A DNA stretch of 64,000 bases, taken from NCBI RefSeq assembly GCF_026967795.1, contig NZ_JAPVBH010000003.1, positions 434,001 through 498,000 on the forward strand. The letters run 5' to 3'. Below, piece by piece: positions 1-64,000 of this stretch. This DNA comes from Modestobacter sp. VKM Ac-2986. GTDB lineage: Bacteria; Actinomycetota; Actinomycetes; Mycobacteriales; Geodermatophilaceae. The position numbers were made by a program, and so were the translations under genes. Below the pieces are notes generated by a model, which was not told the DNA's origin, made no database searches, and saw nothing but the letters and a program-made list of their open reading frames with translations. Every line of letters starts with the position of its first letter. Position 1 is the stretch's first letter.

Positions 1-212
1 AGGACGGCCGCCGGGTCGTGCTGGAGATGTCGGAGTCGGCGATGGCCGCCGGCGCCGAGCACTTCGGCGGGCTGCAGCGGGCCCTGGGCGCGGCGATGGC
101 GGGCTACACCGAGCAGGAGCTGGCGCTCGTGGCGCGCGTCCTCACCGACGTCACCGACGCCGCCGGCCGCTACGCGCGCAGCTACGGCGACGCGGACGCA
201 CAGCGCGGCTGA
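1..212 (+). CDS. C-terminal end of a MarR-type regulator (partial)
   Basis: The left window edge cuts this gene; about 69 C-terminal residues remain in frame from base 3. The visible part begins DGRRVVLEMSESA, which looks like the end of the beta-wing of a MarR winged helix, followed by the helices that form the MarR dimer interface (an 'ELALVARVLTDVTDAAGR' stretch). MarR proteins are small cytoplasmic repressors that often respond to phenolic ligands. The DNA-recognition helix is outside the window, so target and ligand cannot be judged. An unrelated helical protein is possible. Confidence 0.6.
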   Translation, partial: DGRRVVLEMSESAMAAGAEHFGGLQRALGAAMAGYTEQELALVARVLTDVTDAAGRYARSYGDADAQRG

Positions 213-221
213 CGGCCGGCC

Positions 222-1562
222 TCAGCCCTGCCCGGCCGCCACGAGCCGGGCGCCGGTCCGGTCCCCGGTGAGGGCACGCAGGGCCTCCCCCAGCGCGGCG
301 ACGTCGGCCAGCGGGGTGGCCGAGCTGCAGCTCACCCGCACCGCGCCGGGCAGCCGGTCGGTGCGGCCTCCCCGGGCGTCGTCGTGGAACTGCTGCACCT
401 CACCGGGACCCAGCCCGAACAGCCGGCTGAGGTAGGGGTGGGCGCAGAAGCAGCCGTTGCGGACGCCGATGCCGTGCTCCCGCGCCAACCGCTGCGCGAC
501 CTCCCCGTGGGTCATGCCGTCGAGGACGAAGCTGACCACCGGGAGCCGGTCGCCGGTGGTGGGCCCGAGCCGGTGCAGCCCGGGGACGGTGGCGAGCTCG
601 GCGTCCAGCGCGTCGACGAGCGAGTCCTCGTGCCGCCGGTTGCGCGGTCCGGCGGCCATCAGCTCCTCCGCCGCGGCGGCCAGGGCGACCGCGCCGAGGA
701 CGTTGGGCGTGCCGGCGTCGTCCCGGTCGGGGGTGTCGGCCCAGACGACCTCGGTGTCCGAGACCGCCTTCACCGCCCCTCCCCCGACGAGGAAGGGCTC
801 ACCGCCGGCGAGCAGCCGCCGGTCGACGACCATGCCGCTGGCGCCGAAGGGGGCGAACATCTTGTGCCCGGACCACACGAGCACGTCGATCCCGAGCGCG
901 GCCATGTCGACCGGGCGGTGCGGCACCAGCTGTGCGCCGTCGACGACCACCAGTACCCCGCGGGCCCGGGCCGCCGCGGCGAGGCCGGCCAGGTCGGGCA
1001 TCCAGCCGGTGACGTTGGACGCCCCGGACACCGCCAGCACGCGGGGCGCGGGCCGCTCGTCGAGCGCGGCGACCACGGCGTCGACGGTGAAGGTCCCGGA
1101 CCGGTCGACGTCGACGACCCGCACCTGCGCGTGCCGCCGCCAGGGCAGCAGGTTGGCGTGGTGCTCGACCGCGGTGGTGACGACGACGTCGTCCCGGGTC
1201 AGGCCCAGCCGGAAGGCGATCTGGTTGAGGCCCTCGGTGGTGTTCTGCGGGAACAGGCCCACGTGCGTCGCCGGGTCGGCGCCGACGAAGCGGACGATCG
1301 TCTCCCGGGCCTGCTCGTACCGGGCGCTGCTGACCTGCGACTTCGCCCCGGCCCCGCGGTGCACGCTGGAGTACCAGGGCAGGAACTCCTGCACGGCCCG
1401 GACGACGCCCGCCGAGGCCGAGGTGGTCGCCGCGGCGTCCAGGTCGACGTAGCGACGCAGCTCCCCGCCGACGGGGACGTGCAGGTCAGCACCAACGGGT
1501 GCGACCTGCAGGGAGAGGTCCCCCGTTCCGAACAAGGACGTCACGGCCACCGAGCTCCTCAT
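222..1562 (-). CDS. Aminotransferase class V, cysteine-desulfurase-like
   Basis: A 446-residue PLP enzyme of the SufS/CsdA and isopenicillin-N-epimerase superfamily. The Schiff-base lysine lies in WSGHKMFAPFG, and a cysteine-containing loop near the C terminus (RNGCFCAHPY) sits where SufS-type desulfurases carry the persulfide cysteine, so cysteine desulfuration or selenocysteine lysis is plausible. I chose the ATG at base 1562 over an upstream in-frame GTG at 1592 because it is a better codon just before the conserved N-terminal segment. No suf genes are adjacent, so it is not obviously the main Fe-S assembly enzyme. The physiological substrate is unknown. Confidence 0.8.
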   Translation of the reverse strand: MRSSVAVTSLFGTGDLSLQVAPVGADLHVPVGGELRRYVDLDAAATTSASAGVVRAVQEFLPWYSSVHRGAGAKSQVSSARYEQARETIVRFVGADPATHVGLFPQNTTEGLNQIAFRLGLTRDDVVVTTAVEHHANLLPWRRHAQVRVVDVDRSGTFTVDAVVAALDERPAPRVLAVSGASNVTGWMPDLAGLAAAARARGVLVVVDGAQLVPHRPVDMAALGIDVLVWSGHKMFAPFGASGMVVDRRLLAGGEPFLVGGGAVKAVSDTEVVWADTPDRDDAGTPNVLGAVALAAAAEELMAAGPRNRRHEDSLVDALDAELATVPGLHRLGPTTGDRLPVVSFVLDGMTHGEVAQRLAREHGIGVRNGCFCAHPYLSRLFGLGPGEVQQFHDDARGGRTDRLPGAVRVSCSSATPLADVAALGEALRALTGDRTGARLVAAGQG

Positions 1563-1641
1563 CGTTCCCGGCCACCACCCCGGCGGCCGCACGGGAGCTT
1601 CTCACCGCCCGCCCCCCGGAGACGCTGCCTACGCTGACGGC

Positions 1642-1845
1642 GTGTTCTTCTTCTTCGGCTTCGGCACCAAGCAGCGCGACCTCGGTCCCGGGTCGGTCCG
1701 CACCTGCCCGAACTGCGGCAACACCTCGACGTGGGCGCGGGTGGAGGAGTCCAAGCGGCTCACGGTGTTCTTCGTCCCGGTCGCCCGGTGGGGGCGCACC
1801 CAGCTCGAGGTCTGCACGATCTGCGGAGTCGCCACGCAGGTGTGA
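1642..1845 (+). CDS. Small zinc-ribbon protein
   Basis: A 67-residue protein starting at GTG. It has a phenylalanine-rich N terminus (MFFFFGFGTKQRDLG) and two CxxC knuckles, CPNC and CTIC, about 35 residues apart, which together would bind one structural zinc. Small proteins with this FFFFGFGT start and a single zinc ribbon are common in Actinobacteria and have no assigned function. It is divergent from the aminotransferase gene and convergent with the MFS gene, 34 bases away. Confidence 0.7.
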   Translation: MFFFFGFGTKQRDLGPGSVRTCPNCGNTSTWARVEESKRLTVFFVPVARWGRTQLEVCTICGVATQV

Positions 1846-1879
1846 GCCATGCCGGAGTGCACGGTGCCGTCCCGGGGGG

Positions 1880-3145
1880 TCACGCCGGGCGGGTTCCCGC
1901 GGTCCGGCGGCCGCCGCTGCCGGGCCGGCTGACGAGCAGGCCGGGCACCAGCGCCAGGGCCACCAGGCCGCCGGCCAGCCCGAGTGCGGCGAAGCTGGTG
2001 GCGGCCACGACCAGGCCGCTGCCCAGCCCGCCGACGGCACCGGCCAGCGCCACCCCGACGTCGACGTTGCCCTGCGTTCGGGCCCGGCGCTCCAGCGGCA
2101 CCGCGTCGGTCAGCAGCGCGGTGCCGGCCAGCAGACCGAGGTTCCAGCCCAGGCCGAGCAGGACCAGCGCGACCGCCAGCAGCGCCACCGAGTCCGCCGG
2201 CGCGGCGGCGGCCAGCAGGCCCGCGGCCAGCAGGGTGACCCCGGCGGCGGCGATCACCGGCCGCCGGCCGTGGCGGTCGACGAGCCGGCCGGTGAGCGGT
2301 GAGGGCAGGAACATCGCCGCGATGTGCAGCGAGATGACCAGCCCGGCGGCGCCCAGGCCGTGGCCGTGCTCGCGCATGTGCACCGGCGTCATGGTCATCA
2401 GCGCCACCATGACCAGCTGCGTGAGGACCATGGCCGTGGCGCCGAGCCGCAGCAGCACCGTGTCCGTGGCCCCCGGCGCGGTGCCGCCGGCGCTCCGGGC
2501 GGCGTCCTCGGCGACCGTCCGCGCCGTGAGCAGCGGGTCCGGCCGCAGCCAGGTGCTGACGACGACGGCGGCCAGCGCGTAGGCCACGGTGGCCAGCAGG
2601 AAGGGACCGGCCAGCTCCGGGATGCCCAGCGCCGCGGCCAGCGAGCCCATCGGCGCCACCAGGTTGGGAGCGGCGACCGCCCCCACGGTGGTCGCCACCA
2701 GCACGGTGCTCACCGCCCGCCCCCGGCGCTCGGGGACGGCCAGGTCGCCGCCGGCGTAGCGCGCCTGCAGGTTGGTGGCCGAGCCCGAGCCGTACAGCAG
2801 CAGGGCGACCAGCAGCAGCGGGGCGCTGTCGAGCACGGCGGCCAGCACCACCCCGGCGCCCCCGACCGCGCCGACGGTGTACCCGGCGGCCAGCCCCGGC
2901 CGGCGCCCCGACCGCTGCGACAGCCGCCCGACACCGACCGCGGCGGCCGCGGACCCGAGCGTGAGCAGCGCCGCGGGCAGCCCGGCCAGACCGGTGGACC
3001 CGAGCACGTCCTCGGCCAGCAGCGCGCCGACGGTGACGCCGGCGGCCAGCCCGGCGCCGGCGAGGACCTGGGAGGCCAGCAGCACCCGCAGCGTGCGCCG
3101 CTGCAGACCCTCGACGTCGAGGGACACCCGTGAGCCGGTGGTCAT
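1880..3145 (-). CDS. MFS drug/metabolite exporter
   Basis: A 421-residue protein with about 12 hydrophobic segments. MFS loop signatures appear in both halves: [11 protein letters not shown] after helix 2 and [11 protein letters not shown] in the second half. It is expected to be a proton-driven inner-membrane exporter. The ATG at 3145 is set by a strong Shine-Dalgarno (GAGGAGG) 4-10 bases upstream; the open frame continues far upstream antisense to other genes but has no meaning there. Substrate is unknown. A 149-base gap separates it from the SDR gene on the same strand. Confidence 0.85.
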
Positions 3146-3294
3146 GCGGTCCTCCTCGGCGCCGAGCACCCCGGCGGACCGACCCGGGACCGCGCTCGGA
3201 CGGGGTGCTCGTGCAGCAGGAGTGTGGCCCGGTCGGGATCCGTGCGGCGTGCGGCCCACGCCGCCTCGCCGTCCGTCGACCGGGCCGGCGGACG

Positions 3295-4059
3295 TCAGGC
3301 GCCGTGCGGGTCGAGGTGGTTGATGGTCGCGACGACGTGGTCGTAGTCGCCGCGCGCCTCGCCGTACCGGAGGAACCTGACGTTCTCCACCTGGATCTCC
3401 GTGGCGTCGGGCCGGGTGCGGATCAGCTCGGTGACCTCGTCGACGAAGTCGGCCAGCGGCATGGCGAACTCGCTGTCCTCCTGGCCGGGCAGCAGCGCGG
3501 TGCGCACCGACGGCGGCTCCAGCTCCACCACCGACACGGTCGTCCCGGCCAGCTGGAGCCGCAGGGACTCGCTGAGCATGTGGACGGCGGCCTTGGTCGC
3601 GTTGTAGCTGGGCGTGACCCGCAGCGGGGCGAACGCCAGCCCGGAGGAGACCGTCATGATCGTCGCGTCGGGCCGGGTGAGGAGGTGCTCGACGAAGGCG
3701 GCGATGAGCCGGATCGGGCCGAGCAGGTTGGTGGTGACCGTCTCCTCGGCCGAGGCCAGGAAGCCCTCGGGGGTGGTCCAGTCCTCCACCCGCATGATCC
3801 CGGCCATCGTGATGAGCACGTCCAACTCCGGGTGCTCGGCGAGGACCTGGGCGGCGGCGCGCTGGATGCTGGCCGGGTCGGTGGTGTCGATCTCGACGGC
3901 GTGCAGCCCGGGGTGCTCGGCGGTGAGCTGGTCCAGCAGCGCGGTGCGCCGCCCGCCGATGACGACGGTGTTGCCCTCCTGCTGCAGTCGCAGCGCCAGG
4001 GCCAGGCCGATGCCGCTGGTGGCGCCGGGGACGAAGACGGTGTTGCCGGTGATGTCCAT
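3295..4059 (-). CDS. Short-chain dehydrogenase/reductase, DltE-like
   Basis: A 254-residue classical SDR. The NAD(P)-binding loop PGATSGIG is at residues 11-18, the active-site Asn is N111, the catalytic Ser is in TVSSG near 138, and Tyr/Lys are in YNATK at 152/156. The NAG motif is altered to MAG. The start at 4059 gives the full Rossmann strand. It is divergent from an XRE/MmyB-type regulator 100 bases away, an arrangement very common for this SDR-regulator pair, so it is probably controlled by that regulator. The substrate is unknown. Confidence 0.85.
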
Positions 4060-4159
4060 GTCCCGAGCCTCGGCCGGCCCGGGGGCCCGTGGCAGAGCGC
4101 GGTGATCGGGGGACCGCGGGTCCCTGGTTGCGCGGGCGGCCTGTGCCCACACTGGTCCG

Positions 4160-5008
4160 GTGAACAGGGACGACCTCGCCGACTTCCTCGTCCGGCGCCG
4201 CACCGGCCTCCGGCCCGCGGACGTCGGTCTCCCCGCGGGGCAGCGCCGGCGCACCGCGGGGCTGCGGCGGGAGGAGGTCGCGCAGCTGGCCGCGATGTCC
4301 ACCGACTACTACACGCGGCTGGAGCAGCGGCGCGGGCCGCAGCCGAGCACGCAGATGCTCGCCTCGCTCGCCCGGGCGTTGCGGCTGACCGCGGACGAGT
4401 GCGCCTACCTGTACCGGCTCGCCGGGCACGACGCCCCCGACCGGGTGGGCGGCGGCGACCACGTCGCACCGGCGCTGCTGCGCGTCCTGGACCGGCTGAC
4501 CGACACCCCGGCCCTCATCCTGTCCGCGCTGGGCGAGACGCTGGTGCAGAACGACCCGGCCCGCGCCCTCTTCGGCGACGTCAGCCACCTGTCCGGGTGG
4601 GAGCGCAGCGGCATCTACCGCTGGTTCACCCACCCGGAGCAGGAGCGGGCGCACTACCCCGCCGGCGACCACGACCGGCAGAGCCGTGCGCAGGTGGCCT
4701 CGCTGCGTGCCGCGTACGGGTCGATGGGCCCGGCGTCGCGGGCCGGCGAGCTGGCCCGGGTGCTGACCCGCACCAGCCCGGAGTTCGCGGAGCTGTGGGC
4801 CGCCCACGAGGTGGGTCACCGGTTCTCCGACCACAAGGTCCTGCTGCACCCCGCGATCGGCCCGATCGAGGTCGACTGCCAGGCGCTGTTCACCGAGGAC
4901 GAGTCGCAGGTGCTGCTCGTGCTCACCGCTCCCCCGGGCACCGACGCCGCCAGCCGGCTCGCCCTGCTCGCCGTCCTGGGCACCCAGGCCTTCGCCCCGG
5001 AGCCCTGA
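4160..5008 (+). CDS. XRE-family regulator with MmyB-like ligand domain
   Basis: A 282-residue regulator. The N-terminal helix-turn-helix (about residues 35-75) has the signature [21 protein letters not shown], typical of the MmyB-LBD family. The rest is the MmyB-like ligand-binding domain, described in this family as related to PAS folds and suggested to bind lipid-like ligands. It starts at GTG and is divergent from the SDR gene, its likely target. It is followed 65 bases later by msrA on the same strand, but msrA has its own ribosome-binding site. Confidence 0.88.
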
Positions 5009-5073
5009 CCGGGCGGAACACCGGCAGGCGTCCGGGAGTTCACCCGTCGTGCTGGACACAGAAGGAGGCACAC

Positions 5074-5586
5074 GTGACCACTGAGACCGCGATCCTCGCC
5101 GGCGGCTGCTTCTGGGGCGCCCAGGAGCTGCTGCGCAAGCGCCCGGGGGTGCTCACCACCCGGGTCGGCTACTCCGGCGGCGACACCCCGAACGCGACCT
5201 ACCGCAACCACGGCGACCACGCCGAGGCGGTCGAGATCGTCTTCGACCCGCAGGTGATCTCCTACCGCGAGGTCCTGGAGTTCTTCTTCCAGATCCACGA
5301 CCCGTCGACCCGCGACCGCCAGGGCAACGACATCGGTCGCAGCTACCGCTCGGCGATCTACTTCACCAGCGAGGAGCAGCAGCGGGTCGCCCTCGACACC
5401 ATCGCCGACGTCGACGCCTCGGGCATCTGGCCCGGCCCGGTCGTGACCGAGGTCGAGCCGGCCGGCGCGTTCTGGGAGGCCGAGGAGGAGCACCAGGACT
5501 ACCTGCAGAAGATCCCCTTCGGCTACACGTGCCACTACGTGCGGCCGGACTGGGTGCTCCCGCGTCGCGAGGCGCAGACCGCCTGA
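5074..5586 (+). CDS. msrA: Peptide methionine-S-sulfoxide reductase
   Basis: A 170-residue MsrA that reduces the S-epimer of methionine sulfoxide, free or in proteins, using thioredoxin. The catalytic cysteine is C12 in GGCFWGAQE, and the conserved [24 protein letters not shown] and EEEHQDYL segments follow. The GTG start at 5074 lies six bases after a strong GAAGGAGG site. The family is normally 160-220 residues, so the protein is full length. A hairpin with a 9-bp stem lies 38 bases after the stop. Confidence 0.95.
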
Positions 5587-5623
5587 CGGACCGCGGCCCC
5601 GACCGGGCCGTGACAGCAACACG

Positions 5624-5653
5624 AGGGGGACGTCCCAGCCGGGGCGTCCCCCT
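5624..5653. terminator. Hairpin after msrA
   Basis: An inverted repeat (GGGGGACG at 5625-5632 and CGTCCCCC at 5645-5652, extended by one A-T pair) with a 12-base loop, followed by TTCGTCGT. It fits a high-GC intrinsic terminator without a long U tract. Confidence 0.65.
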
Positions 5654-5737
5654 TCGTCGTCCCGTGACCCGTGGGACACCTGCGGCCCATGGGGCGTGGC
5701 GCCGCCGCCGTCGCCCGCGCCGTGCGCACGATGGGGC

Positions 5738-6655
5738 GTGCCCACCCGCCCGGACGCCGTCGCCGCACTGCCGCTCGCCCCGGGCGTCTACCGCTTCCGG
5801 GACGACGGCGGTCGGGTGCTGTACGTCGGTCGGGCCGAGCAGCTGCGCCGCCGGGTCAGCTCCTACTGGGGCGACCTGCGCGACCGGCGCCACCTCCGGA
5901 AGATGATGACCCGGGTCGCCGGGATCGAGGCACTGGTCTGCGACTCCGCACACGAGGCGGCCTGGGCCGAGCGCAACCTGCTCGAGCGGTCGAAGCCGCC
6001 GTGGAACCGCATCATCGGGGGCCTGGAGGTGCCGGTCAGCATCCACCTGGACGTCTCGCCGACGGCACCGCGGCTGGGCCTCGCCACGGCACAGCTCCCC
6101 GGGCCGGGAGTCCGCTGCTTCGGCCCCTACCTGGGCGCCGGGAAGGCGAAGCTGGCGCTGTCGGGGCTGGAGCGGCTGTACCCGATCGGGCACGCCGGCC
6201 CGTCCCGCAGCTCCGGCGCACAGGAGCTGGCCCGGCTGCGTGGCGGACAGGACGTGCCGGTCGCGCAGCTCGCCCGAGCCGTGGGGTCCGTGCTGGACCG
6301 CGAGCCGACGGCGGTCGCCGCCGCACTGGCGGCCCTGACCGCCCGGCGCGACGCGGCGGCCGCGGCGCAGGCCTACGAGGCCGCCGCCCGGCTCCAGCAG
6401 GAGATCGAGGCGCTGCAGTGGGTGGTCGCGCCGCAGCGGGTCACCGCGGCCGGCGAGCAGGGCCGCCACGACGTCACCGCCTGGGGAGGCGACGTCCTGG
6501 TCCGGTTGCGGATCTCCAACGGGCGGCTGCGCTCCTGGGAGCAGGAGACGTGCGACCGCCCGGAGCCGGGAGCGCGGGCGCCCGAGGACTGGGTGCCCTT
6601 CCTGCGCCGCAACGCAGAGCTGGCCGCCTGGCTGGCGGCCCTGCCCGTCACCTGA
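5738..6655 (+). CDS. GIY-YIG nuclease, small UvrC-like (Cho-type)
   Basis: A 305-residue protein resembling the N-terminal half of UvrC. The GIY-YIG domain occupies residues 12-100: GVY at 16-18, YVGRAEQLRRRVSSY from 29, and the catalytic Glu/Asn region AERNLLERSKPPWN. A UVR-like helix pair (ARRDAAAAAQAYEAAARLQQEIEAL) follows around residue 205. The RNase H-like nuclease and HhH domains of true UvrC are absent, and so is the N-terminal DEDD exonuclease of the actinobacterial Rv2191 type. It may make the 3' incision at bulky lesions, like E. coli Cho. I chose the GTG at 5738 because the GIY-YIG fold begins right after it. Confidence 0.8.
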   Translation: MPTRPDAVAALPLAPGVYRFRDDGGRVLYVGRAEQLRRRVSSYWGDLRDRRHLRKMMTRVAGIEALVCDSAHEAAWAERNLLERSKPPWNRIIGGLEVPVSIHLDVSPTAPRLGLATAQLPGPGVRCFGPYLGAGKAKLALSGLERLYPIGHAGPSRSSGAQELARLRGGQDVPVAQLARAVGSVLDREPTAVAAALAALTARRDAAAAAQAYEAAARLQQEIEALQWVVAPQRVTAAGEQGRHDVTAWGGDVLVRLRISNGRLRSWEQETCDRPEPGARAPEDWVPFLRRNAELAAWLAALPVT

Positions 6656-6707
6656 TCCGGTCCACCGCGGGTCACCGTGCGGGCCCCGCGCCGGGACGTC
6701 GACGTGC

Positions 6708-8105
6708 TCACGCCACCCCGCAGGTGCGGACGGCGAGCAGCGCCAGGCTGCGGGCGGACAGCAGCACGTCTTCGACCGGCACCCGCTCACCCACACCGTG
6801 CGCGAGCCGCAGGTCACCCGGACCGTGGTGCAGCGCCGGGATGCCCGCTGCCGCGTAGAACCGGAGGTCCGTGCCGGCGGTGAGCGCCCGCTCGGCCGGC
6901 TGGGCGCCGCCGGCGTCGACGACGGCCTGCCGGACCGCCGGGAGCAGCGACGAGCCGGCCGGCAGCTGGCTGCTGGCGTAGACACCACCGGTCCACGCGA
7001 CCTGCGCCGGGTGGTCGGCCAGCCACGGGTGGGCCGCGCACGCCGCGGCCACGCAGTCCTCGAAGACCGCCCGGGCGACCTCCACCGGCTCGCCCAGTCG
7101 CACGCCGAACCGCCCCTCGGCCACCAGCCGGTCGGGCACGGTGCTCGCCCAGTCGCCGGCCTGCAGCCGGCCGATCGAGATCCCGTAGGGGAACGGGTGG
7201 TCGTCGAACCAGGACCGGTCGGCGGGCTGTCGGCCGGACTCCAGTGCCCGGAGCGCTGCGTGCACGTGCTCGAACAGCTCGACGGCGCTGACCCCGAGGT
7301 GCCGGTTGGCGGCGTGCGCGGCCAGACCGGTGAGGGTGAGCCGGAAGGTCAGCGCGCCGGCGTGCGCGGTCATCACGGCCCCCGCGGTCGGCTCGGGGAT
7401 GACGCAGGCGTCGCCGCGGTGGCCCCGCCGCAGGGTGGCCCACGCACCCAGCCCGCCGTCCTCCTCGCCCATGACGCTGTGCACCGCCAGCGGCCGGGCC
7501 AGCCGCACCCCCGCCGTCCGCAGGGCCCGCACCGCGACCAGCGCGGCGACCAGGCCGCCCTTCATGTCGCAGGTGCCGCGGCCGTGCACGGCACCGCCGT
7601 CGACCCGGGGGGTGAACGGGTCGCCGGGCCACAGCGCCGGGTTCCCGGCCGGGACGACGTCGCTGTGTCCGCAGAGCACCAGCGCCGGCTGTCCGCCGTC
7701 CCCGCCGGGCAGCGTGCCCACGACGCCCCACGCCTCGCTGCGGTCGACCTCCTGGCCGGGCGCGTCCGGCGCGGTGGCGGCCTCGGTGAGGTCGATGGCC
7801 CAGCGGTCGACGTCGGTGCCGAGCTCGTCCAGCCAGCCGGCCACCAGGTGCTGCGCCTCCGACTCGGCGGCCGTACCACCGAGCGACGGGACGGCGACCA
7901 GCTCGACCAGCCGGTCGACGGCCCACCGCGCGTCGACGGCGTCGAGCACCGCGGCCTCGTGGGTGGAGAGGTCGGTGCGCCGGAGGTCGGTGGCGGGGCA
8001 CGCCGAGGTGGCGCTCGTGGTCCGGCCCGCCCAGCCGCTGGCATCGGCCCCCGACTCGGGCTCGGGACGGGCCGACTGCGGTGTGCCGTGAGAGGTGGAG
8101 GTCAT
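6708..8105 (-). CDS. M20-family metallopeptidase (ArgE/DapE/ACY1 type)
   Basis: A 465-residue hydrolase. Metal ligands are recognisable: H147 and the catalytic D149 in LCGHSDVVP, bridging D180 in GRGTCDMKGG, the general base and metal ligand E214-E215 in VMGEEDGG, and a dimerisation-domain histidine in LTGLAAHAANR. The family deacylates N-acyl amino acids or cleaves small peptides in the cytoplasm. The first 45 residues look disordered. It is divergent from an Lrp/AsnC regulator 74 bases away, which suggests amino-acid-dependent control. The exact substrate (acetylornithine, succinyl-DAP or another) cannot be read from sequence. Confidence 0.85.
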   Translation of the reverse strand: MTSTSHGTPQSARPEPESGADASGWAGRTTSATSACPATDLRRTDLSTHEAAVLDAVDARWAVDRLVELVAVPSLGGTAAESEAQHLVAGWLDELGTDVDRWAIDLTEAATAPDAPGQEVDRSEAWGVVGTLPGGDGGQPALVLCGHSDVVPAGNPALWPGDPFTPRVDGGAVHGRGTCDMKGGLVAALVAVRALRTAGVRLARPLAVHSVMGEEDGGLGAWATLRRGHRGDACVIPEPTAGAVMTAHAGALTFRLTLTGLAAHAANRHLGVSAVELFEHVHAALRALESGRQPADRSWFDDHPFPYGISIGRLQAGDWASTVPDRLVAEGRFGVRLGEPVEVARAVFEDCVAAACAAHPWLADHPAQVAWTGGVYASSQLPAGSSLLPAVRQAVVDAGGAQPAERALTAGTDLRFYAAAGIPALHHGPGDLRLAHGVGERVPVEDVLLSARSLALLAVRTCGVA

Positions 8106-8179
8106 GACCGCACCGTGGGGCGAGGACGGTCATCGGCGCAACTGCGTGGAGCACCCGGGCCTTGAGGCACAATGCCGTT

Positions 8180-8674
8180 GTGTCGAACTCCGATCTGGAT
8201 GCCCTCGATTGCGCGATCGTCGACGCACTGCAGCAGCGAGGTGACATCCCGAACGTCGAACTGGCCCGCGCCGTGGGCCTGTCGCCGGCCGCGACGTTGC
8301 GACGGGTGGCGCGGCTGCGCGCCGACGGGGTGGTCGTCGGGGTGCATGCACGGGTCGACCCCGAGCGGGTGGGAGCTGGCCTGCAGGCGTTCGTGCTGGT
8401 GGTGCTCGACGAGCACGACGAGGACAGCGCGGAGCGGTTCGCCCGGGCCGTGGCGCAGATGCCGCAGGTGCTGCGTGCCGACGCGGTCAGCGGCGCCGAC
8501 GACGTGCTCCTGCACGTGGCTGCAGCCGGGACCGCCGATTTGCAGGACGTCCTGCGGGCCCTCCCCCGCATCGGCGCCCGCCGGGCCACGACCATGCTGC
8601 GGTTGGGCCCGGTGAAGGAGCAGAGCCCCACCCCGCTCACGCCCTCGCCCACCCTCGGCGCGACGCGGCGCTGA
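8180..8674 (+). CDS. Lrp/AsnC-family regulator
   Basis: A 164-residue regulator. The N-terminal helix-turn-helix reads DALDCAIVDALQQRGDIPNVELARAVGLSPAATLRRVARLRADGVV, and the C-terminal half is the RAM/AsnC effector domain (residues about 70-150). I chose the GTG at 8180 because the canonical NSDLDALD start follows; a TTG at 8162 would add six residues. It is divergent from the M20 peptidase gene and probably controls it. Lrp proteins usually sense amino acids as octamers. Confidence 0.9.
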   Translation: MSNSDLDALDCAIVDALQQRGDIPNVELARAVGLSPAATLRRVARLRADGVVVGVHARVDPERVGAGLQAFVLVVLDEHDEDSAERFARAVAQMPQVLRADAVSGADDVLLHVAAAGTADLQDVLRALPRIGARRATTMLRLGPVKEQSPTPLTPSPTLGATRR

Positions 8675-8918
8675 TGCCCGCTCGTGGTCGAGCGACGTGC
8701 GGGGCGCCCTCGATCTCCACGTGCTCCGCGGTCGGCAACGCCGTCGCGGATCGAGCACCCGTGACACCGGAGCGCCGCGACCCACACCCGCACAGGCGGC
8801 TCCGGGAGGAGCACGCGCCCAGCGCGGTGGTCGACCGGCTCCCGGTGCGGACGGACCGCTCAGTTCTCGGCGCCGGAGGGGTCTGTACGTCGGACACCGA
8901 CCCAGGAGAGGCGACCCC
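8675..8918. other. Non-coding gap before the RibD-like gene
   Basis: A 244-base stretch with no convincing gene. An 85-codon open frame across it shows no recognisable domain and no ribosome-binding site. The promoter of the following reductase gene probably lies here. I see no repeat or strong hairpin. Confidence 0.4.
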
Positions 8919-9482
8919 GTGCGCAGACTGACCTACGCGATGAACGTGAGCCTGGACGGCCACACCGCCGCGCCCGGCGACGACCTCGGCTGGAGCACGC
9001 CGAGCGACGAGCTGTTCCAGTACTGGTCCGACCGGGTGGCCGCGACCGGCACGGCCCTGTACGGCCGCCGGCTGTGGGAGGGGATGGACGCCCACTGGCC
9101 GACCGCCGACCAGCAGCCCGGCGTCACACCCGCCCACGCCGAGTACGCCCGCCGCTGGCAGGCCATGCCCAAGGTCGTCTTCTCGTCCACGGAGCGACCG
9201 GTCGACGGGGACACCCGGCTGGTCACCGGTGACGCGATCGCCGAGATCACCCGGCTCAAGAGCGAGGACGGCGGCCCGATGGACGTCGCCGGCGCCACCC
9301 TGGCCGCGGCGGTGGTGCGGGCCGGGCTGGTCGACGAGTACGTGCTCGCCACCCACCCCGTCCTGGTCGGCGGCGGCACACCGTTCTTCCCGGCCCTGGA
9401 CCACTGGGTCGACCTGACCCTGGTGGAGACCCGCACCTTCCCCGACGGCGTGCTGCTGACGAGGTATGAGACCAGGCGGTGA
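8919..9482 (+). CDS. Dihydrofolate-reductase-like (RibD C-terminal domain) protein
   Basis: A 187-residue single-domain protein of the RibD_C/DHFR-like superfamily, an NADPH-binding fold. It begins RRLTYAMNVSLDGHTAAPGDDLGW and has the typical VAGATLAAAVVRAGLVDEYVLATHPVLVGGGTPFF segment near the C terminus. Stand-alone members are common in Actinobacteria and their substrates are mostly unknown. The GTG start is placed by a CAGGAGAG site ten bases upstream. It converges with the ABM-domain gene across a small hairpin. Confidence 0.85.
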   Translation: MRRLTYAMNVSLDGHTAAPGDDLGWSTPSDELFQYWSDRVAATGTALYGRRLWEGMDAHWPTADQQPGVTPAHAEYARRWQAMPKVVFSSTERPVDGDTRLVTGDAIAEITRLKSEDGGPMDVAGATLAAAVVRAGLVDEYVLATHPVLVGGGTPFFPALDHWVDLTLVETRTFPDGVLLTRYETRR

Positions 9483-9483
9483 C

Positions 9484-9503
9484 CCGCAGGTCACCACCTG
9501 CGG
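9484..9503. terminator. Hairpin between convergent genes
   Basis: Perfect 8-bp arms (CCGCAGGT and ACCTGCGG) around a four-base loop, exactly between the stop of the RibD-like gene and the stop of the opposing ABM gene. It is positioned to serve both strands. Confidence 0.55.
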
Positions 9504-9505
9504 CC

Positions 9506-9805
9506 TCAGAGGTCGATGGTCCGGCCGAACGTGCGGGTGACCGGCGGACCGGCGAGGACCGCGCCGAGCGCCGCCGCGCCGTCCGGCGTCTGGCGCCAGG
9601 CGACGTAGGCGTCGTGGTGGCCGGCGGTGGCCCACCTCTCGGCGACGATCACCCGGGTCGGGTCGGCGTCGTCGACGAGGACCTCGAGCCCCTCGTTGCC
9701 GTCGAACGCCGCGGTCTGCGCGAGCGTCTCGCGGATGGCGGCCTCCGCCTCGGCGCCGACGGCGTCGGGGCGGAGCTGGACCTCGAGGAAGACGGTGATC
9801 GACAT
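9506..9805 (-). CDS. Antibiotic-biosynthesis-monooxygenase (ABM) domain protein
   Basis: A 99-residue ferredoxin-like alpha/beta protein beginning SITVFLEVQLRPDAVGAEAEAAI, with GLEVLVDDADPTRVIVAERWATAGHHDAYVAWRQ as the dimer core. ABM proteins include quinol monooxygenases and heme degraders, but many have no known reaction. I chose the ATG at 9805 because the conserved fold starts there; an open frame extends 12 codons further upstream. It stands alone between two hairpins. Confidence 0.8.
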   Translation of the reverse strand: MSITVFLEVQLRPDAVGAEAEAAIRETLAQTAAFDGNEGLEVLVDDADPTRVIVAERWATAGHHDAYVAWRQTPDGAAALGAVLAGPPVTRTFGRTIDL

Positions 9806-9840
9806 GGCCTCAGGGTCGCAGCACGGCCCGGCCGGACGCA

Positions 9841-9878
9841 CCGCGACCCCGCCGGGCAGGTGCCCGGCGGGGTCGCGG
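9841..9878. terminator. Strong terminator of the desaturase operon
   Basis: Perfect 18-base arms at 9841-9858 and 9861-9878 with only two bases between them, so the real loop is about AGGT. It lies 18 bases past the desaturase stop codon on the minus strand. The stem is almost all G-C, and no U tract follows. Confidence 0.8.
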
Positions 9879-9895
9879 TCGTGCAGGTGGGGAGG

Positions 9896-11089
9896 TCAGG
9901 CGGCGTTCTGCAGCTGACGGCGCACCTTCGCGCCACCCGTCGTCATCTTGTAGAGCTTGGCGACCTGGGCCGGGGCGTTGGACCGGTTGGTCTGGGCCAG
10001 CCAGCCGTTGGGCAGCGACAGCCGGATGACCTTGTGCCACGCCGAGCCGACCTGACGCGGCAGCGACGCGGAGTGGTACCGCAGGCCGTAGCGACGGAAC
10101 AGGTCCTCGATCTTCGGGGCGATCTCGGCGTACCGGTTGCTCGGCAGGTCCGGGAACAGGTGGTGCTCGACCTGGTGGGACAGGTTGCCGGTCATGATGT
10201 GCATGGCCTTGCTGCCGGAGATGTTGGCCGAGCCGAGCATCTGGCGCAGGTACCACTCACCGCGGGTCTCCCCGTCGATCGACTTCTTCTCGAAGGTCTC
10301 GACACCCTCCGGGAAGTGCCCGCACATGATCACCGAGTGCGACCACAGGTTGCGCACCACGTTGGCGGTGAAGTTCGCGGCCAGGGTCGGCAGGAACGAC
10401 GGGCCGGACAGCAGCGGGTGCACCAGGTAGTCCTTGGTGGCCTGCTTGCGGATCTTCTTCAGCACCTGCTTGCCGCGGGCCCGGAAGCCGGGGTCGGCGC
10501 GCCGCTCCGCGGTGGCCAGGTTCTTGCCCAGCTCCAGGTCGTAGGCGGCGATGCCGTACTCGAAGAAGATCGCGTTGACGAAGTTCCACACCGGCTGCAG
10601 CAGGTACAGCGGCACCCACTTCTGGTCCTCGTCGACGCGCATGATGCCGTAGCCGAGGTCGTTGTCCTTGCCGATCACGTTCGTGTACGTGTGGTGCAGC
10701 TCGTTGTGCGAGTGCTTCCACTGCTCGGCGGGGCTGGCCATGTCCCACTCCCAGGTCGTGGAGTGGATCTTCGGGTCGCGCATCCAGTCCCACTGCCCGT
10801 GCAGGATGTTGTGCCCGATCTCCATGTTCTCCAGGATCTTGGCGACCGAGAGCCCGGCGGTGCCCAGCAGCCAGGCCGGCGGGAACTTGGAGAACAGCAG
10901 GACGGCGCGGCTGCCCAGCTCGAGCTTGCGCTGCACGTCGATGACCTTGCGGATGTAGGCCGCGTCGGACTCGCCACGGCTGTCCACGACGCTCTGCCGG
11001 ATGGCGTCGAGCTCGAAGCCGATGGCCTCGATGTCCTCGGGGCTCAGGTGGGCGATCGGGTTGTCGGACTTCTTCTGCAGGACGGTCAT
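9896..11089 (-). CDS. Membrane fatty acid (acyl-CoA/acyl-lipid) desaturase
   Basis: A 397-residue di-iron desaturase of the DesA3 (Rv3229c) type. All three histidine boxes are present: GHNILH (H93, H97), HSHNELHH (H128, H132, H133) and HQVEHH (H305, H309, H310). Hydrophobic stretches between boxes fit a four-helix membrane topology. It should introduce a cis double bond, probably delta-9, into stearoyl/palmitoyl chains using O2 and electrons from the reductase gene 86 bases upstream on the same strand. It is the last gene of a two-gene operon that ends at a strong hairpin. Confidence 0.92.
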   Translation of the reverse strand: MTVLQKKSDNPIAHLSPEDIEAIGFELDAIRQSVVDSRGESDAAYIRKVIDVQRKLELGSRAVLLFSKFPPAWLLGTAGLSVAKILENMEIGHNILHGQWDWMRDPKIHSTTWEWDMASPAEQWKHSHNELHHTYTNVIGKDNDLGYGIMRVDEDQKWVPLYLLQPVWNFVNAIFFEYGIAAYDLELGKNLATAERRADPGFRARGKQVLKKIRKQATKDYLVHPLLSGPSFLPTLAANFTANVVRNLWSHSVIMCGHFPEGVETFEKKSIDGETRGEWYLRQMLGSANISGSKAMHIMTGNLSHQVEHHLFPDLPSNRYAEIAPKIEDLFRRYGLRYHSASLPRQVGSAWHKVIRLSLPNGWLAQTNRSNAPAQVAKLYKMTTGGAKVRRQLQNAA

Positions 11090-11175
11090 GTGCAGCTCCT
11101 CAGCTCAGGGGTGCGGGTGCGGGGTCGCGGAGTGGATCTGTCGCGGTCACCGCGACGGATCGACTCCGCTGGAGG

Positions 11176-12276
11176 TCAGTGGTCGATCTCGCAGGCGCCG
11201 GCGGGGGCGCTGATGCAGGTCTGGACGAGGACGCCGTCGCCGGGGGCGGCGGTGGTCACCTCGCCGGTGCGCAGGTCACGGACGGCGCCCTCACGCAAGG
11301 GCAGCACGCAGCCGTAGCAGATGCCCATCCGGCAGCCGCTGGGCATGAGCAGCCCGGCGTTCTCCGCGGCGTCCAGGATCGGGGTGGCGCCGTCGACCTC
11401 GAGGGTCGTGCCGGAGGCGGTGAAGTCCACCGTGCCGCCGGCGTCGCCGGTGACGAGCACCCGCGGGCGGAACCGCTCGGTGTAGAGCTGGTCGGCGATG
11501 CCGGCGTCGGCCCAGTACTGCTCCAGCGTCTCCAGCATGCCGACCGGCCCGCACGCCCACGTCGAGCGCTCGGCCAGGTCGGGGACCATGCCGGCGAGCA
11601 CGGCGGCATCGAGCAGGCCGTCGGTCGCGGTGTGCCGCTCGACGAGCCGGATCGCACCGGTGCGGGCCAGCTCGCGCAGCTCGGTGCCAAAGATGACGTC
11701 CTCGGCCGTCGGCGCGGAGTGCACCAGGACGACGTCCTCGTGCTCGTGCACGTGGTTGCGCAGGATGCCCATCACCGGGGTGATCCCGGAGCCGGCGGTG
11801 ACGAACAGCGCCTTGGCCGGGCGCTGCTCGGGGAGCACGAAGTCACCGGTGGCCTGGTCCAGCTGCACGATCGTGCCCGGCTGCACTCGGTGCACCAGGT
11901 GGTTGCTCACCTTGCCGTCGGGGATCGCCTTGACCGTGATGGTGAAGCGGCCGTCGGCCCGGCCGAGCACCGAGGTGAGCGAGTACGCGCGCCACAGCCG
12001 CACGCCGTCGACGTCGATGCCGATGCGCACGTACTGGCCGGGGGTGTGCGGCAGCCAGTCGCGGCCGGGCCGGATGACGATCGTGGCAGCGTCGCGGGTC
12101 TCGTGCCGGACCTCCTCGATCCGCCCACGCAGCGCGGCACCGGAGCGCAGCGGGTCGACCAGGTCGAGGTAGTCGACCGGCAGCAGCGGCGTGGTGACCA
12201 GCTCGGCGGCCTTGAGCACCCGGTCGCGCAGCGCCCGGAGCGCGGGGCGGCCCGGACGGGGGACGGTGGCGGTCAT
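11176..12276 (-). CDS. Flavodoxin-reductase-type oxidoreductase with C-terminal 2Fe-2S domain
   Basis: A 366-residue electron-transfer protein of the Rv3230c type. An FAD domain (RAYS at 96-99), an NAD(P) domain (GSGITP at 162-167, ACGPVGM at 241-247) and a plant-type ferredoxin domain with C315, C320, C323 and C354 follow in order. It passes electrons from NAD(P)H through FAD and the 2Fe-2S centre to the desaturase encoded just downstream; in mycobacteria the orthologous pair makes oleic acid. The ATG at 12276 follows directly after a long inverted repeat and has only a weak ribosome-binding site. Confidence 0.92.
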   Translation of the reverse strand: MTATVPRPGRPALRALRDRVLKAAELVTTPLLPVDYLDLVDPLRSGAALRGRIEEVRHETRDAATIVIRPGRDWLPHTPGQYVRIGIDVDGVRLWRAYSLTSVLGRADGRFTITVKAIPDGKVSNHLVHRVQPGTIVQLDQATGDFVLPEQRPAKALFVTAGSGITPVMGILRNHVHEHEDVVLVHSAPTAEDVIFGTELRELARTGAIRLVERHTATDGLLDAAVLAGMVPDLAERSTWACGPVGMLETLEQYWADAGIADQLYTERFRPRVLVTGDAGGTVDFTASGTTLEVDGATPILDAAENAGLLMPSGCRMGICYGCVLPLREGAVRDLRTGEVTTAAPGDGVLVQTCISAPAGACEIDH

Positions 12277-12281
12277 GACAT

Positions 12282-12311
12282 GAGTGTTCCCCGCGAGCGG
12301 GATGAACACTC
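12282..12311. promoter_or_regulatory. Nested inverted repeat between reductase and PucR-type genes
   Basis: Outer arms GAGTGTTC (12282-12289) and GAACACTC (12304-12311) are perfect; inside them CCCGC and GCGGG form a second perfect inverted repeat, offset by a two-base AT bulge. It starts five bases upstream of the reductase ATG and 53 bases upstream of the first likely PucR start. It could be a two-turn operator for the divergent regulator or a 5'-leader hairpin on the reductase mRNA. Confidence 0.55.
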
Positions 12312-12363
12312 GCCCGCTGGGCGTGAATCGACCGGTAGGTTCTGTTCCCTGCGAACAAAGGAG

Positions 12364-13581
12364 GTGGGGACGACGACCGAGCCAGTGACCTTCCCGGCCC
12401 CGGTGGTCGCCGCGATGCGGGCCGAGCTGCCCGCCGTCGCCGCGCAGACCGTGGCCAGCATCGTGGTCGAGGTGCCCAGCTACACCGACGCCTTCGCCGG
12501 GGAGATGGGCCGGGCGATCAGCCGGGCCGTCCAGCTCGCCCTCGGGGGCTTCCTGGAGCTGGCCACCACCACCGGCGGCGCCGACCCCAGCCGCCCGATC
12601 GGCCCGGCCCTGGAGGGGGCCTACGCGCTGGGCCGGGGCGAGGCGCGCGGCGGCCGGCCGATGGACGCGCTGCTGGCCGCCTACCGGGTCGGCGCCCGGG
12701 TGGCCTGGCGGCACATGAGCGACACGGCCGTGGCCGCCGGGATGACCGCGGGGTCGCTGGCCCGCTTCGCCGAGCTCGTCTTCGCCTACATCGACCAGCT
12801 GTCGGCCTCCAGCGTCGCCGGGCACACCGACGAGCTGGACAGCACCGGCCGCGTTCGGCGGCACCACCTGGAGCGGCTCGGTGCGCTGCTGCTCACCGGG
12901 CGGCCGCCGCACGACCTGGTCCCGGCGGCCGAGCGGGCCGGCTGGCCGCCGCCCAGGACGCTCACCGCCGTCCTGCTGCCCGAGGGGCGGGCCCGCGGCG
13001 TGCTCGCCCTGCTCGACGACCGCACCCTGCAGGTGTCCGACGACCAGCCGGGCCTGGACCCCGCCGCCGAGCTCACCGTGCTGCTGGTGCCCGACGCCGG
13101 GTGCGGGGCGCGGACCGGCCTGCTGCGCACCCTCGAGGGCACCTCGGCGGTCGTCGGGCCGGCCCGGGAGTGGACGGCGGTGTCGGCGTCCTACGCCCGG
13201 GCCCTGCGTGCGCTGCGGCTGGGCCTGACCGCCGACGGGACGGCGGCGCTGGACACCGAGAGCCGGCTCACCGACCTGGTGCTGCGGGCCGACGACTCCG
13301 CGCTGGGCGACCTGCGGGCCGCCGTCCTGGCCCCGCTGGACGGGCTGAGCCCCGCCGTCCGGGAGAAGCTCACCGTCACGCTGCGGTCCTGGCTGCTGCA
13401 CCACGGCCGGCGCGAGCAGGTGGCCGCCGCGCTGTTCGTGCACCCGCAGACGGTGCGGTACCGGCTCGGTCAGCTGCGCGAGCTCTACGGCGACCGGCTC
13501 GAGGACCCGCAGACCGTGCTGGAGCTGACGGTCGCCCTGGGCGCCCAGCTGCCGGCCCCGACCGAGGAGGACGCGTCGTGA
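12364..13581 (+). CDS. PucR/CdaR-type transcriptional regulator
   Basis: About 405 residues. The N-terminal part is a helical RsbR/PucR-like sensor region (VPSYTDAFAGEMGRAISRAVQLALGG, then ALGRGEARGGRPMDALLAAYRVGARVAWRH), and the C terminus has the PucR helix-turn-helix (HHGRREQVAAALFVHPQTVRYRLGQLRELYGDRLEDP). The start is uncertain: GTG at 12364 overlaps the AAGGAGGTG site, GTG at 12385 is 18 bases from it. It is divergent from the desaturase-reductase operon across an inverted repeat, so it probably controls membrane-lipid unsaturation. It overlaps the next gene by four bases. Confidence 0.88.
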   Translation: MGTTTEPVTFPAPVVAAMRAELPAVAAQTVASIVVEVPSYTDAFAGEMGRAISRAVQLALGGFLELATTTGGADPSRPIGPALEGAYALGRGEARGGRPMDALLAAYRVGARVAWRHMSDTAVAAGMTAGSLARFAELVFAYIDQLSASSVAGHTDELDSTGRVRRHHLERLGALLLTGRPPHDLVPAAERAGWPPPRTLTAVLLPEGRARGVLALLDDRTLQVSDDQPGLDPAAELTVLLVPDAGCGARTGLLRTLEGTSAVVGPAREWTAVSASYARALRALRLGLTADGTAALDTESRLTDLVLRADDSALGDLRAAVLAPLDGLSPAVREKLTVTLRSWLLHHGRREQVAAALFVHPQTVRYRLGQLRELYGDRLEDPQTVLELTVALGAQLPAPTEEDAS

Positions 13582-14360
13582 AGGTGGCCGTGGCCGGTGG
13601 CACCGGCCTGCTGGGGCGGCTGGTGGTCGCCGAGCTGGAACGCCGGGGCGACGTCCCGGTGGTGCTGGCCCGGTCCCGGGGCGTCGACCTCACCACCGGC
13701 ATCGGCCTGGTGCGGGCGCTGCGAGGCGTGACCACGGTCGTCGACGTCAGCAACGTGACCACGACCAGCCGCCGGCGGGCGGTGGCCTTCTTCACCGCCG
13801 CCACCCAGCAGCTGCTCGCCGCCGCCGACCGGGCCGGGGTGCGGCACGTGGTCACCCTCTCGATCGTCGGTGCGGACACGATCGACTTCGGCTACTACCT
13901 GGGCAAGCGCCGGCAGGAGGAGCTGCTCGCGGCCGGCCCGGCGCCCTGGACGCTGCTGCGGGCCACCCAGTTCCACGAGTTCGCCGGTCAGCTGGTCGAC
14001 CGCTCCCCCGGGCCCGTGGTCGTCGTCCCGCGGATGCGCAGCCGCCCGGTGGCCGCCCGCGAGGTGGCCGCGCACCTGGTCGAGCTGGCCCACGGCGCGC
14101 CCCGCGGGGTCGTCGAGCCCATCGCCGGCCCCGAGGAGCTGGACATGGCCGACCTGGTGCGGCGCCGGCTCCGTGCGACCGGACGCCGCCGGTTGGTGCT
14201 GTCGCTGCGGCTGCCCGGGCCGGCCGGGCGCGCCTTCGCCGACGGTGGGCTGGTGCCCGCCCCGCCGTTCGTCACGGGCAGCGAGACCGCCGAGGAGCAC
14301 CTGGCCCGACTGGCGGCCGCCGCCGGTCAGCCCGGGGGCGCCGGGACCAGGAGCACCTGA
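13578..14360 (+). CDS. NmrA-like NAD(P)-binding protein
   Basis: A 260-residue atypical SDR/NmrA-type protein. The glycine-rich loop AGGTGLLG is near residue 6, followed by a short Rossmann half, HVVTLSIVGAD and an LLRATQFHEFAGQ segment characteristic of NmrA/azoreductase-like proteins. The classical YxxxK is not obvious, so it may be a redox sensor or a quinone/NAD(P)H-binding protein rather than a dehydrogenase. It starts at GTG, overlaps the regulator stop (GTGA) and has GAGGAGG upstream, so both are translated from one mRNA. Confidence 0.82.
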   Translation: MKVAVAGGTGLLGRLVVAELERRGDVPVVLARSRGVDLTTGIGLVRALRGVTTVVDVSNVTTTSRRRAVAFFTAATQQLLAAADRAGVRHVVTLSIVGADTIDFGYYLGKRRQEELLAAGPAPWTLLRATQFHEFAGQLVDRSPGPVVVVPRMRSRPVAAREVAAHLVELAHGAPRGVVEPIAGPEELDMADLVRRRLRATGRRRLVLSLRLPGPAGRAFADGGLVPAPPFVTGSETAEEHLARLAAAAGQPGGAGTRST

Positions 14361-14425
14361 CCGGCCTCGACCCGGTTGCTGCTCAGCCCGGGGCCCGCTG
14401 GGAGACGGGGCGACCGCAGGGGCGG

Positions 14426-15904
14426 GTGGGGCGCCGGCCGCGTGCCATCCTTGATCACCGACGCCGTCCTGGAGTACGAAGACGTCGAGCACCCGACGAC
14501 GTCGTCCCGCCCAGCCCAGGAGAGGTCACGGACACCGAACCCCGCACCGGATCCCCGTCCCGCTGTCCCGTCCCCACCGGCCACACCCGGGTCACCGGAC
14601 GACGGGCCGCGCGAGCGGTCCGGGCGCGGGCCCGGGCCTGGGGCGGGCGGCTGCTGGCGCGGCGGATCGCGAAGAAGGGCATCGACCTCGCGAGCCTGAC
14701 CTTCATCCCGGAGCCGACGAAGGTGCCGCTGCAGCGCACCGGCCTGGACCCGGTCCCGCGGCTGGCCGAGCTGCGCGCGACCGACCCGGTGCACCGGCTG
14801 GACCTGCCGTTCGACTTCTCCGTGTACCTGGTCACCGACACCGAGCACGTGCGCGCGGTGCTGGCCAACCGGGACGACTCCTTCAGCAACGACATCCGGC
14901 ACCTGCTGCCCGGCACCGGGGGCACCACCTCCGGCGCCGACATCGGTGGCCTGGGCTTCACCGACGCCCCGCTGCACACCCGGCTCCGGAAGATCGTCAC
15001 GCCCGAGTTCACGATGCGGCGGCTGGCCCGGCTCGAGCCGATGATCGAGGCGTTCGTGGAGGCCCAGCTCGACGAGCTGGCCACCGCCGGCGCCGACGGG
15101 ACCCCGGTGGACCTGGCGAAGGTCCTGTCCTTCCCGGTGCCGTTCCAGACCATCTGCGCACTGCTGGGGCTGGAGCTGTCCGACCGGGACGCCTTCGCCC
15201 GCCTGGGCGTGCAGCGCTTCGACATCACCTCCGGCGCCGCCGCGGCCTTCGGTGCGGTCTCCGCCCAGCGCGAGTTCCTCTTCGACGCCGTCGCCCGGCA
15301 GCGCGTCGAGCCCGGTCCCGGGCTGATCGGGCAGATCATCCGCGACGAGGGCGACCGGATCTCCGACGCCGACCTGGCCGGCCTGGCCGACGGCGTCTTC
15401 ACCGGCGGGTACGAGACCACCGCCGGGATGATCTCCCTCAGCACCCTGGTGCTGCTGCGCGACCCCGCCCACGCCGAGCTGGTGCGCACCGGCAGCCGCA
15501 AGGACGTCGACCGGGTGGTGGAGGAGCTGCTCCGGTACCTCTCCGTCGTGCAGATGGCCTTCCCGCGCTTCGCCCGCCGCGACATGGACCTGCTGGGCAC
15601 CCCGCTCAAGGCCGGCGACGTGGTGCTGGCCTCGCTGAGCGCCTCCAACCGGGACCCGCTGACCGCCGGGGACTCCCCGGAGGTCTTCGACCCGGCGCGG
15701 GTGCCCACCAGCGGGCACCTGGCGTTCGGGCACGGCGCGCACCGCTGCATCGGCGCCGAGCTCGCCCGGATGGAGCTGCGGATCCTGCTGCCGGCACTGC
15801 TGCGCCGGTTCCCGGACCTGGCGGTCGCCGTCCCGCAGTCGGAGCTGAAGTTCCGCGAGCTGTCCTTCGTCTACGGCCTCGACCACCTGCCCGTCACCGT
15901 CTGA
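14426..15904 (+). CDS. Cytochrome P450
   Basis: A soluble bacterial P450 of up to 492 residues. The I-helix motif GGYETTAG, the K-helix EELLRY (ExxR) and the heme loop FGHGAHRCIGAELARM (axial Cys at bases 15746-15748) are all present. Homology-like sequence begins only around base 14530 (TDTEPRTG...CPVPTG), right after an AGGAGAGG site, but the codon there is GTC; the only canonical in-frame start upstream is GTG at 14426. It converges with the NAD kinase gene. Substrate unknown; no ferredoxin is adjacent. Confidence 0.9.
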   Translation: MGRRPRAILDHRRRPGVRRRRAPDDVVPPSPGEVTDTEPRTGSPSRCPVPTGHTRVTGRRAARAVRARARAWGGRLLARRIAKKGIDLASLTFIPEPTKVPLQRTGLDPVPRLAELRATDPVHRLDLPFDFSVYLVTDTEHVRAVLANRDDSFSNDIRHLLPGTGGTTSGADIGGLGFTDAPLHTRLRKIVTPEFTMRRLARLEPMIEAFVEAQLDELATAGADGTPVDLAKVLSFPVPFQTICALLGLELSDRDAFARLGVQRFDITSGAAAAFGAVSAQREFLFDAVARQRVEPGPGLIGQIIRDEGDRISDADLAGLADGVFTGGYETTAGMISLSTLVLLRDPAHAELVRTGSRKDVDRVVEELLRYLSVVQMAFPRFARRDMDLLGTPLKAGDVVLASLSASNRDPLTAGDSPEVFDPARVPTSGHLAFGHGAHRCIGAELARMELRILLPALLRRFPDLAVAVPQSELKFRELSFVYGLDHLPVTV

Positions 15905-15922
15905 CCGCCCCGGCCGGGGCGG
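15905..15922. terminator. Palindrome between convergent P450 and NAD kinase genes
   Basis: An 18-base perfect palindrome, CCGCCCCGGCCGGGGCGG, one base after the P450 stop and four before the NAD kinase stop. It would fold as a 7-bp G-C stem with a GGCC loop and could end transcripts from both sides. Confidence 0.55.
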
Positions 15923-15925
15923 ACG

Positions 15926-17023
15926 TCAGCGCGGCGGCGGGCCGGGGTGCTGCAGGTCCGGCGGGAGCGGCTGACCCGGGTCGTAGACCAGCGGGGCGTC
16001 ACCGTCGGCGAGCGCGGCGCGGGCGTCGGACAGGCCGAACCGGCTGCGGACCCGGTCGAGGAAGTGCGGCTGGTCCAGCCGCACCAGCTCCGACCGCTGG
16101 GCGGCGCCGTAGACGGTGACCCAGTCACCGGGGTCGAGCACGCCGCGCAGCTGGCCGTCCACGCTCACCGCCACCTGCCCGGAGCGCCCCAGCACCCGGA
16201 CGCCGATCCGGTGCCTGGCCGACAGCACCAGGCTCCGGTCGAACACCATGTGCGGTGCCACCGGCGTGAACACCAGCGCCTCCAGGTCCGGGGACAGCAC
16301 CGGCCCGCCCGCGGCGAAGCTGTAGGCCGTCGACCCGGTGGCGGTGGAGACCACCAGCGCGTCGGCGGAGTAGGAGGCGAACAGCCGACTGTCGACGTAG
16401 AGGGCGAGGCTGGCCTGCCGGTCCCGGGCGAGCTTCTCGAACACCACGTCGTTGAGCGCCAGCACCTCCAGCGGGACGCCCCAGCCGACCTCCTCCGCGC
16501 TCCCCGGCCGCACCGCCGGGGAGGGCAGCGCCGGGCCACGGCCGTAGCGCAGCAGCGCGTCCATGCCGCCGGGGATCTCCAGCGGCCGGGAGGCACGCAT
16601 GGTCAGCATCATCCGGGCGTCCAGGACGACCTCGCCGTCGGCGACCGCCTGCAGCGCCTCCTCGAGCCGGTCGACCTCGACGTCGGTCAGGAACCCGACC
16701 CGGCCGACGTCCACGCCCAGCACCAGGGCACCGGCCGCGGCCGCGACCCGGGCACCACGCAGGAACGTGCCGTCCCCGCCGACGGTGACCACCAGGTCGG
16801 GGTTGCCGGCCAGCGCGGCCTCCTCGTGGGCGGGACGCCGGGCGTCGGACTCGCTCCACACGTCGATGTCGGTGCAGGGCAGGTCGCGGGCCCCGGCCCA
16901 GTCCCGCACCCGCTGCGCCGCCGCGACGGCCACCGGCTTGCCCTCGTGCACCACCAGGCCGATCCGACGCAGCGGACGCCGGTCACCTGCAGGGGTCCGC
17001 ACGCCGTCCTCGGGGGCTGTCAC
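15926..17023 (-). CDS. nadK: NAD kinase
   Basis: A 365-residue NAD kinase (phosphorylates NAD to NADP in the cytosol). Diagnostic motifs are GGDGTFL at 82-88, NDVVFEK at 191-197, and TGSTAYSFAAGGPVL from 229. The GTG at 17023 has GGGAGG ten bases upstream. Two oddities: the usual GxNxGxxGFL loop reads GVDVGRVGFL, with Asp at the conserved Asn position, and residues about 148-186 form an extra Pro/Gly-rich segment before the NDVVFEK motif. The protein is some 60-70 residues longer than typical bacterial NadK, so it may be a second, specialised copy. Confidence 0.88.
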   Translation of the reverse strand: MTAPEDGVRTPAGDRRPLRRIGLVVHEGKPVAVAAAQRVRDWAGARDLPCTDIDVWSESDARRPAHEEAALAGNPDLVVTVGGDGTFLRGARVAAAAGALVLGVDVGRVGFLTDVEVDRLEEALQAVADGEVVLDARMMLTMRASRPLEIPGGMDALLRYGRGPALPSPAVRPGSAEEVGWGVPLEVLALNDVVFEKLARDRQASLALYVDSRLFASYSADALVVSTATGSTAYSFAAGGPVLSPDLEALVFTPVAPHMVFDRSLVLSARHRIGVRVLGRSGQVAVSVDGQLRGVLDPGDWVTVYGAAQRSELVRLDQPHFLDRVRSRFGLSDARAALADGDAPLVYDPGQPLPPDLQHPGPPPR

Positions 17024-17215
17024 CTGGGCATCCTCCCCTCCCGCCGTCCGGACACGCACCCCCGGGAGGACGACTCCCCCGATGTGATGCCCGCCGCGGG
17101 TGAACGGCTCACGGCATACCGGTGACCGCCTCGGGTAGAACCGAACGGAACAGGGGGCCGCACGTGGCCGAGAGCACGTGGAAGAGTCGGACCTCCTCGA
17201 CGACTGGACCCGCCC

Positions 17216-18241
17216 ATGAGTGGCAACGCCACGCACCGTTTCCGCAACACCAGCATCCTGACCGTGCAGACGGCCGACGCCTCCCAGGTGGTCACCTCCG
17301 ACGCGCTCGACGAGCAGCTGGCCGAGACCTACGCACGGGTGGGTCTGCGCCCGGGGATGCTCGAACGGCTGGCCGGCATCCGCGAGCGGCGCTGGTGGGC
17401 CGACGGCGTCACCTTCGTCGACGGCGCGGCCATGGCCGGCGCCAAGGCGATCAGCGAGAGCGGCGTCGACCCGGCCTCCATCGGGCTGATGGTCAACACC
17501 TCGGTGAGCCGCAAGCACCTGGAGCCCTCCACCGCGGTCGCGGTGCACTCGGCCCTCGGCCTGCCCCGCTCGGCGCAGAACTTCGACGTGACCAACGCCT
17601 GCCTGGGCTTCGTCAACGGCATGGAGCTGGCCGCGGCGATGATCGACTCGGGCATGATCGACCACGCGCTGATCGTCAACGGCGAGGACTCCCGGAAGGT
17701 GCAGGAGCGCACCATCGAGCGGCTGCAGGGCCCCGGTGTCACCTCCCGCGACGTCATCGCCCAGTTCGCCACGCTGACGCTGGGCTCCGGCGCGGCCGCG
17801 ATGGTGCTGGGCCGCAGCGACCAGCACCCCGAGGGCCACCGGCTGGTCGGCTCGGTCAGCCGGGCCGGCACCGAGCACCACGAGCTGTGCATCGGCGACA
17901 ACGACGAGATGCGCACCGACCTCAAGGGCCTGCTGGACGCCGGCATCGCGCTGTCGCTGGACATGTGGGACGAGGCCGCCGCCGAGTTCGACTGGAAGAG
18001 CGGCATGGACCGCTACGTCATCCACCAGGTCTCCAAGGTGCACACCGCGACGATGGTCGCGAAGTTCGGCATCGACGAGACCAAGGTGCCGCTGACCTTC
18101 CCCACCCGCGGGAACCTCGGCCCGGCCGCGGTGCCCTTCACGCTGGCCGGCCAGCAGGACTCCCTGGTCGACGGTGACCGGGTGCTGCTGATGGGCATCG
18201 GCTCGGGCCTGAACGCCTCCTGCCTCGAGATCGCCTGGTGA
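17216..18241 (+). CDS. oleA: OleA, acyl-CoA condensing thiolase-fold enzyme
   Basis: A 341-residue thiolase-fold enzyme that joins two fatty acyl-CoAs head to head to a beta-keto acid. Catalytic C129 (DVTNACLG), H270 (YVIHQVSKVH) and N300 (TRGNLGPAA) are in place, and E103 matches the glutamate that distinguishes OleA from FabH. It is the first gene of the oleA-oleBC-oleD operon and overlaps oleBC by four bases (GTGA). Its divergent neighbour is nadK, 192 bases away; NADPH is used by OleD. The start is the ATG of CCCATGAGTGG; no strong ribosome-binding site is visible. Confidence 0.93.
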   Translation: MSGNATHRFRNTSILTVQTADASQVVTSDALDEQLAETYARVGLRPGMLERLAGIRERRWWADGVTFVDGAAMAGAKAISESGVDPASIGLMVNTSVSRKHLEPSTAVAVHSALGLPRSAQNFDVTNACLGFVNGMELAAAMIDSGMIDHALIVNGEDSRKVQERTIERLQGPGVTSRDVIAQFATLTLGSGAAAMVLGRSDQHPEGHRLVGSVSRAGTEHHELCIGDNDEMRTDLKGLLDAGIALSLDMWDEAAAEFDWKSGMDRYVIHQVSKVHTATMVAKFGIDETKVPLTFPTRGNLGPAAVPFTLAGQQDSLVDGDRVLLMGIGSGLNASCLEIAW

Positions 18242-20856
18242 CCGCACCCTCCCCCGCGCCCGACCTGGCACGCCTGCCCGGCGTCGACCCCGCGTGGTCC
18301 CGGCGCGTCACGGTGGCCGACTCCACGGGCACCAAGCACGAGTGGCACCTGCTCGACAACGGGGTGACCGACCCGGTCGGCACGCTGCTGTGCGTCCACG
18401 GCAACCCCACCTGGTCCTACCTGTGGCGCCGGCTGGTCGCCGCGGCCCCGCCCGGCTGGCGGGTCATCGCCCCCGACCAGCTCGGCATGGGCTTCTCCGA
18501 GCGGCTCACCGAGCTGCGCCCGCTGGCCCAGCGCGTCGCCGACCTCGGCGACCTGACCGCCGCCCTGGGCGTCACCGGTCCGGTCATCACCGTGGGCCAC
18601 GACTGGGGCGGGGTCATCTCGCTCGGGTGGGCGCTGCAGCACCGCGAGCAGCTGCGCGGCGTCGTCCTCGGCAACACCGCCGTGGCCATGCCGCCGGGCG
18701 ACCTGGGCCCGGCGCTGATCCGGCTGGCGCACGCCCCCGGGGTGCGCCCTGCCGCCACCGTCGGCACCCCGCTGTTCGTGCGCGCCACCACCGCGCTGTC
18801 CCGCCCCGCCCTGCCGGCCGCCGTGCGCGACGCCTTCGCCGCGCCGTACGCCACCGCCGAGCGCCGCCGATCCGTCGGGGACTTCGTCGCCGACATCCCC
18901 TTCGCCCCCGGGCACCCCTCCCGCGCCACCCAGGAGGCGATCGCCGAGGGCATCCGCGACCTGGACGTGCCGGCGCTGCTGCTGTGGGGCCCGCGCGACC
19001 CGGTGTTCGGCGAGCGCTACCTGGCCGACCTCCGCGGGCGGCTGCCGCACGCGCAGCTGCACCGCTACGAGGGCGCCTCGCACCTGGTGACCGAGGACGC
19101 CCCGCAGTACGCCAAGGCGATCGCCCAGTGGGTCGCCGACCTGACCGAGGGCCGCCCCGCCGCGCCGTCGCGCCCGGCCGCCGAGGCCACCGACCGGCAC
19201 CCCTGGTCGGCGCTGACCGACCGCGCCACCGACGACTCCCCCGCCGTGGTCGAGGTCGCCGGCGGCACCGGGGACGGCGCCTGGACCACCGGCGGCATGG
19301 TGACCTGGGCCGGGCTGTCCCGCCGGGTCGAGGACCTCGCCGCCGGCCTGGTCGCGGCCGGTGTCGGCCCGGGCACCCGGGTGGGCATGCTGGTCGAGCC
19401 CTCGGCCGACCTGACCGCCGCCGTCTACGCCGTCTGGCGCGCCGGTGCGGTGATCGTGGTGGCCGACAAGGGCCTGGGGCTGCGCGGCATGCGCCGGGCG
19501 CTGCGCGGCGCCGGCGTCGGCGCGGTCATCGGCAGCGCGCAGGGCCTCGCTGCTGCCCGGGTGATGGGCCTGCCCGGGCTCCGGATCGCAGCCGGGGGCG
19601 TCTCCCCCGCCGCGGCCCGCGCCCTGGGTGCCACGACCACCCTGGCCGAGCTCGAGCAGCGCGGCACCACCGCAGCCTCGCCCGCCGTCGCCGCACCGGA
19701 CGCCGACTGCGCGGTCCTGTTCACCTCCGGGGCCACCGGCCCGGCCAAGGGCGTGGTCTACACCCAGCGCCAGGCCGTCGCCCAGCTCGACCTGGTCCGG
19801 TCCACCTACGGCCTCACCCCGGCCGACCGGCTGGTCGCCGCCTTCGCGCCGTTCGCCATCCTCGGCCCGGCGCTGGGCATCGGCTCCGTGGTGCCCGACA
19901 TCGACGTCACCGCACCCGGTTCGCTCACCGCCGCCAAGCTCGCCGACGCCACCGCCGCGGCCGGCGGCACCGTGGTGTTCGCCTCCCCGGCCGCGCTGCG
20001 CCGGGTGGTCGCCACCGCCGGCGAGCTGACCGACGCCCAGCGCAGCGCGCTGGGCGGGGTCCGGCTGCTGATGTCCGCAGGCGCCCCCGTGCCGTTGTCG
20101 CTGCTGCAGCAGCTGCGCGCGGTGCTGCCGGCCGCCGAGGCGCACACGCCCTACGGGATGACCGAGGCGCTGCCGGTCACCGACGTCTCGGCCGCCGAGA
20201 TCGAGGCCGCCGACGCCGGGGACGGCGTCTGCGTCGGCCTCCCGCTGGCCGGGGTGGAGGTGCGGGTCAGTGCGCTGACGCCCACCGGCCGGTCCGAGGG
20301 CGACCTCACCGAGGTCCCGGGGGTCACCGGCGAGGTCTGCGTGCGGGCCGCGCACGTCAAGGACCGCTACGACGCCCTCTGGGCCACCGAGCGGATCTCC
20401 TCGCGCAACCCGGGCTGGCACCGCACCGGCGACGTCGGGCACCTCGACGCCGAGGGCCGGCTCTGGATCGAGGGGCGGCTGCCGCACGTGGTCACCACCG
20501 CCGGCGGCGTCGTCACCCCGGTCGGGATCGAGCAGCGCGTCGAGGCGCTGCCGGGCGTCTCGGCGGCCGCGGTCGTCGGGGTCGGACCGGCCGGTGCGCA
20601 GGTCGTCGCGGTGGTCGTCGTCCCGGCCGGGACACGTCCCTCCCGGCTCCCCGGCGCCGCCGCCCGGCTGGCCCCGGCCGACTCCGACCTGGCCGCGGCC
20701 GTGCGCGCCGCGGCCGGCACCGAGGTCGCGGCGGTGCTGACCACCGGCCGACTGCCGGTCGACATCCGGCACGAGTCCAAGGTCGACCGCACCGCGGTCG
20801 CCCGCGCGGCCGGTGCGCTGCTGGCCGGCACGGGCGGGTCCCGGCGCCGGTCGTGA
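18238..20856 (+). CDS. oleBC: OleBC fusion: beta-lactone decarboxylase plus beta-lactone synthetase
   Basis: An 872-residue two-domain protein. Residues 1-300 are the OleB alpha/beta hydrolase: nucleophile D122 in GHDWGG, acid D254 in GPRDPVF and base H282 in EGASHLV, a haloalkane-dehalogenase-like triad. After a proline/alanine linker, residues about 320-870 are the OleC adenylate-forming enzyme with FTSGATGPAKG around 495 and a YGMTEALP loop. OleC makes a cis-beta-lactone from the beta-hydroxy acid; OleB decarboxylates it to the alkene. OleBC fusions are known in some Actinobacteria such as Micrococcus luteus. The fusion should channel the reactive lactone. Confidence 0.93.
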   Translation: MTAPSPAPDLARLPGVDPAWSRRVTVADSTGTKHEWHLLDNGVTDPVGTLLCVHGNPTWSYLWRRLVAAAPPGWRVIAPDQLGMGFSERLTELRPLAQRVADLGDLTAALGVTGPVITVGHDWGGVISLGWALQHREQLRGVVLGNTAVAMPPGDLGPALIRLAHAPGVRPAATVGTPLFVRATTALSRPALPAAVRDAFAAPYATAERRRSVGDFVADIPFAPGHPSRATQEAIAEGIRDLDVPALLLWGPRDPVFGERYLADLRGRLPHAQLHRYEGASHLVTEDAPQYAKAIAQWVADLTEGRPAAPSRPAAEATDRHPWSALTDRATDDSPAVVEVAGGTGDGAWTTGGMVTWAGLSRRVEDLAAGLVAAGVGPGTRVGMLVEPSADLTAAVYAVWRAGAVIVVADKGLGLRGMRRALRGAGVGAVIGSAQGLAAARVMGLPGLRIAAGGVSPAAARALGATTTLAELEQRGTTAASPAVAAPDADCAVLFTSGATGPAKGVVYTQRQAVAQLDLVRSTYGLTPADRLVAAFAPFAILGPALGIGSVVPDIDVTAPGSLTAAKLADATAAAGGTVVFASPAALRRVVATAGELTDAQRSALGGVRLLMSAGAPVPLSLLQQLRAVLPAAEAHTPYGMTEALPVTDVSAAEIEAADAGDGVCVGLPLAGVEVRVSALTPTGRSEGDLTEVPGVTGEVCVRAAHVKDRYDALWATERISSRNPGWHRTGDVGHLDAEGRLWIEGRLPHVVTTAGGVVTPVGIEQRVEALPGVSAAAVVGVGPAGAQVVAVVVVPAGTRPSRLPGAAARLAPADSDLAAAVRAAAGTEVAAVLTTGRLPVDIRHESKVDRTAVARAAGALLAGTGGSRRRS

Positions 20857-21815
20857 GGGTGCTCGTCACCGGCGCCAGCGGCATGCTGGGCCGGGCCACG
20901 GCGGAGCGGCTGCTGGCGCGCGGGGACGAGGTCACCGTGCTCCAGCGCCACCCGGCGGAGCTGGACTGCCCCCAGGTGCTCGGGGACGTCGCCGACCCCG
21001 GCGTCGTCGCCCGGGCGGTGGCCGGTCAGGACGCCGTCGTGCACCTGGCCGCGAAGGTCGACGTGACCGGGCCGTGGGCGGAGTACGAGCGGGCCAACGT
21101 CACCGGCACCCGCACCGTGCTGGCCGCCTGCGCCGCCGCGGGCGTGCAGCGGCTGGTGCACGTCTCCTCCCCCTCGGTGGCGCACGGCGGGTCGGCGCTG
21201 GTCGGGGTGGGCGCGGAGCCCGCCGACCCGGCGGGCGCCCGTGGGCACTACGCGCGGTCCAAGGCCCTCGCCGAGCGCGAGGCGCTGGCCGCCGACTCCC
21301 CCGCCCTGGCCGTCCTGGCGGTGCGCCCGCACCTGGTCTGGGGGCCCGGTGACACCCAGCTCGTCGGCCGCATCGTCGAGCGGGCCCGCTCCGGGCGGCT
21401 GCCGCTGATCGGGTCGGGGGCGGCGCTGATCGACACCACCTACGTCGACAACGCCGCCGCGGCCCTGGTGGCCGCGGTCGACGCGTGCGGGCCGGTGCAC
21501 GGTGAGGCGCTGGTCGTCTCCAACGGCGAACCGCGCCCGGTCGCCGAGGTCCTCGCCGGGCTGTGCCGGGCCGCCGGCGTCCCCGAGCCACGGGCCCGGG
21601 TGCCGTTCGGCGTGGCCTGGGCCGCCGGCGCGGTGGTCGAGGGCGTCTGGGCGCTCACCGGTGCACGGCGGACCCCGCCGCTGACCCGGTTCCTGGCCGA
21701 GCAGCTGGCCACCGCGCACTGGTTCGACCAGCGCCGCACCCGCGAGGCGCTGGGCTGGACGCCCGAGGTGTCGCTGGACGAGGGCTTCGCCCGGCTGGCC
21801 GCCGCGTACCGCTGA
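20853..21815 (+). CDS. oleD: OleD, NADPH-dependent 2-alkyl-3-ketoacid reductase
   Basis: A 320-residue extended SDR of the 3-beta-HSD type. The cofactor loop GASGMLG is at residues 7-13, the catalytic Ser in VSSPSV near 106, and Tyr133/Lys137 in GHYARSK. It reduces the OleA beta-keto acid to the beta-hydroxy acid used by OleC. It starts at GTG in a four-base overlap with oleBC and ends before a 16-base palindrome, so the three genes are a tight operon encoding a complete pathway. Confidence 0.92.
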   Translation: MRVLVTGASGMLGRATAERLLARGDEVTVLQRHPAELDCPQVLGDVADPGVVARAVAGQDAVVHLAAKVDVTGPWAEYERANVTGTRTVLAACAAAGVQRLVHVSSPSVAHGGSALVGVGAEPADPAGARGHYARSKALAEREALAADSPALAVLAVRPHLVWGPGDTQLVGRIVERARSGRLPLIGSGAALIDTTYVDNAAAALVAAVDACGPVHGEALVVSNGEPRPVAEVLAGLCRAAGVPEPRARVPFGVAWAAGAVVEGVWALTGARRTPPLTRFLAEQLATAHWFDQRRTREALGWTPEVSLDEGFARLAAAYR

Positions 21816-21818
21816 ACC

Positions 21819-21834
21819 CCGCCGGGCCCGGCGG
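21819..21834. terminator. Palindrome after the ole operon
   Basis: A 16-base perfect palindrome CCGCCGGGCCCGGCGG four bases after the oleD stop (TGA at 21813-21815). It could form a short G-C hairpin; with no U tract, terminator function is only likely. Confidence 0.4.
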
Positions 21835-21880
21835 ACGAACACCCGGCAGTCGAGGACCGCGGTATCGGGAGGAGGTCGGG

Positions 21881-23743
21881 GTGGAGACGTCGTTCGAGGA
21901 GTTCGTCGCCGCCCGGCGTCCGGAGCTGCTGCGCACCGCCCTGCTGCTCACCGGCGACCGGGCCGGCGCGGAGGAGCTGGTGCAGCGCGCGCTGGCCCGC
22001 ACCCGCCGGCGTTGGGCGCGCACCCGCGACCCGCTGGCGACCGCCCGTGCGGCCCTGGTCACCGGCAGCGGCCGGCGCACGGTCGGCGGCGAGCAGGTGA
22101 TCGAGTCGATGCCCGAGCCCTCCGCCGCCGGTCCCGAACCGCTGGCCCGGGCACTGCGCGACCTGCCGCCGCGCACCCGGGCGGCGACCGTGCTGACCGC
22201 CCTGGACGGGCTCACCCCGGCGCAGCTCGCCCCGCTGCTGGGTCGTGCGGCCGACACCGCGGCCCAGGAGGCCGCCCGCGGCGCCGCCGCGCTGCGGCCC
22301 GCCCTGGCCCCCGACCTGTACGCCCGCCCCCGGCCCGGCGACGACGACCCGGACCGGCGGCTGCACGACGAGCTCGCCCGGCTGGCCGGCACCCCCGGCA
22401 CCTGGCGGCTGGACGCCGGCGCGGCCGTCGCCGACGTGCGGCACCGGCAGCACCGCGCCCGGTGGCAGGTCGCGGCGGCCGCGGCGCTGACCGTGGTGTG
22501 CGTGGGCGGCGCCGGCCTCCAGCTCACCCGTCCCGCCGAGCCGACCCCGGCACCGGCCGCCCCGGCGTCCACGTCGTCCGCCGGCCCGGCACCGGCCGCG
22601 CCGCTGGGCGGCAACCCGGCGATCCCGGTGCTGCTGGGCCCGGCCCGTGGCTCCCTCGCCGGGGACGCCGCGTTCCTCGACGCCGTCCGGCAGGTGGGCT
22701 GGGGCGGTCAGGAGCCGCCGCCGGTCGCCGACCGGGAGGTCGTGTTCGCCGGGGACACCCCGCACGGCCGCGCGGTGCTGGTGGTCGGCGAGACCGCCGG
22801 CGACTTCCGCGGCACCTGGCTGGTCGGGCCGGTGGGCGCGCCGGCAGCGGAGCTGACGCCCCGGTACTCCCGCACCCTGGGCCGCAGCCGGCCGGCCACC
22901 CTCGTGCTCGGCGGTCCCGGCGACGCGACGCTGGTCGTGGTCGCCGGCCGCGGGGACACCGTGGCGGTCTCCGACCGGCTGATGGTCGGGCCGCGGGGCA
23001 CCGTGGGCCGCGACTACCTGCCGGTGGCGGCCGTCGACGGTGCCGCGGTCGTGCCGGCCCGGACGACGCAGGCCGGGTCCGGGCTCAGCGTGCGGGTGAC
23101 CCGCGACGGCCAGGTCGTGCACCGCAGCGGGGTGGATGTGCCGGGGACGCGGGCGGGGCAGCTGCCGACGCTGGAGCCGCTGCGGCCCACCGCGGAGCCG
23201 CCGGACCAGGTGGTGGTGGGCACCGCGTTCGCGCAGCTCGCCGGCCCGCTGGGCGTCGAGCCCGCGGAGCTGGAGCCGGAGCTGCTGTGGTCCGGGCCGC
23301 TGCCGCTGAGCCGGCGCAGCGGCAGCGTGGCCGTCGTCGTGGCGCACAGCCCGGGCGGCGCGCTCGTCGTGGGCACGGTGGCCGGCCGTCCGGGGACGGT
23401 GTTCTCCTGCGGCGCCTCGACCCCGCCGGGCTCGACCGAGGTCGCGACGCTCACGGTGGTGCGCACCTGCGACGTCGCGATGCCGGGCCTGAGCTCCGAG
23501 GAGGACGGCCGCTGGCTGGTGGTGTCCGCGCCGGCTGACGCCGCCTCCGCCGAGCTCCTGGACGAGCGGGACCGGGTGCTGGCCCCGCTGGCGCTCACCG
23601 GCGGCGGGGCGGTCGTGCCGATGCCGGCCGGGGTGGTCGGCGTGCGCACCCTGGACGCCGCCGGGCGCGAGCTGCGGGAGACCGCCGTCGCGCCGGTGCC
23701 CACCGAGCCCTTCGGCGACTACGGCTCCGGCGTCCCCGGCTGA
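21881..23743 (+). CDS. Sigma-factor-like N domain fused to a membrane-anchored extracytoplasmic domain
   Basis: A 620-residue protein. Residues 1-45 (FEEFVAARRPELLRTALLLTGDRAGAEELVQRAL) match region 2 of SigE-family ECF sigma factors; residues about 85-140 resemble a degenerate region 4 (ALRDLPPRTRAATVLTALDGLTPAQLAPLLG) without a clear helix-turn-helix. One membrane helix lies around 196-214, followed by a low-complexity Pro/Ala/Ser linker and about 390 residues with no domain I recognise, predicted outside. The GTG is set by GGGAGGAGG. It may tether regulation to the membrane or may no longer act as a sigma factor. Its 3' end overlaps the opposing ligase gene by 25 bases. Confidence 0.65.
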   Translation: METSFEEFVAARRPELLRTALLLTGDRAGAEELVQRALARTRRRWARTRDPLATARAALVTGSGRRTVGGEQVIESMPEPSAAGPEPLARALRDLPPRTRAATVLTALDGLTPAQLAPLLGRAADTAAQEAARGAAALRPALAPDLYARPRPGDDDPDRRLHDELARLAGTPGTWRLDAGAAVADVRHRQHRARWQVAAAAALTVVCVGGAGLQLTRPAEPTPAPAAPASTSSAGPAPAAPLGGNPAIPVLLGPARGSLAGDAAFLDAVRQVGWGGQEPPPVADREVVFAGDTPHGRAVLVVGETAGDFRGTWLVGPVGAPAAELTPRYSRTLGRSRPATLVLGGPGDATLVVVAGRGDTVAVSDRLMVGPRGTVGRDYLPVAAVDGAAVVPARTTQAGSGLSVRVTRDGQVVHRSGVDVPGTRAGQLPTLEPLRPTAEPPDQVVVGTAFAQLAGPLGVEPAELEPELLWSGPLPLSRRSGSVAVVVAHSPGGALVVGTVAGRPGTVFSCGASTPPGSTEVATLTVVRTCDVAMPGLSSEEDGRWLVVSAPADAASAELLDERDRVLAPLALTGGGAVVPMPAGVVGVRTLDAAGRELRETAVAPVPTEPFGDYGSGVPG

Positions 23744-25425
23744 GCCGACCCGGCGAGCAGCTGCTCGCGGACCTGCCGGCGGAGCACCTTGCCGATCTGC
23801 GAGCGTGGCAGGTCCTCGACGACGACGAGCCGGCGCGGCACCTTGTAGGCCGCCAGCGACGCCCGGGTCGCCTCCCGCACCGCGTCCAGGTCCAGCGGCC
23901 GGGAGACCACGACCGCGGCGACGACCTCCTCGCTGCCCGACGCCCCGGGCAGCCCCACGACCGCCGCGTCGGTGACCCCATCGACGGCCTTCAGCGCGTC
24001 CTCCACCTCGGAGGGGTGCACGTTGAAGCCGCCGGTGATCACCAGCTCCTTGATCCGGTCGACGACGGTGACGAAGCCGTCGGCGTCGGCCACCACGACG
24101 TCGCCGGTGCGCAGCCACCCGCCCTCCAGCAGCACCGCGGCGGTCTCCTCGGGCCGCTCCCAGTAGCCGGAGAACACCTGCGGCCCGCGCACCAGCAGCT
24201 CGCCGCGCTCGCCGGGTGCCCGGTCGACCGTGGGGTCGTCGGGGTCGACCACCCGCATCTGCGTCGAGGGGTAGGGCAGCCCGACGGTGCCCGGCCGGCG
24301 GGTGGGGCCCATCGGGTTGCCCAGCGCGATCGGTGAGGCCTCGGTCATCCCGTAGCCCTCCACCACCAGCCCGCCGGTGAGCTCCTCCCAGCGGGCCGCG
24401 GTCGCCACCGGCAGCGGCATCGCCCCGGAGATGGCGAACCGGACGGTGGACAGGTCGACACCGCGCTCAGCGGCGGCGGTGGCCAGCCGCTCGTAGACCG
24501 GCGGCACCCCGGGGAGGAACGTCGGCGGTCGGCGCTTCGCGGCGGTGAGCACCTGGTCGACGTCGAAGCGCGGGAAGAGGACCAGTGCCGCGCCGATCCG
24601 CAGGGCGGTGACCAGGCACAGCATCAGCCCGTAGGCGTGGAAGAACGGCAGGACGCCGTAGAACACCTCCGCCCCCGGCCGCAGGCCCGGCACCCAGGCC
24701 AGGGACTGGGTGACGTTGGCGACCAGGTTGCGGTGGGTGAGGACGGCGGCCTTGGGGCTGCCGGTGGTGCCGCCGGTGTACTGCAGCAGCGCCACGTCGG
24801 TGTGCACCGGTCCCGGGTGCGCGGCCGGCAGCGGGGTGGCCCCGGCGACCGCGGCGTCCCAGGGCGTCGCCCCCGGCGCCGGGGCGGTCATCGCCGCCCG
24901 GGTGGCCCGGGCCCGCGCCAGCGGCAGCCGCAGCGCCAGCCGCTTGGTCAGCGGCAGCGCCCGGCTGAGGTCGACGGCGAGCACGGTGCGCAGCGCCGGG
25001 GCGCCCAGGCCCTGCACAACCGGGGCGACGACGTCCCAGACGACGGCGACCGTGGCGCCGTGGTCGCGGAACTGCGCGCCGAGCTCCTCGGCGGTGTACA
25101 GCGGGTTGTGCTCCACGACGACCGCCCCCAGCCGCAGCGCGGCGTGGAAGGCGACGACGTGCTGCGGGCAGTTGGGCAGCACCAGAGCCACCCGGTCACC
25201 CGGCCGCACGCCCAGCTCCTGCAGCAGCCCGGCGGCGCGGGCCACGGCCGTGCCGAGCTCGGCGTAGCTCGTGGTGGCGCCGAGGAAGTCCAACGCCGGC
25301 CGGTCCGGGAACCGCGCGACGGCGGCGGCCAGCAGGTCGGGCACGGCGTCCGCCGGCACCGCGACCTCGGCCGGCACGCCGGGGGCGTAGCTGCGGGTCC
25401 AGTGCGGCGCGGGCGTGCCCGTCAC
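23719..25425 (-). CDS. Long-chain fatty-acid-CoA ligase (FadD-type)
   Basis: A 568-residue adenylate-forming enzyme. The ATP phosphate loop YTGGTTGSPK is at 216-225, then GYGMTEASP, a TGDVVVAD motif, the hinge region VVDRIKELVITGGFNVHPSEVE and the C-terminal catalytic lysine in LPRSQIGKVLRR. It should activate fatty acids to acyl-CoA, and its position next to the ole operon (OleA uses acyl-CoA) fits supply of substrate. I chose the GTG at 25425; the frame runs further upstream only antisense to other genes. It is convergent with the sigma-like gene. Confidence 0.88.
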   Translation of the reverse strand: MTGTPAPHWTRSYAPGVPAEVAVPADAVPDLLAAAVARFPDRPALDFLGATTSYAELGTAVARAAGLLQELGVRPGDRVALVLPNCPQHVVAFHAALRLGAVVVEHNPLYTAEELGAQFRDHGATVAVVWDVVAPVVQGLGAPALRTVLAVDLSRALPLTKRLALRLPLARARATRAAMTAPAPGATPWDAAVAGATPLPAAHPGPVHTDVALLQYTGGTTGSPKAAVLTHRNLVANVTQSLAWVPGLRPGAEVFYGVLPFFHAYGLMLCLVTALRIGAALVLFPRFDVDQVLTAAKRRPPTFLPGVPPVYERLATAAAERGVDLSTVRFAISGAMPLPVATAARWEELTGGLVVEGYGMTEASPIALGNPMGPTRRPGTVGLPYPSTQMRVVDPDDPTVDRAPGERGELLVRGPQVFSGYWERPEETAAVLLEGGWLRTGDVVVADADGFVTVVDRIKELVITGGFNVHPSEVEDALKAVDGVTDAAVVGLPGASGSEEVVAAVVVSRPLDLDAVREATRASLAAYKVPRRLVVVEDLPRSQIGKVLRRQVREQLLAGSAQPGTPEP

Positions 25426-25497
25426 CGGCCGGTCCCGCGGCGGGGTCGTCCAGCGGCGTCCATCTGCTCCCTCGTCCTGGCTGTGCGGCCGACGCCG

Positions 25498-25534
25498 GCC
25501 CGCCGGCCGTCCGGGTGTCGGACGGCCGGCGGGC
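25498..25534. terminator. Terminator after the four-domain cold-shock gene
   Basis: Perfect 16-base arms (25498-25513 and 25519-25534) with a five-base loop GGTGT, six bases past the stop of the minus-strand cold-shock gene. It is one of the clearest hairpins of the window. Confidence 0.82.
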
Positions 25535-25540
25535 GGTGGG

Positions 25541-26668
25541 TCAGAGCGGGTCGACCGAGTCGGCCTGCACGCCGCGGTCGCCCTGGCTGGCGGTGTACTC
25601 GACCCGCTGGCCCTCGTCGAGGCTGCGGTAGCCGCCCCGGTCGGCGATCGCGGAGAAGTGCACGAACACGTCGTCGCCGCCGTCGTCGGGCTCGATGAAG
25701 CCGAAGCCCTTGTCGGCGTTGAAGAAGCGCACGGTGCCCTGGCCACCGGTGCCGCCGCCGCCACCGGCGCGCGGTGCGCGCGGTGCCCGGTCGTCGCGGC
25801 GGGGCCGCTCGTCCCGGCGCGGGCGCTCGTCCCGACGGTCGTTGCGGGCCGGGGGCCGGCCGCCGCCGTCGACGGGCGCGACGTGGTCGGCCTGCATGCC
25901 GCGCTGGCCGGGGCTGGCGGAGTACTCGACCCGCTGGCCCTCGTCCAGGCTGCGGTAGCCGCCGTCGTCGGCGATCGCGGAGAAGTGCACGAACACGTCG
26001 TCGCCGCCCTCGTCGGGCTCGATGAACCCGAAGCCCTTCTCGGCGTTGAAGAACCGCACCGTGCCCTGCGAGCCGCCGCCACCGCGCGGTGCGCGGGGAG
26101 CCCGGTCGTCACGCCGGTCGTTGCGGGCCCTGTCGTCACGTGCCGGGGCCCGGCCGCCGCCCAGCGCCTCGACCGAGTCCGCCTGCAGGCCCTTCTGGCC
26201 CGGGCTGGCGGTGTAGGAGACCCGCTGGCCCTCCTCCAGGCTGCGGTAGCCACCGTGGTCGACGATCGCGGAGAAGTGCACGAACACGTCGTCGCCGCCC
26301 TCGTCGGGCTCGATGAACCCGAAGCCCTTCTCGGCGTTGAAGAACCGCACCGTGCCCTCGGACCCACCGCCACCGCTGCCGCCGCCACGGGGGGCGCGCA
26401 CCTCGCGGTAGTCGTCACGGTGACCGCGCTCGGCCCGGGCCGGCGCGCGACCGGCGCCGCCGCCCAGCGGGCGGATGGTGTCCGCCTGCAGACCGCGGTC
26501 GCCCGGGCTGGCCTCGAACTCGACCCGCTGCCCCTCGTCCAGACTGCGGAAGCCGCCGTCGTCGGCGATCGCGGAGAAGTGCGCGAACACGTCCTGCCCG
26601 CCGTCGTCGGGCTCGATGAAACCGAACCCCTTCTCCGCGTTGAACCACTTGACCGTGCCCTGGGGCAT
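25541..26668 (-). CDS. Protein with four tandem cold-shock domains
   Basis: A 375-residue protein made of four full CspA-like domains: residues 1-68, 103-169, 200-266 and 310-375. Each has RNP1 (KGFGFIEP) and RNP2 (DVFVHFSA, or DVFAHFSA in the first). The linkers are rich in Gly, Arg and Asp (for example [20 protein letters not shown]), like RGG-type RNA-binding tails. Domains 2-4 use RFFNA(E/D) instead of KWFNAE. A 96-base block is identical between domains 2 and 3, a sign of recent duplication or gene conversion. Bacterial Csp proteins normally have one domain of about 67 residues. It probably binds single-stranded RNA or DNA cooperatively. ATG at 26668 follows CAGGAG. Confidence 0.93.
25972..26358. 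repeat. Tandem coding repeat inside the cold-shock gene
   Basis: The block 25972-26067 recurs without a change at 26263-26358 (96 bases, offset 291). Diverged copies of the same unit lie on either side, one per cold-shock domain, giving a period of about 290-330 bases. It is a coding repeat, not a CRISPR or mobile element. Confidence 0.85.
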
Positions 26669-26698
26669 CCTGCGACTCCTGCACATCTCGACTCAGCT

Positions 26699-26714
26699 GG
26701 TACCTACCGGTACC
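26699..26714. promoter_or_regulatory. GGTACC-TACC-GGTACC element upstream of the cold-shock gene
   Basis: Two copies of the self-complementary hexamer GGTACC (26699-26704 and 26709-26714) flank four bases, 30 bases upstream of the start. It could fold as a leader hairpin in the mRNA or be bound as an operator. Cold-shock genes commonly have structured leaders; the function here is a guess. Confidence 0.35.
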
Positions 26715-26761
26715 AATGTCCCCCAGTGTGCCGCCCCGCGGCCAGCCGCCGGTGGGTGAGG

Positions 26762-27535
26762 TCAGCCGCGGCGGTCGGCGAGGCCCCTTCGATCCTGCAA
26801 GAAGGGGTAGCGGTCCCGGGTGGCGGCCACCTCGGCGGCGTCGACGTCGGCGAGCACGATCGTCTCCACCCCCGAGGCGGTGGCCAGCAGCTCGCCGGTG
26901 GGGCTCACGACCCGGCTGTCGCCGGCGTGGTGGGTGCCGTCGGCGGCGTCCCCGACCCGGTTGCAGCCGACCACGTAGGCCTGGTTCTCGATCGCCCGGG
27001 CCGACAGCAGCGTCGTCCAGTGCTCCCTCCGGGCGCGCGGCCAGTTCGCCGGCACGAGGAAGACGTCGGTCGTCGGGCCGGCCGCCCAGAAGACGTCGGC
27101 GAAGCGCAGGTCGTAGCAGATGAACGGGGTGATCCGCAGGCCGCCGACCTCGACGGTCACCGGCCCGGTGCCGGACCGGAAGCGGGTGCGCTCGGCGGCG
27201 AAGGGGTGCAGCTTGCGGTAGCGGTGGGTGCTGCCGTCGGGGCCGGCGAGCACGAAGGTGTTGTGCGGCAGCTCCTCGCCGTCCCCGATCTCCGGGCAGG
27301 TGCCGGCCACCCACACGCCGTGCTCGGCGGCCTGCGCGGCGAGGAACTGCGCGGACGGTCCGCCCTCGGGCTCGCCGATGCCCGGCGTCATGGAGAACCC
27401 GGTGGAGAAGGTCTCGGTGAGCAGCACCAGATCCGCACCGGCGCCCACCGCCCTGGCGACCTGCGGGGCGAGCCGGGCGAAGTTCGCGTCCCGGTCCTCC
27501 CAGACGATGTCGTGCTGGACAGCGGCGATCCTCAC
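26762..27535 (-). CDS. Omega-amidase / nitrilase-family carbon-nitrogen hydrolase
   Basis: A 257-residue Nit2-like enzyme with the nitrilase triad E41 (LTETFS), K108 (YRKLHPF) and C140 (FICYDLRF). It begins VRIAAVQHDIVWED at GTG 27535, overlapping the aminotransferase stop by four bases (GTGA). Omega-amidase hydrolyses 2-oxoglutaramate or 2-oxosuccinamate, the products of glutamine or asparagine transamination. Pairing with the adjacent transaminase is the arrangement proposed to drive the last step of methionine salvage (glutamine transaminase K plus omega-amidase), making that reaction irreversible. Confidence 0.87.
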   Translation of the reverse strand: MRIAAVQHDIVWEDRDANFARLAPQVARAVGAGADLVLLTETFSTGFSMTPGIGEPEGGPSAQFLAAQAAEHGVWVAGTCPEIGDGEELPHNTFVLAGPDGSTHRYRKLHPFAAERTRFRSGTGPVTVEVGGLRITPFICYDLRFADVFWAAGPTTDVFLVPANWPRARREHWTTLLSARAIENQAYVVGCNRVGDAADGTHHAGDSRVVSPTGELLATASGVETIVLADVDAAEVAATRDRYPFLQDRRGLADRRG

Positions 27536-28734
27536 TGCATCTCCCCCAGTCGCCGGGCGGCTTCCCCGAGCACCTCGTCGCGCTTGCAGAAGGCGAAGCG
27601 CACCAGGTGCCGGCCCAGGTGCGCGTCCGCCGCACCGTAGAAGACCACGGACGGGACGGCGACCACCCCGGCGCGGGCGGGCAGCGCGCGGCAGAACGCC
27701 ACGCCGTCCCCGTCGGGCTGCCGCGGCCGGACGTCGACGGTGGCGAAGTACGTCGCCTGCGGGCTGACCACCGGCAGGCCCGCGGCGGCCAGCCCGGCGG
27801 TGAGCAGGTCGCGGCGGCGCTGCAGGTCGGCGGCGACGCCGGCGAAGAAGGCGTCGGGCAGCCGCAGCCCGGCGGCGACCGCCGGCTGGAACGGCCCGCC
27901 GTTGACGAAGGTCAGGTACTGCTTGGCGGTGCGCACCGCGGCCACCAGCGGCGCCGGCCCGCAGACCCAGCCGATCTTCCAGCCGGTGGTGGAGAAGGTC
28001 TTCCCGCCGCTGCTGACCACGAGCGTGCGGTCGGCCATCCCGGGCAGCGTCGCGATCGAGGTGTGCGCGGCGCCGTCGAACACCAGGTGCTCGTAGACCT
28101 CGTCGGTGAGCACCAGCAGGTCCGCGGCGCTGGCGACCTCGGCCAGCACCGCCAGCTCGGCGGCGGTGAACACCTTGCCGGTGGGGTTGTGCGGGGTGTT
28201 GAGCAGCAACATCCGGGTGCGCGGGGTGACCGCGGCGCGCAGCTCCGCCTCCTCGAAGGTCCACGCCCCGGTGCCCACCTCGCCGACCGCGACCGCCGGC
28301 GGGTGCAGCGGCACCGGGCGCAGCACACCGCCGGCCATGGCGACCGCGGCGGCGTAGCTGTCGTACATCGGCTCGAACAGCACGACCTCGTCGCCGGGCT
28401 CGAGCAGCGCCAGCAGTGCCGCGGTGAGCGCCTCGGTGGCGCCGGCGGTGACCAGCACCTCGCCGTCCGGGTCGTACGCCAGCCCGCGGAAGCGCAGCTG
28501 GTGCGCAGCGATCGCCGTCCGCAGCTCGGGCAGGCCGGGGCCGGGCGGGTACTGGTCGTGGGCGGTGCCGATGGCGGCCCGGGCGACGTCGAGCACCGCG
28601 GCCGGGCCGGGTGAGTCGGGGAACCCCTGGCCCAGGTTGATCGAGCCGGTGGCCACCGCGAGCGCGCTCATCTCGGCGAAGACCGTCGTCCCGAAGCCCT
28701 GCAGCCGGGAGGACAGGTACGGCGTGGGGGTCAC
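27532..28734 (-). CDS. PLP aminotransferase, glutamine-transaminase/YbdL type
   Basis: A 400-residue class I/II aminotransferase. The Schiff-base lysine is K245 in SSGGKTFSTTGWKIGW; PLP contacts lie in GATEAL (98-103), NTPHNPTGKVF (179-189) and LTDEVYEHLVF (209-219). The N terminus INLGQGFPD and the SSGGKTF(S/H) loop resemble YbdL and kynurenine/glutamine transaminases, which use methionine or aromatic amino acids. Its operon partner is an omega-amidase, so I infer transamination of 2-oxo-4-methylthiobutanoate with glutamine. It leads the two-gene operon. Confidence 0.88.
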   Translation of the reverse strand: MTPTPYLSSRLQGFGTTVFAEMSALAVATGSINLGQGFPDSPGPAAVLDVARAAIGTAHDQYPPGPGLPELRTAIAAHQLRFRGLAYDPDGEVLVTAGATEALTAALLALLEPGDEVVLFEPMYDSYAAAVAMAGGVLRPVPLHPPAVAVGEVGTGAWTFEEAELRAAVTPRTRMLLLNTPHNPTGKVFTAAELAVLAEVASAADLLVLTDEVYEHLVFDGAAHTSIATLPGMADRTLVVSSGGKTFSTTGWKIGWVCGPAPLVAAVRTAKQYLTFVNGGPFQPAVAAGLRLPDAFFAGVAADLQRRRDLLTAGLAAAGLPVVSPQATYFATVDVRPRQPDGDGVAFCRALPARAGVVAVPSVVFYGAADAHLGRHLVRFAFCKRDEVLGEAARRLGEMQ

Positions 28735-28774
28735 CCGGTCATCCTGCCGTCCCGGGGGACCTGTGTCGTGGTGG

Positions 28775-28978
28775 TCAGCCCTCGGCGAGGGTGGCCGCCA
28801 CCAGGGCGTTGGCGTGCCCGTGCCCCAGCCCGTGTTCTGTCTTGAGCCAGGTCACCAGCTCCATGTGCTTCGTCAGCGGCGAGGCGCGGATCAGGTCCTG
28901 CCACTCGGCGACGGGCCGCCCGTACCTCGCCTCGATCGCCGGGAAGTAGCTGGCCGGGCCCTTGGGTGCATCGGACAT
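28775..28978 (-). CDS. DUF4287-type small protein
   Basis: A 67-residue protein whose whole length matches the DUF4287 pattern: GPASYFPAIEARYGRPVAEWQDLI and KHMELVTWLKTEHGLGHGHANALVA. The function of the family is unknown; it often occurs alone or before a DUF5655 domain. It lies between the aminotransferase gene and the DUF1349 gene on the same strand. Confidence 0.8.
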   Translation of the reverse strand: MSDAPKGPASYFPAIEARYGRPVAEWQDLIRASPLTKHMELVTWLKTEHGLGHGHANALVAATLAEG

Positions 28979-29018
28979 GGGCCGGGATGCTGCCAGCTCC
29001 CGGCGGCTCGTGGACAGG

Positions 29019-29624
29019 TCAGTGCAGCGCGGCGTCGGCCGGTCCGGTGGCCCAGTGCCGGAAGCGGACGACGAGCCCGGCGCGGGTGGGCGCGCAGCAG
29101 TACGGGCCGGCCTGCAGCGGCGTCCCGGCCGGGAAGGGGGCGACCCGCACGAGCTGGAACGGCTCGTCGTCGACCCGGGCGCGGACCGTCACCGCGTCCC
29201 CGGAGCGGCTGGCGCGCACGGTGACCCGGCGGCCGGCCCAGGAGGGCACCGGCGCGACCGACCAGTCCGAGCGGCCCAGGGTCACCACCGCACCCACGCT
29301 GGGCGCACCGTCGGCGAACTCCACGCCGGCCTTGACCCAGGTCTCGGCATCGGCCCGCAACACCAGACCGGCCTGGTCGAACTGCTGGTCGTAGTCGAGG
29401 TCGAAGGTCACCTCGACCGCGCCGGGGTCGGCCAGCGGGGCCAGCAGCGCGTGCGCGGAGTCGTGCACGAACCCGTAGCTGGTGTGCCGCCAGGCGTCGC
29501 TGCCCTCGACGGCGGTGACGAGCAGGTCGCCGCCGTCCTCGCGTACCTCGGCCGGGGCCGCCGTCCACGTCCCGGCGCCCCACGGCTGGACGGCGTCGTC
29601 GCTGGTGCCCGCACGGTCGCTCAT
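29019..29624 (-). CDS. DUF1349 (concanavalin-like) protein
   Basis: A 201-residue beta-sandwich protein of the DUF1349 family: a conserved DAWRHTSYGFVHDSAHALLAPL segment, FDLDYDQQFDQAGLVLRADAETWVKAGVEFADG in the centre and GPYCCAPTRAGLVVRF near the end. Members resemble laminin-G/beta-xylosidase C-terminal sandwiches and may bind sugars. There is no signal peptide, so it is cytoplasmic. It is divergent from an oxidoreductase of the Gfo/Idh/MocA family, 43 bases away, which suggests a sugar context. Confidence 0.8.
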   Translation of the reverse strand: MSDRAGTSDDAVQPWGAGTWTAAPAEVREDGGDLLVTAVEGSDAWRHTSYGFVHDSAHALLAPLADPGAVEVTFDLDYDQQFDQAGLVLRADAETWVKAGVEFADGAPSVGAVVTLGRSDWSVAPVPSWAGRRVTVRASRSGDAVTVRARVDDEPFQLVRVAPFPAGTPLQAGPYCCAPTRAGLVVRFRHWATGPADAALH

Positions 29625-29667
29625 GCCCGCACGCTAGAGGACGCCGGCGTGCCCCTAGCGTGAGGTC

Positions 29668-30732
29668 ATGACCTCCCCGTACATCGCCCGTCCGGAGCTG
29701 CTCGACGCCGACCCGCTGGCCGCGACCGGCCGCCCTGTGGGCTGGGGCGTCGTGTCCACCGGCTCCATCGCCGCCGTGGTCACCGCCGACATCGCCCTGC
29801 TGCCCGACGCGACGCTGGCCGCGGTGAGCTCCCGGCACGCCGACAAGGCCGCCGCCTTCGCCGAGCGGTTCGGCTTCGCCGCCTCCTACGGCGACGACGA
29901 CACCCGCTCCGGCCTGGACGCGCTGCTCGCCGACCCAGCCGTCGAGGTCGTCTACGTCGCCACGCCGCACGCCCAGCACGCCGCCGTGGTGCGCGCGGCG
30001 CTGACCGCCGGCAAGTCGGTGCTGGTGGAGAAGCCCATCACCATCAACGCCCGCGAGGCCACCGAGCTGGCCGAGCTGGCGCAGCTGCGCGGCGTCTTCC
30101 TGATGGAGGCGGTCTGGACCCGGTTCCAGCCGGCCTACCAGCGGGCGCTGCAGATCGCCGCCTCTGGCGAGCTGGGCCAGGTGCACTGGGTCAACGCCGA
30201 GGTGTCCTTCCCCGCCCCGGCCGACCCGGGCGCGCGCATCTGGGCCCGCGCCGACGGCGGCGGTGCCCTGCTCGACCTCGCCGTCTACCCGCTGCTGTGG
30301 GCCTGGGGCACGATCGGCCTGCCGGACGCGGTGACCGCCGTCGGCACGCTGAACTCCGAGGGCGTCGACGCGCAGAACGCCCTGTCGCTGACCTACGACT
30401 CCGGCGCGCAGGCGCAGCTGACCACCTCCCTGCTGGCCCGCTCCCCGCACACCGCGCTGGTCTGTGGCACCGAGGGCTGGCTGCGCGCCGAGGGCGCGGA
30501 CTCGGTCTACCGGCCCGAGCGGCTCGAGGTGCAGGTCGGCGACGCCCCGGTGCGGGTGGAGGAGTTCGAGCGGATCGGGTCCGGCTACGTGCACGAGCTG
30601 CGCGAGGTCACCCGCTGCCTCCAGCAGGGGCTGACCGAGAGCCCGGTCATGCCGGTCGAGGACTCGCTGGCCCTGATGCGCTTCCTCGACGGCGTCCGCG
30701 CCCAGCTCGGCGTCGTCTACCCGAACGACTGA
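29668..30732 (+). CDS. Gfo/Idh/MocA-family oxidoreductase
   Basis: A 354-residue NAD(P)-dependent oxidoreductase. An N-terminal Rossmann part (GWGVVSTGSIAAVVTADIALLPDATLAAVSSRH) leads to VEVVYVATPHAQHAAVV and the family lysine motif VEKPITINA; the C-terminal half is the substrate domain. It probably oxidises a sugar or inositol-like polyol. The start ATG fits the fold, with the first 22 residues an extension. It is followed by a very strong hairpin and, 170 bases on, by a sugar kinase. Confidence 0.88.
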   Translation: MTSPYIARPELLDADPLAATGRPVGWGVVSTGSIAAVVTADIALLPDATLAAVSSRHADKAAAFAERFGFAASYGDDDTRSGLDALLADPAVEVVYVATPHAQHAAVVRAALTAGKSVLVEKPITINAREATELAELAQLRGVFLMEAVWTRFQPAYQRALQIAASGELGQVHWVNAEVSFPAPADPGARIWARADGGGALLDLAVYPLLWAWGTIGLPDAVTAVGTLNSEGVDAQNALSLTYDSGAQAQLTTSLLARSPHTALVCGTEGWLRAEGADSVYRPERLEVQVGDAPVRVEEFERIGSGYVHELREVTRCLQQGLTESPVMPVEDSLALMRFLDGVRAQLGVVYPND

Positions 30733-30733
30733 C

Positions 30734-30784
30734 GTCGATGGAGTCCCAGCGCTGCGGAAACCGTGGCGCTGGGACTCCATCGAC
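30734..30784. terminator. 51-base near-perfect palindrome after the oxidoreductase gene
   Basis: Arms of 19 bases pair perfectly (30734-30752 with 30766-30784); five more loop-proximal pairs, two of them G-U, close on an AAA loop. It starts one base after the stop codon and has no U tract. It looks like a strong terminator. Part of the arm (GATGGAG) recurs at 30794-30800, which hints at a repeated palindromic element rather than a simple terminator. Confidence 0.75.
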
Positions 30785-30907
30785 CCCCGGGACGATGGAG
30801 CCGGGACCGACTGTGCGGTCAGCGGGGTCCGGCGGCCGGGAGAGGCCCGGTGAGCGCACTGTCGGCGTCCGGGTCGCGACCCGCCCCGGCGGCGCTACCG
30901 TGTGCCA

Positions 30908-31867
30908 GTGATCACCGTCTGCGGCGAGCTCGTGATCGACCTGATCCCCGCCGGGGAGACCCGGCCAGGGCAGGCCCCGCAGTACACCGCCTTCCCCGGC
31001 GGCAACGCGCTCAACGTGGCCGTCGCCGCGGCGCGGCTGGGCGCGGTCAGCCACCTGATGGCCCGGGTCGGTCCCGGCCCGTTCGGCGCGCTGCTGCGCG
31101 GGCACGCCGCGGCCAACGGGGTCGGCACCGACGCGATGCTGGACGCAGCCGAGCCGGTGAGCCTGGCCGTGGTGGAGCTGGCCGCGGACGGCTCGGCCGG
31201 CTACTCGTTCCACACCGTCGGCGCCGCCGACTGGCAGTGGACCGCCGAGGAGCTGGCGCGGGCCTGGCCGGCCGACACCCGGATCGTGCACGTCGGGTCG
31301 ATCTCCAGCTGGACGCCGCCGGGCTCGGCCGCCATCGCCGACCTGGTCGCCCGGGTCCGCGCCGACGGGACGGCGCTGGTGAGCTTCGACCCCAACGTCC
31401 GCCCCGGGCTGATCGCCGACGCCGACGCCGTACGGGCCCAGGTCGAGCTGCTGCGGCGCACCGCCGACGTGGTCAAGGTCAGCGCCGAGGACCTGCAGTG
31501 GCTCGACCCCGGCGCCGACCTGGACGCCACCGCCCTCGCCTGGGCCGCCGAAGGGCCCTCACTGGTGGTCGTGACCGACGGCGGGGAGCCGCTGCGCGCG
31601 GCCCGGCCCGACGGCACCCTGCTGCGCCGCCGCCCGCCGGTGGTGGACGTGGTCGACACCGTGGGCGCCGGGGACAGCCTGGCCGCCGGGCTCTTCGCCG
31701 GCCTGGCCCGCACCGGGGTGCTCACCTCCGCCGCGCTGCGCGAGCTCCCCGAGGCCGACCTCGCCGCGCTGCTGGACGACGCCGCGCTGGTGGCCGCGCT
31801 CGCCTGCACCAAGGCCGGGGCCAACCCGCCCACGCTGGCCGAGCTGGAGGCCGCCCGCGCCCGCTGA
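30908..31867 (+). CDS. PfkB-family sugar kinase, fructokinase-like
   Basis: About 319 residues. The PfkB signatures are GGNALNVAVAAARLG near residue 30 and DTVGAGDSLAAGLF near 250, with the catalytic Asp in GAGD. It phosphorylates a sugar such as fructose using ATP. GTG codons at 30902 and 30908 are both possible starts; VITVCGELVIDL is the canonical N terminus, so I use the second. No clear ribosome-binding site is visible, so translation may be leaderless. Confidence 0.88.
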   Translation: MITVCGELVIDLIPAGETRPGQAPQYTAFPGGNALNVAVAAARLGAVSHLMARVGPGPFGALLRGHAAANGVGTDAMLDAAEPVSLAVVELAADGSAGYSFHTVGAADWQWTAEELARAWPADTRIVHVGSISSWTPPGSAAIADLVARVRADGTALVSFDPNVRPGLIADADAVRAQVELLRRTADVVKVSAEDLQWLDPGADLDATALAWAAEGPSLVVVTDGGEPLRAARPDGTLLRRRPPVVDVVDTVGAGDSLAAGLFAGLARTGVLTSAALRELPEADLAALLDDAALVAALACTKAGANPPTLAELEAARAR

Positions 31868-31970
31868 AGGACGCCCTTGCCCCCCGCCCCACGCTCCGCG
31901 CGAGCCGGGACCCTGCACGGGGGCCAGACCGCTCCCCGGTCCGCGACCCGCCGTCCGGGAGACTGCTGCG

Positions 31971-33605
31971 GTGAGCGCCGAGACCATGTTGCTGCTGGTG
32001 CTGGGTGCGGTGGCGGTGATCGTCGCCGTCCGGGCGATCGCCGACCGGACCGGGCTGCCGGCCGCCGCCCTGCTGACCCTCGTCGGGATCGCGTACGCGC
32101 TGCTGCCCGGCCCGAACGTGGCGCTGGACCCGCACCTGGTGCTCACCCTCGTGCTGCCGCCGCTGCTCTACAGCGCGGCGCTGGACTCCTCGCTGACCGC
32201 GATCCGCCGGAACCTGCGCACGGTGGTCAGCCTGTCGGTGCTGCTGGTGCTGGTGACCGCGCTGGTCATCGGCGCCGGGTTCGCGCTGTTCGTCACCGGG
32301 GCGACGCTGGCCGCCGGCATTGCACTGGGCGCCGCGGTCGCCCCGCCGGACCCGGTCGCCGCGCTGTCGGTGGGCCGCAAGGTGGGCCTCCCGCCGCGGC
32401 TGATCACCCTCATCCAGGGCGAGGGTCTGCTCAACGACGCCACCGCGCTGACCATCCTCACCGTCGCGGTCACCGCCGCCCAGGGCGACGGCTTCTCCAC
32501 CCCGGCGGCGGTCGGTGAGTTCACCATCGCCGCGGCCGGTGGCGTCGCCGCCGGGCTGGTGGTGGCCTACGGCGTCCGGCCGCTGCGCCGACTGCGCCGC
32601 GACCCGCTGACCTCCAACGCGATCTCGCTGGCCACCCCGTTCGTGGCCTACCTGCTGGGCGAGGCGGTGCACGTCTCCGGAGTGCTGGCCGTCGTCGTCG
32701 CCGGGCTGGTCATCGGGCACAACGCGCCGTACTGGACGTCGGGGGCGAGCCGGCTGCAGACCGACGCGGTGTGGCGGCTGGTCGACTTCCTGCTCGAGGG
32801 CATCGTGTTCCTGCTCATCGGCCAGCAGCTGCCCGAGGTCATCCGCGGGCTGGGCCAGTACGACACTTCCACCGTGGTGATCGCCGCGTCGATCACCGTC
32901 GGGTCCGTGCTGCTGATCCGGCCGCTGTGGCTGCTGCTGACGGAGTCGCTGCCCGCCTCGATGCACATCCGCCTGGGCGGGGACACCGAGAGCAGCGCCA
33001 AGTTCGCCGGGCGGCTGTCGGGCCGGGAGATCGTCGTCCTGAGCTGGGCGGGCACCCGCGGCGTCATCAGCCTGGCCGCGATCTTCACCCTGCCGCTGGT
33101 CACCGACTCCGGGGCGCCGTTCCCCGACCGGGACCTGCTGCTGTTCTGCGCGTTCCTGGCGGTGCTGGTGACCCTGGTCGGCCAGGGCATCACCTTCGCC
33201 CCGCTCGTGCGGGCGCTGGGCTGCCGCGCCGACCAGGCCGACGAGGCCCGGCTGCGCAACGAGGCCCGGATCGCGGCGGTGGAGGCGGGGCTCGCCCGGC
33301 TGGACACGCTGCAGTCGGAGGAGCACGACGCGGTCGACGACCGGGCGATCGAGGCGATGCGCGGCCAGCTCACCACCCGGCTGGACCGCTACCGCAAGCG
33401 GCTGGACCTGCTGAACTCCGCCGAGGGCGGGGAGATCCCGCTGTCCCCGGGCTACGAGGCCGCGCTGCGGCTGCGGCGCGCCGTCATCGCCGCCGAGCGC
33501 GAGGAGCTGCTGCGCTGGCGGGACGGCGCCCGGCTGCCCGACGAGGGCCTGCGCATCCTGGAGCGCGAGCTGGACCACGAGGAGGGCCTGCTGCCCAAGC
33601 GGTGA
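31971..33605 (+). CDS. Na+(K+)/H+ antiporter, CPA1 family
   Basis: A 544-residue membrane protein. About 12 hydrophobic helices fill residues 1-410, with the CPA1 motifs AAVAPPDPVAAL and GEGLLNDATAL that carry the ion-binding aspartates, and SWAGTRGVISLA in a late helix. The last 130 residues are a charged, helical cytoplasmic tail. It should exchange monovalent cations for protons to control pH or salt. It starts at GTG. Confidence 0.9.
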   Translation: MSAETMLLLVLGAVAVIVAVRAIADRTGLPAAALLTLVGIAYALLPGPNVALDPHLVLTLVLPPLLYSAALDSSLTAIRRNLRTVVSLSVLLVLVTALVIGAGFALFVTGATLAAGIALGAAVAPPDPVAALSVGRKVGLPPRLITLIQGEGLLNDATALTILTVAVTAAQGDGFSTPAAVGEFTIAAAGGVAAGLVVAYGVRPLRRLRRDPLTSNAISLATPFVAYLLGEAVHVSGVLAVVVAGLVIGHNAPYWTSGASRLQTDAVWRLVDFLLEGIVFLLIGQQLPEVIRGLGQYDTSTVVIAASITVGSVLLIRPLWLLLTESLPASMHIRLGGDTESSAKFAGRLSGREIVVLSWAGTRGVISLAAIFTLPLVTDSGAPFPDRDLLLFCAFLAVLVTLVGQGITFAPLVRALGCRADQADEARLRNEARIAAVEAGLARLDTLQSEEHDAVDDRAIEAMRGQLTTRLDRYRKRLDLLNSAEGGEIPLSPGYEAALRLRRAVIAAEREELLRWRDGARLPDEGLRILERELDHEEGLLPKR

Positions 33606-33673
33606 GGTGTCGACACCGGGTGCCGGTCACGACAGGCTGTCGGGACCAGGACACCGGCGAGAGGGGCACGGCG

Positions 33674-33883
33674 ATGGCAGCGCGCTACGAGTACGTGGTC
33701 GACGAGGTCCGCGAGGGCATGATCGGCGGCAAGATGTCCGGCGACAAGCTGGCGAAGGTGCTCAACCAGCGGGCCCGCGACGGCTGGCAGCTCAAGGCGA
33801 TCACCTCCGTCGAGGTCAAGGGCCGCGTGGGGCCGGGCGGCGTCGACGGCATCCTGGTGACCTTCGAGCGGCCCGTCGGCTGA
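33674..33883 (+). CDS. DUF4177-type small protein
   Basis: A 69-residue protein: YEYVVDEVREGMIGGKMSGDKLAKVLNQRARDGWQLKAITSVEVKGRVGPGGVDGILVTFERP, which is the DUF4177 pattern (a small alpha/beta fold ending in LVTFERP). No function is known for the family. The ATG at 33674 has GAGAGGGG upstream. It is 69 bases after the antiporter gene. Confidence 0.8.
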   Translation: MAARYEYVVDEVREGMIGGKMSGDKLAKVLNQRARDGWQLKAITSVEVKGRVGPGGVDGILVTFERPVG

Positions 33884-33898
33884 GCGGACCGCCGGCCC

Positions 33899-35275
33899 TC
33901 AGACGGGCAGGCCGGCGAGCCCGGCGGCCAGCCCGAGGACGGCGCAGACGCCCAGCGTGCGCAGCACCGACCAGCGCAGCCGGAACAGCAGCACCGCCGC
34001 GACGCACGCGATCGCCAGGGCCACCCAGCGCGGCGTGCCGAGGTCGGGCAGCTCGAGGCTCAGCCCCCACCGGTCGACCGCGACCACGCCGGTGAACAGC
34101 GTGTGTACCGCGAAGTACAGCCCCAGGTTGGCGATCACCCCGACCACGGCGGCGGTGATGCCGGTCAGCGCCGCCGACAGCGACCGGTTGCCGCGCAGCC
34201 GCTCCATGTAGGGCGCGCCCAGCAGCACGAACAGGAAGCTGGGCACGAAGGTCACCCACGTGACCAGCAGCGAGGCGAGCACCGCCGCCGCCCACGGGTC
34301 GAGGCTGCCGGGGTCGCGGTAGGCGCCCAGGAAAGCCACGAACTGCACCACCATGATCAGCGGCCCGGGCGTGGTCTCGGCCAGCGCGAGGCCGCGCACC
34401 ATCTCCCCCGGCGCGAGCCAGCCGTAGACGCCGACCGCCTGCTGGGCGACGTAGGCCAGCACCGCGTAGGCCCCGCCGAAGGTGACCACCGCGGCGCCGG
34501 AGAAGAACAGCCCCTGCTCGGTGAAGACGCTGGCCGCGCCGGTCAGCAGCGCCACCGCGGCGAGCGGCACGCCCCAGGCGACCAGGCCCACGACCAGCAC
34601 CCGCAGCGTGCGGCGGGCCGAGGGGGCCTCGGTGTGCAGTTCGTCGTCGGAGATCAGCGGCGCCGGCCCGTCGTCGACGTCCTTCGCCTTCTCCGGCACG
34701 GCCGCGGGGCGCCACCGGTGCAGCGCCCAGCCGGCGACCCCGGCCAGCGCGACCACCACCGGGAACGGGACGCCGAACAGCGCGAGCGCGACGAAGGCGG
34801 CGACCGCGATGCCCAGCAGCACCCGGCTGGTCAGCGCCCGCTTCCCGACCCGGGTCACCGCCTGCACCACGATCGCGACCACCGCCGGCGCGAGCCCGGC
34901 GAAGACGGCGGTGACCGCGGTGGTCTCGCCCCAGGCCACGTAGACCGCCGACAGCACCAGCAGCGCGACCACGCCGGGCAGCACGAACAGCCCGCCGGCG
35001 ACCAGCCCGCCGCGGGTGCCGTGCATCAGCCAGCCGACGTAGGTGGCCAGCTGCTGCGCCTCGGGCCCGGGCAGCAGCATCGAGTAGTTCATCGCGTGCA
35101 GGAAGCGGCGCTGCCCGATCCAGCGCTTCTCCTCCACCAGCGTCCGCTGCATGACCGCGATCTGCCCGGCCGGCCCGCCGAAGGTCTGCAGCGAGATGAG
35201 GAACCAGGCGCGCACCGCGGTGCCGAAGGGCACCACGGGCGTGGTCCCGGCGGACGGGTCGGGGGCTGGGCGCAC
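33899..35275 (-). CDS. chrA: Chromate transporter ChrA
   Basis: A 458-residue membrane protein with two homologous CHR halves. The N-terminal half has FGGPAGQIAVMQ and MNYSMLLPGPEAQQLATYVGWL; the second has VVTFGGAYAVLAYVAQQA and TPGPLIMVVQFVAFLGAY, matching the duplicated FGG-P / PGP motifs of the family. A hydrophilic linker rich in Asp and Glu separates the halves. It exports chromate (or sulfate) from the cytoplasm. It starts at GTG and is divergent from an ABM-domain gene. Confidence 0.92.
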   Translation of the reverse strand: MRPAPDPSAGTTPVVPFGTAVRAWFLISLQTFGGPAGQIAVMQRTLVEEKRWIGQRRFLHAMNYSMLLPGPEAQQLATYVGWLMHGTRGGLVAGGLFVLPGVVALLVLSAVYVAWGETTAVTAVFAGLAPAVVAIVVQAVTRVGKRALTSRVLLGIAVAAFVALALFGVPFPVVVALAGVAGWALHRWRPAAVPEKAKDVDDGPAPLISDDELHTEAPSARRTLRVLVVGLVAWGVPLAAVALLTGAASVFTEQGLFFSGAAVVTFGGAYAVLAYVAQQAVGVYGWLAPGEMVRGLALAETTPGPLIMVVQFVAFLGAYRDPGSLDPWAAAVLASLLVTWVTFVPSFLFVLLGAPYMERLRGNRSLSAALTGITAAVVGVIANLGLYFAVHTLFTGVVAVDRWGLSLELPDLGTPRWVALAIACVAAVLLFRLRWSVLRTLGVCAVLGLAAGLAGLPV

Positions 35276-35333
35276 CAGACCAGGATGGCTGCCGCAGGTG
35301 AACGGTCGGGGATCCGGCTCCTAGGCTGACGGG

Positions 35334-35663
35334 ATGATCCTCATCGTCGTGAAGTGGCCGGTCCGTCCCGAGTTCGACGAGCAGTGGCCGGAACTGGTGC
35401 GGGAGTTCACCGACGCCGTGCGGGCCGAACCGGGCAACGTGTTCTTCGAGTGGTCGCGCAGCGTCGACGAGGCGCACACCTGGGTGCTGGTCGAGGGCTT
35501 CCGGGACGCCGAGGCCGGCGGCGTGCACACCGCGTCCGAGCACTTCCAGAAGGCGATCGCCGAGATGCCGGACTGGGTGTCGGCGACGCCGTCGATCATG
35601 TACGTCGACTCCCCCGACCTGGCCGGCTGGGGCCCGATGGGCGAGGTCCAGCCCCGCGGCTGA
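35334..35663 (+). CDS. ABM-domain monooxygenase-like protein
   Basis: A 109-residue ferredoxin-like protein: MILIVVKWPVRPEFDEQWPELVREFTDAVRAEPGNVFFEWSRSVDEAHTWVLVEGFRDAEAGGVHTAS fits the putative quinol-monooxygenase subgroup, where a histidine in the HTxSEHF segment is conserved. The reaction is not known. It is divergent from chrA and convergent with the DUF1684 gene. Confidence 0.82.
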   Translation: MILIVVKWPVRPEFDEQWPELVREFTDAVRAEPGNVFFEWSRSVDEAHTWVLVEGFRDAEAGGVHTASEHFQKAIAEMPDWVSATPSIMYVDSPDLAGWGPMGEVQPRG

Positions 35664-35689
35664 CCCAGGCGGCGGGGCCGGCGGCACCG

Positions 35690-36505
35690 TCAGGCGGCCG
35701 GCTTCTGCTCCCCTGCCTCGACCGCGACCGGCAGCCGGTTCTCCGGCGGTGGGAGCGGGCAGGTGGCGAAGGCGGTGTAGGCGCACGGCAGGTTGGTGGC
35801 CCGGTTGAAGTCGACGGTCACGGTCCCGTCCGCAGCGGGCCCGGTCACCTTCAGCTGGCGGTTGGCCGCGTACGTGGTGACCCCGGACGTCGCGTCGGTG
35901 AACAGCACCAGGAGGCGGTCCGGGGACCCGTCGTCGAACGCGGTGAGCGCCAGCGGCTGCCCGTCGACGGTGAACTCGATCCGGCCCCGCGCCTCGTGCA
36001 CGAGCTCGAGCCCCTCCACGACCGAGCCCACGGTGGTCGGCCGGGGCCGGTCGAAGGGCACGAACCGGCCGGTCAACCGCCACCGCGGGTCCGGCGCGTA
36101 GGCCGGCGTCCCGGCGTAGGCCGCCCGCACGGGGGCGGCCGGGTCGCGCGGCCGGACGACGTCCGACCCGCCGCGCCGGGCGACCTCGACGACGATGTCG
36201 CCGGTCAGGGCCTCGACGCCCTCGCCTTCCGGGACCACCCCGAACTCGTGGACGCCGCTGAGCACGACCCCGTCCACGGTGAGCTGCTCGCCCGCGGCGA
36301 GCCGGACGACGGGGCCGGCCGGCCCGCTCCACCACTCCCCGGGGATGCCGGTGATCCGCTGCGGCTCCCCCGTCAGCCAGTACATGCCGGTGATGGAGAG
36401 GAAGCCGTGCTCATCCGCGCGGACGGCTTCGTGACCGGCGTGCCAGCTGCGCCACTCCTCGGCGAAGGCGGCATCGGCGGACGGGGGGACCTCGGTGTGG
36501 CTCAT
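35690..36505 (-). CDS. DUF1684 family protein
   Basis: A 271-residue protein. The C-terminal segment DFNRATNLPCAYTAFATCPLPPPENRLPVAVEAGE is the hallmark of DUF1684, and the N terminus has WRSWHAGHEAVRADEHGFLSITGMYWL. No enzymatic function is established. The ATG at 36505 lies eight bases after AGGAG. No signal peptide. Confidence 0.85.
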   Translation of the reverse strand: MSHTEVPPSADAAFAEEWRSWHAGHEAVRADEHGFLSITGMYWLTGEPQRITGIPGEWWSGPAGPVVRLAAGEQLTVDGVVLSGVHEFGVVPEGEGVEALTGDIVVEVARRGGSDVVRPRDPAAPVRAAYAGTPAYAPDPRWRLTGRFVPFDRPRPTTVGSVVEGLELVHEARGRIEFTVDGQPLALTAFDDGSPDRLLVLFTDATSGVTTYAANRQLKVTGPAADGTVTVDFNRATNLPCAYTAFATCPLPPPENRLPVAVEAGEQKPAA

Positions 36506-36590
36506 CGCTGCTCCTGGACGTGGTGGACGGCCCGGGCGTCGTCCAGCGGCTGCCAACGCACGGGGACCCGGCCGTAGTCCGGGACGGCAC

Positions 36591-36624
36591 GAGGCCCCCG
36601 CTCACCGGTGTGAGCGAGGGCCTC
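36591..36624. terminator. Hairpin between xylanase and DUF1684 genes
   Basis: Arms GAGGCCC (36591-36597) and GGGCCTC (36618-36624), then CGCTCA and TGAGCG with one C-A mismatch between the two stem parts; loop CCGGTG. It follows the minus-strand xylanase stop by 50 bases and probably ends its transcript. Confidence 0.7.
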
Positions 36625-36673
36625 GGCCTGTCGGGGTGCCGTCCGGGGCGCGGTCAGCGCCCCGGACGAGCGG

Positions 36674-39418
36674 TCACTTCCGGACGTCGATGGTGACCGT
36701 GTTCGTGCTGGTCACCTCCGCCCCGAAGGCGTCGGTCATCGTCAGCGTGCAGTCGAAGGTCGCCGTCCCGACCTGCGTGGGCGTGCCGCGCAGCTGGAAG
36801 TTGGCGTTCTGCCCGGCCGGGTAGTCGCGGTTGGTGACCTGCTGGGCGGACCCGGGGGCCAGCTCGAGCGTCATCGCCGGACCGGACGTCTGGGTGCAGC
36901 TGTAGGCGAACGTGCTGCCCACGAGCTTCCCCGTGCCCTTGTTGCCGAACTGCACGACCACCTGCACGTTCTGCTTGACGTTCGCCCGGACGACCGACCC
37001 GTTGTTGATCTGGGAGTACAGGGCCGTCGTCGTGGGCGGCGGGGTGACGACCACGTCGAAGGTCACCGGGTTGGCCTTGTTGCCGGCCTCGTCGGTGGCG
37101 GTGCAGGTGACCTTCGTCGTGCCGATCGGGAACAGCGAGCCCGACGGCGGGGTGCAGACCGGGGTGATCGCCCCGTCGCGGGTGTCGCCGGCCTCGGGCA
37201 GCGTGTAGGTCACCCTGGCACCGTCGACGCCGGTGGAGGTGGCCCGCACGGTGTCGTGCCCGGCGATGCGGGGCGCGAGCTGGTCACTCGGGCGCGGGGC
37301 GAGCTTCGTCGGGTCGACGATGCCCCAGTAGGCGGGCTTGGCCTCCAGCTGGTCACCGAAGGGCAGCGGCGCCTCCCACGGGCGGGCCGCAGGCCACGTC
37401 CGCAGCCAGCTGCGGGCGTTGCTGATCCCCCAGAAGGTGACCGACTCGACCGACTCCTCGTGCGTCCGCAGCATGGCGAACAGGTCGCGGTAGTAGTACC
37501 CGTTCTCCAGCTCGGCCTCGGTCTGGTCGGCCATCCCCGGACGGTGCTGGGGCACGGTCCCGGCACTGACGTCGGCGCCGTTGTTCTCCGCCGAGGTGCT
37601 CACGTCGAGCTCGGTGATCGCCTGCAGCAGCGTCGGGTCGAGCGCCTCGACGGCGTCCATGGACGCGTCCAGCCACTCGATCGGCCGACTGAAGTCGACG
37701 TGCGCCTGGTGGCCCACGCCGTCGATCGGCACCCCGCGCTGCTTCAGCGCGGCGATCAGCTCGAGGTAGTCGACCCGCTTGGTCGGCATCTCGGTGTTGT
37801 AGTCGTTGATGAAGAGCTTCGCGTCCGGGAAGTACTCGTTCGCGAACCCGAACGCGTCGTCGACGAACGTCTCGCCGAGCACCTGGAACCAGCGGCTGTT
37901 GCGCATGTCGTGCACGTTGGCGTTGTCGGCGTCGTCGATGACCTCGTTGACGACGTCCCACGCCCAGATCGGGCTGTCGCCGTCCGGGTACCGGGCGTTG
38001 ACGTGGTCGGCGATGGCCTTGATGTGGGCCTCCATCCGGGACCGCAGCAGCGCCTGGTCGGCGGCGCTGTTGGTCAGGTCCCGGCTGCCGTCCTTGAAGA
38101 ACCAGTCCGGGGTCTGCGAGTGCCAGGCCAGCACGTGGCCGTAGACCTGCACGTCGTTGGCGTCGGCGAAGTCCAGCAGCGCGTCCAGGTCACCGAAGGT
38201 GAAGACCCCCTCGGTCGGCTGGATCTCGGCCGGCTTGCCGTCGTTCTCCGGGGTGAAGGTGTTGAAGTGCTTGGTCAGCAGCTTCGCCGGGCGCCCGACG
38301 GTCTCACGGGAGTCGATCGCGGTGCTCACGTGCTCGAAGCCCTGGGCGCCGAGCACGTCCTTCAGCGCCGGGACGTCCTGGATGGGCTCCTCGACGACGG
38401 GCGTCATCCGGAGGTCGTCGATGGCGAAGGAGGCGTTCGCGGTGCCCTCGACGTACAGCTGCGCCTTGTCGATCGGCGCACCGAGGACGTAGGTGCCCTT
38501 CAGCTCGGTCCAGGCGTCGGCCGTGACGACGGCGGCGGCGCCACCGACACCCTCGTAGTTGGTGACCGTGCCCTTGTCGCGCTGCACGGAGAGCTGCAGG
38601 GACGCCGGCGCCTGGCCGGGGGCCAGCTTGGCCCACACCGAGACGGCCACGGCCTGGCCGATGGCGACGTTCTTCGTGACGTCGATCGCCGGGCCCTGCC
38701 AGTTCTGCAGCCGGTTGGTGACCGTCAGGCCGGCGGTGCCGTTGCGGCCGGCGCCCGGCGTGACGGCGACCTGGGCGGCACCGCGGGCGGCCCAGCCCTG
38801 CAGGCCGGACTCGAAGTCGGTGGACAGCGGCGCGGCGGTGCCCGGTGCGACGGGTGCGGCGGCCTCGCCGACGATGCGCACGTCGTCGACGTAGAACTGC
38901 TGGGTCACGTCGGGGCTCTCCAGGTACAGCTCGAGCCCGCTGTTGGCGGTGCCGAACGTGTACTGGCCGCCGACCTTGGTCCAGGTGCTGTCGGAGACGG
39001 GGATCTGGTAGCCGCCGACGGTGTCATAGGTCGTCGTCCCGCCGGTGGTCGTGCGGACCGAGCTGACGGTGATCTGGTCGGTGGTGGCGGCCGGGTCGGA
39101 CCCGGTGCCGGCCTTGAGCCGGACCCAGGCCTCGACCTCGTAGGTGCCGGCGGGCATGAACGCGGCGGCGTTCAGCGCGGGGCCGTGCCAGGCGGCGGTG
39201 CGGCCGGTGGCGAGCAGGCTCTGCGCGCCGGTGCGCGCCTGCTCGGTGGTGACGGCGACCTTGGCGTCACCGCGGCCGACCCAGCTCGCGGTGCCGGACT
39301 CGAAGCCGGTCTCGTAGACGGTGGCGGGGGCGGCGGAGGCGGCGGGCGCGGCCAGCAGGCCCACCCCTCCGGCCATGGCGAGGCAGAGGGCCCCTGCGCT
39401 CAGACGACGATGTCCCAT
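36674..39418 (-). CDS. Secreted endo-1,4-beta-xylanase, GH10 with two CBMs
   Basis: A 914-residue secreted enzyme. A signal peptide (residues 1-30, cleavage near ASAA) is followed by two carbohydrate-binding modules of the CBM4/9/22 type (about 35-185 and 198-340), a GH10 barrel (about 355-705) with acid/base E492 (WDVVNEV) and nucleophile E603 (ITELDVS), an HYR-type Ig domain (about 715-800) and a final beta-sandwich to 914. It cleaves xylan outside the cell. The ATG has GAGGAG ten bases upstream. No xylose transporter or regulator is next to it. Confidence 0.93.
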   Translation of the reverse strand: MGHRRLSAGALCLAMAGGVGLLAAPAASAAPATVYETGFESGTASWVGRGDAKVAVTTEQARTGAQSLLATGRTAAWHGPALNAAAFMPAGTYEVEAWVRLKAGTGSDPAATTDQITVSSVRTTTGGTTTYDTVGGYQIPVSDSTWTKVGGQYTFGTANSGLELYLESPDVTQQFYVDDVRIVGEAAAPVAPGTAAPLSTDFESGLQGWAARGAAQVAVTPGAGRNGTAGLTVTNRLQNWQGPAIDVTKNVAIGQAVAVSVWAKLAPGQAPASLQLSVQRDKGTVTNYEGVGGAAAVVTADAWTELKGTYVLGAPIDKAQLYVEGTANASFAIDDLRMTPVVEEPIQDVPALKDVLGAQGFEHVSTAIDSRETVGRPAKLLTKHFNTFTPENDGKPAEIQPTEGVFTFGDLDALLDFADANDVQVYGHVLAWHSQTPDWFFKDGSRDLTNSAADQALLRSRMEAHIKAIADHVNARYPDGDSPIWAWDVVNEVIDDADNANVHDMRNSRWFQVLGETFVDDAFGFANEYFPDAKLFINDYNTEMPTKRVDYLELIAALKQRGVPIDGVGHQAHVDFSRPIEWLDASMDAVEALDPTLLQAITELDVSTSAENNGADVSAGTVPQHRPGMADQTEAELENGYYYRDLFAMLRTHEESVESVTFWGISNARSWLRTWPAARPWEAPLPFGDQLEAKPAYWGIVDPTKLAPRPSDQLAPRIAGHDTVRATSTGVDGARVTYTLPEAGDTRDGAITPVCTPPSGSLFPIGTTKVTCTATDEAGNKANPVTFDVVVTPPPTTTALYSQINNGSVVRANVKQNVQVVVQFGNKGTGKLVGSTFAYSCTQTSGPAMTLELAPGSAQQVTNRDYPAGQNANFQLRGTPTQVGTATFDCTLTMTDAFGAEVTSTNTVTIDVRK

Positions 39419-39761
39419 GTGTGGCGTTCTCCTCGGGCGGCGGTGCTCGGGTGGGAAGTCACGGAAAGTGTCGGAAGTCTCTCGGCACTGCGAAGAAGTG
39501 AAACACCACGGAAACCGGGGGTCAATGATCCCGACACCGTTCGTTCGCCCGGCCGTGGACTGGTTCCCACGCCGACCCGTGACCGGCCGTGACCGACTTG
39601 TGATCGAAAGCTTCCGGAAACGATCGCGGGCGGCGCGTCGCTGGCGCGTCCGTCACCCTGAGTCCGCGCTGAGCGCTGCGGGTGAACTGCGTCACACCGT
39701 CGGCGCCTGCCCACGCCGGGAGGCCGCGACCCGCTCCGGCCGGTGTGTCATCGTCGGCGGC
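39419..39761. promoter_or_regulatory. Intergenic region between xylanase and pdxY
   Basis: A 343-base divergent region, less GC-rich than the surrounding genes, that must hold both promoters. An interrupted inverted repeat (ATCG ... TTCCGGAA ... CGAT) at 39603-39624 is the only clear symmetric site and could be bound by a LacI-type xylan/xylose regulator. No gene is evident inside it. Confidence 0.35.
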
Positions 39762-40619
39762 ATGGTGAACGTCCTGTCCGTCCAGTCGCACGTGGCCTAC
39801 GGCCACGCCGGCAACGCCTCGGCGGTGTTCCCGCTGCAGCGGCTGGGCATCGAGGTCTGGCCCGTGCACACCGTGCAGTTCTCCAACCACACCGGCTACG
39901 GCGCCTGGACCGGCCGGGTGTTCGACGGTCAGGCCGTCGAGGAGGTCGTGCAGGGCATCGAGGACCGCGGCGTGCTCGGCGGCTGCGACGCCGTCCTGTC
40001 CGGGTACCTGGGCTCGGCCGACATCGGCCACGCGGTGCTCGGGGCCGTGGCGAAGGTGCGGGCCGCCAACCCGGACGCCGTCTGGTGCTGCGACCCGGTG
40101 ATCGGCGACGTCGGGCGCGGCGTGTTCGTCCGGCCCGGCATCCCCGAGTTCATGCGCGAGGTCGCCGTCCCGGCCGCCGACATCGTCACCCCCAACCACT
40201 TCGAGCTGGACCTGCTCGCGGAGCGGGAGACGCACACGCTGGCCGAGGTGACCGAGGCCGCGGCCGCCGTGCAGGCGATGGGGCCGCGCGTGGTGCTCAC
40301 CACCTCCCTGGTCACCGAGGACACCCCCGACGACGCCGTCGACCTGCTGGCGTCGGAGGGCGGGCGGCACTTCCGGGTGCGGACGCCGCGGTTGGACCTG
40401 GCGGTCAACGGCGCAGGCGACGCGATCGCCGCGCTGTTCCTGGCCCACTGGCTGGCCACCCGGTCCGCCGAGCAGGCGCTGGGCGCGGCCGCGGCCTCGG
40501 TGTTCGGGCTGCTGCGGATGACGGCCGAGGCCGGCTCCCGCGAGATCCTGCTGGTCGCCGCCCAGGACGAGTACGTCTCCCCCACCCGCACCTTCGACGT
40601 GACCGAGGTCCGACCATGA
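39762..40619 (+). CDS. pdxY: Pyridoxal kinase
   Basis: A 285-residue PdxY/PdxK that phosphorylates pyridoxal to PLP. Characteristic parts are VLSVQSHVAYGHAGNASAVFPLQRLG at the N terminus, HTVQFSNHTGYGAWTG, DPVIGDVGRGVFV, TPNHFELDLL and the anion-hole loop LAVNGAGDAIAALFL with the catalytic Asp in GAGD. The ATG at 39762 gives the canonical start. It overlaps the following gene by four bases (ATGA). Confidence 0.94.
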   Translation: MVNVLSVQSHVAYGHAGNASAVFPLQRLGIEVWPVHTVQFSNHTGYGAWTGRVFDGQAVEEVVQGIEDRGVLGGCDAVLSGYLGSADIGHAVLGAVAKVRAANPDAVWCCDPVIGDVGRGVFVRPGIPEFMREVAVPAADIVTPNHFELDLLAERETHTLAEVTEAAAAVQAMGPRVVLTTSLVTEDTPDDAVDLLASEGGRHFRVRTPRLDLAVNGAGDAIAALFLAHWLATRSAEQALGAAAASVFGLLRMTAEAGSREILLVAAQDEYVSPTRTFDVTEVRP

Positions 40620-41089
40620 CCGACTTCCCCACCCTGTCCGAGCTGGCCGCGCAGGAGACCGAGCTCCAGCTCCCCGGCTTCACCAACGACGACGCCTGGG
40701 CCCTCGGCTCGGCACTGGTCGCCCGCGCGCAGGCCGAGCAGCTGCCGGTGGCCATCGAGATCTCCCGGCACTCCCACCAGCTCTTCCACGCCGCCCTGCC
40801 CGGCGCGACCCCGGACAACGACACCTGGATCGCCCGCAAGGCCGCCACGGTGCACCGGTTCGGGCACAGCTCCCTCTACGTCGGGCAGCGCTCACGGGAG
40901 GCCGGGACGACGTTCGAGGCGGAGTTCGGCCTGGACCCCCAGCAGTACATCGCGCACGGCGGCGGCTTCCCGCTGCTCGTGCGTGACGTCGGCCCGGTCG
41001 GCGTCGTGGTGGTCTCCGGGCTCCCGCAGGTCGAGGACCACGCGATGGTCGTGGCCGCGCTCCGCGCCCACCTGACCGCCCGGGGCTGA
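40616..41089 (+). CDS. UPF0303 / Haem_degrading-domain protein
   Basis: A 157-residue protein of the GlcG/HbpS-like PF03928 fold, UPF0303 subgroup: DAWALGSALVARAQAEQLPVAIEISRHSHQLFHAALPGATPDNDTWIARKAATVHRFGHSS at the N terminus and GGFPLLVRDVGPVGVVVVSGLPQVEDH near the end. Members bind heme or unknown ligands; the function is not established. It is translationally coupled to pdxY. Confidence 0.85.
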   Translation: MTDFPTLSELAAQETELQLPGFTNDDAWALGSALVARAQAEQLPVAIEISRHSHQLFHAALPGATPDNDTWIARKAATVHRFGHSSLYVGQRSREAGTTFEAEFGLDPQQYIAHGGGFPLLVRDVGPVGVVVVSGLPQVEDHAMVVAALRAHLTARG

Positions 41090-41197
41090 CCGCACCGACG
41101 GCGTAGCGTCGGGTCACGGTCACCCGCGCGAGCCCCTGACGACCGTCGGGCGCCGCGCCCTCCCCCGCCGAGCCGTCGGCGGAGTCAGGCCGCTGCC

Positions 41198-41395
41198 ATG
41201 ACCGCCTCCCCGTTCGCCACCGACGCACCTGCCGCCGCCGAGACCGCGCCGGTGCTGCACGCCGGCGTCCCCGAGGCACCCGGGTGCCCGGCGTGCGCGC
41301 ACCCGATGAGCGCCCACGACCGCATCGGCGCCCGGTTCTGCCTGGCCACCACCGCCGGCGGGACCGACCGCGGCTGCGTCTGCAGCGCGGCCTGA
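41198..41395 (+). CDS. Small cysteine-rich protein
   Basis: A 65-residue protein with an unstructured N terminus and a compact Cys/His-containing end: PGCPACAHPMSAHDRIGARFCLATTAGGTDRGCVCSAA. The CxxC, HD and CxC positions look like a metal-binding knuckle. I cannot assign a family or function. Third-position GC and a GGAG site about 12 bases upstream support translation. Confidence 0.55.
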   Translation: MTASPFATDAPAAAETAPVLHAGVPEAPGCPACAHPMSAHDRIGARFCLATTAGGTDRGCVCSAA

Positions 41396-41438
41396 CCTCG
41401 GAACCCGGACGACGAGCCACGAGGCCGGCGCGCGTCGT

Positions 41439-41464
41439 CGCCCACGCAGCCGCGCGGGTGGGCG
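41439..41464. terminator. Possible hairpin upstream of the pentapeptide gene
   Basis: Arms CGCCCAC (41439-41445) and GTGGGCG (41458-41464) with a 12-base loop, between the small Cys-rich gene and the pentapeptide gene. It may end the first transcript; weak. Confidence 0.4.
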
Positions 41465-41504
41465 CAGTACCGGCACGACCGGACGGGCCCCCTACAGTCG
41501 GGCG

Positions 41505-42401
41505 GTGACCGCGCCGCGCCCCGCCGACCCGGCGGACCTGGCCACCCTGCGGGCGGACCTGGCCGCCGACTGCAGCCGCTGCGTCGGGCTGTGCTGCGTG
41601 GCCCCGGCGTTCGCCGCCTCGGCCGACTTCGCCCTCGACAAGCCGGCCGGCCGCCCCTGCCCGAACCTGCAGGCCGACTCCCGCTGCGGCGTCCACGCCC
41701 GGCTGCGCGACATCGGCTTTCCCGGCTGCACCGTCTTCGACTGCCTCGGCGCCGGCCAGCGGGTCACCCAGCACACGATGGGCGGCCGCGACTGGCGGGA
41801 GGGCCCGGAGGTCGCGGCGACGATGTTCGCCGTCTTCCCGGTCATGCGGCAGCTGACCGAGCTGCTGTGGCACCTCACCGAGGCCGGCACGCTGCTCACC
41901 GACGGGCCGCTGGCCACCGCGGTGGAGGCGGCGCGCGTCCGCACCGAGGCCCACACCCTCGCCCCCGCACCCGACCTGCTCGCCCTGGACGCCGGCGGCT
42001 GGCGCCGCGAGGTCGGCGAGCTGCTCGGGCAGGTCAGCGACGCCGTGCGGGCCGAGGTGCCCGGCCGCGCCCGGGACCGCCGCGGCGCGGACCTGATGGG
42101 TGCGGCGCTGCGGGGCGCGGACCTGCACGGGGCGAGCCTGCGCGGCGCGTACCTGATCGGGGCCGACCTGCGCGGCGCGGACCTCCGCCGCACCGACCTG
42201 CTCGGGGCCGACCTGCGGGCCGCGGACCTGCGCGGGGCCGACCTGACCGGCGCGCTCTTCGTGGTCCAGCCCCAGCTCACCGCCGCCATCGGCGACGCGG
42301 GCACCCGCCTGCCCACGGGGCTGGCCCGACCCGGGCACTGGTCCACCGGCACGACGGACGTCGACCGCTCGCGCACCCGTCGTCCTCCCCGGCGGCGCTG
42401 A
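41505..42401 (+). CDS. Pentapeptide-repeat protein with Cys-rich N domain
   Basis: A 298-residue protein. The N-terminal 90 residues hold a cysteine-rich module (CSRCVGLCC, PCPNLQADSRCGVHARL, GFPGCTVFDCLGAGQ) that could bind zinc or an Fe-S cluster. A helical middle follows. Residues about 195-255 are pentapeptide repeats (A(D/N)LxG type: RGADLMGAALRGADLHGASL and so on) forming a right-handed beta-helix of about three coils. Similar proteins are annotated only as pentapeptide proteins; binding to DNA gyrase, known for Qnr/MfpA, cannot be inferred. It starts at GTG. Confidence 0.85.
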   Translation: MTAPRPADPADLATLRADLAADCSRCVGLCCVAPAFAASADFALDKPAGRPCPNLQADSRCGVHARLRDIGFPGCTVFDCLGAGQRVTQHTMGGRDWREGPEVAATMFAVFPVMRQLTELLWHLTEAGTLLTDGPLATAVEAARVRTEAHTLAPAPDLLALDAGGWRREVGELLGQVSDAVRAEVPGRARDRRGADLMGAALRGADLHGASLRGAYLIGADLRGADLRRTDLLGADLRAADLRGADLTGALFVVQPQLTAAIGDAGTRLPTGLARPGHWSTGTTDVDRSRTRRPPRRR

Positions 42402-42447
42402 GCCACCTCGAGGGGCGGCCGCGCGCGGGCCGACCTAGCGTGTGCCG

Positions 42448-43944
42448 GTGCAGCTGTTCCGGACGAAGTCGATCGAGACCATCTCCGCCGATGCCGGGGA
42501 CGGGGACGGGGACGCCGGGCCGGACGCCGGCGGGGGTGTCGGCCGGCTGCGCAAGACCCTCAGCGCCCGGCACCTGGTCGGGTTCGGCATCGGCGTGGTC
42601 ATCGGCACCGGCATCTTCACCCTGACCGGCGTCCAGGCCCGGGACACCGCCGGCCCGGCCGTCGTGCTGTCCTTCGCCCTCGCCGGCGTGGTCGCCCTGC
42701 TCGCCGCGCTCTGCTACTCCGAGCTGGCCAGCAGCGTGCCGACCGCCGGCAGTGCCTACACCTACGCCTACGCCACCGCCGGTGAGCTGCTGGCCTGGGT
42801 CATCGGCTGGGACCTGTTCCTCGAGTTCGCGCTCGGCGCCGCCGTCGTGGCCCGCGGCTGGTCGGCGTACCTGGGCAACCTGCTGGACCTGCCGCCCTCG
42901 CTGTTCGGCGAGGGGGCCGCGGTGGACGTCGGCGCCCTCGCCGTCGTGCTCGCGCTCACGGCGGTGGCGGTGCTGGGGGTCCAGGAGTCGGCCCGGGTCA
43001 CCACCGTGCTCGTCGTGGTCAAGGTCGCGGTCTGCGTGTTCGTCATCGTGGCCGGCGTCTGGTTCGTCCAGGGCGCGAACCTGACACCGTTCGTGCCGGC
43101 GGGCCGACCTTCCGAGGGCGGGCAGGGGCTGGAGCAGCCACTGCTCCAGTGGCTGGCCGGGCTGGAGCCGGCGACCTTCGGCGTCGGCGGGGTGCTGACC
43201 GCCGCGGCGGTCGTCTTCTTCGCCTACACCGGCTTCGAGGCGGTGGCGAACCTGTCGGAGGAGACGAAGAAGCCCTCCCGGGACGTCCCGCTGGGCCTGC
43301 TCGGCACGTTGGGCCTGGCGACCGCGCTCTACATCGGCGTCGCCTTCGTCGTGGTGGGGATGGTCACCTACACCGACATCGACGCCGGCGCCCCGATCGC
43401 CGACGCCTTCGACCAGGTGGGCCTGGGCTGGGCCTCGGCGCTGATCTCGATCGCCGCGGTCGCCGGGCTCACCTCGGTCATCCTGGTCGACCTGATCACG
43501 GTCAGCCGGATCGGCTTCGCCATGGGCCGCGACGGCCTCCTGCCCCCGGTCGTGGCGAAGCTGAGCCCGCGCACCGGCACCCCGGTGCGGATGACGCTGC
43601 TGTTCGCCGGGCTGGTGCTGGTGATGGTCCTGCTCTTCCCCCTGGCCGAACTGGCCAACCTGGTCAGCATCGGCACGCTGTTCGCGTTCGTCCTGGTGTC
43701 CGCCGCCGTCCCGGTGCTGCGCCGGACCCGACCCGACCTGCCCCGGCCGTTCCGGGTGCCCTTCTCCCCCGTCCTCCCGGTGCTGTCGGTGCTGGCCTGC
43801 CTGTACCTCATGGCCAACCTGAGCCTGGAGACCTGGCTGCGGTTCCTGGCCTGGCTGGCGCTCGGCCTGGTCGTGTACGTCGCCTACGGGTACCGGCACT
43901 CCCGGCTGGGACTGGCCGAGCGGTCCGGGCGACCGAGGGGCTGA
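42448..43944 (+). CDS. APC-family amino acid permease
   Basis: About 498 residues with 12-14 transmembrane helices. The cationic-amino-acid-transporter signature is clear: GFGIGVVIGTGIFTLTGV in helix 1, CYSELASSVPTAGSAYTYAYATAGE in helix 2-3, FFAYTGFEAVANLSEETKKPSRDVP in the middle. It should import an amino acid with protons. GTG codons at 42442 and 42448 are possible starts; VQLFRTKSIE is the usual N terminus. Five bases separate it from the next gene. Confidence 0.92.
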   Translation: MQLFRTKSIETISADAGDGDGDAGPDAGGGVGRLRKTLSARHLVGFGIGVVIGTGIFTLTGVQARDTAGPAVVLSFALAGVVALLAALCYSELASSVPTAGSAYTYAYATAGELLAWVIGWDLFLEFALGAAVVARGWSAYLGNLLDLPPSLFGEGAAVDVGALAVVLALTAVAVLGVQESARVTTVLVVVKVAVCVFVIVAGVWFVQGANLTPFVPAGRPSEGGQGLEQPLLQWLAGLEPATFGVGGVLTAAAVVFFAYTGFEAVANLSEETKKPSRDVPLGLLGTLGLATALYIGVAFVVVGMVTYTDIDAGAPIADAFDQVGLGWASALISIAAVAGLTSVILVDLITVSRIGFAMGRDGLLPPVVAKLSPRTGTPVRMTLLFAGLVLVMVLLFPLAELANLVSIGTLFAFVLVSAAVPVLRRTRPDLPRPFRVPFSPVLPVLSVLACLYLMANLSLETWLRFLAWLALGLVVYVAYGYRHSRLGLAERSGRPRG

Positions 43945-43949
43945 CGCAC

Positions 43950-44501
43950 GTGCGCGACCAGGGACGACGGCTGCGGGCGGCGGTGGTGCTCACCTTCCCG
44001 CTGGCCTTCGCGCTGCACGACCTGGAGGAGGTGCTCGCCGCCGGCGCCTGGGGGCGGCGGGCACCGGCCCTCGTCCGGCAGCGGTTCCCCGGCGTCCCGG
44101 ACCGGGTCGCCGACGCGACGGCGGTGACGACCGGGCAGATGGCGGTCGCCGTCGGCCTGGTCGGCGCGGGGGTGGCGGTGGTGACCCGGTCGGGCTGGCG
44201 GCACCGGGACGGCGACCTCGGTCTGCTGCCGGCCGCGCTGGCCGCCTTCGCCGCGCACGGGGTGACCCACCTGCTCGGCTCGGCTGCCCTGCGCGCCTAC
44301 ACCCCCGGGGTGCTCACGGTCCCGCTGGTCGTCGCCCCGTGGTCGGCGTGGGCCGGCTGGACGCTGCGCCGCAGCGGGACCCGGGTGCCGGCCCCCGGGG
44401 AGCTGCTCGGTGCGGCGGCGGCCACGGCGGCGCTGGTCGTGGGCGGACAGGCCGTGGGTGCGGCGGTGGTCCGCCACCGGGCCGACCGTCCGGAGCGCTG
44501 A
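43950..44501 (+). CDS. HXXEE-domain membrane protein
   Basis: A 183-residue protein with about five hydrophobic helices. The defining HDLEE motif (HxxEE) is near residue 23 in FALHDLEEVL, and FAAHGVTHLLGS carries further histidines, so a metal-dependent membrane function is possible. The family is uncharacterised. It follows the permease gene after five bases, so the two are probably co-transcribed. Confidence 0.78.
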   Translation: MRDQGRRLRAAVVLTFPLAFALHDLEEVLAAGAWGRRAPALVRQRFPGVPDRVADATAVTTGQMAVAVGLVGAGVAVVTRSGWRHRDGDLGLLPAALAAFAAHGVTHLLGSAALRAYTPGVLTVPLVVAPWSAWAGWTLRRSGTRVPAPGELLGAAAATAALVVGGQAVGAAVVRHRADRPER

Positions 44502-44506
44502 GCACC

Positions 44507-44535
44507 GCCGTCCCGGGCAGCGGCGCCCGGGCGGC
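44507..44535. terminator. Hairpin between HXXEE gene and zur
   Basis: Arms GCCG-CCCGGGC (44507-44518 with one bulged T) and GCCCGGG-CGGC (44525-44535), six-base loop. It sits between two convergent genes. Confidence 0.55.
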
Positions 44536-44952
44536 TCAGCTGTCGGCAGCCGCCGGCTCGGCCTCGCTGGCGACGCGGTGGCAGGCGGCGCAGGTGCCGA
44601 AGATCTCCAGGGTGTGCTTCACGTCGACGAAGCCGTGCTCGCCGGCGACCCGGTCGGCCCAGCGCTCGACCGTGGGCCCCTCGACCTCGACGGTGCGCCC
44701 ACAGCTGCGGCAGACCAGGTGGTGGTGGTGGGTGGTGCTGCACCGGCGGTAGATGGCCTCGCCGTTGTCGGTGCGGATCGAGTCCAGCTCGCCGTCGTCG
44801 ACGAGGGCCTGCACGGCCCGGTAGACGGTGGACAGCCCGATGCTGTCGCCGGCGGCGCGCATCCGGGCGTGCACCTCCTGGGCGCTGTGGAAGCCGTCGA
44901 GCTGGTCGAAGACGGCGACCACGGCCGAGCGCTGGCGGGTGTTGCGGATCAT
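44536..44952 (-). CDS. zur: Fur-family regulator, Zur type
   Basis: A 138-residue Fur family repressor. The helix-turn-helix GLSTVYRAVQALVDDGELDSI (residues 39-59), the HHHH stretch at 75-78 and the two structural CxxC pairs C81/C84 and C121/C124 are present. Its position in an operon with ArsR and the znuABC importer on the same strand identifies the metal as zinc with fair confidence. In zinc-replete cells it should repress the importers of this region. It overlaps arsR by four bases (ATGA). Confidence 0.9.
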   Translation of the reverse strand: MIRNTRQRSAVVAVFDQLDGFHSAQEVHARMRAAGDSIGLSTVYRAVQALVDDGELDSIRTDNGEAIYRRCSTTHHHHLVCRSCGRTVEVEGPTVERWADRVAGEHGFVDVKHTLEIFGTCAACHRVASEAEPAAADS

Positions 44953-45332
44953 CGCGGCATCGTCTCATCCGCGGTGGCACACGTCTCACCGGCCGGCGCG
45001 GCGGCGCCGTGCGACACGTGGGCCAGGGCGTCGCGGACGATGTGGGCCACGTGCGGGTCGACGAGCTCGTAGTGCACCTCGCGGTGCCGCCGCTCTCCGA
45101 CCACCAGGCTCGCGCCGCGCAGCACGCGCAGGTGCTGGGACACCAGCGGCTGGGGTGCGCCGAGGGCGTCGACCAGCTGGTGCACGCACCGGCTGCCGTG
45201 CTGGTCGAGCAGGGCGATGATCGCCAGCCGCATCGGGGCGGCCAGCGCGGTCAGGAGCGCACTGGCGGCCTGGACGGTCTCCGGGTCGGCGGCCGGTGCG
45301 GCGACCCGCTCCCTGCTCGGCGCTGCGGTCAT
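44949..45332 (-). CDS. ArsR/SmtB-type zinc sensor
   Basis: A 127-residue winged-helix repressor. The recognition helix is AQPLVSQHLRVLRGASLV, the alpha-5 metal site is the full DxHx10HxxH pattern D92, H94, H105, H108, matching SmtB/CzrA zinc sensors and mycobacterial SmtB (Rv2358). In mycobacteria smtB is co-transcribed with zur and represses it when zinc is low. Here too the order is smtB then zur with a 4-base overlap. The gene starts four bases after the znuB stop. Confidence 0.9.
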   Translation of the reverse strand: MTAAPSRERVAAPAADPETVQAASALLTALAAPMRLAIIALLDQHGSRCVHQLVDALGAPQPLVSQHLRVLRGASLVVGERRHREVHYELVDPHVAHIVRDALAHVSHGAAAPAGETCATADETMPR

Positions 45333-45336
45333 GGCA

Positions 45337-46239
45337 TCACGGTAACGCCATGTGAGAACTGTTGTCGACTGTGGACTGCTCGGCGGGCTCGTCGTCGTCC
45401 CGGCTCCCCCACCCGCGGCGCATCCGCCGGCGCGAGCTGACCCGGCACACCAGGTAGATCAGGAAGCTGATCGTGGTGACGAAGGGGCTGATCGGCACGC
45501 TGGTGCCCAGCGCCACCAGGATGCCGCCGACGGCGGAGGTGACGGCGAAGACCACGCTCAGCACCGGCGCCAGCAGCGGGGAGGCGGTCACCCGGAAGGC
45601 CGCCGCCGCGGGGGTCACCAGCAGCGAGAGGACCAGCAGCGCCCCCACCACCTGCACGGCGAGGGAGACGGCCAGCGCCAGCAGCACGGTGAACACGATC
45701 GACAGCAGCCCGGCCGGCAGCCCGCGGGCCACCGCCACCTCGGGGTCGGCGCTGAGGAAGGTCAGCGGGCGCCAGATCACGGCCAGGCCGACCACCACGA
45801 CGATCGACAGGCTGATCAGCCACCCCAGCTGCTGGCCGGCCACGGAGACGACCTGACCGGTGAGCAGCCCGAACTTGTTGGCCGCCCGGCCCTCGTACAG
45901 CGACAGGAAGAGCACCCCCAGCCCCAGGCCGAAGGGCATGAGGACGCCGATGACGGAGTTGCGGTCCCGGGCCCGGATGCCCAGCGCCCCGATCAGGGCA
46001 CCGGCGAGCAGCGAGCCGAGCACCGAGCCCAGCGCCACGTTGACGCCCAGCAGCAGCGCGGCCGCCGCACCGGCGAAGGACAGCTCGGCGATGCCGTGCA
46101 CCGCGAACTGCATGTCCCGCATCTGCACGAAGACCCCGACCAGCCCGCCGATCACGCCCAGCAGGGCCGCGGCGATGAGCGAGTTGTGCACCAGGCCGAG
46201 CAGCCGGCCGTAGTCCTCGAAGGTGAAGAAGTCGCTCAT
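45337..46239 (-). CDS. znuB: Zinc ABC transporter permease (ZnuB, first set)
   Basis: A 300-residue membrane protein of the ABC-3 family with about eight to nine helices. It has the conserved FVQMRDMQFAVHGIAELSFAGAAAALLLG and GLGLGVLFLSLYEG segments, and the ATPase-contact loop around FLSADPEVAVARG. It is the permease of the znuACB importer and overlaps znuC by four bases (ATGA). The last 12 codons carry a Zur-box-like sequence and lead directly into smtB-zur. Confidence 0.9.
   Translation of the reverse strand: MSDFFTFEDYGRLLGLVHNSLIAAALLGVIGGLVGVFVQMRDMQFAVHGIAELSFAGAAAALLLGVNVALGSVLGSLLAGALIGALGIRARDRNSVIGVLMPFGLGLGVLFLSLYEGRAANKFGLLTGQVVSVAGQQLGWLISLSIVVVVGLAVIWRPLTFLSADPEVAVARGLPAGLLSIVFTVLLALAVSLAVQVVGALLVLSLLVTPAAAAFRVTASPLLAPVLSVVFAVTSAVGGILVALGTSVPISPFVTTISFLIYLVCRVSSRRRMRRGWGSRDDDEPAEQSTVDNSSHMALP
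45353..45367. promoter_or_regulatory. Zur-box-like sequence inside the end of znuB
   Basis: TGAGAACTGTTGTCG matches the actinobacterial Zur pattern TGAnAACnnTTnTCA at all but the last base. It lies 21 bases upstream of the smtB-like start (on the minus strand) and within the coding end of znuB. It could be an internal operator for the smtB-zur pair; chance similarity is possible. Confidence 0.45.
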
Positions 46240-47102
46240 CGGTGCTCCACCGTGACGTCGGGGTGGTGGGAGTGGTCGTGCCCGCGGCCGGCCTCGACGG
46301 GGTGGTCGGGCGTGCCGACGACGACGATCCGGCCGCGCACGGTGAACACGTCGACCGGCGTCCGGTACAGGTCGGTGAGCGACTCGGAGGTGAGCACCTC
46401 GGCCGGGGTGCCCAGCCGGTGCCGTCCGCCGGCGACGTAGAGGACCCGGTCGACCATGTCGAGCACCGGGTTGATCTCGTGGGTCACGAAGACGACCGCC
46501 GTGTCGTGCTCGCGGCGACGCCGGTCGATCATCGAGCTGACCGCCCGCTGGTGCCGCAGGTCCAGCGACAGCAGCGGCTCGTCGCACAGCAGCAGCGACG
46601 GGTCGCCCACCAGCGCCTGGGCGATCCGCACGCGCTGCTGCTCACCGCCGGAGAGCAGCCCGATCGGGGCGTCGGCGTAGGCGGTCGCCCCCACCGCCGA
46701 CAGCGCCTCGTCGACGCGGGCACGGTCGGCGCGGCTGCGGGGCCGGAGCCAGTACCGGTCGCCGTCGATGCCCAGGGCGACCAGGTCGCGGGCGCGCAGC
46801 GGCGTGGCGGCGTTGAGGGTCTTCTGCTGCGGCACGTAGCCGATGGCCCGGTTGCCCCGGCCCGGCGACCGGCCGGCCACCGACATCGTGCCGGCGGACA
46901 GCGGCTGCTCCCCGAGGACGGCCCGCAGGAACGTCGACTTGCCGGCGCCGTTCGGGCCGAGGACGGCGAGGAACTCCCCCGGCACCAGGTCCAGGTCCAG
47001 GCCGCTCCACAGCGTGCGGGCACCGAACGACACCGCCGCTCCCCGGGTGGAGAGCGGCGGTGCGGTGCCGGCGTCCGGACGTGCGCCGGCGGTGGTGCTC
47101 AT
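46236..47102 (-). CDS. znuC: Zinc ABC transporter ATPase (ZnuC, first set)
   Basis: A 288-residue ATPase. Walker A GPNGAGKST at 49-57, Q-loop PQQKTLN, signature LSGGEQQR at 150-157, Walker B LLLCDEP at 170-176 and switch histidine in FVTHEI. The C terminus ends in a His-rich tail (AGRGHDHSHHPDVTVEHR) that could bind zinc, unusual for a ZnuC and possibly a feedback site. It powers znuB and is followed by znuB with a 4-base overlap. The start is the ATG at 47102, eight bases after the znuA stop. Confidence 0.92.
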   Translation of the reverse strand: MSTTAGARPDAGTAPPLSTRGAAVSFGARTLWSGLDLDLVPGEFLAVLGPNGAGKSTFLRAVLGEQPLSAGTMSVAGRSPGRGNRAIGYVPQQKTLNAATPLRARDLVALGIDGDRYWLRPRSRADRARVDEALSAVGATAYADAPIGLLSGGEQQRVRIAQALVGDPSLLLCDEPLLSLDLRHQRAVSSMIDRRRREHDTAVVFVTHEINPVLDMVDRVLYVAGGRHRLGTPAEVLTSESLTDLYRTPVDVFTVRGRIVVVGTPDHPVEAGRGHDHSHHPDVTVEHR

Positions 47103-47109
47103 CGGGAGG

Positions 47110-48054
47110 TCAGGCCGACAGCGCGGCGGCGACGGCGTCGATGTTGCTCTGCATCCAGGAAACGTAGTCCTCGCCCTCGGGCAGGGTCTCGGTGACCGGG
47201 ACGACCGCCACGCCGGCGGACTCGGCGGCGGTGAGCACCTGCTCGGTCTCCGGGCCGGTGGTCTGCTCGTTGTAGACCAGAGCCCTGACCTGACCGCCGG
47301 TGAAGAGGTCGAGGGTCTCCTGGAGCACGGCCGGGGCGACGTCGCCACCCTCCTCGATCGCCTCGGAGAACTCCTCGGGCGTGCGGTTCTCCGCACCCAG
47401 GGCGTCCAGCAGGTAGCCGGGCACCGGCTCGGTGATCGCGACACCGGCGCCGGAGGTGCTCGGCTGCTGCTCGGCCTCGCTGTCGATCAGGCCCTGGACG
47501 GCCTGGCTGAACTCGGCGCCGTTGGCCTCGTAGTCGGCGGCGTTGTCCGGGTCGATCTCGCTGAGCGAGGAGACGATCTCGTCCGACAGCTTCAGGACGG
47601 TCTCGAAGTCGTACCAGACGTGCTCGTTGAGCTCCTCGCCCGCGGCCTCGGCCTCGGCCTCGCGGCCGGAGAGCTCGACCACGTCGATCACCGTCGCCTG
47701 CGAGTCGCTGGAGGACAGCAGCGTGTCCATGAAGTCGTCGTAGCCACCGCCGTTGGCGATCACCAGGCTGGCGTCGGAGACGGCCAGCTGGGTGCGGGTG
47801 TCAGCCTCGTAGGAGTGCGGGTCCGCCGACGGGTCCTCGATGACCGAGGTGACCTCGACGCCGTCCCCGGCGATCGCGGAGACGATGTCGCCGTAGACGT
47901 TGGTCGAGGCGACGACGGAGATGCCCCCACCCGACGACGCGGGGGCCGACGAGCCGGAGGTGCCGGCAGCGGCTGCGTCGTCCGACCCGCCGCACGCGGT
48001 CAGGAGCAGCAGCGACGAGGCGGCGACTGCCGAGACCGACGGGGGGATGCGCAT
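47110..48054 (-). CDS. znuA: Zinc/manganese ABC transporter substrate-binding lipoprotein (first set)
   Basis: A 314-residue lipoprotein. The lipobox is LLTAC with Cys21; a Ser/Gly/Ala linker follows, then the cluster A-I fold. First and second metal histidines lie in ADPHSYEAD and NEHVWYD. The third position, normally a histidine in a 'SHxAFGY' loop, reads AITEPVPGYLL with a glutamate instead, and there is no His-rich loop. The C-terminal TETLPEGEDYVSWM is typical of this subfamily. It delivers metal to ZnuB outside the membrane. A Zur-like sequence lies 21 bases upstream. Confidence 0.88.
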   Translation of the reverse strand: MRIPPSVSAVAASSLLLLTACGGSDDAAAAGTSGSSAPASSGGGISVVASTNVYGDIVSAIAGDGVEVTSVIEDPSADPHSYEADTRTQLAVSDASLVIANGGGYDDFMDTLLSSSDSQATVIDVVELSGREAEAEAAGEELNEHVWYDFETVLKLSDEIVSSLSEIDPDNAADYEANGAEFSQAVQGLIDSEAEQQPSTSGAGVAITEPVPGYLLDALGAENRTPEEFSEAIEEGGDVAPAVLQETLDLFTGGQVRALVYNEQTTGPETEQVLTAAESAGVAVVPVTETLPEGEDYVSWMQSNIDAVAAALSA

Positions 48055-48074
48055 GTGTCTCTCACTTCCAGGAA

Positions 48075-48089
48075 CGACAACGGTTACCG
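48075..48089. promoter_or_regulatory. Zur-box-like sequence upstream of znuA
   Basis: On the minus strand, the direction of znuA, this reads CGGTAACCGTTGTCG, sharing the TTGTCG end and central AA with the two other Zur-like sites at 45353 and 55272. It lies 21-35 bases upstream of the start, where a repressor would block transcription. Confidence 0.5.
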
Positions 48090-48160
48090 CTAGCGTAAGC
48101 CGGTGCCCGCCGTCCCGGCCGCACCGGGTCGCGCGGACGTCCCCGCCCCCGTGGGCCCGG

Positions 48161-48853
48161 TCACTCGTAGGTCTCCGCCGGCGCCTCGACGACCTGCACC
48201 GTCACCGCGTCCACGGCCGGCTCCGGGTACCCGACGGCCGGGTCGGTCAGCGGCGGGACGGCGACCCCGACGACCTCCACCCACGTGTCGGGCGCGACGT
48301 CGGCCGCGCCGTCGGGCACCGCCACCCGCACGGCCGTGGCGTCGGCGGCGCAGCAGTTGACGACGAACCGGGTGACGTACCAGCCGCCGGCGGCCCGGGG
48401 TGACACGAACCCGACCAGCCGCACCCGGCGGCCCTCGAGCCCGGCGGACTGCGAGGCGACCAGGTAGTCGAACAGCCGCACGGTGCGGTGGTCCTCGCCC
48501 GGGTCGTCGGGCCCGAGGGCGGTGACCCCGCCCGGCGGGACGGCGACCGGGGCGACCTGCCGGCTCGCCGTGTAGGAGCCCAGCGCCGGTGGCGCGACGA
48601 CCAGGACGACGGCGACCGGCGCCACCAGCAGCCAGCCCACCGCCGGCCCGGGGTGTCCGTCCCCACGTGACCGGCCGCGCAGCAGCCCGGCGACCGCGAG
48701 CACCACTGCCACCACCCCGGCGGCGAGCAGGAACGGCCGGAAGCCGGCCCGCACGTAGTCCAGGTACCGGTCGCTGCCGGCCACGACCAGCACGACCACA
48801 CCGAGCAGCAGCAGGAGCACGTGCTGGGTCGGGCGGTCCGGGCCGCGGGTCAC
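48161..48853 (-). CDS. TIGR03943-family membrane protein
   Basis: A 230-residue protein with three to four N-terminal helices (HVLLLLLGVVVLVVAGSDRYLDYVRAGFRPFLLAAGVVAVVLAVAGLL...) and a C-terminal domain containing VTRFVVNCCAADATAVRVAV, a conserved NCCxAD motif that could bind metal. Genes of this family always accompany a YraQ-type permease, here upstream with a 4-base overlap (GTGA), and often lie in zinc regulons. I infer a partner of the permease. It is followed after 106 bases by znuA. Confidence 0.8.
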   Translation of the reverse strand: MTRGPDRPTQHVLLLLLGVVVLVVAGSDRYLDYVRAGFRPFLLAAGVVAVVLAVAGLLRGRSRGDGHPGPAVGWLLVAPVAVVLVVAPPALGSYTASRQVAPVAVPPGGVTALGPDDPGEDHRTVRLFDYLVASQSAGLEGRRVRLVGFVSPRAAGGWYVTRFVVNCCAADATAVRVAVPDGAADVAPDTWVEVVGVAVPPLTDPAVGYPEPAVDAVTVQVVEAPAETYE

Positions 48854-49869
48854 AGCAGCACCCCGCCGACGGCGGACGCGACGGCCACCGCCACGAGGAA
48901 GGTGAGCGGCGCGAACCGCACCGCGAAGCGGCGGCCGAAGGTGCCGGCCTGCAGCGCGATCAGCTTGACGTCGACCGCCGGCCCGACGACGAGGAAGACC
49001 AGCCGGGCGGTGAGGGAGAAGGACGTCAGGCCGGCCGCGACGAAGGCGTCGGCCTCCGAGCAGACCGCCAGGACGACGGCCAGCAGCGCGAGCACCAGCA
49101 CGGCCAGCACCGGGGAGCCGGCGACCTCCTCCAGCCACCGCCGGGGCACCAGGACCCCGAGCGTGGCCGCGGTCGCGCCCCCGACGACGAGGAACCCGCC
49201 GGCGTGCACCAGGTCGTGCCGCATGGCCTCGCCGAAGGCGCCCGCCCGGGTCGCCGCCGGGTCCTGGTGCGCCGGCGCGGGCAGCCGGAGCCAGTCCGAG
49301 CGGCCCAGCAGCGTCCACAGCCAGCCCATCAGCACCGCCACCAGCAGGGAGGCGACGAAGCGGGCGGCGACCATCGCCGGCTGCCCGGGGAAGGCCACGG
49401 CGGTGGCGACCAGGACGACGGGGTTGACCGCCGGCGCGGCCAGCAGGAAGGCCAGCGCGGCGGCCGGGGCGACACCGCGCCGCACCAGGCTGCCGGCCAC
49501 CGGCACCGACGCGCACTCGCAGCCCGGCAGGACGACGCCGGCCAGCCCTGCCACCGGCACCGCCACCGCGGGGCGCCGGGGCAGCACCCGGGCGAAGAAG
49601 GACGGCGGCATCAGGGTGCTGATCGCTGCCGACAGGGCCACCCCCAGCACGAGGAACGGGAACGCCTGGAGGCAGACGGCGATGAACACGGTGCTCCACG
49701 CGAGCACGACCGGCGCGTCGAGGAACCCGGGGGCCAGGAAGTGCAACGCCACGGCCAGCGCGACCACCCCGGCCAGCACGTCGGTGCTGCGGACGCCACC
49801 GCGTGGGCGGGTGACCTCCGGCTCGAGCAGCTGCCCGGCGATGTGGCCCTCCCCCGGATCGGTGATCAC
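48850..49869 (-). CDS. YraQ-type permease (DUF318 family)
   Basis: A 339-residue membrane protein with about eight helices. The duplicated family motifs are present: PGCECASVPVAGSLVRRG and VCSEADAFVAAGL with AVNPVVLVAT and GPAVDVKLIALQ. Cysteines in PGCEC and VCSEA could carry a metal or thiol compound. Its substrate is unknown; its position with TIGR03943 in front of znuACB suggests zinc or another divalent metal. The GTG at 49869 is one option; an ATG at 49941 would place 24 more residues across the palindrome at 49867-49885. Confidence 0.82.
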   Translation of the reverse strand: MITDPGEGHIAGQLLEPEVTRPRGGVRSTDVLAGVVALAVALHFLAPGFLDAPVVLAWSTVFIAVCLQAFPFLVLGVALSAAISTLMPPSFFARVLPRRPAVAVPVAGLAGVVLPGCECASVPVAGSLVRRGVAPAAALAFLLAAPAVNPVVLVATAVAFPGQPAMVAARFVASLLVAVLMGWLWTLLGRSDWLRLPAPAHQDPAATRAGAFGEAMRHDLVHAGGFLVVGGATAATLGVLVPRRWLEEVAGSPVLAVLVLALLAVVLAVCSEADAFVAAGLTSFSLTARLVFLVVGPAVDVKLIALQAGTFGRRFAVRFAPLTFLVAVAVASAVGGVLL

Positions 49870-49885
49870 GGTTCCCGTTACCGTG
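49867..49885. promoter_or_regulatory. Inverted repeat between the YraQ permease and pacL1-like genes
   Basis: CACGGT (49867-49872) and ACCGTG (49880-49885) flank seven bases, TCCCGTT. The half CGGTAAC matches the start of the Zur-like site at 48075. It overlaps the GTG start of the permease and lies 55 bases upstream of the PacL1-like gene, so it could regulate either direction. Confidence 0.45.
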
Positions 49886-49939
49886 GTGTCGACGCACGAT
49901 CCCACGCGCCACACCCCAGCAGAAGCGAGGAGCTCGTCC

Positions 49940-50254
49940 ATGGCCGAGTCGAAGACCAACCGCACCGCCACCGCCGGCCGACTGCTGCGCAAGGCCGCCG
50001 GGACGGTGGCCACCGGTGTCGTCGGCGTCGCCGTCGTCCGGGCCGCCGAGCGCGGCGAGGGCGGCAGCCTGCCCCGCCGGATCGCCGTCACCGCGACCCG
50101 GCTGGGCATCCTGGGCACTCGCCGCGCCGAGACCGCCGTGGAGCGCGCCCGGCTGGCCGCCGGCGACGTCCGGGCGCAGGCCTACGCCGACCTGGGCGAG
50201 CAGGCTCCCCCGCCGGCCGACCGGTCCACCGGCGGCCACGACCACAGCCACTGA
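49940..50254 (+). CDS. DUF1490 protein, PacL1-like metallochaperone
   Basis: A 104-residue protein of the DUF1490 family, like Rv3269 (PacL1) of M. tuberculosis. It has one N-terminal membrane segment (AAGTVATGVVGVAVVRAA, about residues 19-36), a charged helical middle, and a C-terminal metal-binding tail HDHSH at 100-104. PacL proteins bind zinc at this tail and stabilise CtpC-type P-ATPases in membrane platforms. The gene is directly followed by ctpC, with the ATG of ctpC overlapping its stop. The start has GAGGAG upstream. Confidence 0.88.
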   Translation: MAESKTNRTATAGRLLRKAAGTVATGVVGVAVVRAAERGEGGSLPRRIAVTATRLGILGTRRAETAVERARLAAGDVRAQAYADLGEQAPPPADRSTGGHDHSH

Positions 50255-52500
50255 TGACCACCGCGACCAGCACGCCGCCCACGGTCGTCGCCGACGCCGG
50301 CGGCCGGGTGCGGATCGCCGTCCCCGCGCTGACCGGCTCGCCGGCGCGCGCGGTGCAGGTCGAGGACGCCCTGGACGGCGTCCCGGGCGTGCTGGCCGCG
50401 CAGGCCTTCCCGGGCACCGGGCAGGTCGTGGTGTGGCTGACCCCGGACGCCGACCGGGCCGACGTGCTCGCCGTCGTGGCGGGCGCCGGTGACCTGTCCG
50501 CCGACGCGGTGGTCGCCCGCCGGCCCCGGTCGGCCGACGTCGCCAACACCGAGCTGCTGCGGATCGGGATCGGTGGGGCCGCGCTGGCCCTGCTCGGCAT
50601 CCGGCGCTACGGCTTCGGCCGTCCGCCGGTGCTGTCGGGCCGCAGCCGGCTGGTGGCCAGCGCGCTGACGCTGTTCACCGGCTACCCCTTCGTCAAGGGC
50701 GCCTTCGGTGCGCTCGCCGGCAAGCGCACCGCAGGCACTGACGCACTGGTCACCGCCGCGACCTTCGCCTCCCTGCTCCTGCGGGAGAACGTCGTCGCCC
50801 TCACCGTGTTGTGGCTGCTCAACATCGGCGAGTGGCTGCAGACGCTGACGCTGCGCCGCACCCGCCGGGCGATCTCGGCCCTGCTGGCCGGCACCGAGAC
50901 GACCGCCTGGGTGCTCGTGCCCGGCGAGGGTGGTCAGCCCGACGTCGAGCGCCAGGTCGACCTGGCCCAGCTGCGGGTCGGTGACCTCGTGGTCGTGCAC
51001 GACCAGGCGACCATCGCCGTCGACGGCGTGGTCGTCGACGGCACCGGCGTCGTCGACCAGGCGGCGATCACCGGGGAGCCGCTGCCGGCGTCGGTGGCCG
51101 CCGGCGACGAGGTGCACGCCGGTTCGGTGAACCTGCGCGGCCGGCTGGTGGTGCGCGCCTCGGCCACCGGCTCGGACACCGCGATCGGCCGGATCATCGC
51201 CCGGGTCGAGCAGGCTCAGGACGACCGGGCGCCGATCCAGACCGTCGGGGAGAACTTCTCCGCCCGCTTCGTGCCGGCCTCCTTCGCCCTGGCCACGCTG
51301 ACCTGGCTGGTCACCCGGGACGTCCGCCGCGCGATGACGATGCTGCTGGTGGCCTGCCCGTGCGCGGTCGGGCTGTCCACGCCGACCGCGGTGAGCGCGG
51401 CCATCGGCAACGGCGCCTCCCGTGGCGTGCTGATCAAGGGCGGCGCGCACCTGGAGGCGGCCGGGCGGATCGACGCCGTGGTGTTCGACAAGACCGGCAC
51501 GCTCACCCTCGGCCGGCCCGTGGTCACCAACATCGTCTCCTTCTCGCAACGCTGGACGCCGGAGGAGGTGCTCGGCTACGCGGCGAGCTCGGAGGTGCAC
51601 TCCCGGCACCCGCTGGCCCAGGCGGTGATCCGCTCGACCGAGGAGCGGCACGTCTTCATCCCGCCGCACGAGGAGTGCGAGGTGCTGCTGGGTCTGGGCA
51701 TGCGGACCCAGGCCGACGGCCGGGTGCTGCTGCTGGGCAGCGAGGCGCTGATGGCCGGCGAGGGCGTCGAGGTCGGCCCCGAGGCGGCGAACTGGCTGAC
51801 CACGCTGCGGGCGGCCACCGAGACGCCGCTGCTGCTGGCCGTCGACGGTGAGCTCGTCGGGCTGGTCAGCCTGCGCGACGAGATCCGCCCGGAGTCCCGC
51901 GAGGTGCTCGACGCGCTGCGGGCCACCGGCGTGCAGCGCATCGTGATGCTGACCGGTGACCACGCGGTCACCGCCGCGGCGGTGGCCGCCGAGCTCGGCA
52001 TCACCGAGTGGCAGGCCGAGGTGCTGCCCGAGCACAAGCAGGACGCCGTCACCGCCCTGCAGGCGCAGGGGCACACCGTGGCGATGGTCGGCGACGGCAC
52101 GAACGACGCCCCCGCCCTGGCCGCCGCCGACATCGGCATCGCGATGGGGGTCTCCGGCACCGACGTGGCCGTGGAGACCGCGGACGTGGCACTGGTCGGT
52201 GACGACCTGCGGCACCTGCTGGACCTGCGTGAGCTGGGTGGCCGGACGCTGCAGATCGTCCGGCAGAACTACGGCATGTCGATCGCGGTCAACGGCATCG
52301 GGCTGCTGGTGGCCGGTGGCGGGGCGCTGTCGCCGGTGCTGGCGGCGGTGCTGCACAACGCCTCCTCGGTGGCGGTGGCCGGCAACTCCGCCCGGCTCGT
52401 GCGCTACCGCGGGGTGCGCCGGGACGACCACGCGATCGAGCCCGACGGCCTGATCCCGACGCCCACCGGCCCGGACACGGTCGCCGCCGGGCAGTCCTGA
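50254..52500 (+). CDS. ctpC: P1B-type metal-transporting ATPase, CtpC-like
   Basis: A 748-residue P-type ATPase. The transmembrane metal site is CPC at 368-370 (ACPCAVGLSTPTAV), the phosphorylated Asp is D412 in DKTGTLT, the HP motif is SRHPLAQA near 452 and the hinge is GDGTNDAPAL. A short N-terminal domain (residues 15-90) lacks a CxxC. This is the CtpC pattern, which in mycobacteria exports zinc (or manganese) together with PacL1. The gene overlaps pacL1 and ends before a 19-bp terminator. It protects against metal excess, in contrast to the importers around it. Confidence 0.93.
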   Translation: MTTATSTPPTVVADAGGRVRIAVPALTGSPARAVQVEDALDGVPGVLAAQAFPGTGQVVVWLTPDADRADVLAVVAGAGDLSADAVVARRPRSADVANTELLRIGIGGAALALLGIRRYGFGRPPVLSGRSRLVASALTLFTGYPFVKGAFGALAGKRTAGTDALVTAATFASLLLRENVVALTVLWLLNIGEWLQTLTLRRTRRAISALLAGTETTAWVLVPGEGGQPDVERQVDLAQLRVGDLVVVHDQATIAVDGVVVDGTGVVDQAAITGEPLPASVAAGDEVHAGSVNLRGRLVVRASATGSDTAIGRIIARVEQAQDDRAPIQTVGENFSARFVPASFALATLTWLVTRDVRRAMTMLLVACPCAVGLSTPTAVSAAIGNGASRGVLIKGGAHLEAAGRIDAVVFDKTGTLTLGRPVVTNIVSFSQRWTPEEVLGYAASSEVHSRHPLAQAVIRSTEERHVFIPPHEECEVLLGLGMRTQADGRVLLLGSEALMAGEGVEVGPEAANWLTTLRAATETPLLLAVDGELVGLVSLRDEIRPESREVLDALRATGVQRIVMLTGDHAVTAAAVAAELGITEWQAEVLPEHKQDAVTALQAQGHTVAMVGDGTNDAPALAAADIGIAMGVSGTDVAVETADVALVGDDLRHLLDLRELGGRTLQIVRQNYGMSIAVNGIGLLVAGGGALSPVLAAVLHNASSVAVAGNSARLVRYRGVRRDDHAIEPDGLIPTPTGPDTVAAGQS

Positions 52501-52501
52501 C

Positions 52502-52551
52502 CTGAGGGTGGTCCGGCCCGTGGCACGCGCCGCGGGCCGGACCACCCTCAG
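52502..52551. terminator. Strong terminator after ctpC
   Basis: Perfect 19-base arms (52502-52520 and 52533-52551) with a 12-base loop, one base after the ctpC stop. It also covers the stop of the opposing DUF1905 gene, so it may serve both strands. Confidence 0.85.
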
Positions 52552-52832
52552 CTGGTCCGCTCCTGCAGGTGGACGGCGACCTGCTCACCTGCGGCGGACT
52601 TGCCGATGGCCGTGCACAGCGCGGCCCGCAGCGGCAACCAGTGCGGGCCGCTGCCCGAGGGCATCAGCGTGGCCTGGAAGGGGTGCCCGTCCAGGGTCCC
52701 GGACACCTTGACCGCGCGACGGGTGCCGAGCAGCTCCGCGGAACCGTCGAGCTCCAGGTAGGTGGGGAAGGCGCCGTCCTTGCGGATCGGGGCGGTGTTG
52801 GTGGCGTCCAGCGGTCGTGCGGGCGTCGTCAA
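52548..52832 (-). CDS. DUF1905 protein
   Basis: A 94-residue protein whose core FPTYLELDGSAELLGTRRAVKVSGTLDGHPFQATLMPSGSGPHWLPLRAALCTAIGKSAAGEQVAVHL is the DUF1905 domain, a small beta-barrel. No function is known. It is convergent with ctpC across the terminator and lies on the same strand as the ArsR gene that follows, 92 bases away. Confidence 0.82.
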   Translation of the reverse strand: MTTPARPLDATNTAPIRKDGAFPTYLELDGSAELLGTRRAVKVSGTLDGHPFQATLMPSGSGPHWLPLRAALCTAIGKSAAGEQVAVHLQERTS

Positions 52833-52924
52833 CGGTCTCTCCTGCGGGTCCGGCGGACGGGCGGTCCCGGTGAGGACCCTGCGGCCGCCGGGAACTCATC
52901 GGTCCCCCGGCACCGCGGCCCGGG

Positions 52925-53269
52925 TCAGCCGGCGGGGACCTCGGCGGCGGACGCGGGGTGGCCGGCGTGCGACAGCGCCTGGCGCAGCAGGGCGCCGACG
53001 TGCGGGTCGGCCAGCTGGTAGTAGACGAACGTGCCCTCGCGCCGGTTGGTGACCAGGCCGGCCAGCCGCAGCTTGGACAGGTGCTGGCTGACCGCGGTCG
53101 GTGAGGTGCCGGCCAGGTCGGCGAGGCAGGCCACCGACGTCTCGCCCTGCATCAGGGCCCACAGCACGTTGATCCGGGTGGGGTCGGCCAGCATGCGCAG
53201 CGCCTCGGCGGCGTGCCGCACGGTGTCACCGGCCGGCATCTCGAAACCGTCGATGCCGGAGTGGACCAT
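52925..53269 (-). CDS. ArsR/SmtB-type metal sensor next to a P1B-4 ATPase
   Basis: A 114-residue winged-helix repressor. The recognition helix is SPTAVSQHLSKLRLAGLV, and the alpha-5 site is again DxHx10HxxH: D88, H90, H101, H104. Likely metals are zinc, cobalt or nickel. It is divergent from the P1B-4 ATPase gene 63 bases away, with a perfect palindrome in between. Excess metal would release it and switch the ATPase on. Confidence 0.9.
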   Translation of the reverse strand: MVHSGIDGFEMPAGDTVRHAAEALRMLADPTRINVLWALMQGETSVACLADLAGTSPTAVSQHLSKLRLAGLVTNRREGTFVYYQLADPHVGALLRQALSHAGHPASAAEVPAG

Positions 53270-53301
53270 GCCGCCAGCGTAGGACACCCGTCGAGTTGCA
53301 C

Positions 53302-53321
53302 ACCTGCGCATCTGCGCAGGT
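53302..53321. promoter_or_regulatory. ArsR-type operator, perfect inverted repeat
   Basis: ACCTGCGCATCTGCGCAGGT: 9-base arms, two-base centre TC. It lies 11 bases upstream of the P1B-4 ATPase GTG and 32 bases upstream of the divergent ArsR start. Candidate -35 TTGCAC (53296-53301) and -10 TACGTT (53321-53326) flank it, so a bound repressor would sit between them. The predicted transcript start coincides with the GTG, suggesting a leaderless mRNA. Confidence 0.75.
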
Positions 53322-53332
53322 ACGTTCACCCG

Positions 53333-55258
53333 GTGACCGCCCTCGACACCCGTCCGGCCGCTGCGGAGACCCCCGCGCGGCGCTCGCTGCCCGGCTGGAC
53401 CGCCGTGCCGGAGGTGCGCTGGGCGGCCGCCGCCCTCGCGTTCTTCCTCGCCGGCGGGCTGGTCCAGCTGCTGGGCGGCCCGACGCCGCTGGCCTGGGCG
53501 CTGTACCTGGGCTGCTACGCCGCCGGCGGGTGGGAGCCGGCCTGGGCCGGCCTCACCGCGCTGCGCGCCCGCACGCTGGACGTCGACGTGCTGATGGTGC
53601 TGGCCGCGCTCGGCGCGCTGGCGCTCGGGCAGGTGTTCGACGGCGCCCTGCTGATCGTCATCTTCGCCACCTCCGGCGCCCTGGAGACCGTCGCCACCCG
53701 ACGCACCGCCGCGGCGGTCTCCGGGCTCACCGACCTGGCCCCCGAGCGGGCCACGGTGCTGCGCGGGGACACCGAGCAGCGCGTGCCGGTGGCCGAGCTG
53801 GCCGTGGGCGACCTGGTGCTCGTGCGGCCCGGCGAGCAGGTGCCGGCCGACGGCGAGGTGGTCGAGGGCCGCTCCGACGTCGGCCAGGCCTCCATCACCG
53901 GCGAGCCGCTGCCGGTGGACAAGGCGCCCGGCGACCCGGTCTGGGCCGGCACGGCCAACGGCACGGGCGTGCTCACCGTCCGGGTCGACCGCCCGGCGCA
54001 GGACACCGTGCTCGCCCGGATCGCCGCGCTGGTCGCCGACGCGACCGCGACCAAGGCCCGCACCCAGCTGTTCATCGAGAAGATCGAGCAGCGGTACTCG
54101 GTGGGGGTCGTCATCGCGACGATCGCGGTCTTCGTCGTGCCGCTGCTGGCCGGGGCGACCACGGAGAGCGCGCTGCTGCGGGCGATGACGTTCATGATCG
54201 TCGCCTCGCCGTGCGCGGTGGTGCTGTCCACCATGCCGCCGATGCTGTCGGCGATCGCCACGGCCGGCCGCAACGGCGTGCTGGTCCGCTCCGCGGTCGT
54301 GCTCGAGCAGCTGGGCGGGGTCACGGCCGTCGCGCTGGACAAGACCGGCACGCTCACCGACGGCCGCCCCGCCGTGGTCGCCGTCCGGCCGCTGCCCGGG
54401 GTGGACGGCGACGAGCTGCTCGCGCTGGCCGCGGCGGCGGAGGTCCCCAGCGAGCACCCGGTGGGCCGCGCGATCGTGGCCGCCGCCCGGGCGCCGCTGG
54501 CCCCGGCCGAGGACTTCCGGGCGGCGGTCGGGTCCGGGGTGACCGCCACCGTCGCCGGCCGCACGGTGACCGTCGCCGCCCCCGGCCCCCAGGACGGCGC
54601 GGTCGCCGACCTCGTCGAGGCCGAGCAGGCCGCCGGGCGCACGGCCGTGGTCGTCACCGTCGACGGCCGACCGGCCGGGGTGCTCGCACTGGCCGACCGG
54701 GTGCGCCCCGAGGCCGCCGCCGCGGTCGCGTCCCTGCGCGGGCTCACCACCACCGAGCCGCTGCTGCTCACCGGCGACAACCCCGGCGCGGCCCGGGCGC
54801 TGGCCACCGAGGCGGGGATGCGGGAGGTGCGGGCGGGCCTGCTGCCGCAGGACAAGGTCGACGCGGTGCGGGAGCTGCAGCGGGCCGGCCACCGGGTCGC
54901 TGTCGTGGGCGACGGGGTGAACGACGCCCCGGCGCTGGCCACCGCCGACGTCGGGGTGGCCATGGGCGGCATCGGCTCGGACCTGGCGCTGCGCAGCGCC
55001 GACGTGGTCGTCGTCCGCGACGACCTGGCCGCGCTGCCGGCCGTGGTCGCGCTGGCCCGGCGGGCGCACCGACTGGTGGTGCAGAACCTGGTGATCGCCG
55101 GGACGGTGATCACCGCGCTGGTGCTCTGGGACCTGCTGGGCACCCTGCCGCTGCCGCTGGGGGTGGCCGGTCACGAGGGGTCGACCATCGTCGTCGCCCT
55201 CAACGGCCTGCGGCTGCTGCGCCGGTCGGCCTGGCCGGCGCCCACCGGTCGGGCCTGA
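53333..55258 (+). CDS. P1B-4-type metal-exporting ATPase (SPC, HEGST)
   Basis: A 641-residue P-type ATPase. The helix-6 motif is SPC at 292-294 instead of CPC, D336 is phosphorylated (DKTGTLT), GDGVNDAPAL marks the hinge and HEGST at 614-618 lies in the last membrane segment. SPC plus HEG(S/G)T defines the P1B-4 group (CoaT, CtpD, CzcP) that exports cobalt, nickel, iron or zinc. There is no N-terminal CxxC metal domain. GTG start at 53333 has no ribosome-binding site. It is divergent from its ArsR sensor and 47 bases from znuA2. Confidence 0.93.
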   Translation: MTALDTRPAAAETPARRSLPGWTAVPEVRWAAAALAFFLAGGLVQLLGGPTPLAWALYLGCYAAGGWEPAWAGLTALRARTLDVDVLMVLAALGALALGQVFDGALLIVIFATSGALETVATRRTAAAVSGLTDLAPERATVLRGDTEQRVPVAELAVGDLVLVRPGEQVPADGEVVEGRSDVGQASITGEPLPVDKAPGDPVWAGTANGTGVLTVRVDRPAQDTVLARIAALVADATATKARTQLFIEKIEQRYSVGVVIATIAVFVVPLLAGATTESALLRAMTFMIVASPCAVVLSTMPPMLSAIATAGRNGVLVRSAVVLEQLGGVTAVALDKTGTLTDGRPAVVAVRPLPGVDGDELLALAAAAEVPSEHPVGRAIVAAARAPLAPAEDFRAAVGSGVTATVAGRTVTVAAPGPQDGAVADLVEAEQAAGRTAVVVTVDGRPAGVLALADRVRPEAAAAVASLRGLTTTEPLLLTGDNPGAARALATEAGMREVRAGLLPQDKVDAVRELQRAGHRVAVVGDGVNDAPALATADVGVAMGGIGSDLALRSADVVVVRDDLAALPAVVALARRAHRLVVQNLVIAGTVITALVLWDLLGTLPLPLGVAGHEGSTIVVALNGLRLLRRSAWPAPTGRA

Positions 55259-55270
55259 CCCTCTGCCGTT

Positions 55271-55299
55271 TTGACAATGATTGTCGTTTCACCGACGAT
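55271..55299 (+). promoter_or_regulatory. Promoter with overlapping Zur-like palindrome before the second znu operon
   Basis: TGACAATGATTGTCG at 55272-55286 includes the perfect 13-base palindrome GACAAT-G-ATTGTC and fits the Zur pattern. A consensus -35 TTGACA (55271-55276) overlaps it, and a -10-like GACGAT (55294-55299) follows after 17 bases. The ATG at 55306 is where transcription would begin, so the mRNA may be leaderless. It is the clearest Zur site of the window. Confidence 0.72.
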
Positions 55300-55305
55300 G
55301 TCGCC

Positions 55306-56288
55306 ATGCACCCGTCCCGCCCCTCCCGGACCCGCACCGGCGTCCCCACCCTCCTCGCCCTGACCTGCGCCGGGACCGTCCTCCTCGCCGGGTGCTCGGC
55401 CGCCGACGGCGCCGAGCCGGCCGCGGCGGGCGGGGACGGCCTCGCCGTGGTGACGTCCTTCTACCCCCTGGAGTGGCTCACCGGGCAGGTGGCCGGCGAC
55501 CTCGCCACCGTCTCCTCGCTCACCCCGCCCGGCGCCGAACCGCACGACCACGAGCTCACCCCGGCCGACGTCGCCGCGGTCTCCGAGGCCGACCTCGTCG
55601 TGTACCTCGACGCACTGCAGCCCGCGGTCGACGCCGCGGTGGAGCAGCAGGGCGGTGACCGCGTGTTCGACGCCGCCGACTCCGCCGACCTCGACCTGGT
55701 CTTCGCAGCCGGCGAGGACCACGAGCACGCCGAGGACGAGGAGCACGTCGAGGACGAACACGCCGAGGAGGGCGCGGTCACCGACCCGCACTTCTGGCAC
55801 GACCCGATGCGGATGGCCGCCGTCGGCGACGCCCTGGCGCAGCGGCTGGGCCGCGCCGACGAGGCGCACGCCGCCACCTACACCGCCAACGCCGCCGCGC
55901 TCCGCACGCAGCTGGAGGCGCTGGACGCCGAGTTCCGCACCGGCCTGGCCAGCTGCGCCAGCCGCGACCTGGTCACCAGCCACAGCGCCTTCGGCTACCT
56001 GGCCGAGGCCTTCGACCTGCACCAGGTCGGCATCAGCGGACTGGCGCCGGACGAGGAGCCCGCGCCGAGTGCGCTCACCGACGCCACCGCCTTCGTCCGC
56101 GAGCACGACGTGTCCACGATCTACTTCGAGACGCTGGTCAGCCCCGCCGTCGCCGAGACCGTCGCCCGGGAGACCGGCGCGCGGACCCGGCAGCTCGACC
56201 CGATCGAGGGCCTGACCGACGCCTCGGCCGGCGCGGACTACCTGGCGCTCATGCGCGCCAACCTGGCGAGCCTGCAGGAGGGGCAGCA

Positions 56289-56298
<10 letters not shown>
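55306..56298 (+). CDS. znuA: Zinc ABC transporter substrate-binding lipoprotein (second set)
   Basis: A 330-residue lipoprotein of the classical ZnuA kind. The lipobox is LLAGC (Cys30). Metal histidines lie in EPHDHELTP, DPHFWHDP and TSHSAFGYLAEAF, with the acidic ligand in YFETLVSP, so all canonical zinc ligands are present. A long His/Glu/Asp-rich loop (residues about 143-163, EDHEHAEDEEHVEDEHAEE) is typical of zinc-specific ZnuA. It captures zinc outside the membrane. It is the first gene of a znuA-znuC-znuB operon behind a Zur-like promoter and overlaps znuC by ten bases. Confidence 0.93.
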
Positions 56299-56998
<700 letters not shown>

Positions 56999-57005
<7 letters not shown>

Positions 57006-57886
57006 GCTACGGGTTCATGCAGCTGGCGCTGGTTGCTGCCGTGCTGGTCGGGCTGACCGCGCCCACCGTCGGCGTGCACCTCGTGCAGCGCCGCCTGTCG
57101 CTGATCGGTGACGGGCTCGGGCACGTGGCGCTGCTGGGCGTGGCCGTCGGCCTGGCGACCAGGACCGCCCCGGTGCTCACCGCGCTGCTGGCCACGGTGG
57201 GCGGCGCCGTGGTGCTCGAGCTGCTGCGCAGCCGCCGCTCGGCCGGCACCGACGTCGCCCTGGCGGTCATGTCCTACGGCGGCATCGCCGGCGGGGTCGT
57301 GGTCGTCAGCCGGGCCCCGGCGGGCACCCCGGCCAACCTGGACAGCTACCTGTTCGGGGCGCTGACCACCACCACGCGCGGGGACCTGGTCGTGTTCGCC
57401 GGCATGGCCGTCGTCGTGCTCGCGGTCACGATCGGGCTGAGCCGGCACCTGTTCGCCGTCGCGCTCGACGAGGAGCACGCCGCGGCCAGCGGGCTGCCGG
57501 TGCTGCGGCTGAACCTGCTGCTGGCCGTGGTCACCGCGGGCACGGTGACGCTGTCGATGCGGGTGCTGGGCCTGCTGCTGATCAGCGGCCTGATGGTGCT
57601 GCCCGCCGGCTGTGCCCAGCTCGTGGCGTGGAGCTCCCGCTCCAGCCTGGCCGTCGCCGTGCTCGTCGGGGTCGGCGCCTCGGTCGGCGGGACGGTGCTC
57701 TCCTTCCACGCCGACACCCCCTCCGGCGCGACGATCGTGCTGGTGACGGTCGGCGTCTTCGTGCTGCTGGCCGCCGGGCGGGCCACGTCCCGCGGGCCGT
57801 CCCGGTGGCGCAGGCCCGACGCGGCCGTGGTGCCGGGACCGGCCGGTGCGGAGCCGGTGCGGGCAGGGCTCGGCGTCCCGCGCTGA
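56999..57886 (+). CDS. znuB: Zinc ABC transporter permease (second set)
   Basis: A 295-residue ABC-3 permease with about nine hydrophobic segments. Conserved parts are LVQRRLSLIGDGLGHVALLGVAVGL near the N terminus, a GTDVALAVMSYGGIAGGVVV segment and the ATPase-contact loop DEEHAAASGLPV. It completes the second ZnuABC importer. It is convergent with the ABC permease gene of the Cnt-like operon, 18 bases away. Confidence 0.9.
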
Positions 57887-57904
57887 CCGGTGCGACCGCG
57901 CCGG

Positions 57905-59653
57905 TCAGCGGCCGGTGCGCACCAGGCCGGCCGCGACCCCCAGCAGCACCAGCCCGGCCGCCGGCACGCCGACCAGCCAGGGCGCGCGCTCCAGGTAGCC
58001 CACCCCGTCGGCGAGGCTGCGGCCCCACTCCGGGGACTCCGGTCCGGCACCGAGCCCGAGGAAGGACAACCCGGCCAGCGCGAGCGCGCTGTGCGGCACC
58101 CGGAGCAGCGCGTGCCGGGTCACCGGCGGCAGCACGGCCGGCAGCACGTGCGCGCGCACCAGCCGCCGGCCCGAGGCTCCGTAGGTGCGGGCGGCCAGGT
58201 GGAACCCCGAGGCCCGCACCTCCGCGGCCAGGGCGCGGGTGTGCACGGCCAGCGGGATCCAGGCCACCGCGCTCACCGCCAGCACCGCCGCGGACAGGCT
58301 CGGGCCGACGACGGCGGTCACCGCGATGGCGACCAGCACCGCCGGCAGCGCGTTGAGCACGTCGGCCAGCCCGGCGCGGCCCCGGCCCAGCAGCCCCACG
58401 GCCACGCCGACCACCAGCGCGACGGCGCTGACGCCCAGCGCCAGCCCCACCGACAGCAGCGCCCCGGCGCCGAACCGGGCGAGCACGTCCCGGCCCAGGG
58501 CGTCGGCGCCCAGCGGGTGCGCCCGGCCCGGCGCGGCCAGCCGCCCGCCCAGCTCCTGCGCGGCCGGGTCGCGCAGGAGGCCCACCAGGACGACGGCCAG
58601 CAGCAGCCCGGCCAGCCCCGCGGCCCAGCGGCCGGTGCGCCGTCCCGGCGGCGGCAGCTCCGGGCTCAGCCCACCCGCCGACGCGGCCGGGCCCAGCAGC
58701 CACCGGGAGGCCAGCACGCCGGCACCCCCGACGGCGAGACCGAGGACCACCAGGAGCGCCACCCCGGCCTGCACCACCGGGAGGTCCTGGGCCAGCGCCG
58801 CGTCCAGCGCCGTGCCGCCCAGCCCGGGGAGGTCGAAGACGGCCTCGACGACGGCGCCGGCCCCCAGCGTGCCGACCAGCAGCAGGAGCACCTGCGGCAC
58901 GACCGCGGTCAGTGCCCGCCGGCCCAGCGCGGTCATCACCGTCCGCCGCGGCACCCCGGCGGCCCGCCAGGTGCGCACCCACGCCTCCCCGGCTGCGTCG
59001 GCCACCGCCCCGCCCAGCACCCGGGCGAGCAGCCCGCCCGCGGGCAGGGCCAGCGCGAGCACCGGCAGCACCAGGTGCTCGGGGCCGGTGAACCCCGAGG
59101 TGGGCAGCAGCCCCCAGCCGACCGCGACGACGGCGACCCCGACGACGGCGACCACGAACTCCGGCAGCGCGGCGAGCGCCGCGGCGACCACCCCGGCGGC
59201 CCCGGCTCCCGGCCGGCCCCCGGTGGCGGCGCGGGCGAGCGCGGGCAGGCAGAGGGCGACGGCCAGCAGCAGCGCCACCACCGCGGCTGTGGTGGCCAGC
59301 GTGAGCGACACCCCGAGCGCGGGCGGGACGACCTCGGCCACCGGCTGCCCGCTCACCCACGAGGTGCCCAGGTCGCCCCGGACCACGCGGCCCAGCCAGC
59401 CGAGGGTGCCCTGCACCGGGTCGGCCGGCAGGTCCAGCCGCTCGCGCACCGCGGCCAGCGTTGCCGGGTCGACGTCCCGCTCGGCCTCGCGCGCCCGCAG
59501 GACGGTGCGCGCCGGATCGGCGCCGGACAGCCAGGGCAGCGCCCCGACCAGCAGCGCGGTGCCGGCGACCGCGGCGACGGCGGTGACCAACGGCCGCACG
59601 GCCGGCCCCAGCGCGGCAGCTCCGGTCCTCAGCGCCGCCGCCGGGCGGGTCAC
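57905..59653 (-). CDS. Fused DppB-DppC-type ABC permease
   Basis: A 582-residue membrane protein that joins two permeases normally made separately. Residues 1-325 are DppB/NikB-like (VRERLDLPADPVQGTLGWLGRVVRGDLGTSW, then GAGAVVEAVFDLPGLGGTAL), and residues about 345-582 are DppC/NikC-like (AHPLGADALGRDVLARFGAGALLSVGLALGVSA, then FHLAARTYGASGRRLVRAHVLPAVLPP). Each half has its EAA-type loop. The linker is proline-rich. It should form the whole translocation pore for a nickel/peptide/metallophore importer with the two ATPases upstream. It starts at GTG overlapping the SBP stop. Confidence 0.9.
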   Translation of the reverse strand: MTRPAAALRTGAAALGPAVRPLVTAVAAVAGTALLVGALPWLSGADPARTVLRAREAERDVDPATLAAVRERLDLPADPVQGTLGWLGRVVRGDLGTSWVSGQPVAEVVPPALGVSLTLATTAAVVALLLAVALCLPALARAATGGRPGAGAAGVVAAALAALPEFVVAVVGVAVVAVGWGLLPTSGFTGPEHLVLPVLALALPAGGLLARVLGGAVADAAGEAWVRTWRAAGVPRRTVMTALGRRALTAVVPQVLLLLVGTLGAGAVVEAVFDLPGLGGTALDAALAQDLPVVQAGVALLVVLGLAVGGAGVLASRWLLGPAASAGGLSPELPPPGRRTGRWAAGLAGLLLAVVLVGLLRDPAAQELGGRLAAPGRAHPLGADALGRDVLARFGAGALLSVGLALGVSAVALVVGVAVGLLGRGRAGLADVLNALPAVLVAIAVTAVVGPSLSAAVLAVSAVAWIPLAVHTRALAAEVRASGFHLAARTYGASGRRLVRAHVLPAVLPPVTRHALLRVPHSALALAGLSFLGLGAGPESPEWGRSLADGVGYLERAPWLVGVPAAGLVLLGVAAGLVRTGR

Positions 59654-61140
59654 CCGCCGACCGCGGTCTCGGCGGTGACCAGCCGGCGCTCGAACGGGTC
59701 GGTGGCCAGGCCGGTCACCGACGGCGCGTGCCCGGTCCGGCTGCGCTCGTGCAGCACCGGCACGAACGCGGCGGTGCCCAGCACGGTGGCCTCGACGGCC
59801 GCGGCCCGCTCCCGGCGCTGGGCCGGGTCGGTCAGCGCGCCGGCGGCGGCGACCGCGTCGTCGACGGCGGGGTCGCAGAGCCGGGCCAGGTTGTAGGTGC
59901 CGGCGCAGGTGAGGTCGGTGGCCAGGTAGCCGACCGGGTCGCCGGTGTCGCCCAGGTACAGCCGGCTGCCGAGCACGGCGTCGTAGCTGCCGTCGAGCAG
60001 GCCGGGCTCCAGCGCGGCGTACTCCGCGACCACCACCTCGACGGTGAACCCGGCCGCGCGCAGCTGCCCGGCCAGCACCGCGGCGGCCTCGGGCAGCTCC
60101 GGACGGTCGGAGTAGGTGGCCAGCCGGACGACCGCCCCCGCCGGGTCGGCCGGGGCCGGCAGCCGCGGCGCGGGCCGGGCCGCCCCGGCCAGGGTGGCGT
60201 CGTCGAAGAAGCCCGCGGCCCGGCTCGCCTCGCCCTCGTAGACGCCGTCGACGACCGGCCCGGGGTCGACCGCCCGGGCCGCCGCGGCGCGCACACCGGG
60301 GTCGGCGAACGGGCCGTCCGCGGTGTCCAGGAACAGCCCGACCAGCCGCGGCAGCGGGGTGGACAGCACCTCGAGGCCGGTCAGCGAGGGCAGCTGGGCG
60401 ATGGGCAGGTTGACCGCCACGTCGAGCTCGCCGGCGCGCAGGCCCGCGGTGCGCGCCCCGGGGTCGGCGGTGAACCGGACGTCGACGCCGTCCAGTGCCG
60501 GCAGCCCGCCCCAGTACCGGTCGTTGGCCTGCAGGGTGGCCGCGCTGTCCCCCTGCAGCCCGGTGATCGTGAAGGGCCCGGTCGCGGTGCCCACCGGGTC
60601 GGGCGCGGCCGGGTCGGCGTAGGCCGCCGGGGACAGCACCACCAGGCCCGGCGAGGCCAGCCGCTGCACCAGCAGCGGGTCGGCCGCAGCGGTCCGCACC
60701 TCCACGGTGTCGGCGTCCACGGCCCGGGCGGTGAGCCCCACGCCGCTGATCGCCCGCGGGGCGGGGCTGGCCGCGGCGGCCGCCTCCAGCACGCCCACCA
60801 CCGCGGCGGCGTCCAGCGGGGCGCCGTCCTGGAACACGACGCCCGGCCGCAGCTCGAGCAGGGCGGTGCGGTCGTCGGGACGGCTCCAGGACCCCGCCAG
60901 CTGCGGCACCGGGGCACCGGCGTCGTCCAGGCCCACGAGGGTCTCGGTCACCCCCATCCGGGAGGTGAGCACCGCGTCGTCGGAGAACGGCGACAGGGCG
61001 GCCGCGGGCGGGAAGGCCAGCGCCAGCCGCAGCCGCGCGCCGCCGTCCTCCGCTGCCTCGGGCGAGGCGGTGAAGCAGCCGGCGAGCAGCGCGGGCAGCA
61101 CGAGCACCGCGCCGAGGACGCGGGCAGGAGGGCGGGTCAT
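59650..61140 (-). CDS. Nickel/oligopeptide-type substrate-binding lipoprotein
   Basis: A 496-residue SBP_bac_5 lipoprotein. The lipobox is LLAGC with Cys22. The family fold follows: GVTETLVGLDDAGAPVPQLAGSWSRPDDRTALLELRPGVVFQDGAPLDAAAVVGVLE and, near the end, GSRLYLGDTGDPVGYLATDLTC. Related proteins bind dipeptides, nickel chelates or opine metallophores (NikA, CntA). It lies between the MFS exporter gene upstream and the fused permease gene downstream, so it provides substrate capture outside the membrane. No known ligand residues can be assigned from sequence alone. Confidence 0.88.
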   Translation of the reverse strand: MTRPPARVLGAVLVLPALLAGCFTASPEAAEDGGARLRLALAFPPAAALSPFSDDAVLTSRMGVTETLVGLDDAGAPVPQLAGSWSRPDDRTALLELRPGVVFQDGAPLDAAAVVGVLEAAAAASPAPRAISGVGLTARAVDADTVEVRTAAADPLLVQRLASPGLVVLSPAAYADPAAPDPVGTATGPFTITGLQGDSAATLQANDRYWGGLPALDGVDVRFTADPGARTAGLRAGELDVAVNLPIAQLPSLTGLEVLSTPLPRLVGLFLDTADGPFADPGVRAAAARAVDPGPVVDGVYEGEASRAAGFFDDATLAGAARPAPRLPAPADPAGAVVRLATYSDRPELPEAAAVLAGQLRAAGFTVEVVVAEYAALEPGLLDGSYDAVLGSRLYLGDTGDPVGYLATDLTCAGTYNLARLCDPAVDDAVAAAGALTDPAQRRERAAAVEATVLGTAAFVPVLHERSRTGHAPSVTGLATDPFERRLVTAETAVGG

Positions 61141-61183
61141 CGTTCCTCTTCTCGGAGCGGGACGGGGTCTGCGCTGCCGCGGG

Positions 61184-62503
61184 TCACCGGCGGACCGGGT
61201 CCTCGGCGGGCACGGCCGGCGCGGCCGGCGCCGGGGCGGGGCGGCGGTCGATCCGGCGGGTGAGCACCCACAGGCCGACCGCCGACAGCGCCGGCAGCAG
61301 CGCCAACACCAGCCAGGGCAGCGCGGCGTCCGGTCGTGGCTCGGTGGCGCGGTCCAGCAGCACGCCGACGCCGGTGCTGCCGACCAGCACCGCCAGCCCG
61401 CCGGCGGAGGCCAGGAAGCCGAAGTGCGCGCCCAGCCGGCGCTCCCCGGCCAGCCGCGGCACCAGGTCCTGAGCGAGCGGGACGGCGACCATCTGGCCGG
61501 TGTAGAGCAGCAGCACCATGCCGACCGCCGGCGCCAGCGCCCACGGTCCGGGCAGCGGCGGCAGCGGCGCGCAGACGGCCACCAGCGCGAACGAGGCGGC
61601 CATCAGCGCGAAACCGAACGGCAGCGCCCGGCGCGGACCGGCCCGCCGGGCCAGCGTGGTGACCCGCAGCTGGAACAGCAGCACCGAGACGGCGGCCAGC
61701 ACGAACAGCCAGCCCAGCGCCCCCTGTCCCCCGGTGGCCCGGGTGAGTTCGACAGGCAGGGCGAGGTAGAGCTGGTTGTAGCTGAGCAGGTAGGTGCAGT
61801 AGCAGGCGGTGAAGGCCAGGAAGGTGCGGTTGCGCAGCACGTGCCCCCAGCCGGCCAGCACGCTCTCGCCCGGGCCGTCGCCGTCCTCGGTGCGCAGGTC
61901 GCGCGGGAGCCAGCGCAGGTGGGCCAGCAGGACGGCGCCGAAGACGGCGGCCGACACCCAGCAGGTCACCGCGAAGGGCACCCCGAGCAGCACCGCGCCC
62001 AGCACCGGCCCGGTGACCGAGCCCAGCTTGCTGGCGATCGCGTCGAGCCCGAAGACCTCCGCCCGGGTCACCACCCCGGCCGCCTCCAGCTGCCGCCCCT
62101 GCGCGGCCAGCGCGGACTCCACGGCCGGGGAGAACAGCGCCGCGGCGAAGCCCACGAGCACGGTGCCGGCGAGCACGCCGGGCAGCGAGGTGGTCAGCGC
62201 CAGGACGGCGAACCCGGCGATCCGCACGGTCACGCCCACCAGCACCACCGGCCGGACGCCGAACCGGTCGGCCAGCCCGCCGCCGAGGAAGAACAGCCCC
62301 TGCTGGCTGAACGTGCGCACGCCGAGCACGAGCCCGACGACGCCGCCGGCCAGCGCGAGGTCCTCGGTCAGGTGCACGGCCAGGAAGGGCACCACGAGGT
62401 AGAAGCCGATGTTGAACGCCAGCTGGGAGGCCAGCAGCAGCCGCGGCACCGGCGGCAGCCGCCGGAACAGCACGGCCGGCTGCCAGCCCCGGACCCCGCT
62501 CAC
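61184..62503 (-). CDS. MFS transporter within the ABC operon, exporter-like
   Basis: A 439-residue MFS protein with 12 predicted helices. The loop-2/3 motif reads GGLADRFGVRP, and the protein begins MSGVRGWQPAVLFRRLPPVPRLLLASQLAFNIGFYLVVPFLAVHL. It overlaps the upstream ATPase stop (GTGA), so it is made from the same mRNA as the nickel/peptide-type ABC importer. MFS exporters of this kind are unusual inside such operons except in metallophore systems, where CntE exports staphylopine. I infer export of a small chelator; drug efflux is an alternative. Confidence 0.85.
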   Translation of the reverse strand: MSGVRGWQPAVLFRRLPPVPRLLLASQLAFNIGFYLVVPFLAVHLTEDLALAGGVVGLVLGVRTFSQQGLFFLGGGLADRFGVRPVVLVGVTVRIAGFAVLALTTSLPGVLAGTVLVGFAAALFSPAVESALAAQGRQLEAAGVVTRAEVFGLDAIASKLGSVTGPVLGAVLLGVPFAVTCWVSAAVFGAVLLAHLRWLPRDLRTEDGDGPGESVLAGWGHVLRNRTFLAFTACYCTYLLSYNQLYLALPVELTRATGGQGALGWLFVLAAVSVLLFQLRVTTLARRAGPRRALPFGFALMAASFALVAVCAPLPPLPGPWALAPAVGMVLLLYTGQMVAVPLAQDLVPRLAGERRLGAHFGFLASAGGLAVLVGSTGVGVLLDRATEPRPDAALPWLVLALLPALSAVGLWVLTRRIDRRPAPAPAAPAVPAEDPVRR

Positions 62504-63264
62504 GACGCCACCAGCCGGGGTGCGGCCTCGACCAGCGCCCGCGCCGGTGCGCTCCGCGGCGCACCGAGCACCTGCCCGACCGGCCCGGACTCCACCACCC
62601 GGCCCGCGGCCAGCACCAGCACGTCGGTGCACAGCGCCGCGACCACGCCCAGGTCGTGCGAGACGACCAGCAGCGCTACCCCCTGGGCCTCCCCGACCTC
62701 CTGCAGCAGCTGCACGACCTGCAGCCGGACGGCGGCGTCCAGCGCGCTCACCGGCTCGTCGGCGACCAGCACCTCGGGCCGGGGGGCCAGGGCCCGGGCC
62801 AGCGCGATCCGCTGCCGCTGCCCACCGGAGAACTCGTGCGGCAACCGGCCCGCGGCGTCGGCGTCCAGCCCGACGGCGGCCAGCAGCTCGGCGACCCGGG
62901 CCGCGTGGTCGCCGGGGACGCGCAGGCAGTGCAGCGGCTCGGCGATCGCGCGGCCGACCCGCATCCGCGGGTCCAGCGACCGGCCGGGGTCCTGCGGCAC
63001 CAGCTGGACGGCCCGGCGGAACTCCCGCAGCGACCGGGGCCGGCCGGGCACGACCGGGCGCCCGCGGTGGGTGACCCGGCCGGCGTCCGGGCGCTCCAGC
63101 CCGAGCAGCAGACGGGTCAGCGTGGACTTGCCCGCGCCGGACTCCCCCACGACCGCGAGCCGCCGGCCCGCGCGCAGCTCCAGGCCGACGCCGTCCAGGG
63201 CCGGGGACGCGGTGCGCGGGTACCGGCGGGTGAGCCCGTGCGCGGCCAGCAGCACCTCGCTCAC
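62500..63264 (-). CDS. DppF/NikE-type ABC ATPase
   Basis: A 254-residue ATPase. Walker A is GESGAGKST, Q-loop VPQDPGRSLDPRMRVG (typical of the dipeptide/nickel family), signature FSGGQRQR, Walker B VLVADEP and switch His in VVSHDLG. It acts with the ATPase encoded just upstream and overlaps it (GTGA), and it is followed by the MFS gene with a 4-base overlap. Confidence 0.92.
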   Translation of the reverse strand: MSEVLLAAHGLTRRYPRTASPALDGVGLELRAGRRLAVVGESGAGKSTLTRLLLGLERPDAGRVTHRGRPVVPGRPRSLREFRRAVQLVPQDPGRSLDPRMRVGRAIAEPLHCLRVPGDHAARVAELLAAVGLDADAAGRLPHEFSGGQRQRIALARALAPRPEVLVADEPVSALDAAVRLQVVQLLQEVGEAQGVALLVVSHDLGVVAALCTDVLVLAAGRVVESGPVGQVLGAPRSAPARALVEAAPRLVAS

Positions 63265-64000
63265 CGGGCACCTCCCGGCAGCGGAGGGCTCAGTGCGACG
63301 GTGGCCTCGACCAGCGCGCGGACCACCGGCTGCGGGTCGGCGAGCACCTGCGGCAGCGGCCCGTCGGCGAGCAGCCGCCCCGCACCGAGCACCAGCAGCC
63401 GGTCGCAGGTGGTGGCCGCGGCGGCCAGGTCGTGGGTGACGAGCAGCAGCGCCGTGCCGCGGTCCCGGGTGGCCGCGCCCAGGGTGCCGAGCACGCCGGC
63501 CTGGACGGTGCCGTCGAGGGCGGACGTCGGCTCGTCGGCCAGCAGCAGCGCCGGGTCGCAGGCCAGCGCCATCGCCAGCGCGGCCCGCTGCCGCTGCCCG
63601 CCGGAGAGCTGGACGGGGAACCGGCGGGCCGTGCCGGCCGGCAGCCGCAGCTCGGTCAGCAGCGTCTCGACCCTGGCCGCCGCCGCACGCCGGCCGAGCC
63701 CGGCCCGGCGCAGCGGCGCCGCCACCTGCCGGCCCACCCGCACCTGCGGGTTGAGCGAGGTGCCCGGGTCCTGCGGCACCAGCGCGGACACCCGGCCGCG
63801 CAGCCCTGCGAGCACCCGCTCGGAGGCACCGACCAGCTCGGTGCCGCCCACCCGCACGCTGCCGGTCACGACGGCGCCGGGCGGCAGCAGCCCGAGCAGG
63901 GCCAGCCCGGTCAGGGTCTTCCCGGCCCCGGAGGCACCCACCAGCGCCACCCGCTCCCCGGCCGCCAGCGTGAAGCCGACCCCGCTCACCAGGGCCCGCC
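63261..64000 (-). CDS. DppD/NikD-type ABC ATPase (partial, runs out of window)
   Basis: The right window edge cuts this gene: the reading frame continues to the last base as ...ALVSGVGFTLAAGE, the usual sequence just before Walker A, so 20-30 N-terminal residues are missing. Visible are Walker A GASGAGKT, Q-loop VPQDPGTSLNPQVRVG, signature LSGGQRQR, Walker B LLLADEP and switch His in VTHDLA. It is the first visible gene of a five-gene minus-strand operon; what lies upstream is not shown. Confidence 0.9.
   Translation of the reverse strand, partial: RALVSGVGFTLAAGERVALVGASGAGKTLTGLALLGLLPPGAVVTGSVRVGGTELVGASERVLAGLRGRVSALVPQDPGTSLNPQVRVGRQVAAPLRRAGLGRRAAAARVETLLTELRLPAGTARRFPVQLSGGQRQRAALAMALACDPALLLADEPTSALDGTVQAGVLGTLGAATRDRGTALLLVTHDLAAAATTCDRLLVLGAGRLLADGPLPQVLADPQPVVRALVEATVALSPPLPGGAR

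Follow-up and report, generated by a model that had tools for sequence, protein, structure and literature searches.

Putative nickel- and zinc-responsive control of two divergent, paralogous nickel/peptide-type importer operons, one with an MFS transporter and a TauD-family dioxygenase, in Modestobacter sp. VKM Ac-2986

The stretch of DNA analysed here (the window, 64,000 nucleotides at contig positions 434001-498000 in the 4.19-Mb genome of Modestobacter sp. VKM Ac-2986) ends within a minus-strand operon, op1, which codes in order for a TauD-family protein, two ATPases, an MFS transporter, a substrate-binding protein (SBP1) and a fused permease; coordinates above 64000 continue the window numbering into the same contig. 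The original prediction described five minus-strand genes here, mostly overlapping by four bases, and the gene calls and Pfam matches agree: three of the four junctions among these genes overlap by four bases, while SBP1 and the MFS gene are separated by 43 bases. PERM1 (57905-59653) is a fused double permease with NikB/NikC-like halves, containing two BPD_transp_1 stretches that are matched best, below the cut-offs, by nickel permease models. SBP1 (59650-61140) is an SBP_bac_5 lipoprotein according to Pfam and profile models, with a lipobox (LLAGC) read by eye. Profile models further identify an MdtH-like MFS transporter, a probable exporter (61184-62503), a DppF/NikE-like ATPase (ATP1F, 62500-63264) and an OppD/NikD-like ATPase (ATP1D, 63261-64088), the start of which lies beyond the window end at 64000. 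Past this truncation, the first gene of op1 encodes a Fe(II)/2-oxoglutarate dioxygenase of the TauD family (Pfam; 64085-64894, minus strand), overlapping ATP1D by four bases, and is followed by a divergent paralogous importer operon, op2. The SBP_bac_5, BPD_transp_1 and ABC_tran parts all score above their Pfam cut-offs, placing the importer in the nickel/peptide family. An Rfam search of the 64-kb window returned no matches.

Op2, on the plus strand, comprises the ATPases ATP2D (65078-65881) and ATP2F (65878-66669), SBP2 (66702-68219) and the fused permease PERM2 (68224-69984). Downstream lie minus-strand genes for bS18, uS14 and bL28 and then a plus-strand COG0523/MRF gene. The latter (71315-72598) is interrupted by an in-frame stop into parts of 154 and 271 amino acids, which cover positions 1-151 and 155-400 of NF047431; in relatives (L090, L108 and L130) it is one long open reading frame. 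On its other side op1 converges on a plus-strand znuA-znuC-znuB set (55306-57886; profile models on ZnuA only) with a Zur box at 55272-55286, and the PERM1 stop and the znuB end are 18 bases apart, as predicted. A second znuACB set, read by eye, occupies about 45.4-48.05 kb. Between the two sets (50254-55258) are two heavy-metal P-type ATPase genes and an ArsR/SmtB regulator gene (52925-53269). The window also encodes Zur (44536-44952, minus strand; PDB match), adjoined by an ArsR-like gene read by eye (44949-45332). In gene content, the predicted combination of a metal-chelate-type importer and an MFS transporter beside zinc-starvation genes is thus confirmed.

The gap between the TauD and ATP2D genes measures 183 bases. 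A pattern scan located a Nur box within it, a palindrome at 64967-64983, which agrees with the published tTGCaa-N5-ttGCAA and is unique in the genome when one mismatch at most is allowed (reversed-pattern control, 0). A second palindrome, a Zur box (65079-65093; TGACAATGATTACCG), lies on the op2 start codon, scores 11 of 13 and resembles the boxes of znuA and of bL28/COG0523 (71280-71294). In dinucleotide shuffles of the same intergenic region, a Nur score of at least 11 (maximum 12) arose in 1/1000 and a Zur score of at least 11 (maximum 13) in 2/1000. Both site types are kept in all seven Modestobacter genomes with the gene pair, the Nur-type site with one to two mismatches, and that of the Zur type where op2 starts; identity across the region is confined to 70 of 243 aligned columns, in an alignment where the op2 site of the window genome is misaligned. 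Both boxes share one intergenic region, and each is assigned to its operon by position. On this assignment op1 would be switched on apparently in nickel shortage and op2 in zinc shortage. The proposal that op1 recovers zinc, or nickel/cobalt, holds as far as a metal importer is concerned; its zinc part fares less well, since by position op1 has the Nur box and the Zur box sits on the op2 start, and a zinc-only reading of op1 is weakened by the Nur box in its promoter.

Regulators to match both boxes are encoded in the genome, which contains four Fur-family proteins. The window Zur has 3mwm as its best PDB match (4.6e-49), with the FurB-labelled chain 2o03 at 1.5e-45. A Nur-like regulator matches 3eyy, presumably the Nur of Streptomyces coelicolor, at 1.6e-35, the next match being at 1.6e-12. 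Its gene stands directly before ygfZ, and in S. coelicolor nur also adjoins ygfZ, according to PMC4531530. The remaining two Fur-family genes adjoin catalase-type genes (by eye). Urease alpha is also encoded in the genome. With a Nur box at the op1 promoter, a Zur box at op2 and orthologues of both regulators in the genome, op1 is a candidate member of the Nur regulon and op2 of the Zur regulon.

The association of these boxes with importer operons extends beyond this locus. Counts at transporter, GNAT, zinc-gene and other starts refer to a 230-base window and those of SBP clades to a 360-base window, so that they are not to be pooled. Nur scores of at least 10/12 occur at 14 of 74 transporter operon starts and 7 of 11 GNAT starts, against 0 of 13 zinc-gene starts and 2 of 458 other starts, some sites being counted twice because divergent genes share them. 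Zur scores of at least 10/13 occur at 29/74 transporter, 9/13 zinc-gene and 42/469 other starts, and in 24 of the 25 operons of the SBP2 clade. A six-row clade of family f3 has Nur 11/12 throughout (6/6), each opposite a GNAT acetyltransferase gene. All four rows of a GNAT clade have Nur 9; two of these combine it with Zur 12 at the start of the operon, and in a third, L098, a Zur-type site lies between the GNAT and SBP genes. Another four-row clade has Zur scores of 12, 12, 10 and 8, with three members opposite a zinc-clade operon. The tie of the SBP1 clade itself to Nur is uneven. Nur scores are 11 in its own genus (3/3 rows), just 8-9 in another genus of the family (7/7), a level of at least 8 being reached also by 54/458 control starts, 10 in L112 and 8 in L087 and L088; L094 (Zur 11) and L090 (Zur 10) have a Zur site in place of the Nur site, and five operons without the MFS gene have neither. 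At TauD loci, the Nur score is 7 in L100 and 9 in L113, and the Zur score is 9; by eye, the remaining Pseudonocardia promoters of TauD loci show no clear Nur or Zur box. The MFS/SBP intergenic regions of the Pseudonocardia loci L143-L155 share conserved promoter blocks before a TTGAC-like hexamer, which by eye are not clear boxes of either type.

In a plain scan of 120 loci, 2.28 Mb in all, Nur scores of at least 11 were reached at 15 sites, and at none with the control pattern. Twelve are actinobacterial, eleven of them in promoters of such operons (L026 and L138 represent one genome twice). The twelfth, in genome G700 (L101:6169-12301), is separated by about 40 bases from the cobalamin riboswitch that follows it (RF00174, 94.3 bits); next come a metE-like gene (by eye) and genes for a distant SBP and two permeases, which may form a cobalt-chelate importer. 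The remaining three sites (11/12) lie in the gammaproteobacterial loci L166, L168 and L176, which were retrieved with the TauD alignment.

TauD is present in 7 of 23 Modestobacter genomes, and the same seven carry close SBP1 relatives (71-73%). An eighth, G102, has the SBP2 type only; besides op2 and znuACB it carries an isolated, divergent MFS gene preceded by a Nur-like site (10/12). Counting its paralogues, SBP2 has relatives in 49 of the 397 genomes of the order (E 1e-45). Selected SBP2-relative and MFS-match loci, in stretches of at most 20 kb, gave 63 loci for gene order and 67 SBPs for the tree. Gene calls outside the window genome came from a codon-usage script trained on this locus, and gene orders were re-read with tblastn because the caller failed at L095 and L116 and found nothing at L099. 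Importer and MFS operons lacking any TauD- or GNAT-type enzyme are common, the MFS gene occurs in 6 of the 25 zinc-clade (SBP2) operons as well, and no TauD gene accompanies the relatives of op1 in the other genera of the family. GNAT acetyltransferase genes stand beside importers in 12 loci (L079, L087, L089, L093, L097, L098, L109, L110, L112, L117, L118 and L119). No locus with both TauD and GNAT was seen among the 63 loci and the Pseudonocardia loci. TauD is therefore read as an accessory ligand step, since importer and MFS units exist without an enzyme and TauD and GNAT were not seen together. At L102:5391-10421, a gene for a fused chorismate-binding/aminotransferase class IV protein comes after those for a distant SBP and two permeases.

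In the TauD superfamily, the HxD...H facial triad and an arginine have catalytic and 2-oxoglutarate roles, respectively, and the corresponding H91-x-D93, H247 and R256 are invariant in seven aligned TauD sequences. The best scored relatives are TmpA and gamma-butyrobetaine dioxygenase of the same superfamily, the models of which have cut-offs of 400 and 414.75 and score it at 50 and 42.5 bits; TauD has 269 amino acids and these models 366 positions. Its predicted structure has a pLDDT of 43. The single protein as query matched 4 of 396 phylum genomes (1e-8), and an alignment query 15 of 397 order genomes (1e-25). Likewise, a first contig scan with the single protein gave no relative and the alignment scan gave 48, of which the neighbourhoods of 18 (L138-L155) were read and the weaker 30 left out. 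Thirteen Pseudonocardia records are relatives at 51-57%, and in 12 of them an MFS gene diverges from SBP-permease-permease-TauD; no ATPases were seen there. A distant relative in L022 lies beside a FecCD-type importer (Pfam). In the distant relatives L197-L200, an MFS-TauD pair adjoins a binding protein, a FecCD-type permease and, in three of the four, an ATPase (L197 by Pfam, the others by eye). A PALP enzyme is encoded no more than 8 kb away in three of these loci (L197 and L199 by Pfam, L200 by eye), and in L197 and L200 a DUF364 protein ('putative heavy-metal chelation') stands next to it. The MFS-TauD, FecB/FecCD-type and PALP genes of L197, L199 and L200 are a possible undescribed metallophore cluster. 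In L196, contrary to the importer pattern, it is a TctABC transporter that neighbours the TauD relative, and in L023 and L024 no such importer was seen by eye beside it; the codon-usage gene caller missed the TauD gene in L201 and L202. A role in isonitrile lipopeptides was also considered; no ScoE/Rv0097-like label, which we take to mark TauD enzymes of that type, appears among 12 PDB matches, some with only general names.

Among the known systems nearest to this arrangement is NikABCDE, repressed by Nur in S. coelicolor (review PMC7055735). The two share an SBP_bac_5 protein (with NikA as best fold for SBP1), two permease halves, two ATPases and a Nur box. Op1 differs in its fused permease, the MFS and TauD genes within the operon, the divergent Zur-type paralogue, and scores short of the curated Nik cut-offs (NikE, 216 against 332.55; nickel SBP, 158 and 169 against 600). 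The SBP1 structure is predicted with a pLDDT of 91, and its top folds are a Bacillus nickel-binding protein and the NikA of Staphylococcus aureus in complex with Ni-(L-His)(2-methyl-thiazolidine dicarboxylate); binders of glutathione and dipeptides come close behind, so that the fold does not settle the SBP1 ligand. Op2, with its Zur box, sits among genes typical of the actinobacterial Zur regulon (znuABC, COG0523 and alternative ribosomal proteins), whereas the actinobacterial rows seen of the Zur table in PMC6103462 hold no Opp/Nik-type importer. Searches of open-licence papers listed no title or abstract opening that describes this gene pair.

Taken together, the gene content and promoters suggest that op1 is probably a Nur-repressed nickel-chelate importer and op2 a Zur-repressed zinc-chelate importer, with the MFS transporter exporting the ligand and TauD oxidising it. 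The genes, the two boxes and their conservation, both regulators and urease are seen in the sequence; the metal of each importer, the ligand, the direction of MFS transport and the TauD reaction we infer. Nickel-loaded Nur would repress op1, which would import a nickel complex, for example for urease, while zinc-loaded Zur would repress op2, which would import a zinc complex within the Zur regulon. The MFS transporter may send free or altered ligand out. Oxidation by TauD would most likely either weaken metal binding within the cell or tailor a small exported chelator.

Several other explanations bear on the same genes. The original prediction was of a staphylopine-type (Cnt) opine metallophore system with its biosynthesis genes beyond position 64000; as a rival explanation, such a system would have them somewhere else in the genome. 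An Opp-type importer and an MFS transporter in a metal-starvation setting are shared with CntABCDF-CntE. The comparison with Cnt models did not bear this out: SBP1 and SBP2 score 57 and 46 bits against the CntA cut-off of 800, three of the four ATPases score 135-146 bits against CntD/CntF cut-offs of 380-385 (about 135-138 for those of op1), and the fourth has no CntD/CntF model among the 25 matches listed. For the MFS transporter MdtH is the best model, and no CntE model is among its 10 matches. The proposed comparison of SBP1 with CntA by structure prediction likewise returned NikA folds as best, with no CntA-labelled entry among the best 50. CntM (PF10100) has no match in the genome, an absence that is not proven as the control genomes were silent too. 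A TauD gene is found instead of opine-synthesis genes, none of which was recognised nearby by eye, where the reading covered ORF starts in the 22 kb beyond the window, or, from sequence starts read by eye and neighbour recurrence, at about 60 related loci. On the model scores and the fold ranking a Cnt system is highly improbable, and nickel control appears to suit op1 better. Coincidental metal boxes on an ordinary importer of peptides or amino acids, with the MFS transporter serving drug efflux, would accord with the many ligands bound by SBP_bac_5 proteins and with the five SBP1-clade operons that lack either box, but is very improbable given the box counts and conservation and the neighbouring znu, zur, metal P-type ATPase and extra ribosomal protein genes.

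Control of the Nur-like box by another regulator, or transport by op1 of another metal such as cobalt, is brought to mind by the distant member of G700 behind its riboswitch, Nur-like site and metE-like gene; with a Nur-like regulator in ygfZ synteny and a urease in the same genome, it seems improbable here. There is somewhat more to be said for TauD as the enzyme that makes the chelator, by a single oxidation of a common metabolite such as an amino acid to a nickelophore, which the MFS transporter would export and the importers recover as complexes; this can be combined with the assignment of nickel to op1 and zinc to op2. The joint operon of TauD and MFS, the MFS-TauD pairs of L197-L200 beside FecCD-type importer genes with PALP nearby in three and DUF364 adjoining in two, and the comparable position of the GNAT acetyltransferase in other relatives all fit this explanation. 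The frequency of enzyme-free importer and MFS operons counts against it, as does the result for DUF364, which none of the 23 Modestobacter genomes has above the cut-off (G101 gave a single weak match), and we regard it as doubtful.

The importers of op1 and op2 are of the known nickel/peptide base type; what stands out is the pairing of Nur and Zur boxes on sister importers. Beyond the probable roles of op1 in nickel-chelate and op2 in zinc-chelate import, it is conceivable, though unlikely, that one small chelator, made or tailored in a single Fe(II)/2-oxoglutarate (or, in relatives, GNAT) step and exported by the MFS transporter, returns as its nickel complex through op1 and as its zinc complex through op2. 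If true, this would constitute a split-metal metallophore system with an exchangeable one-enzyme tailoring slot across actinobacteria. The paralogous nickel- and zinc-type importers at two Fur-family boxes in a 183-base region make the partition of metals testable, and an uncharacterised TauD subfamily and a GNAT subfamily are tied to the uptake of metal chelates in two or more families of actinobacteria. The link to TauD and GNAT may thus offer a lead to small metallophores, or to ligand processing, unlike the known biosynthesis clusters.
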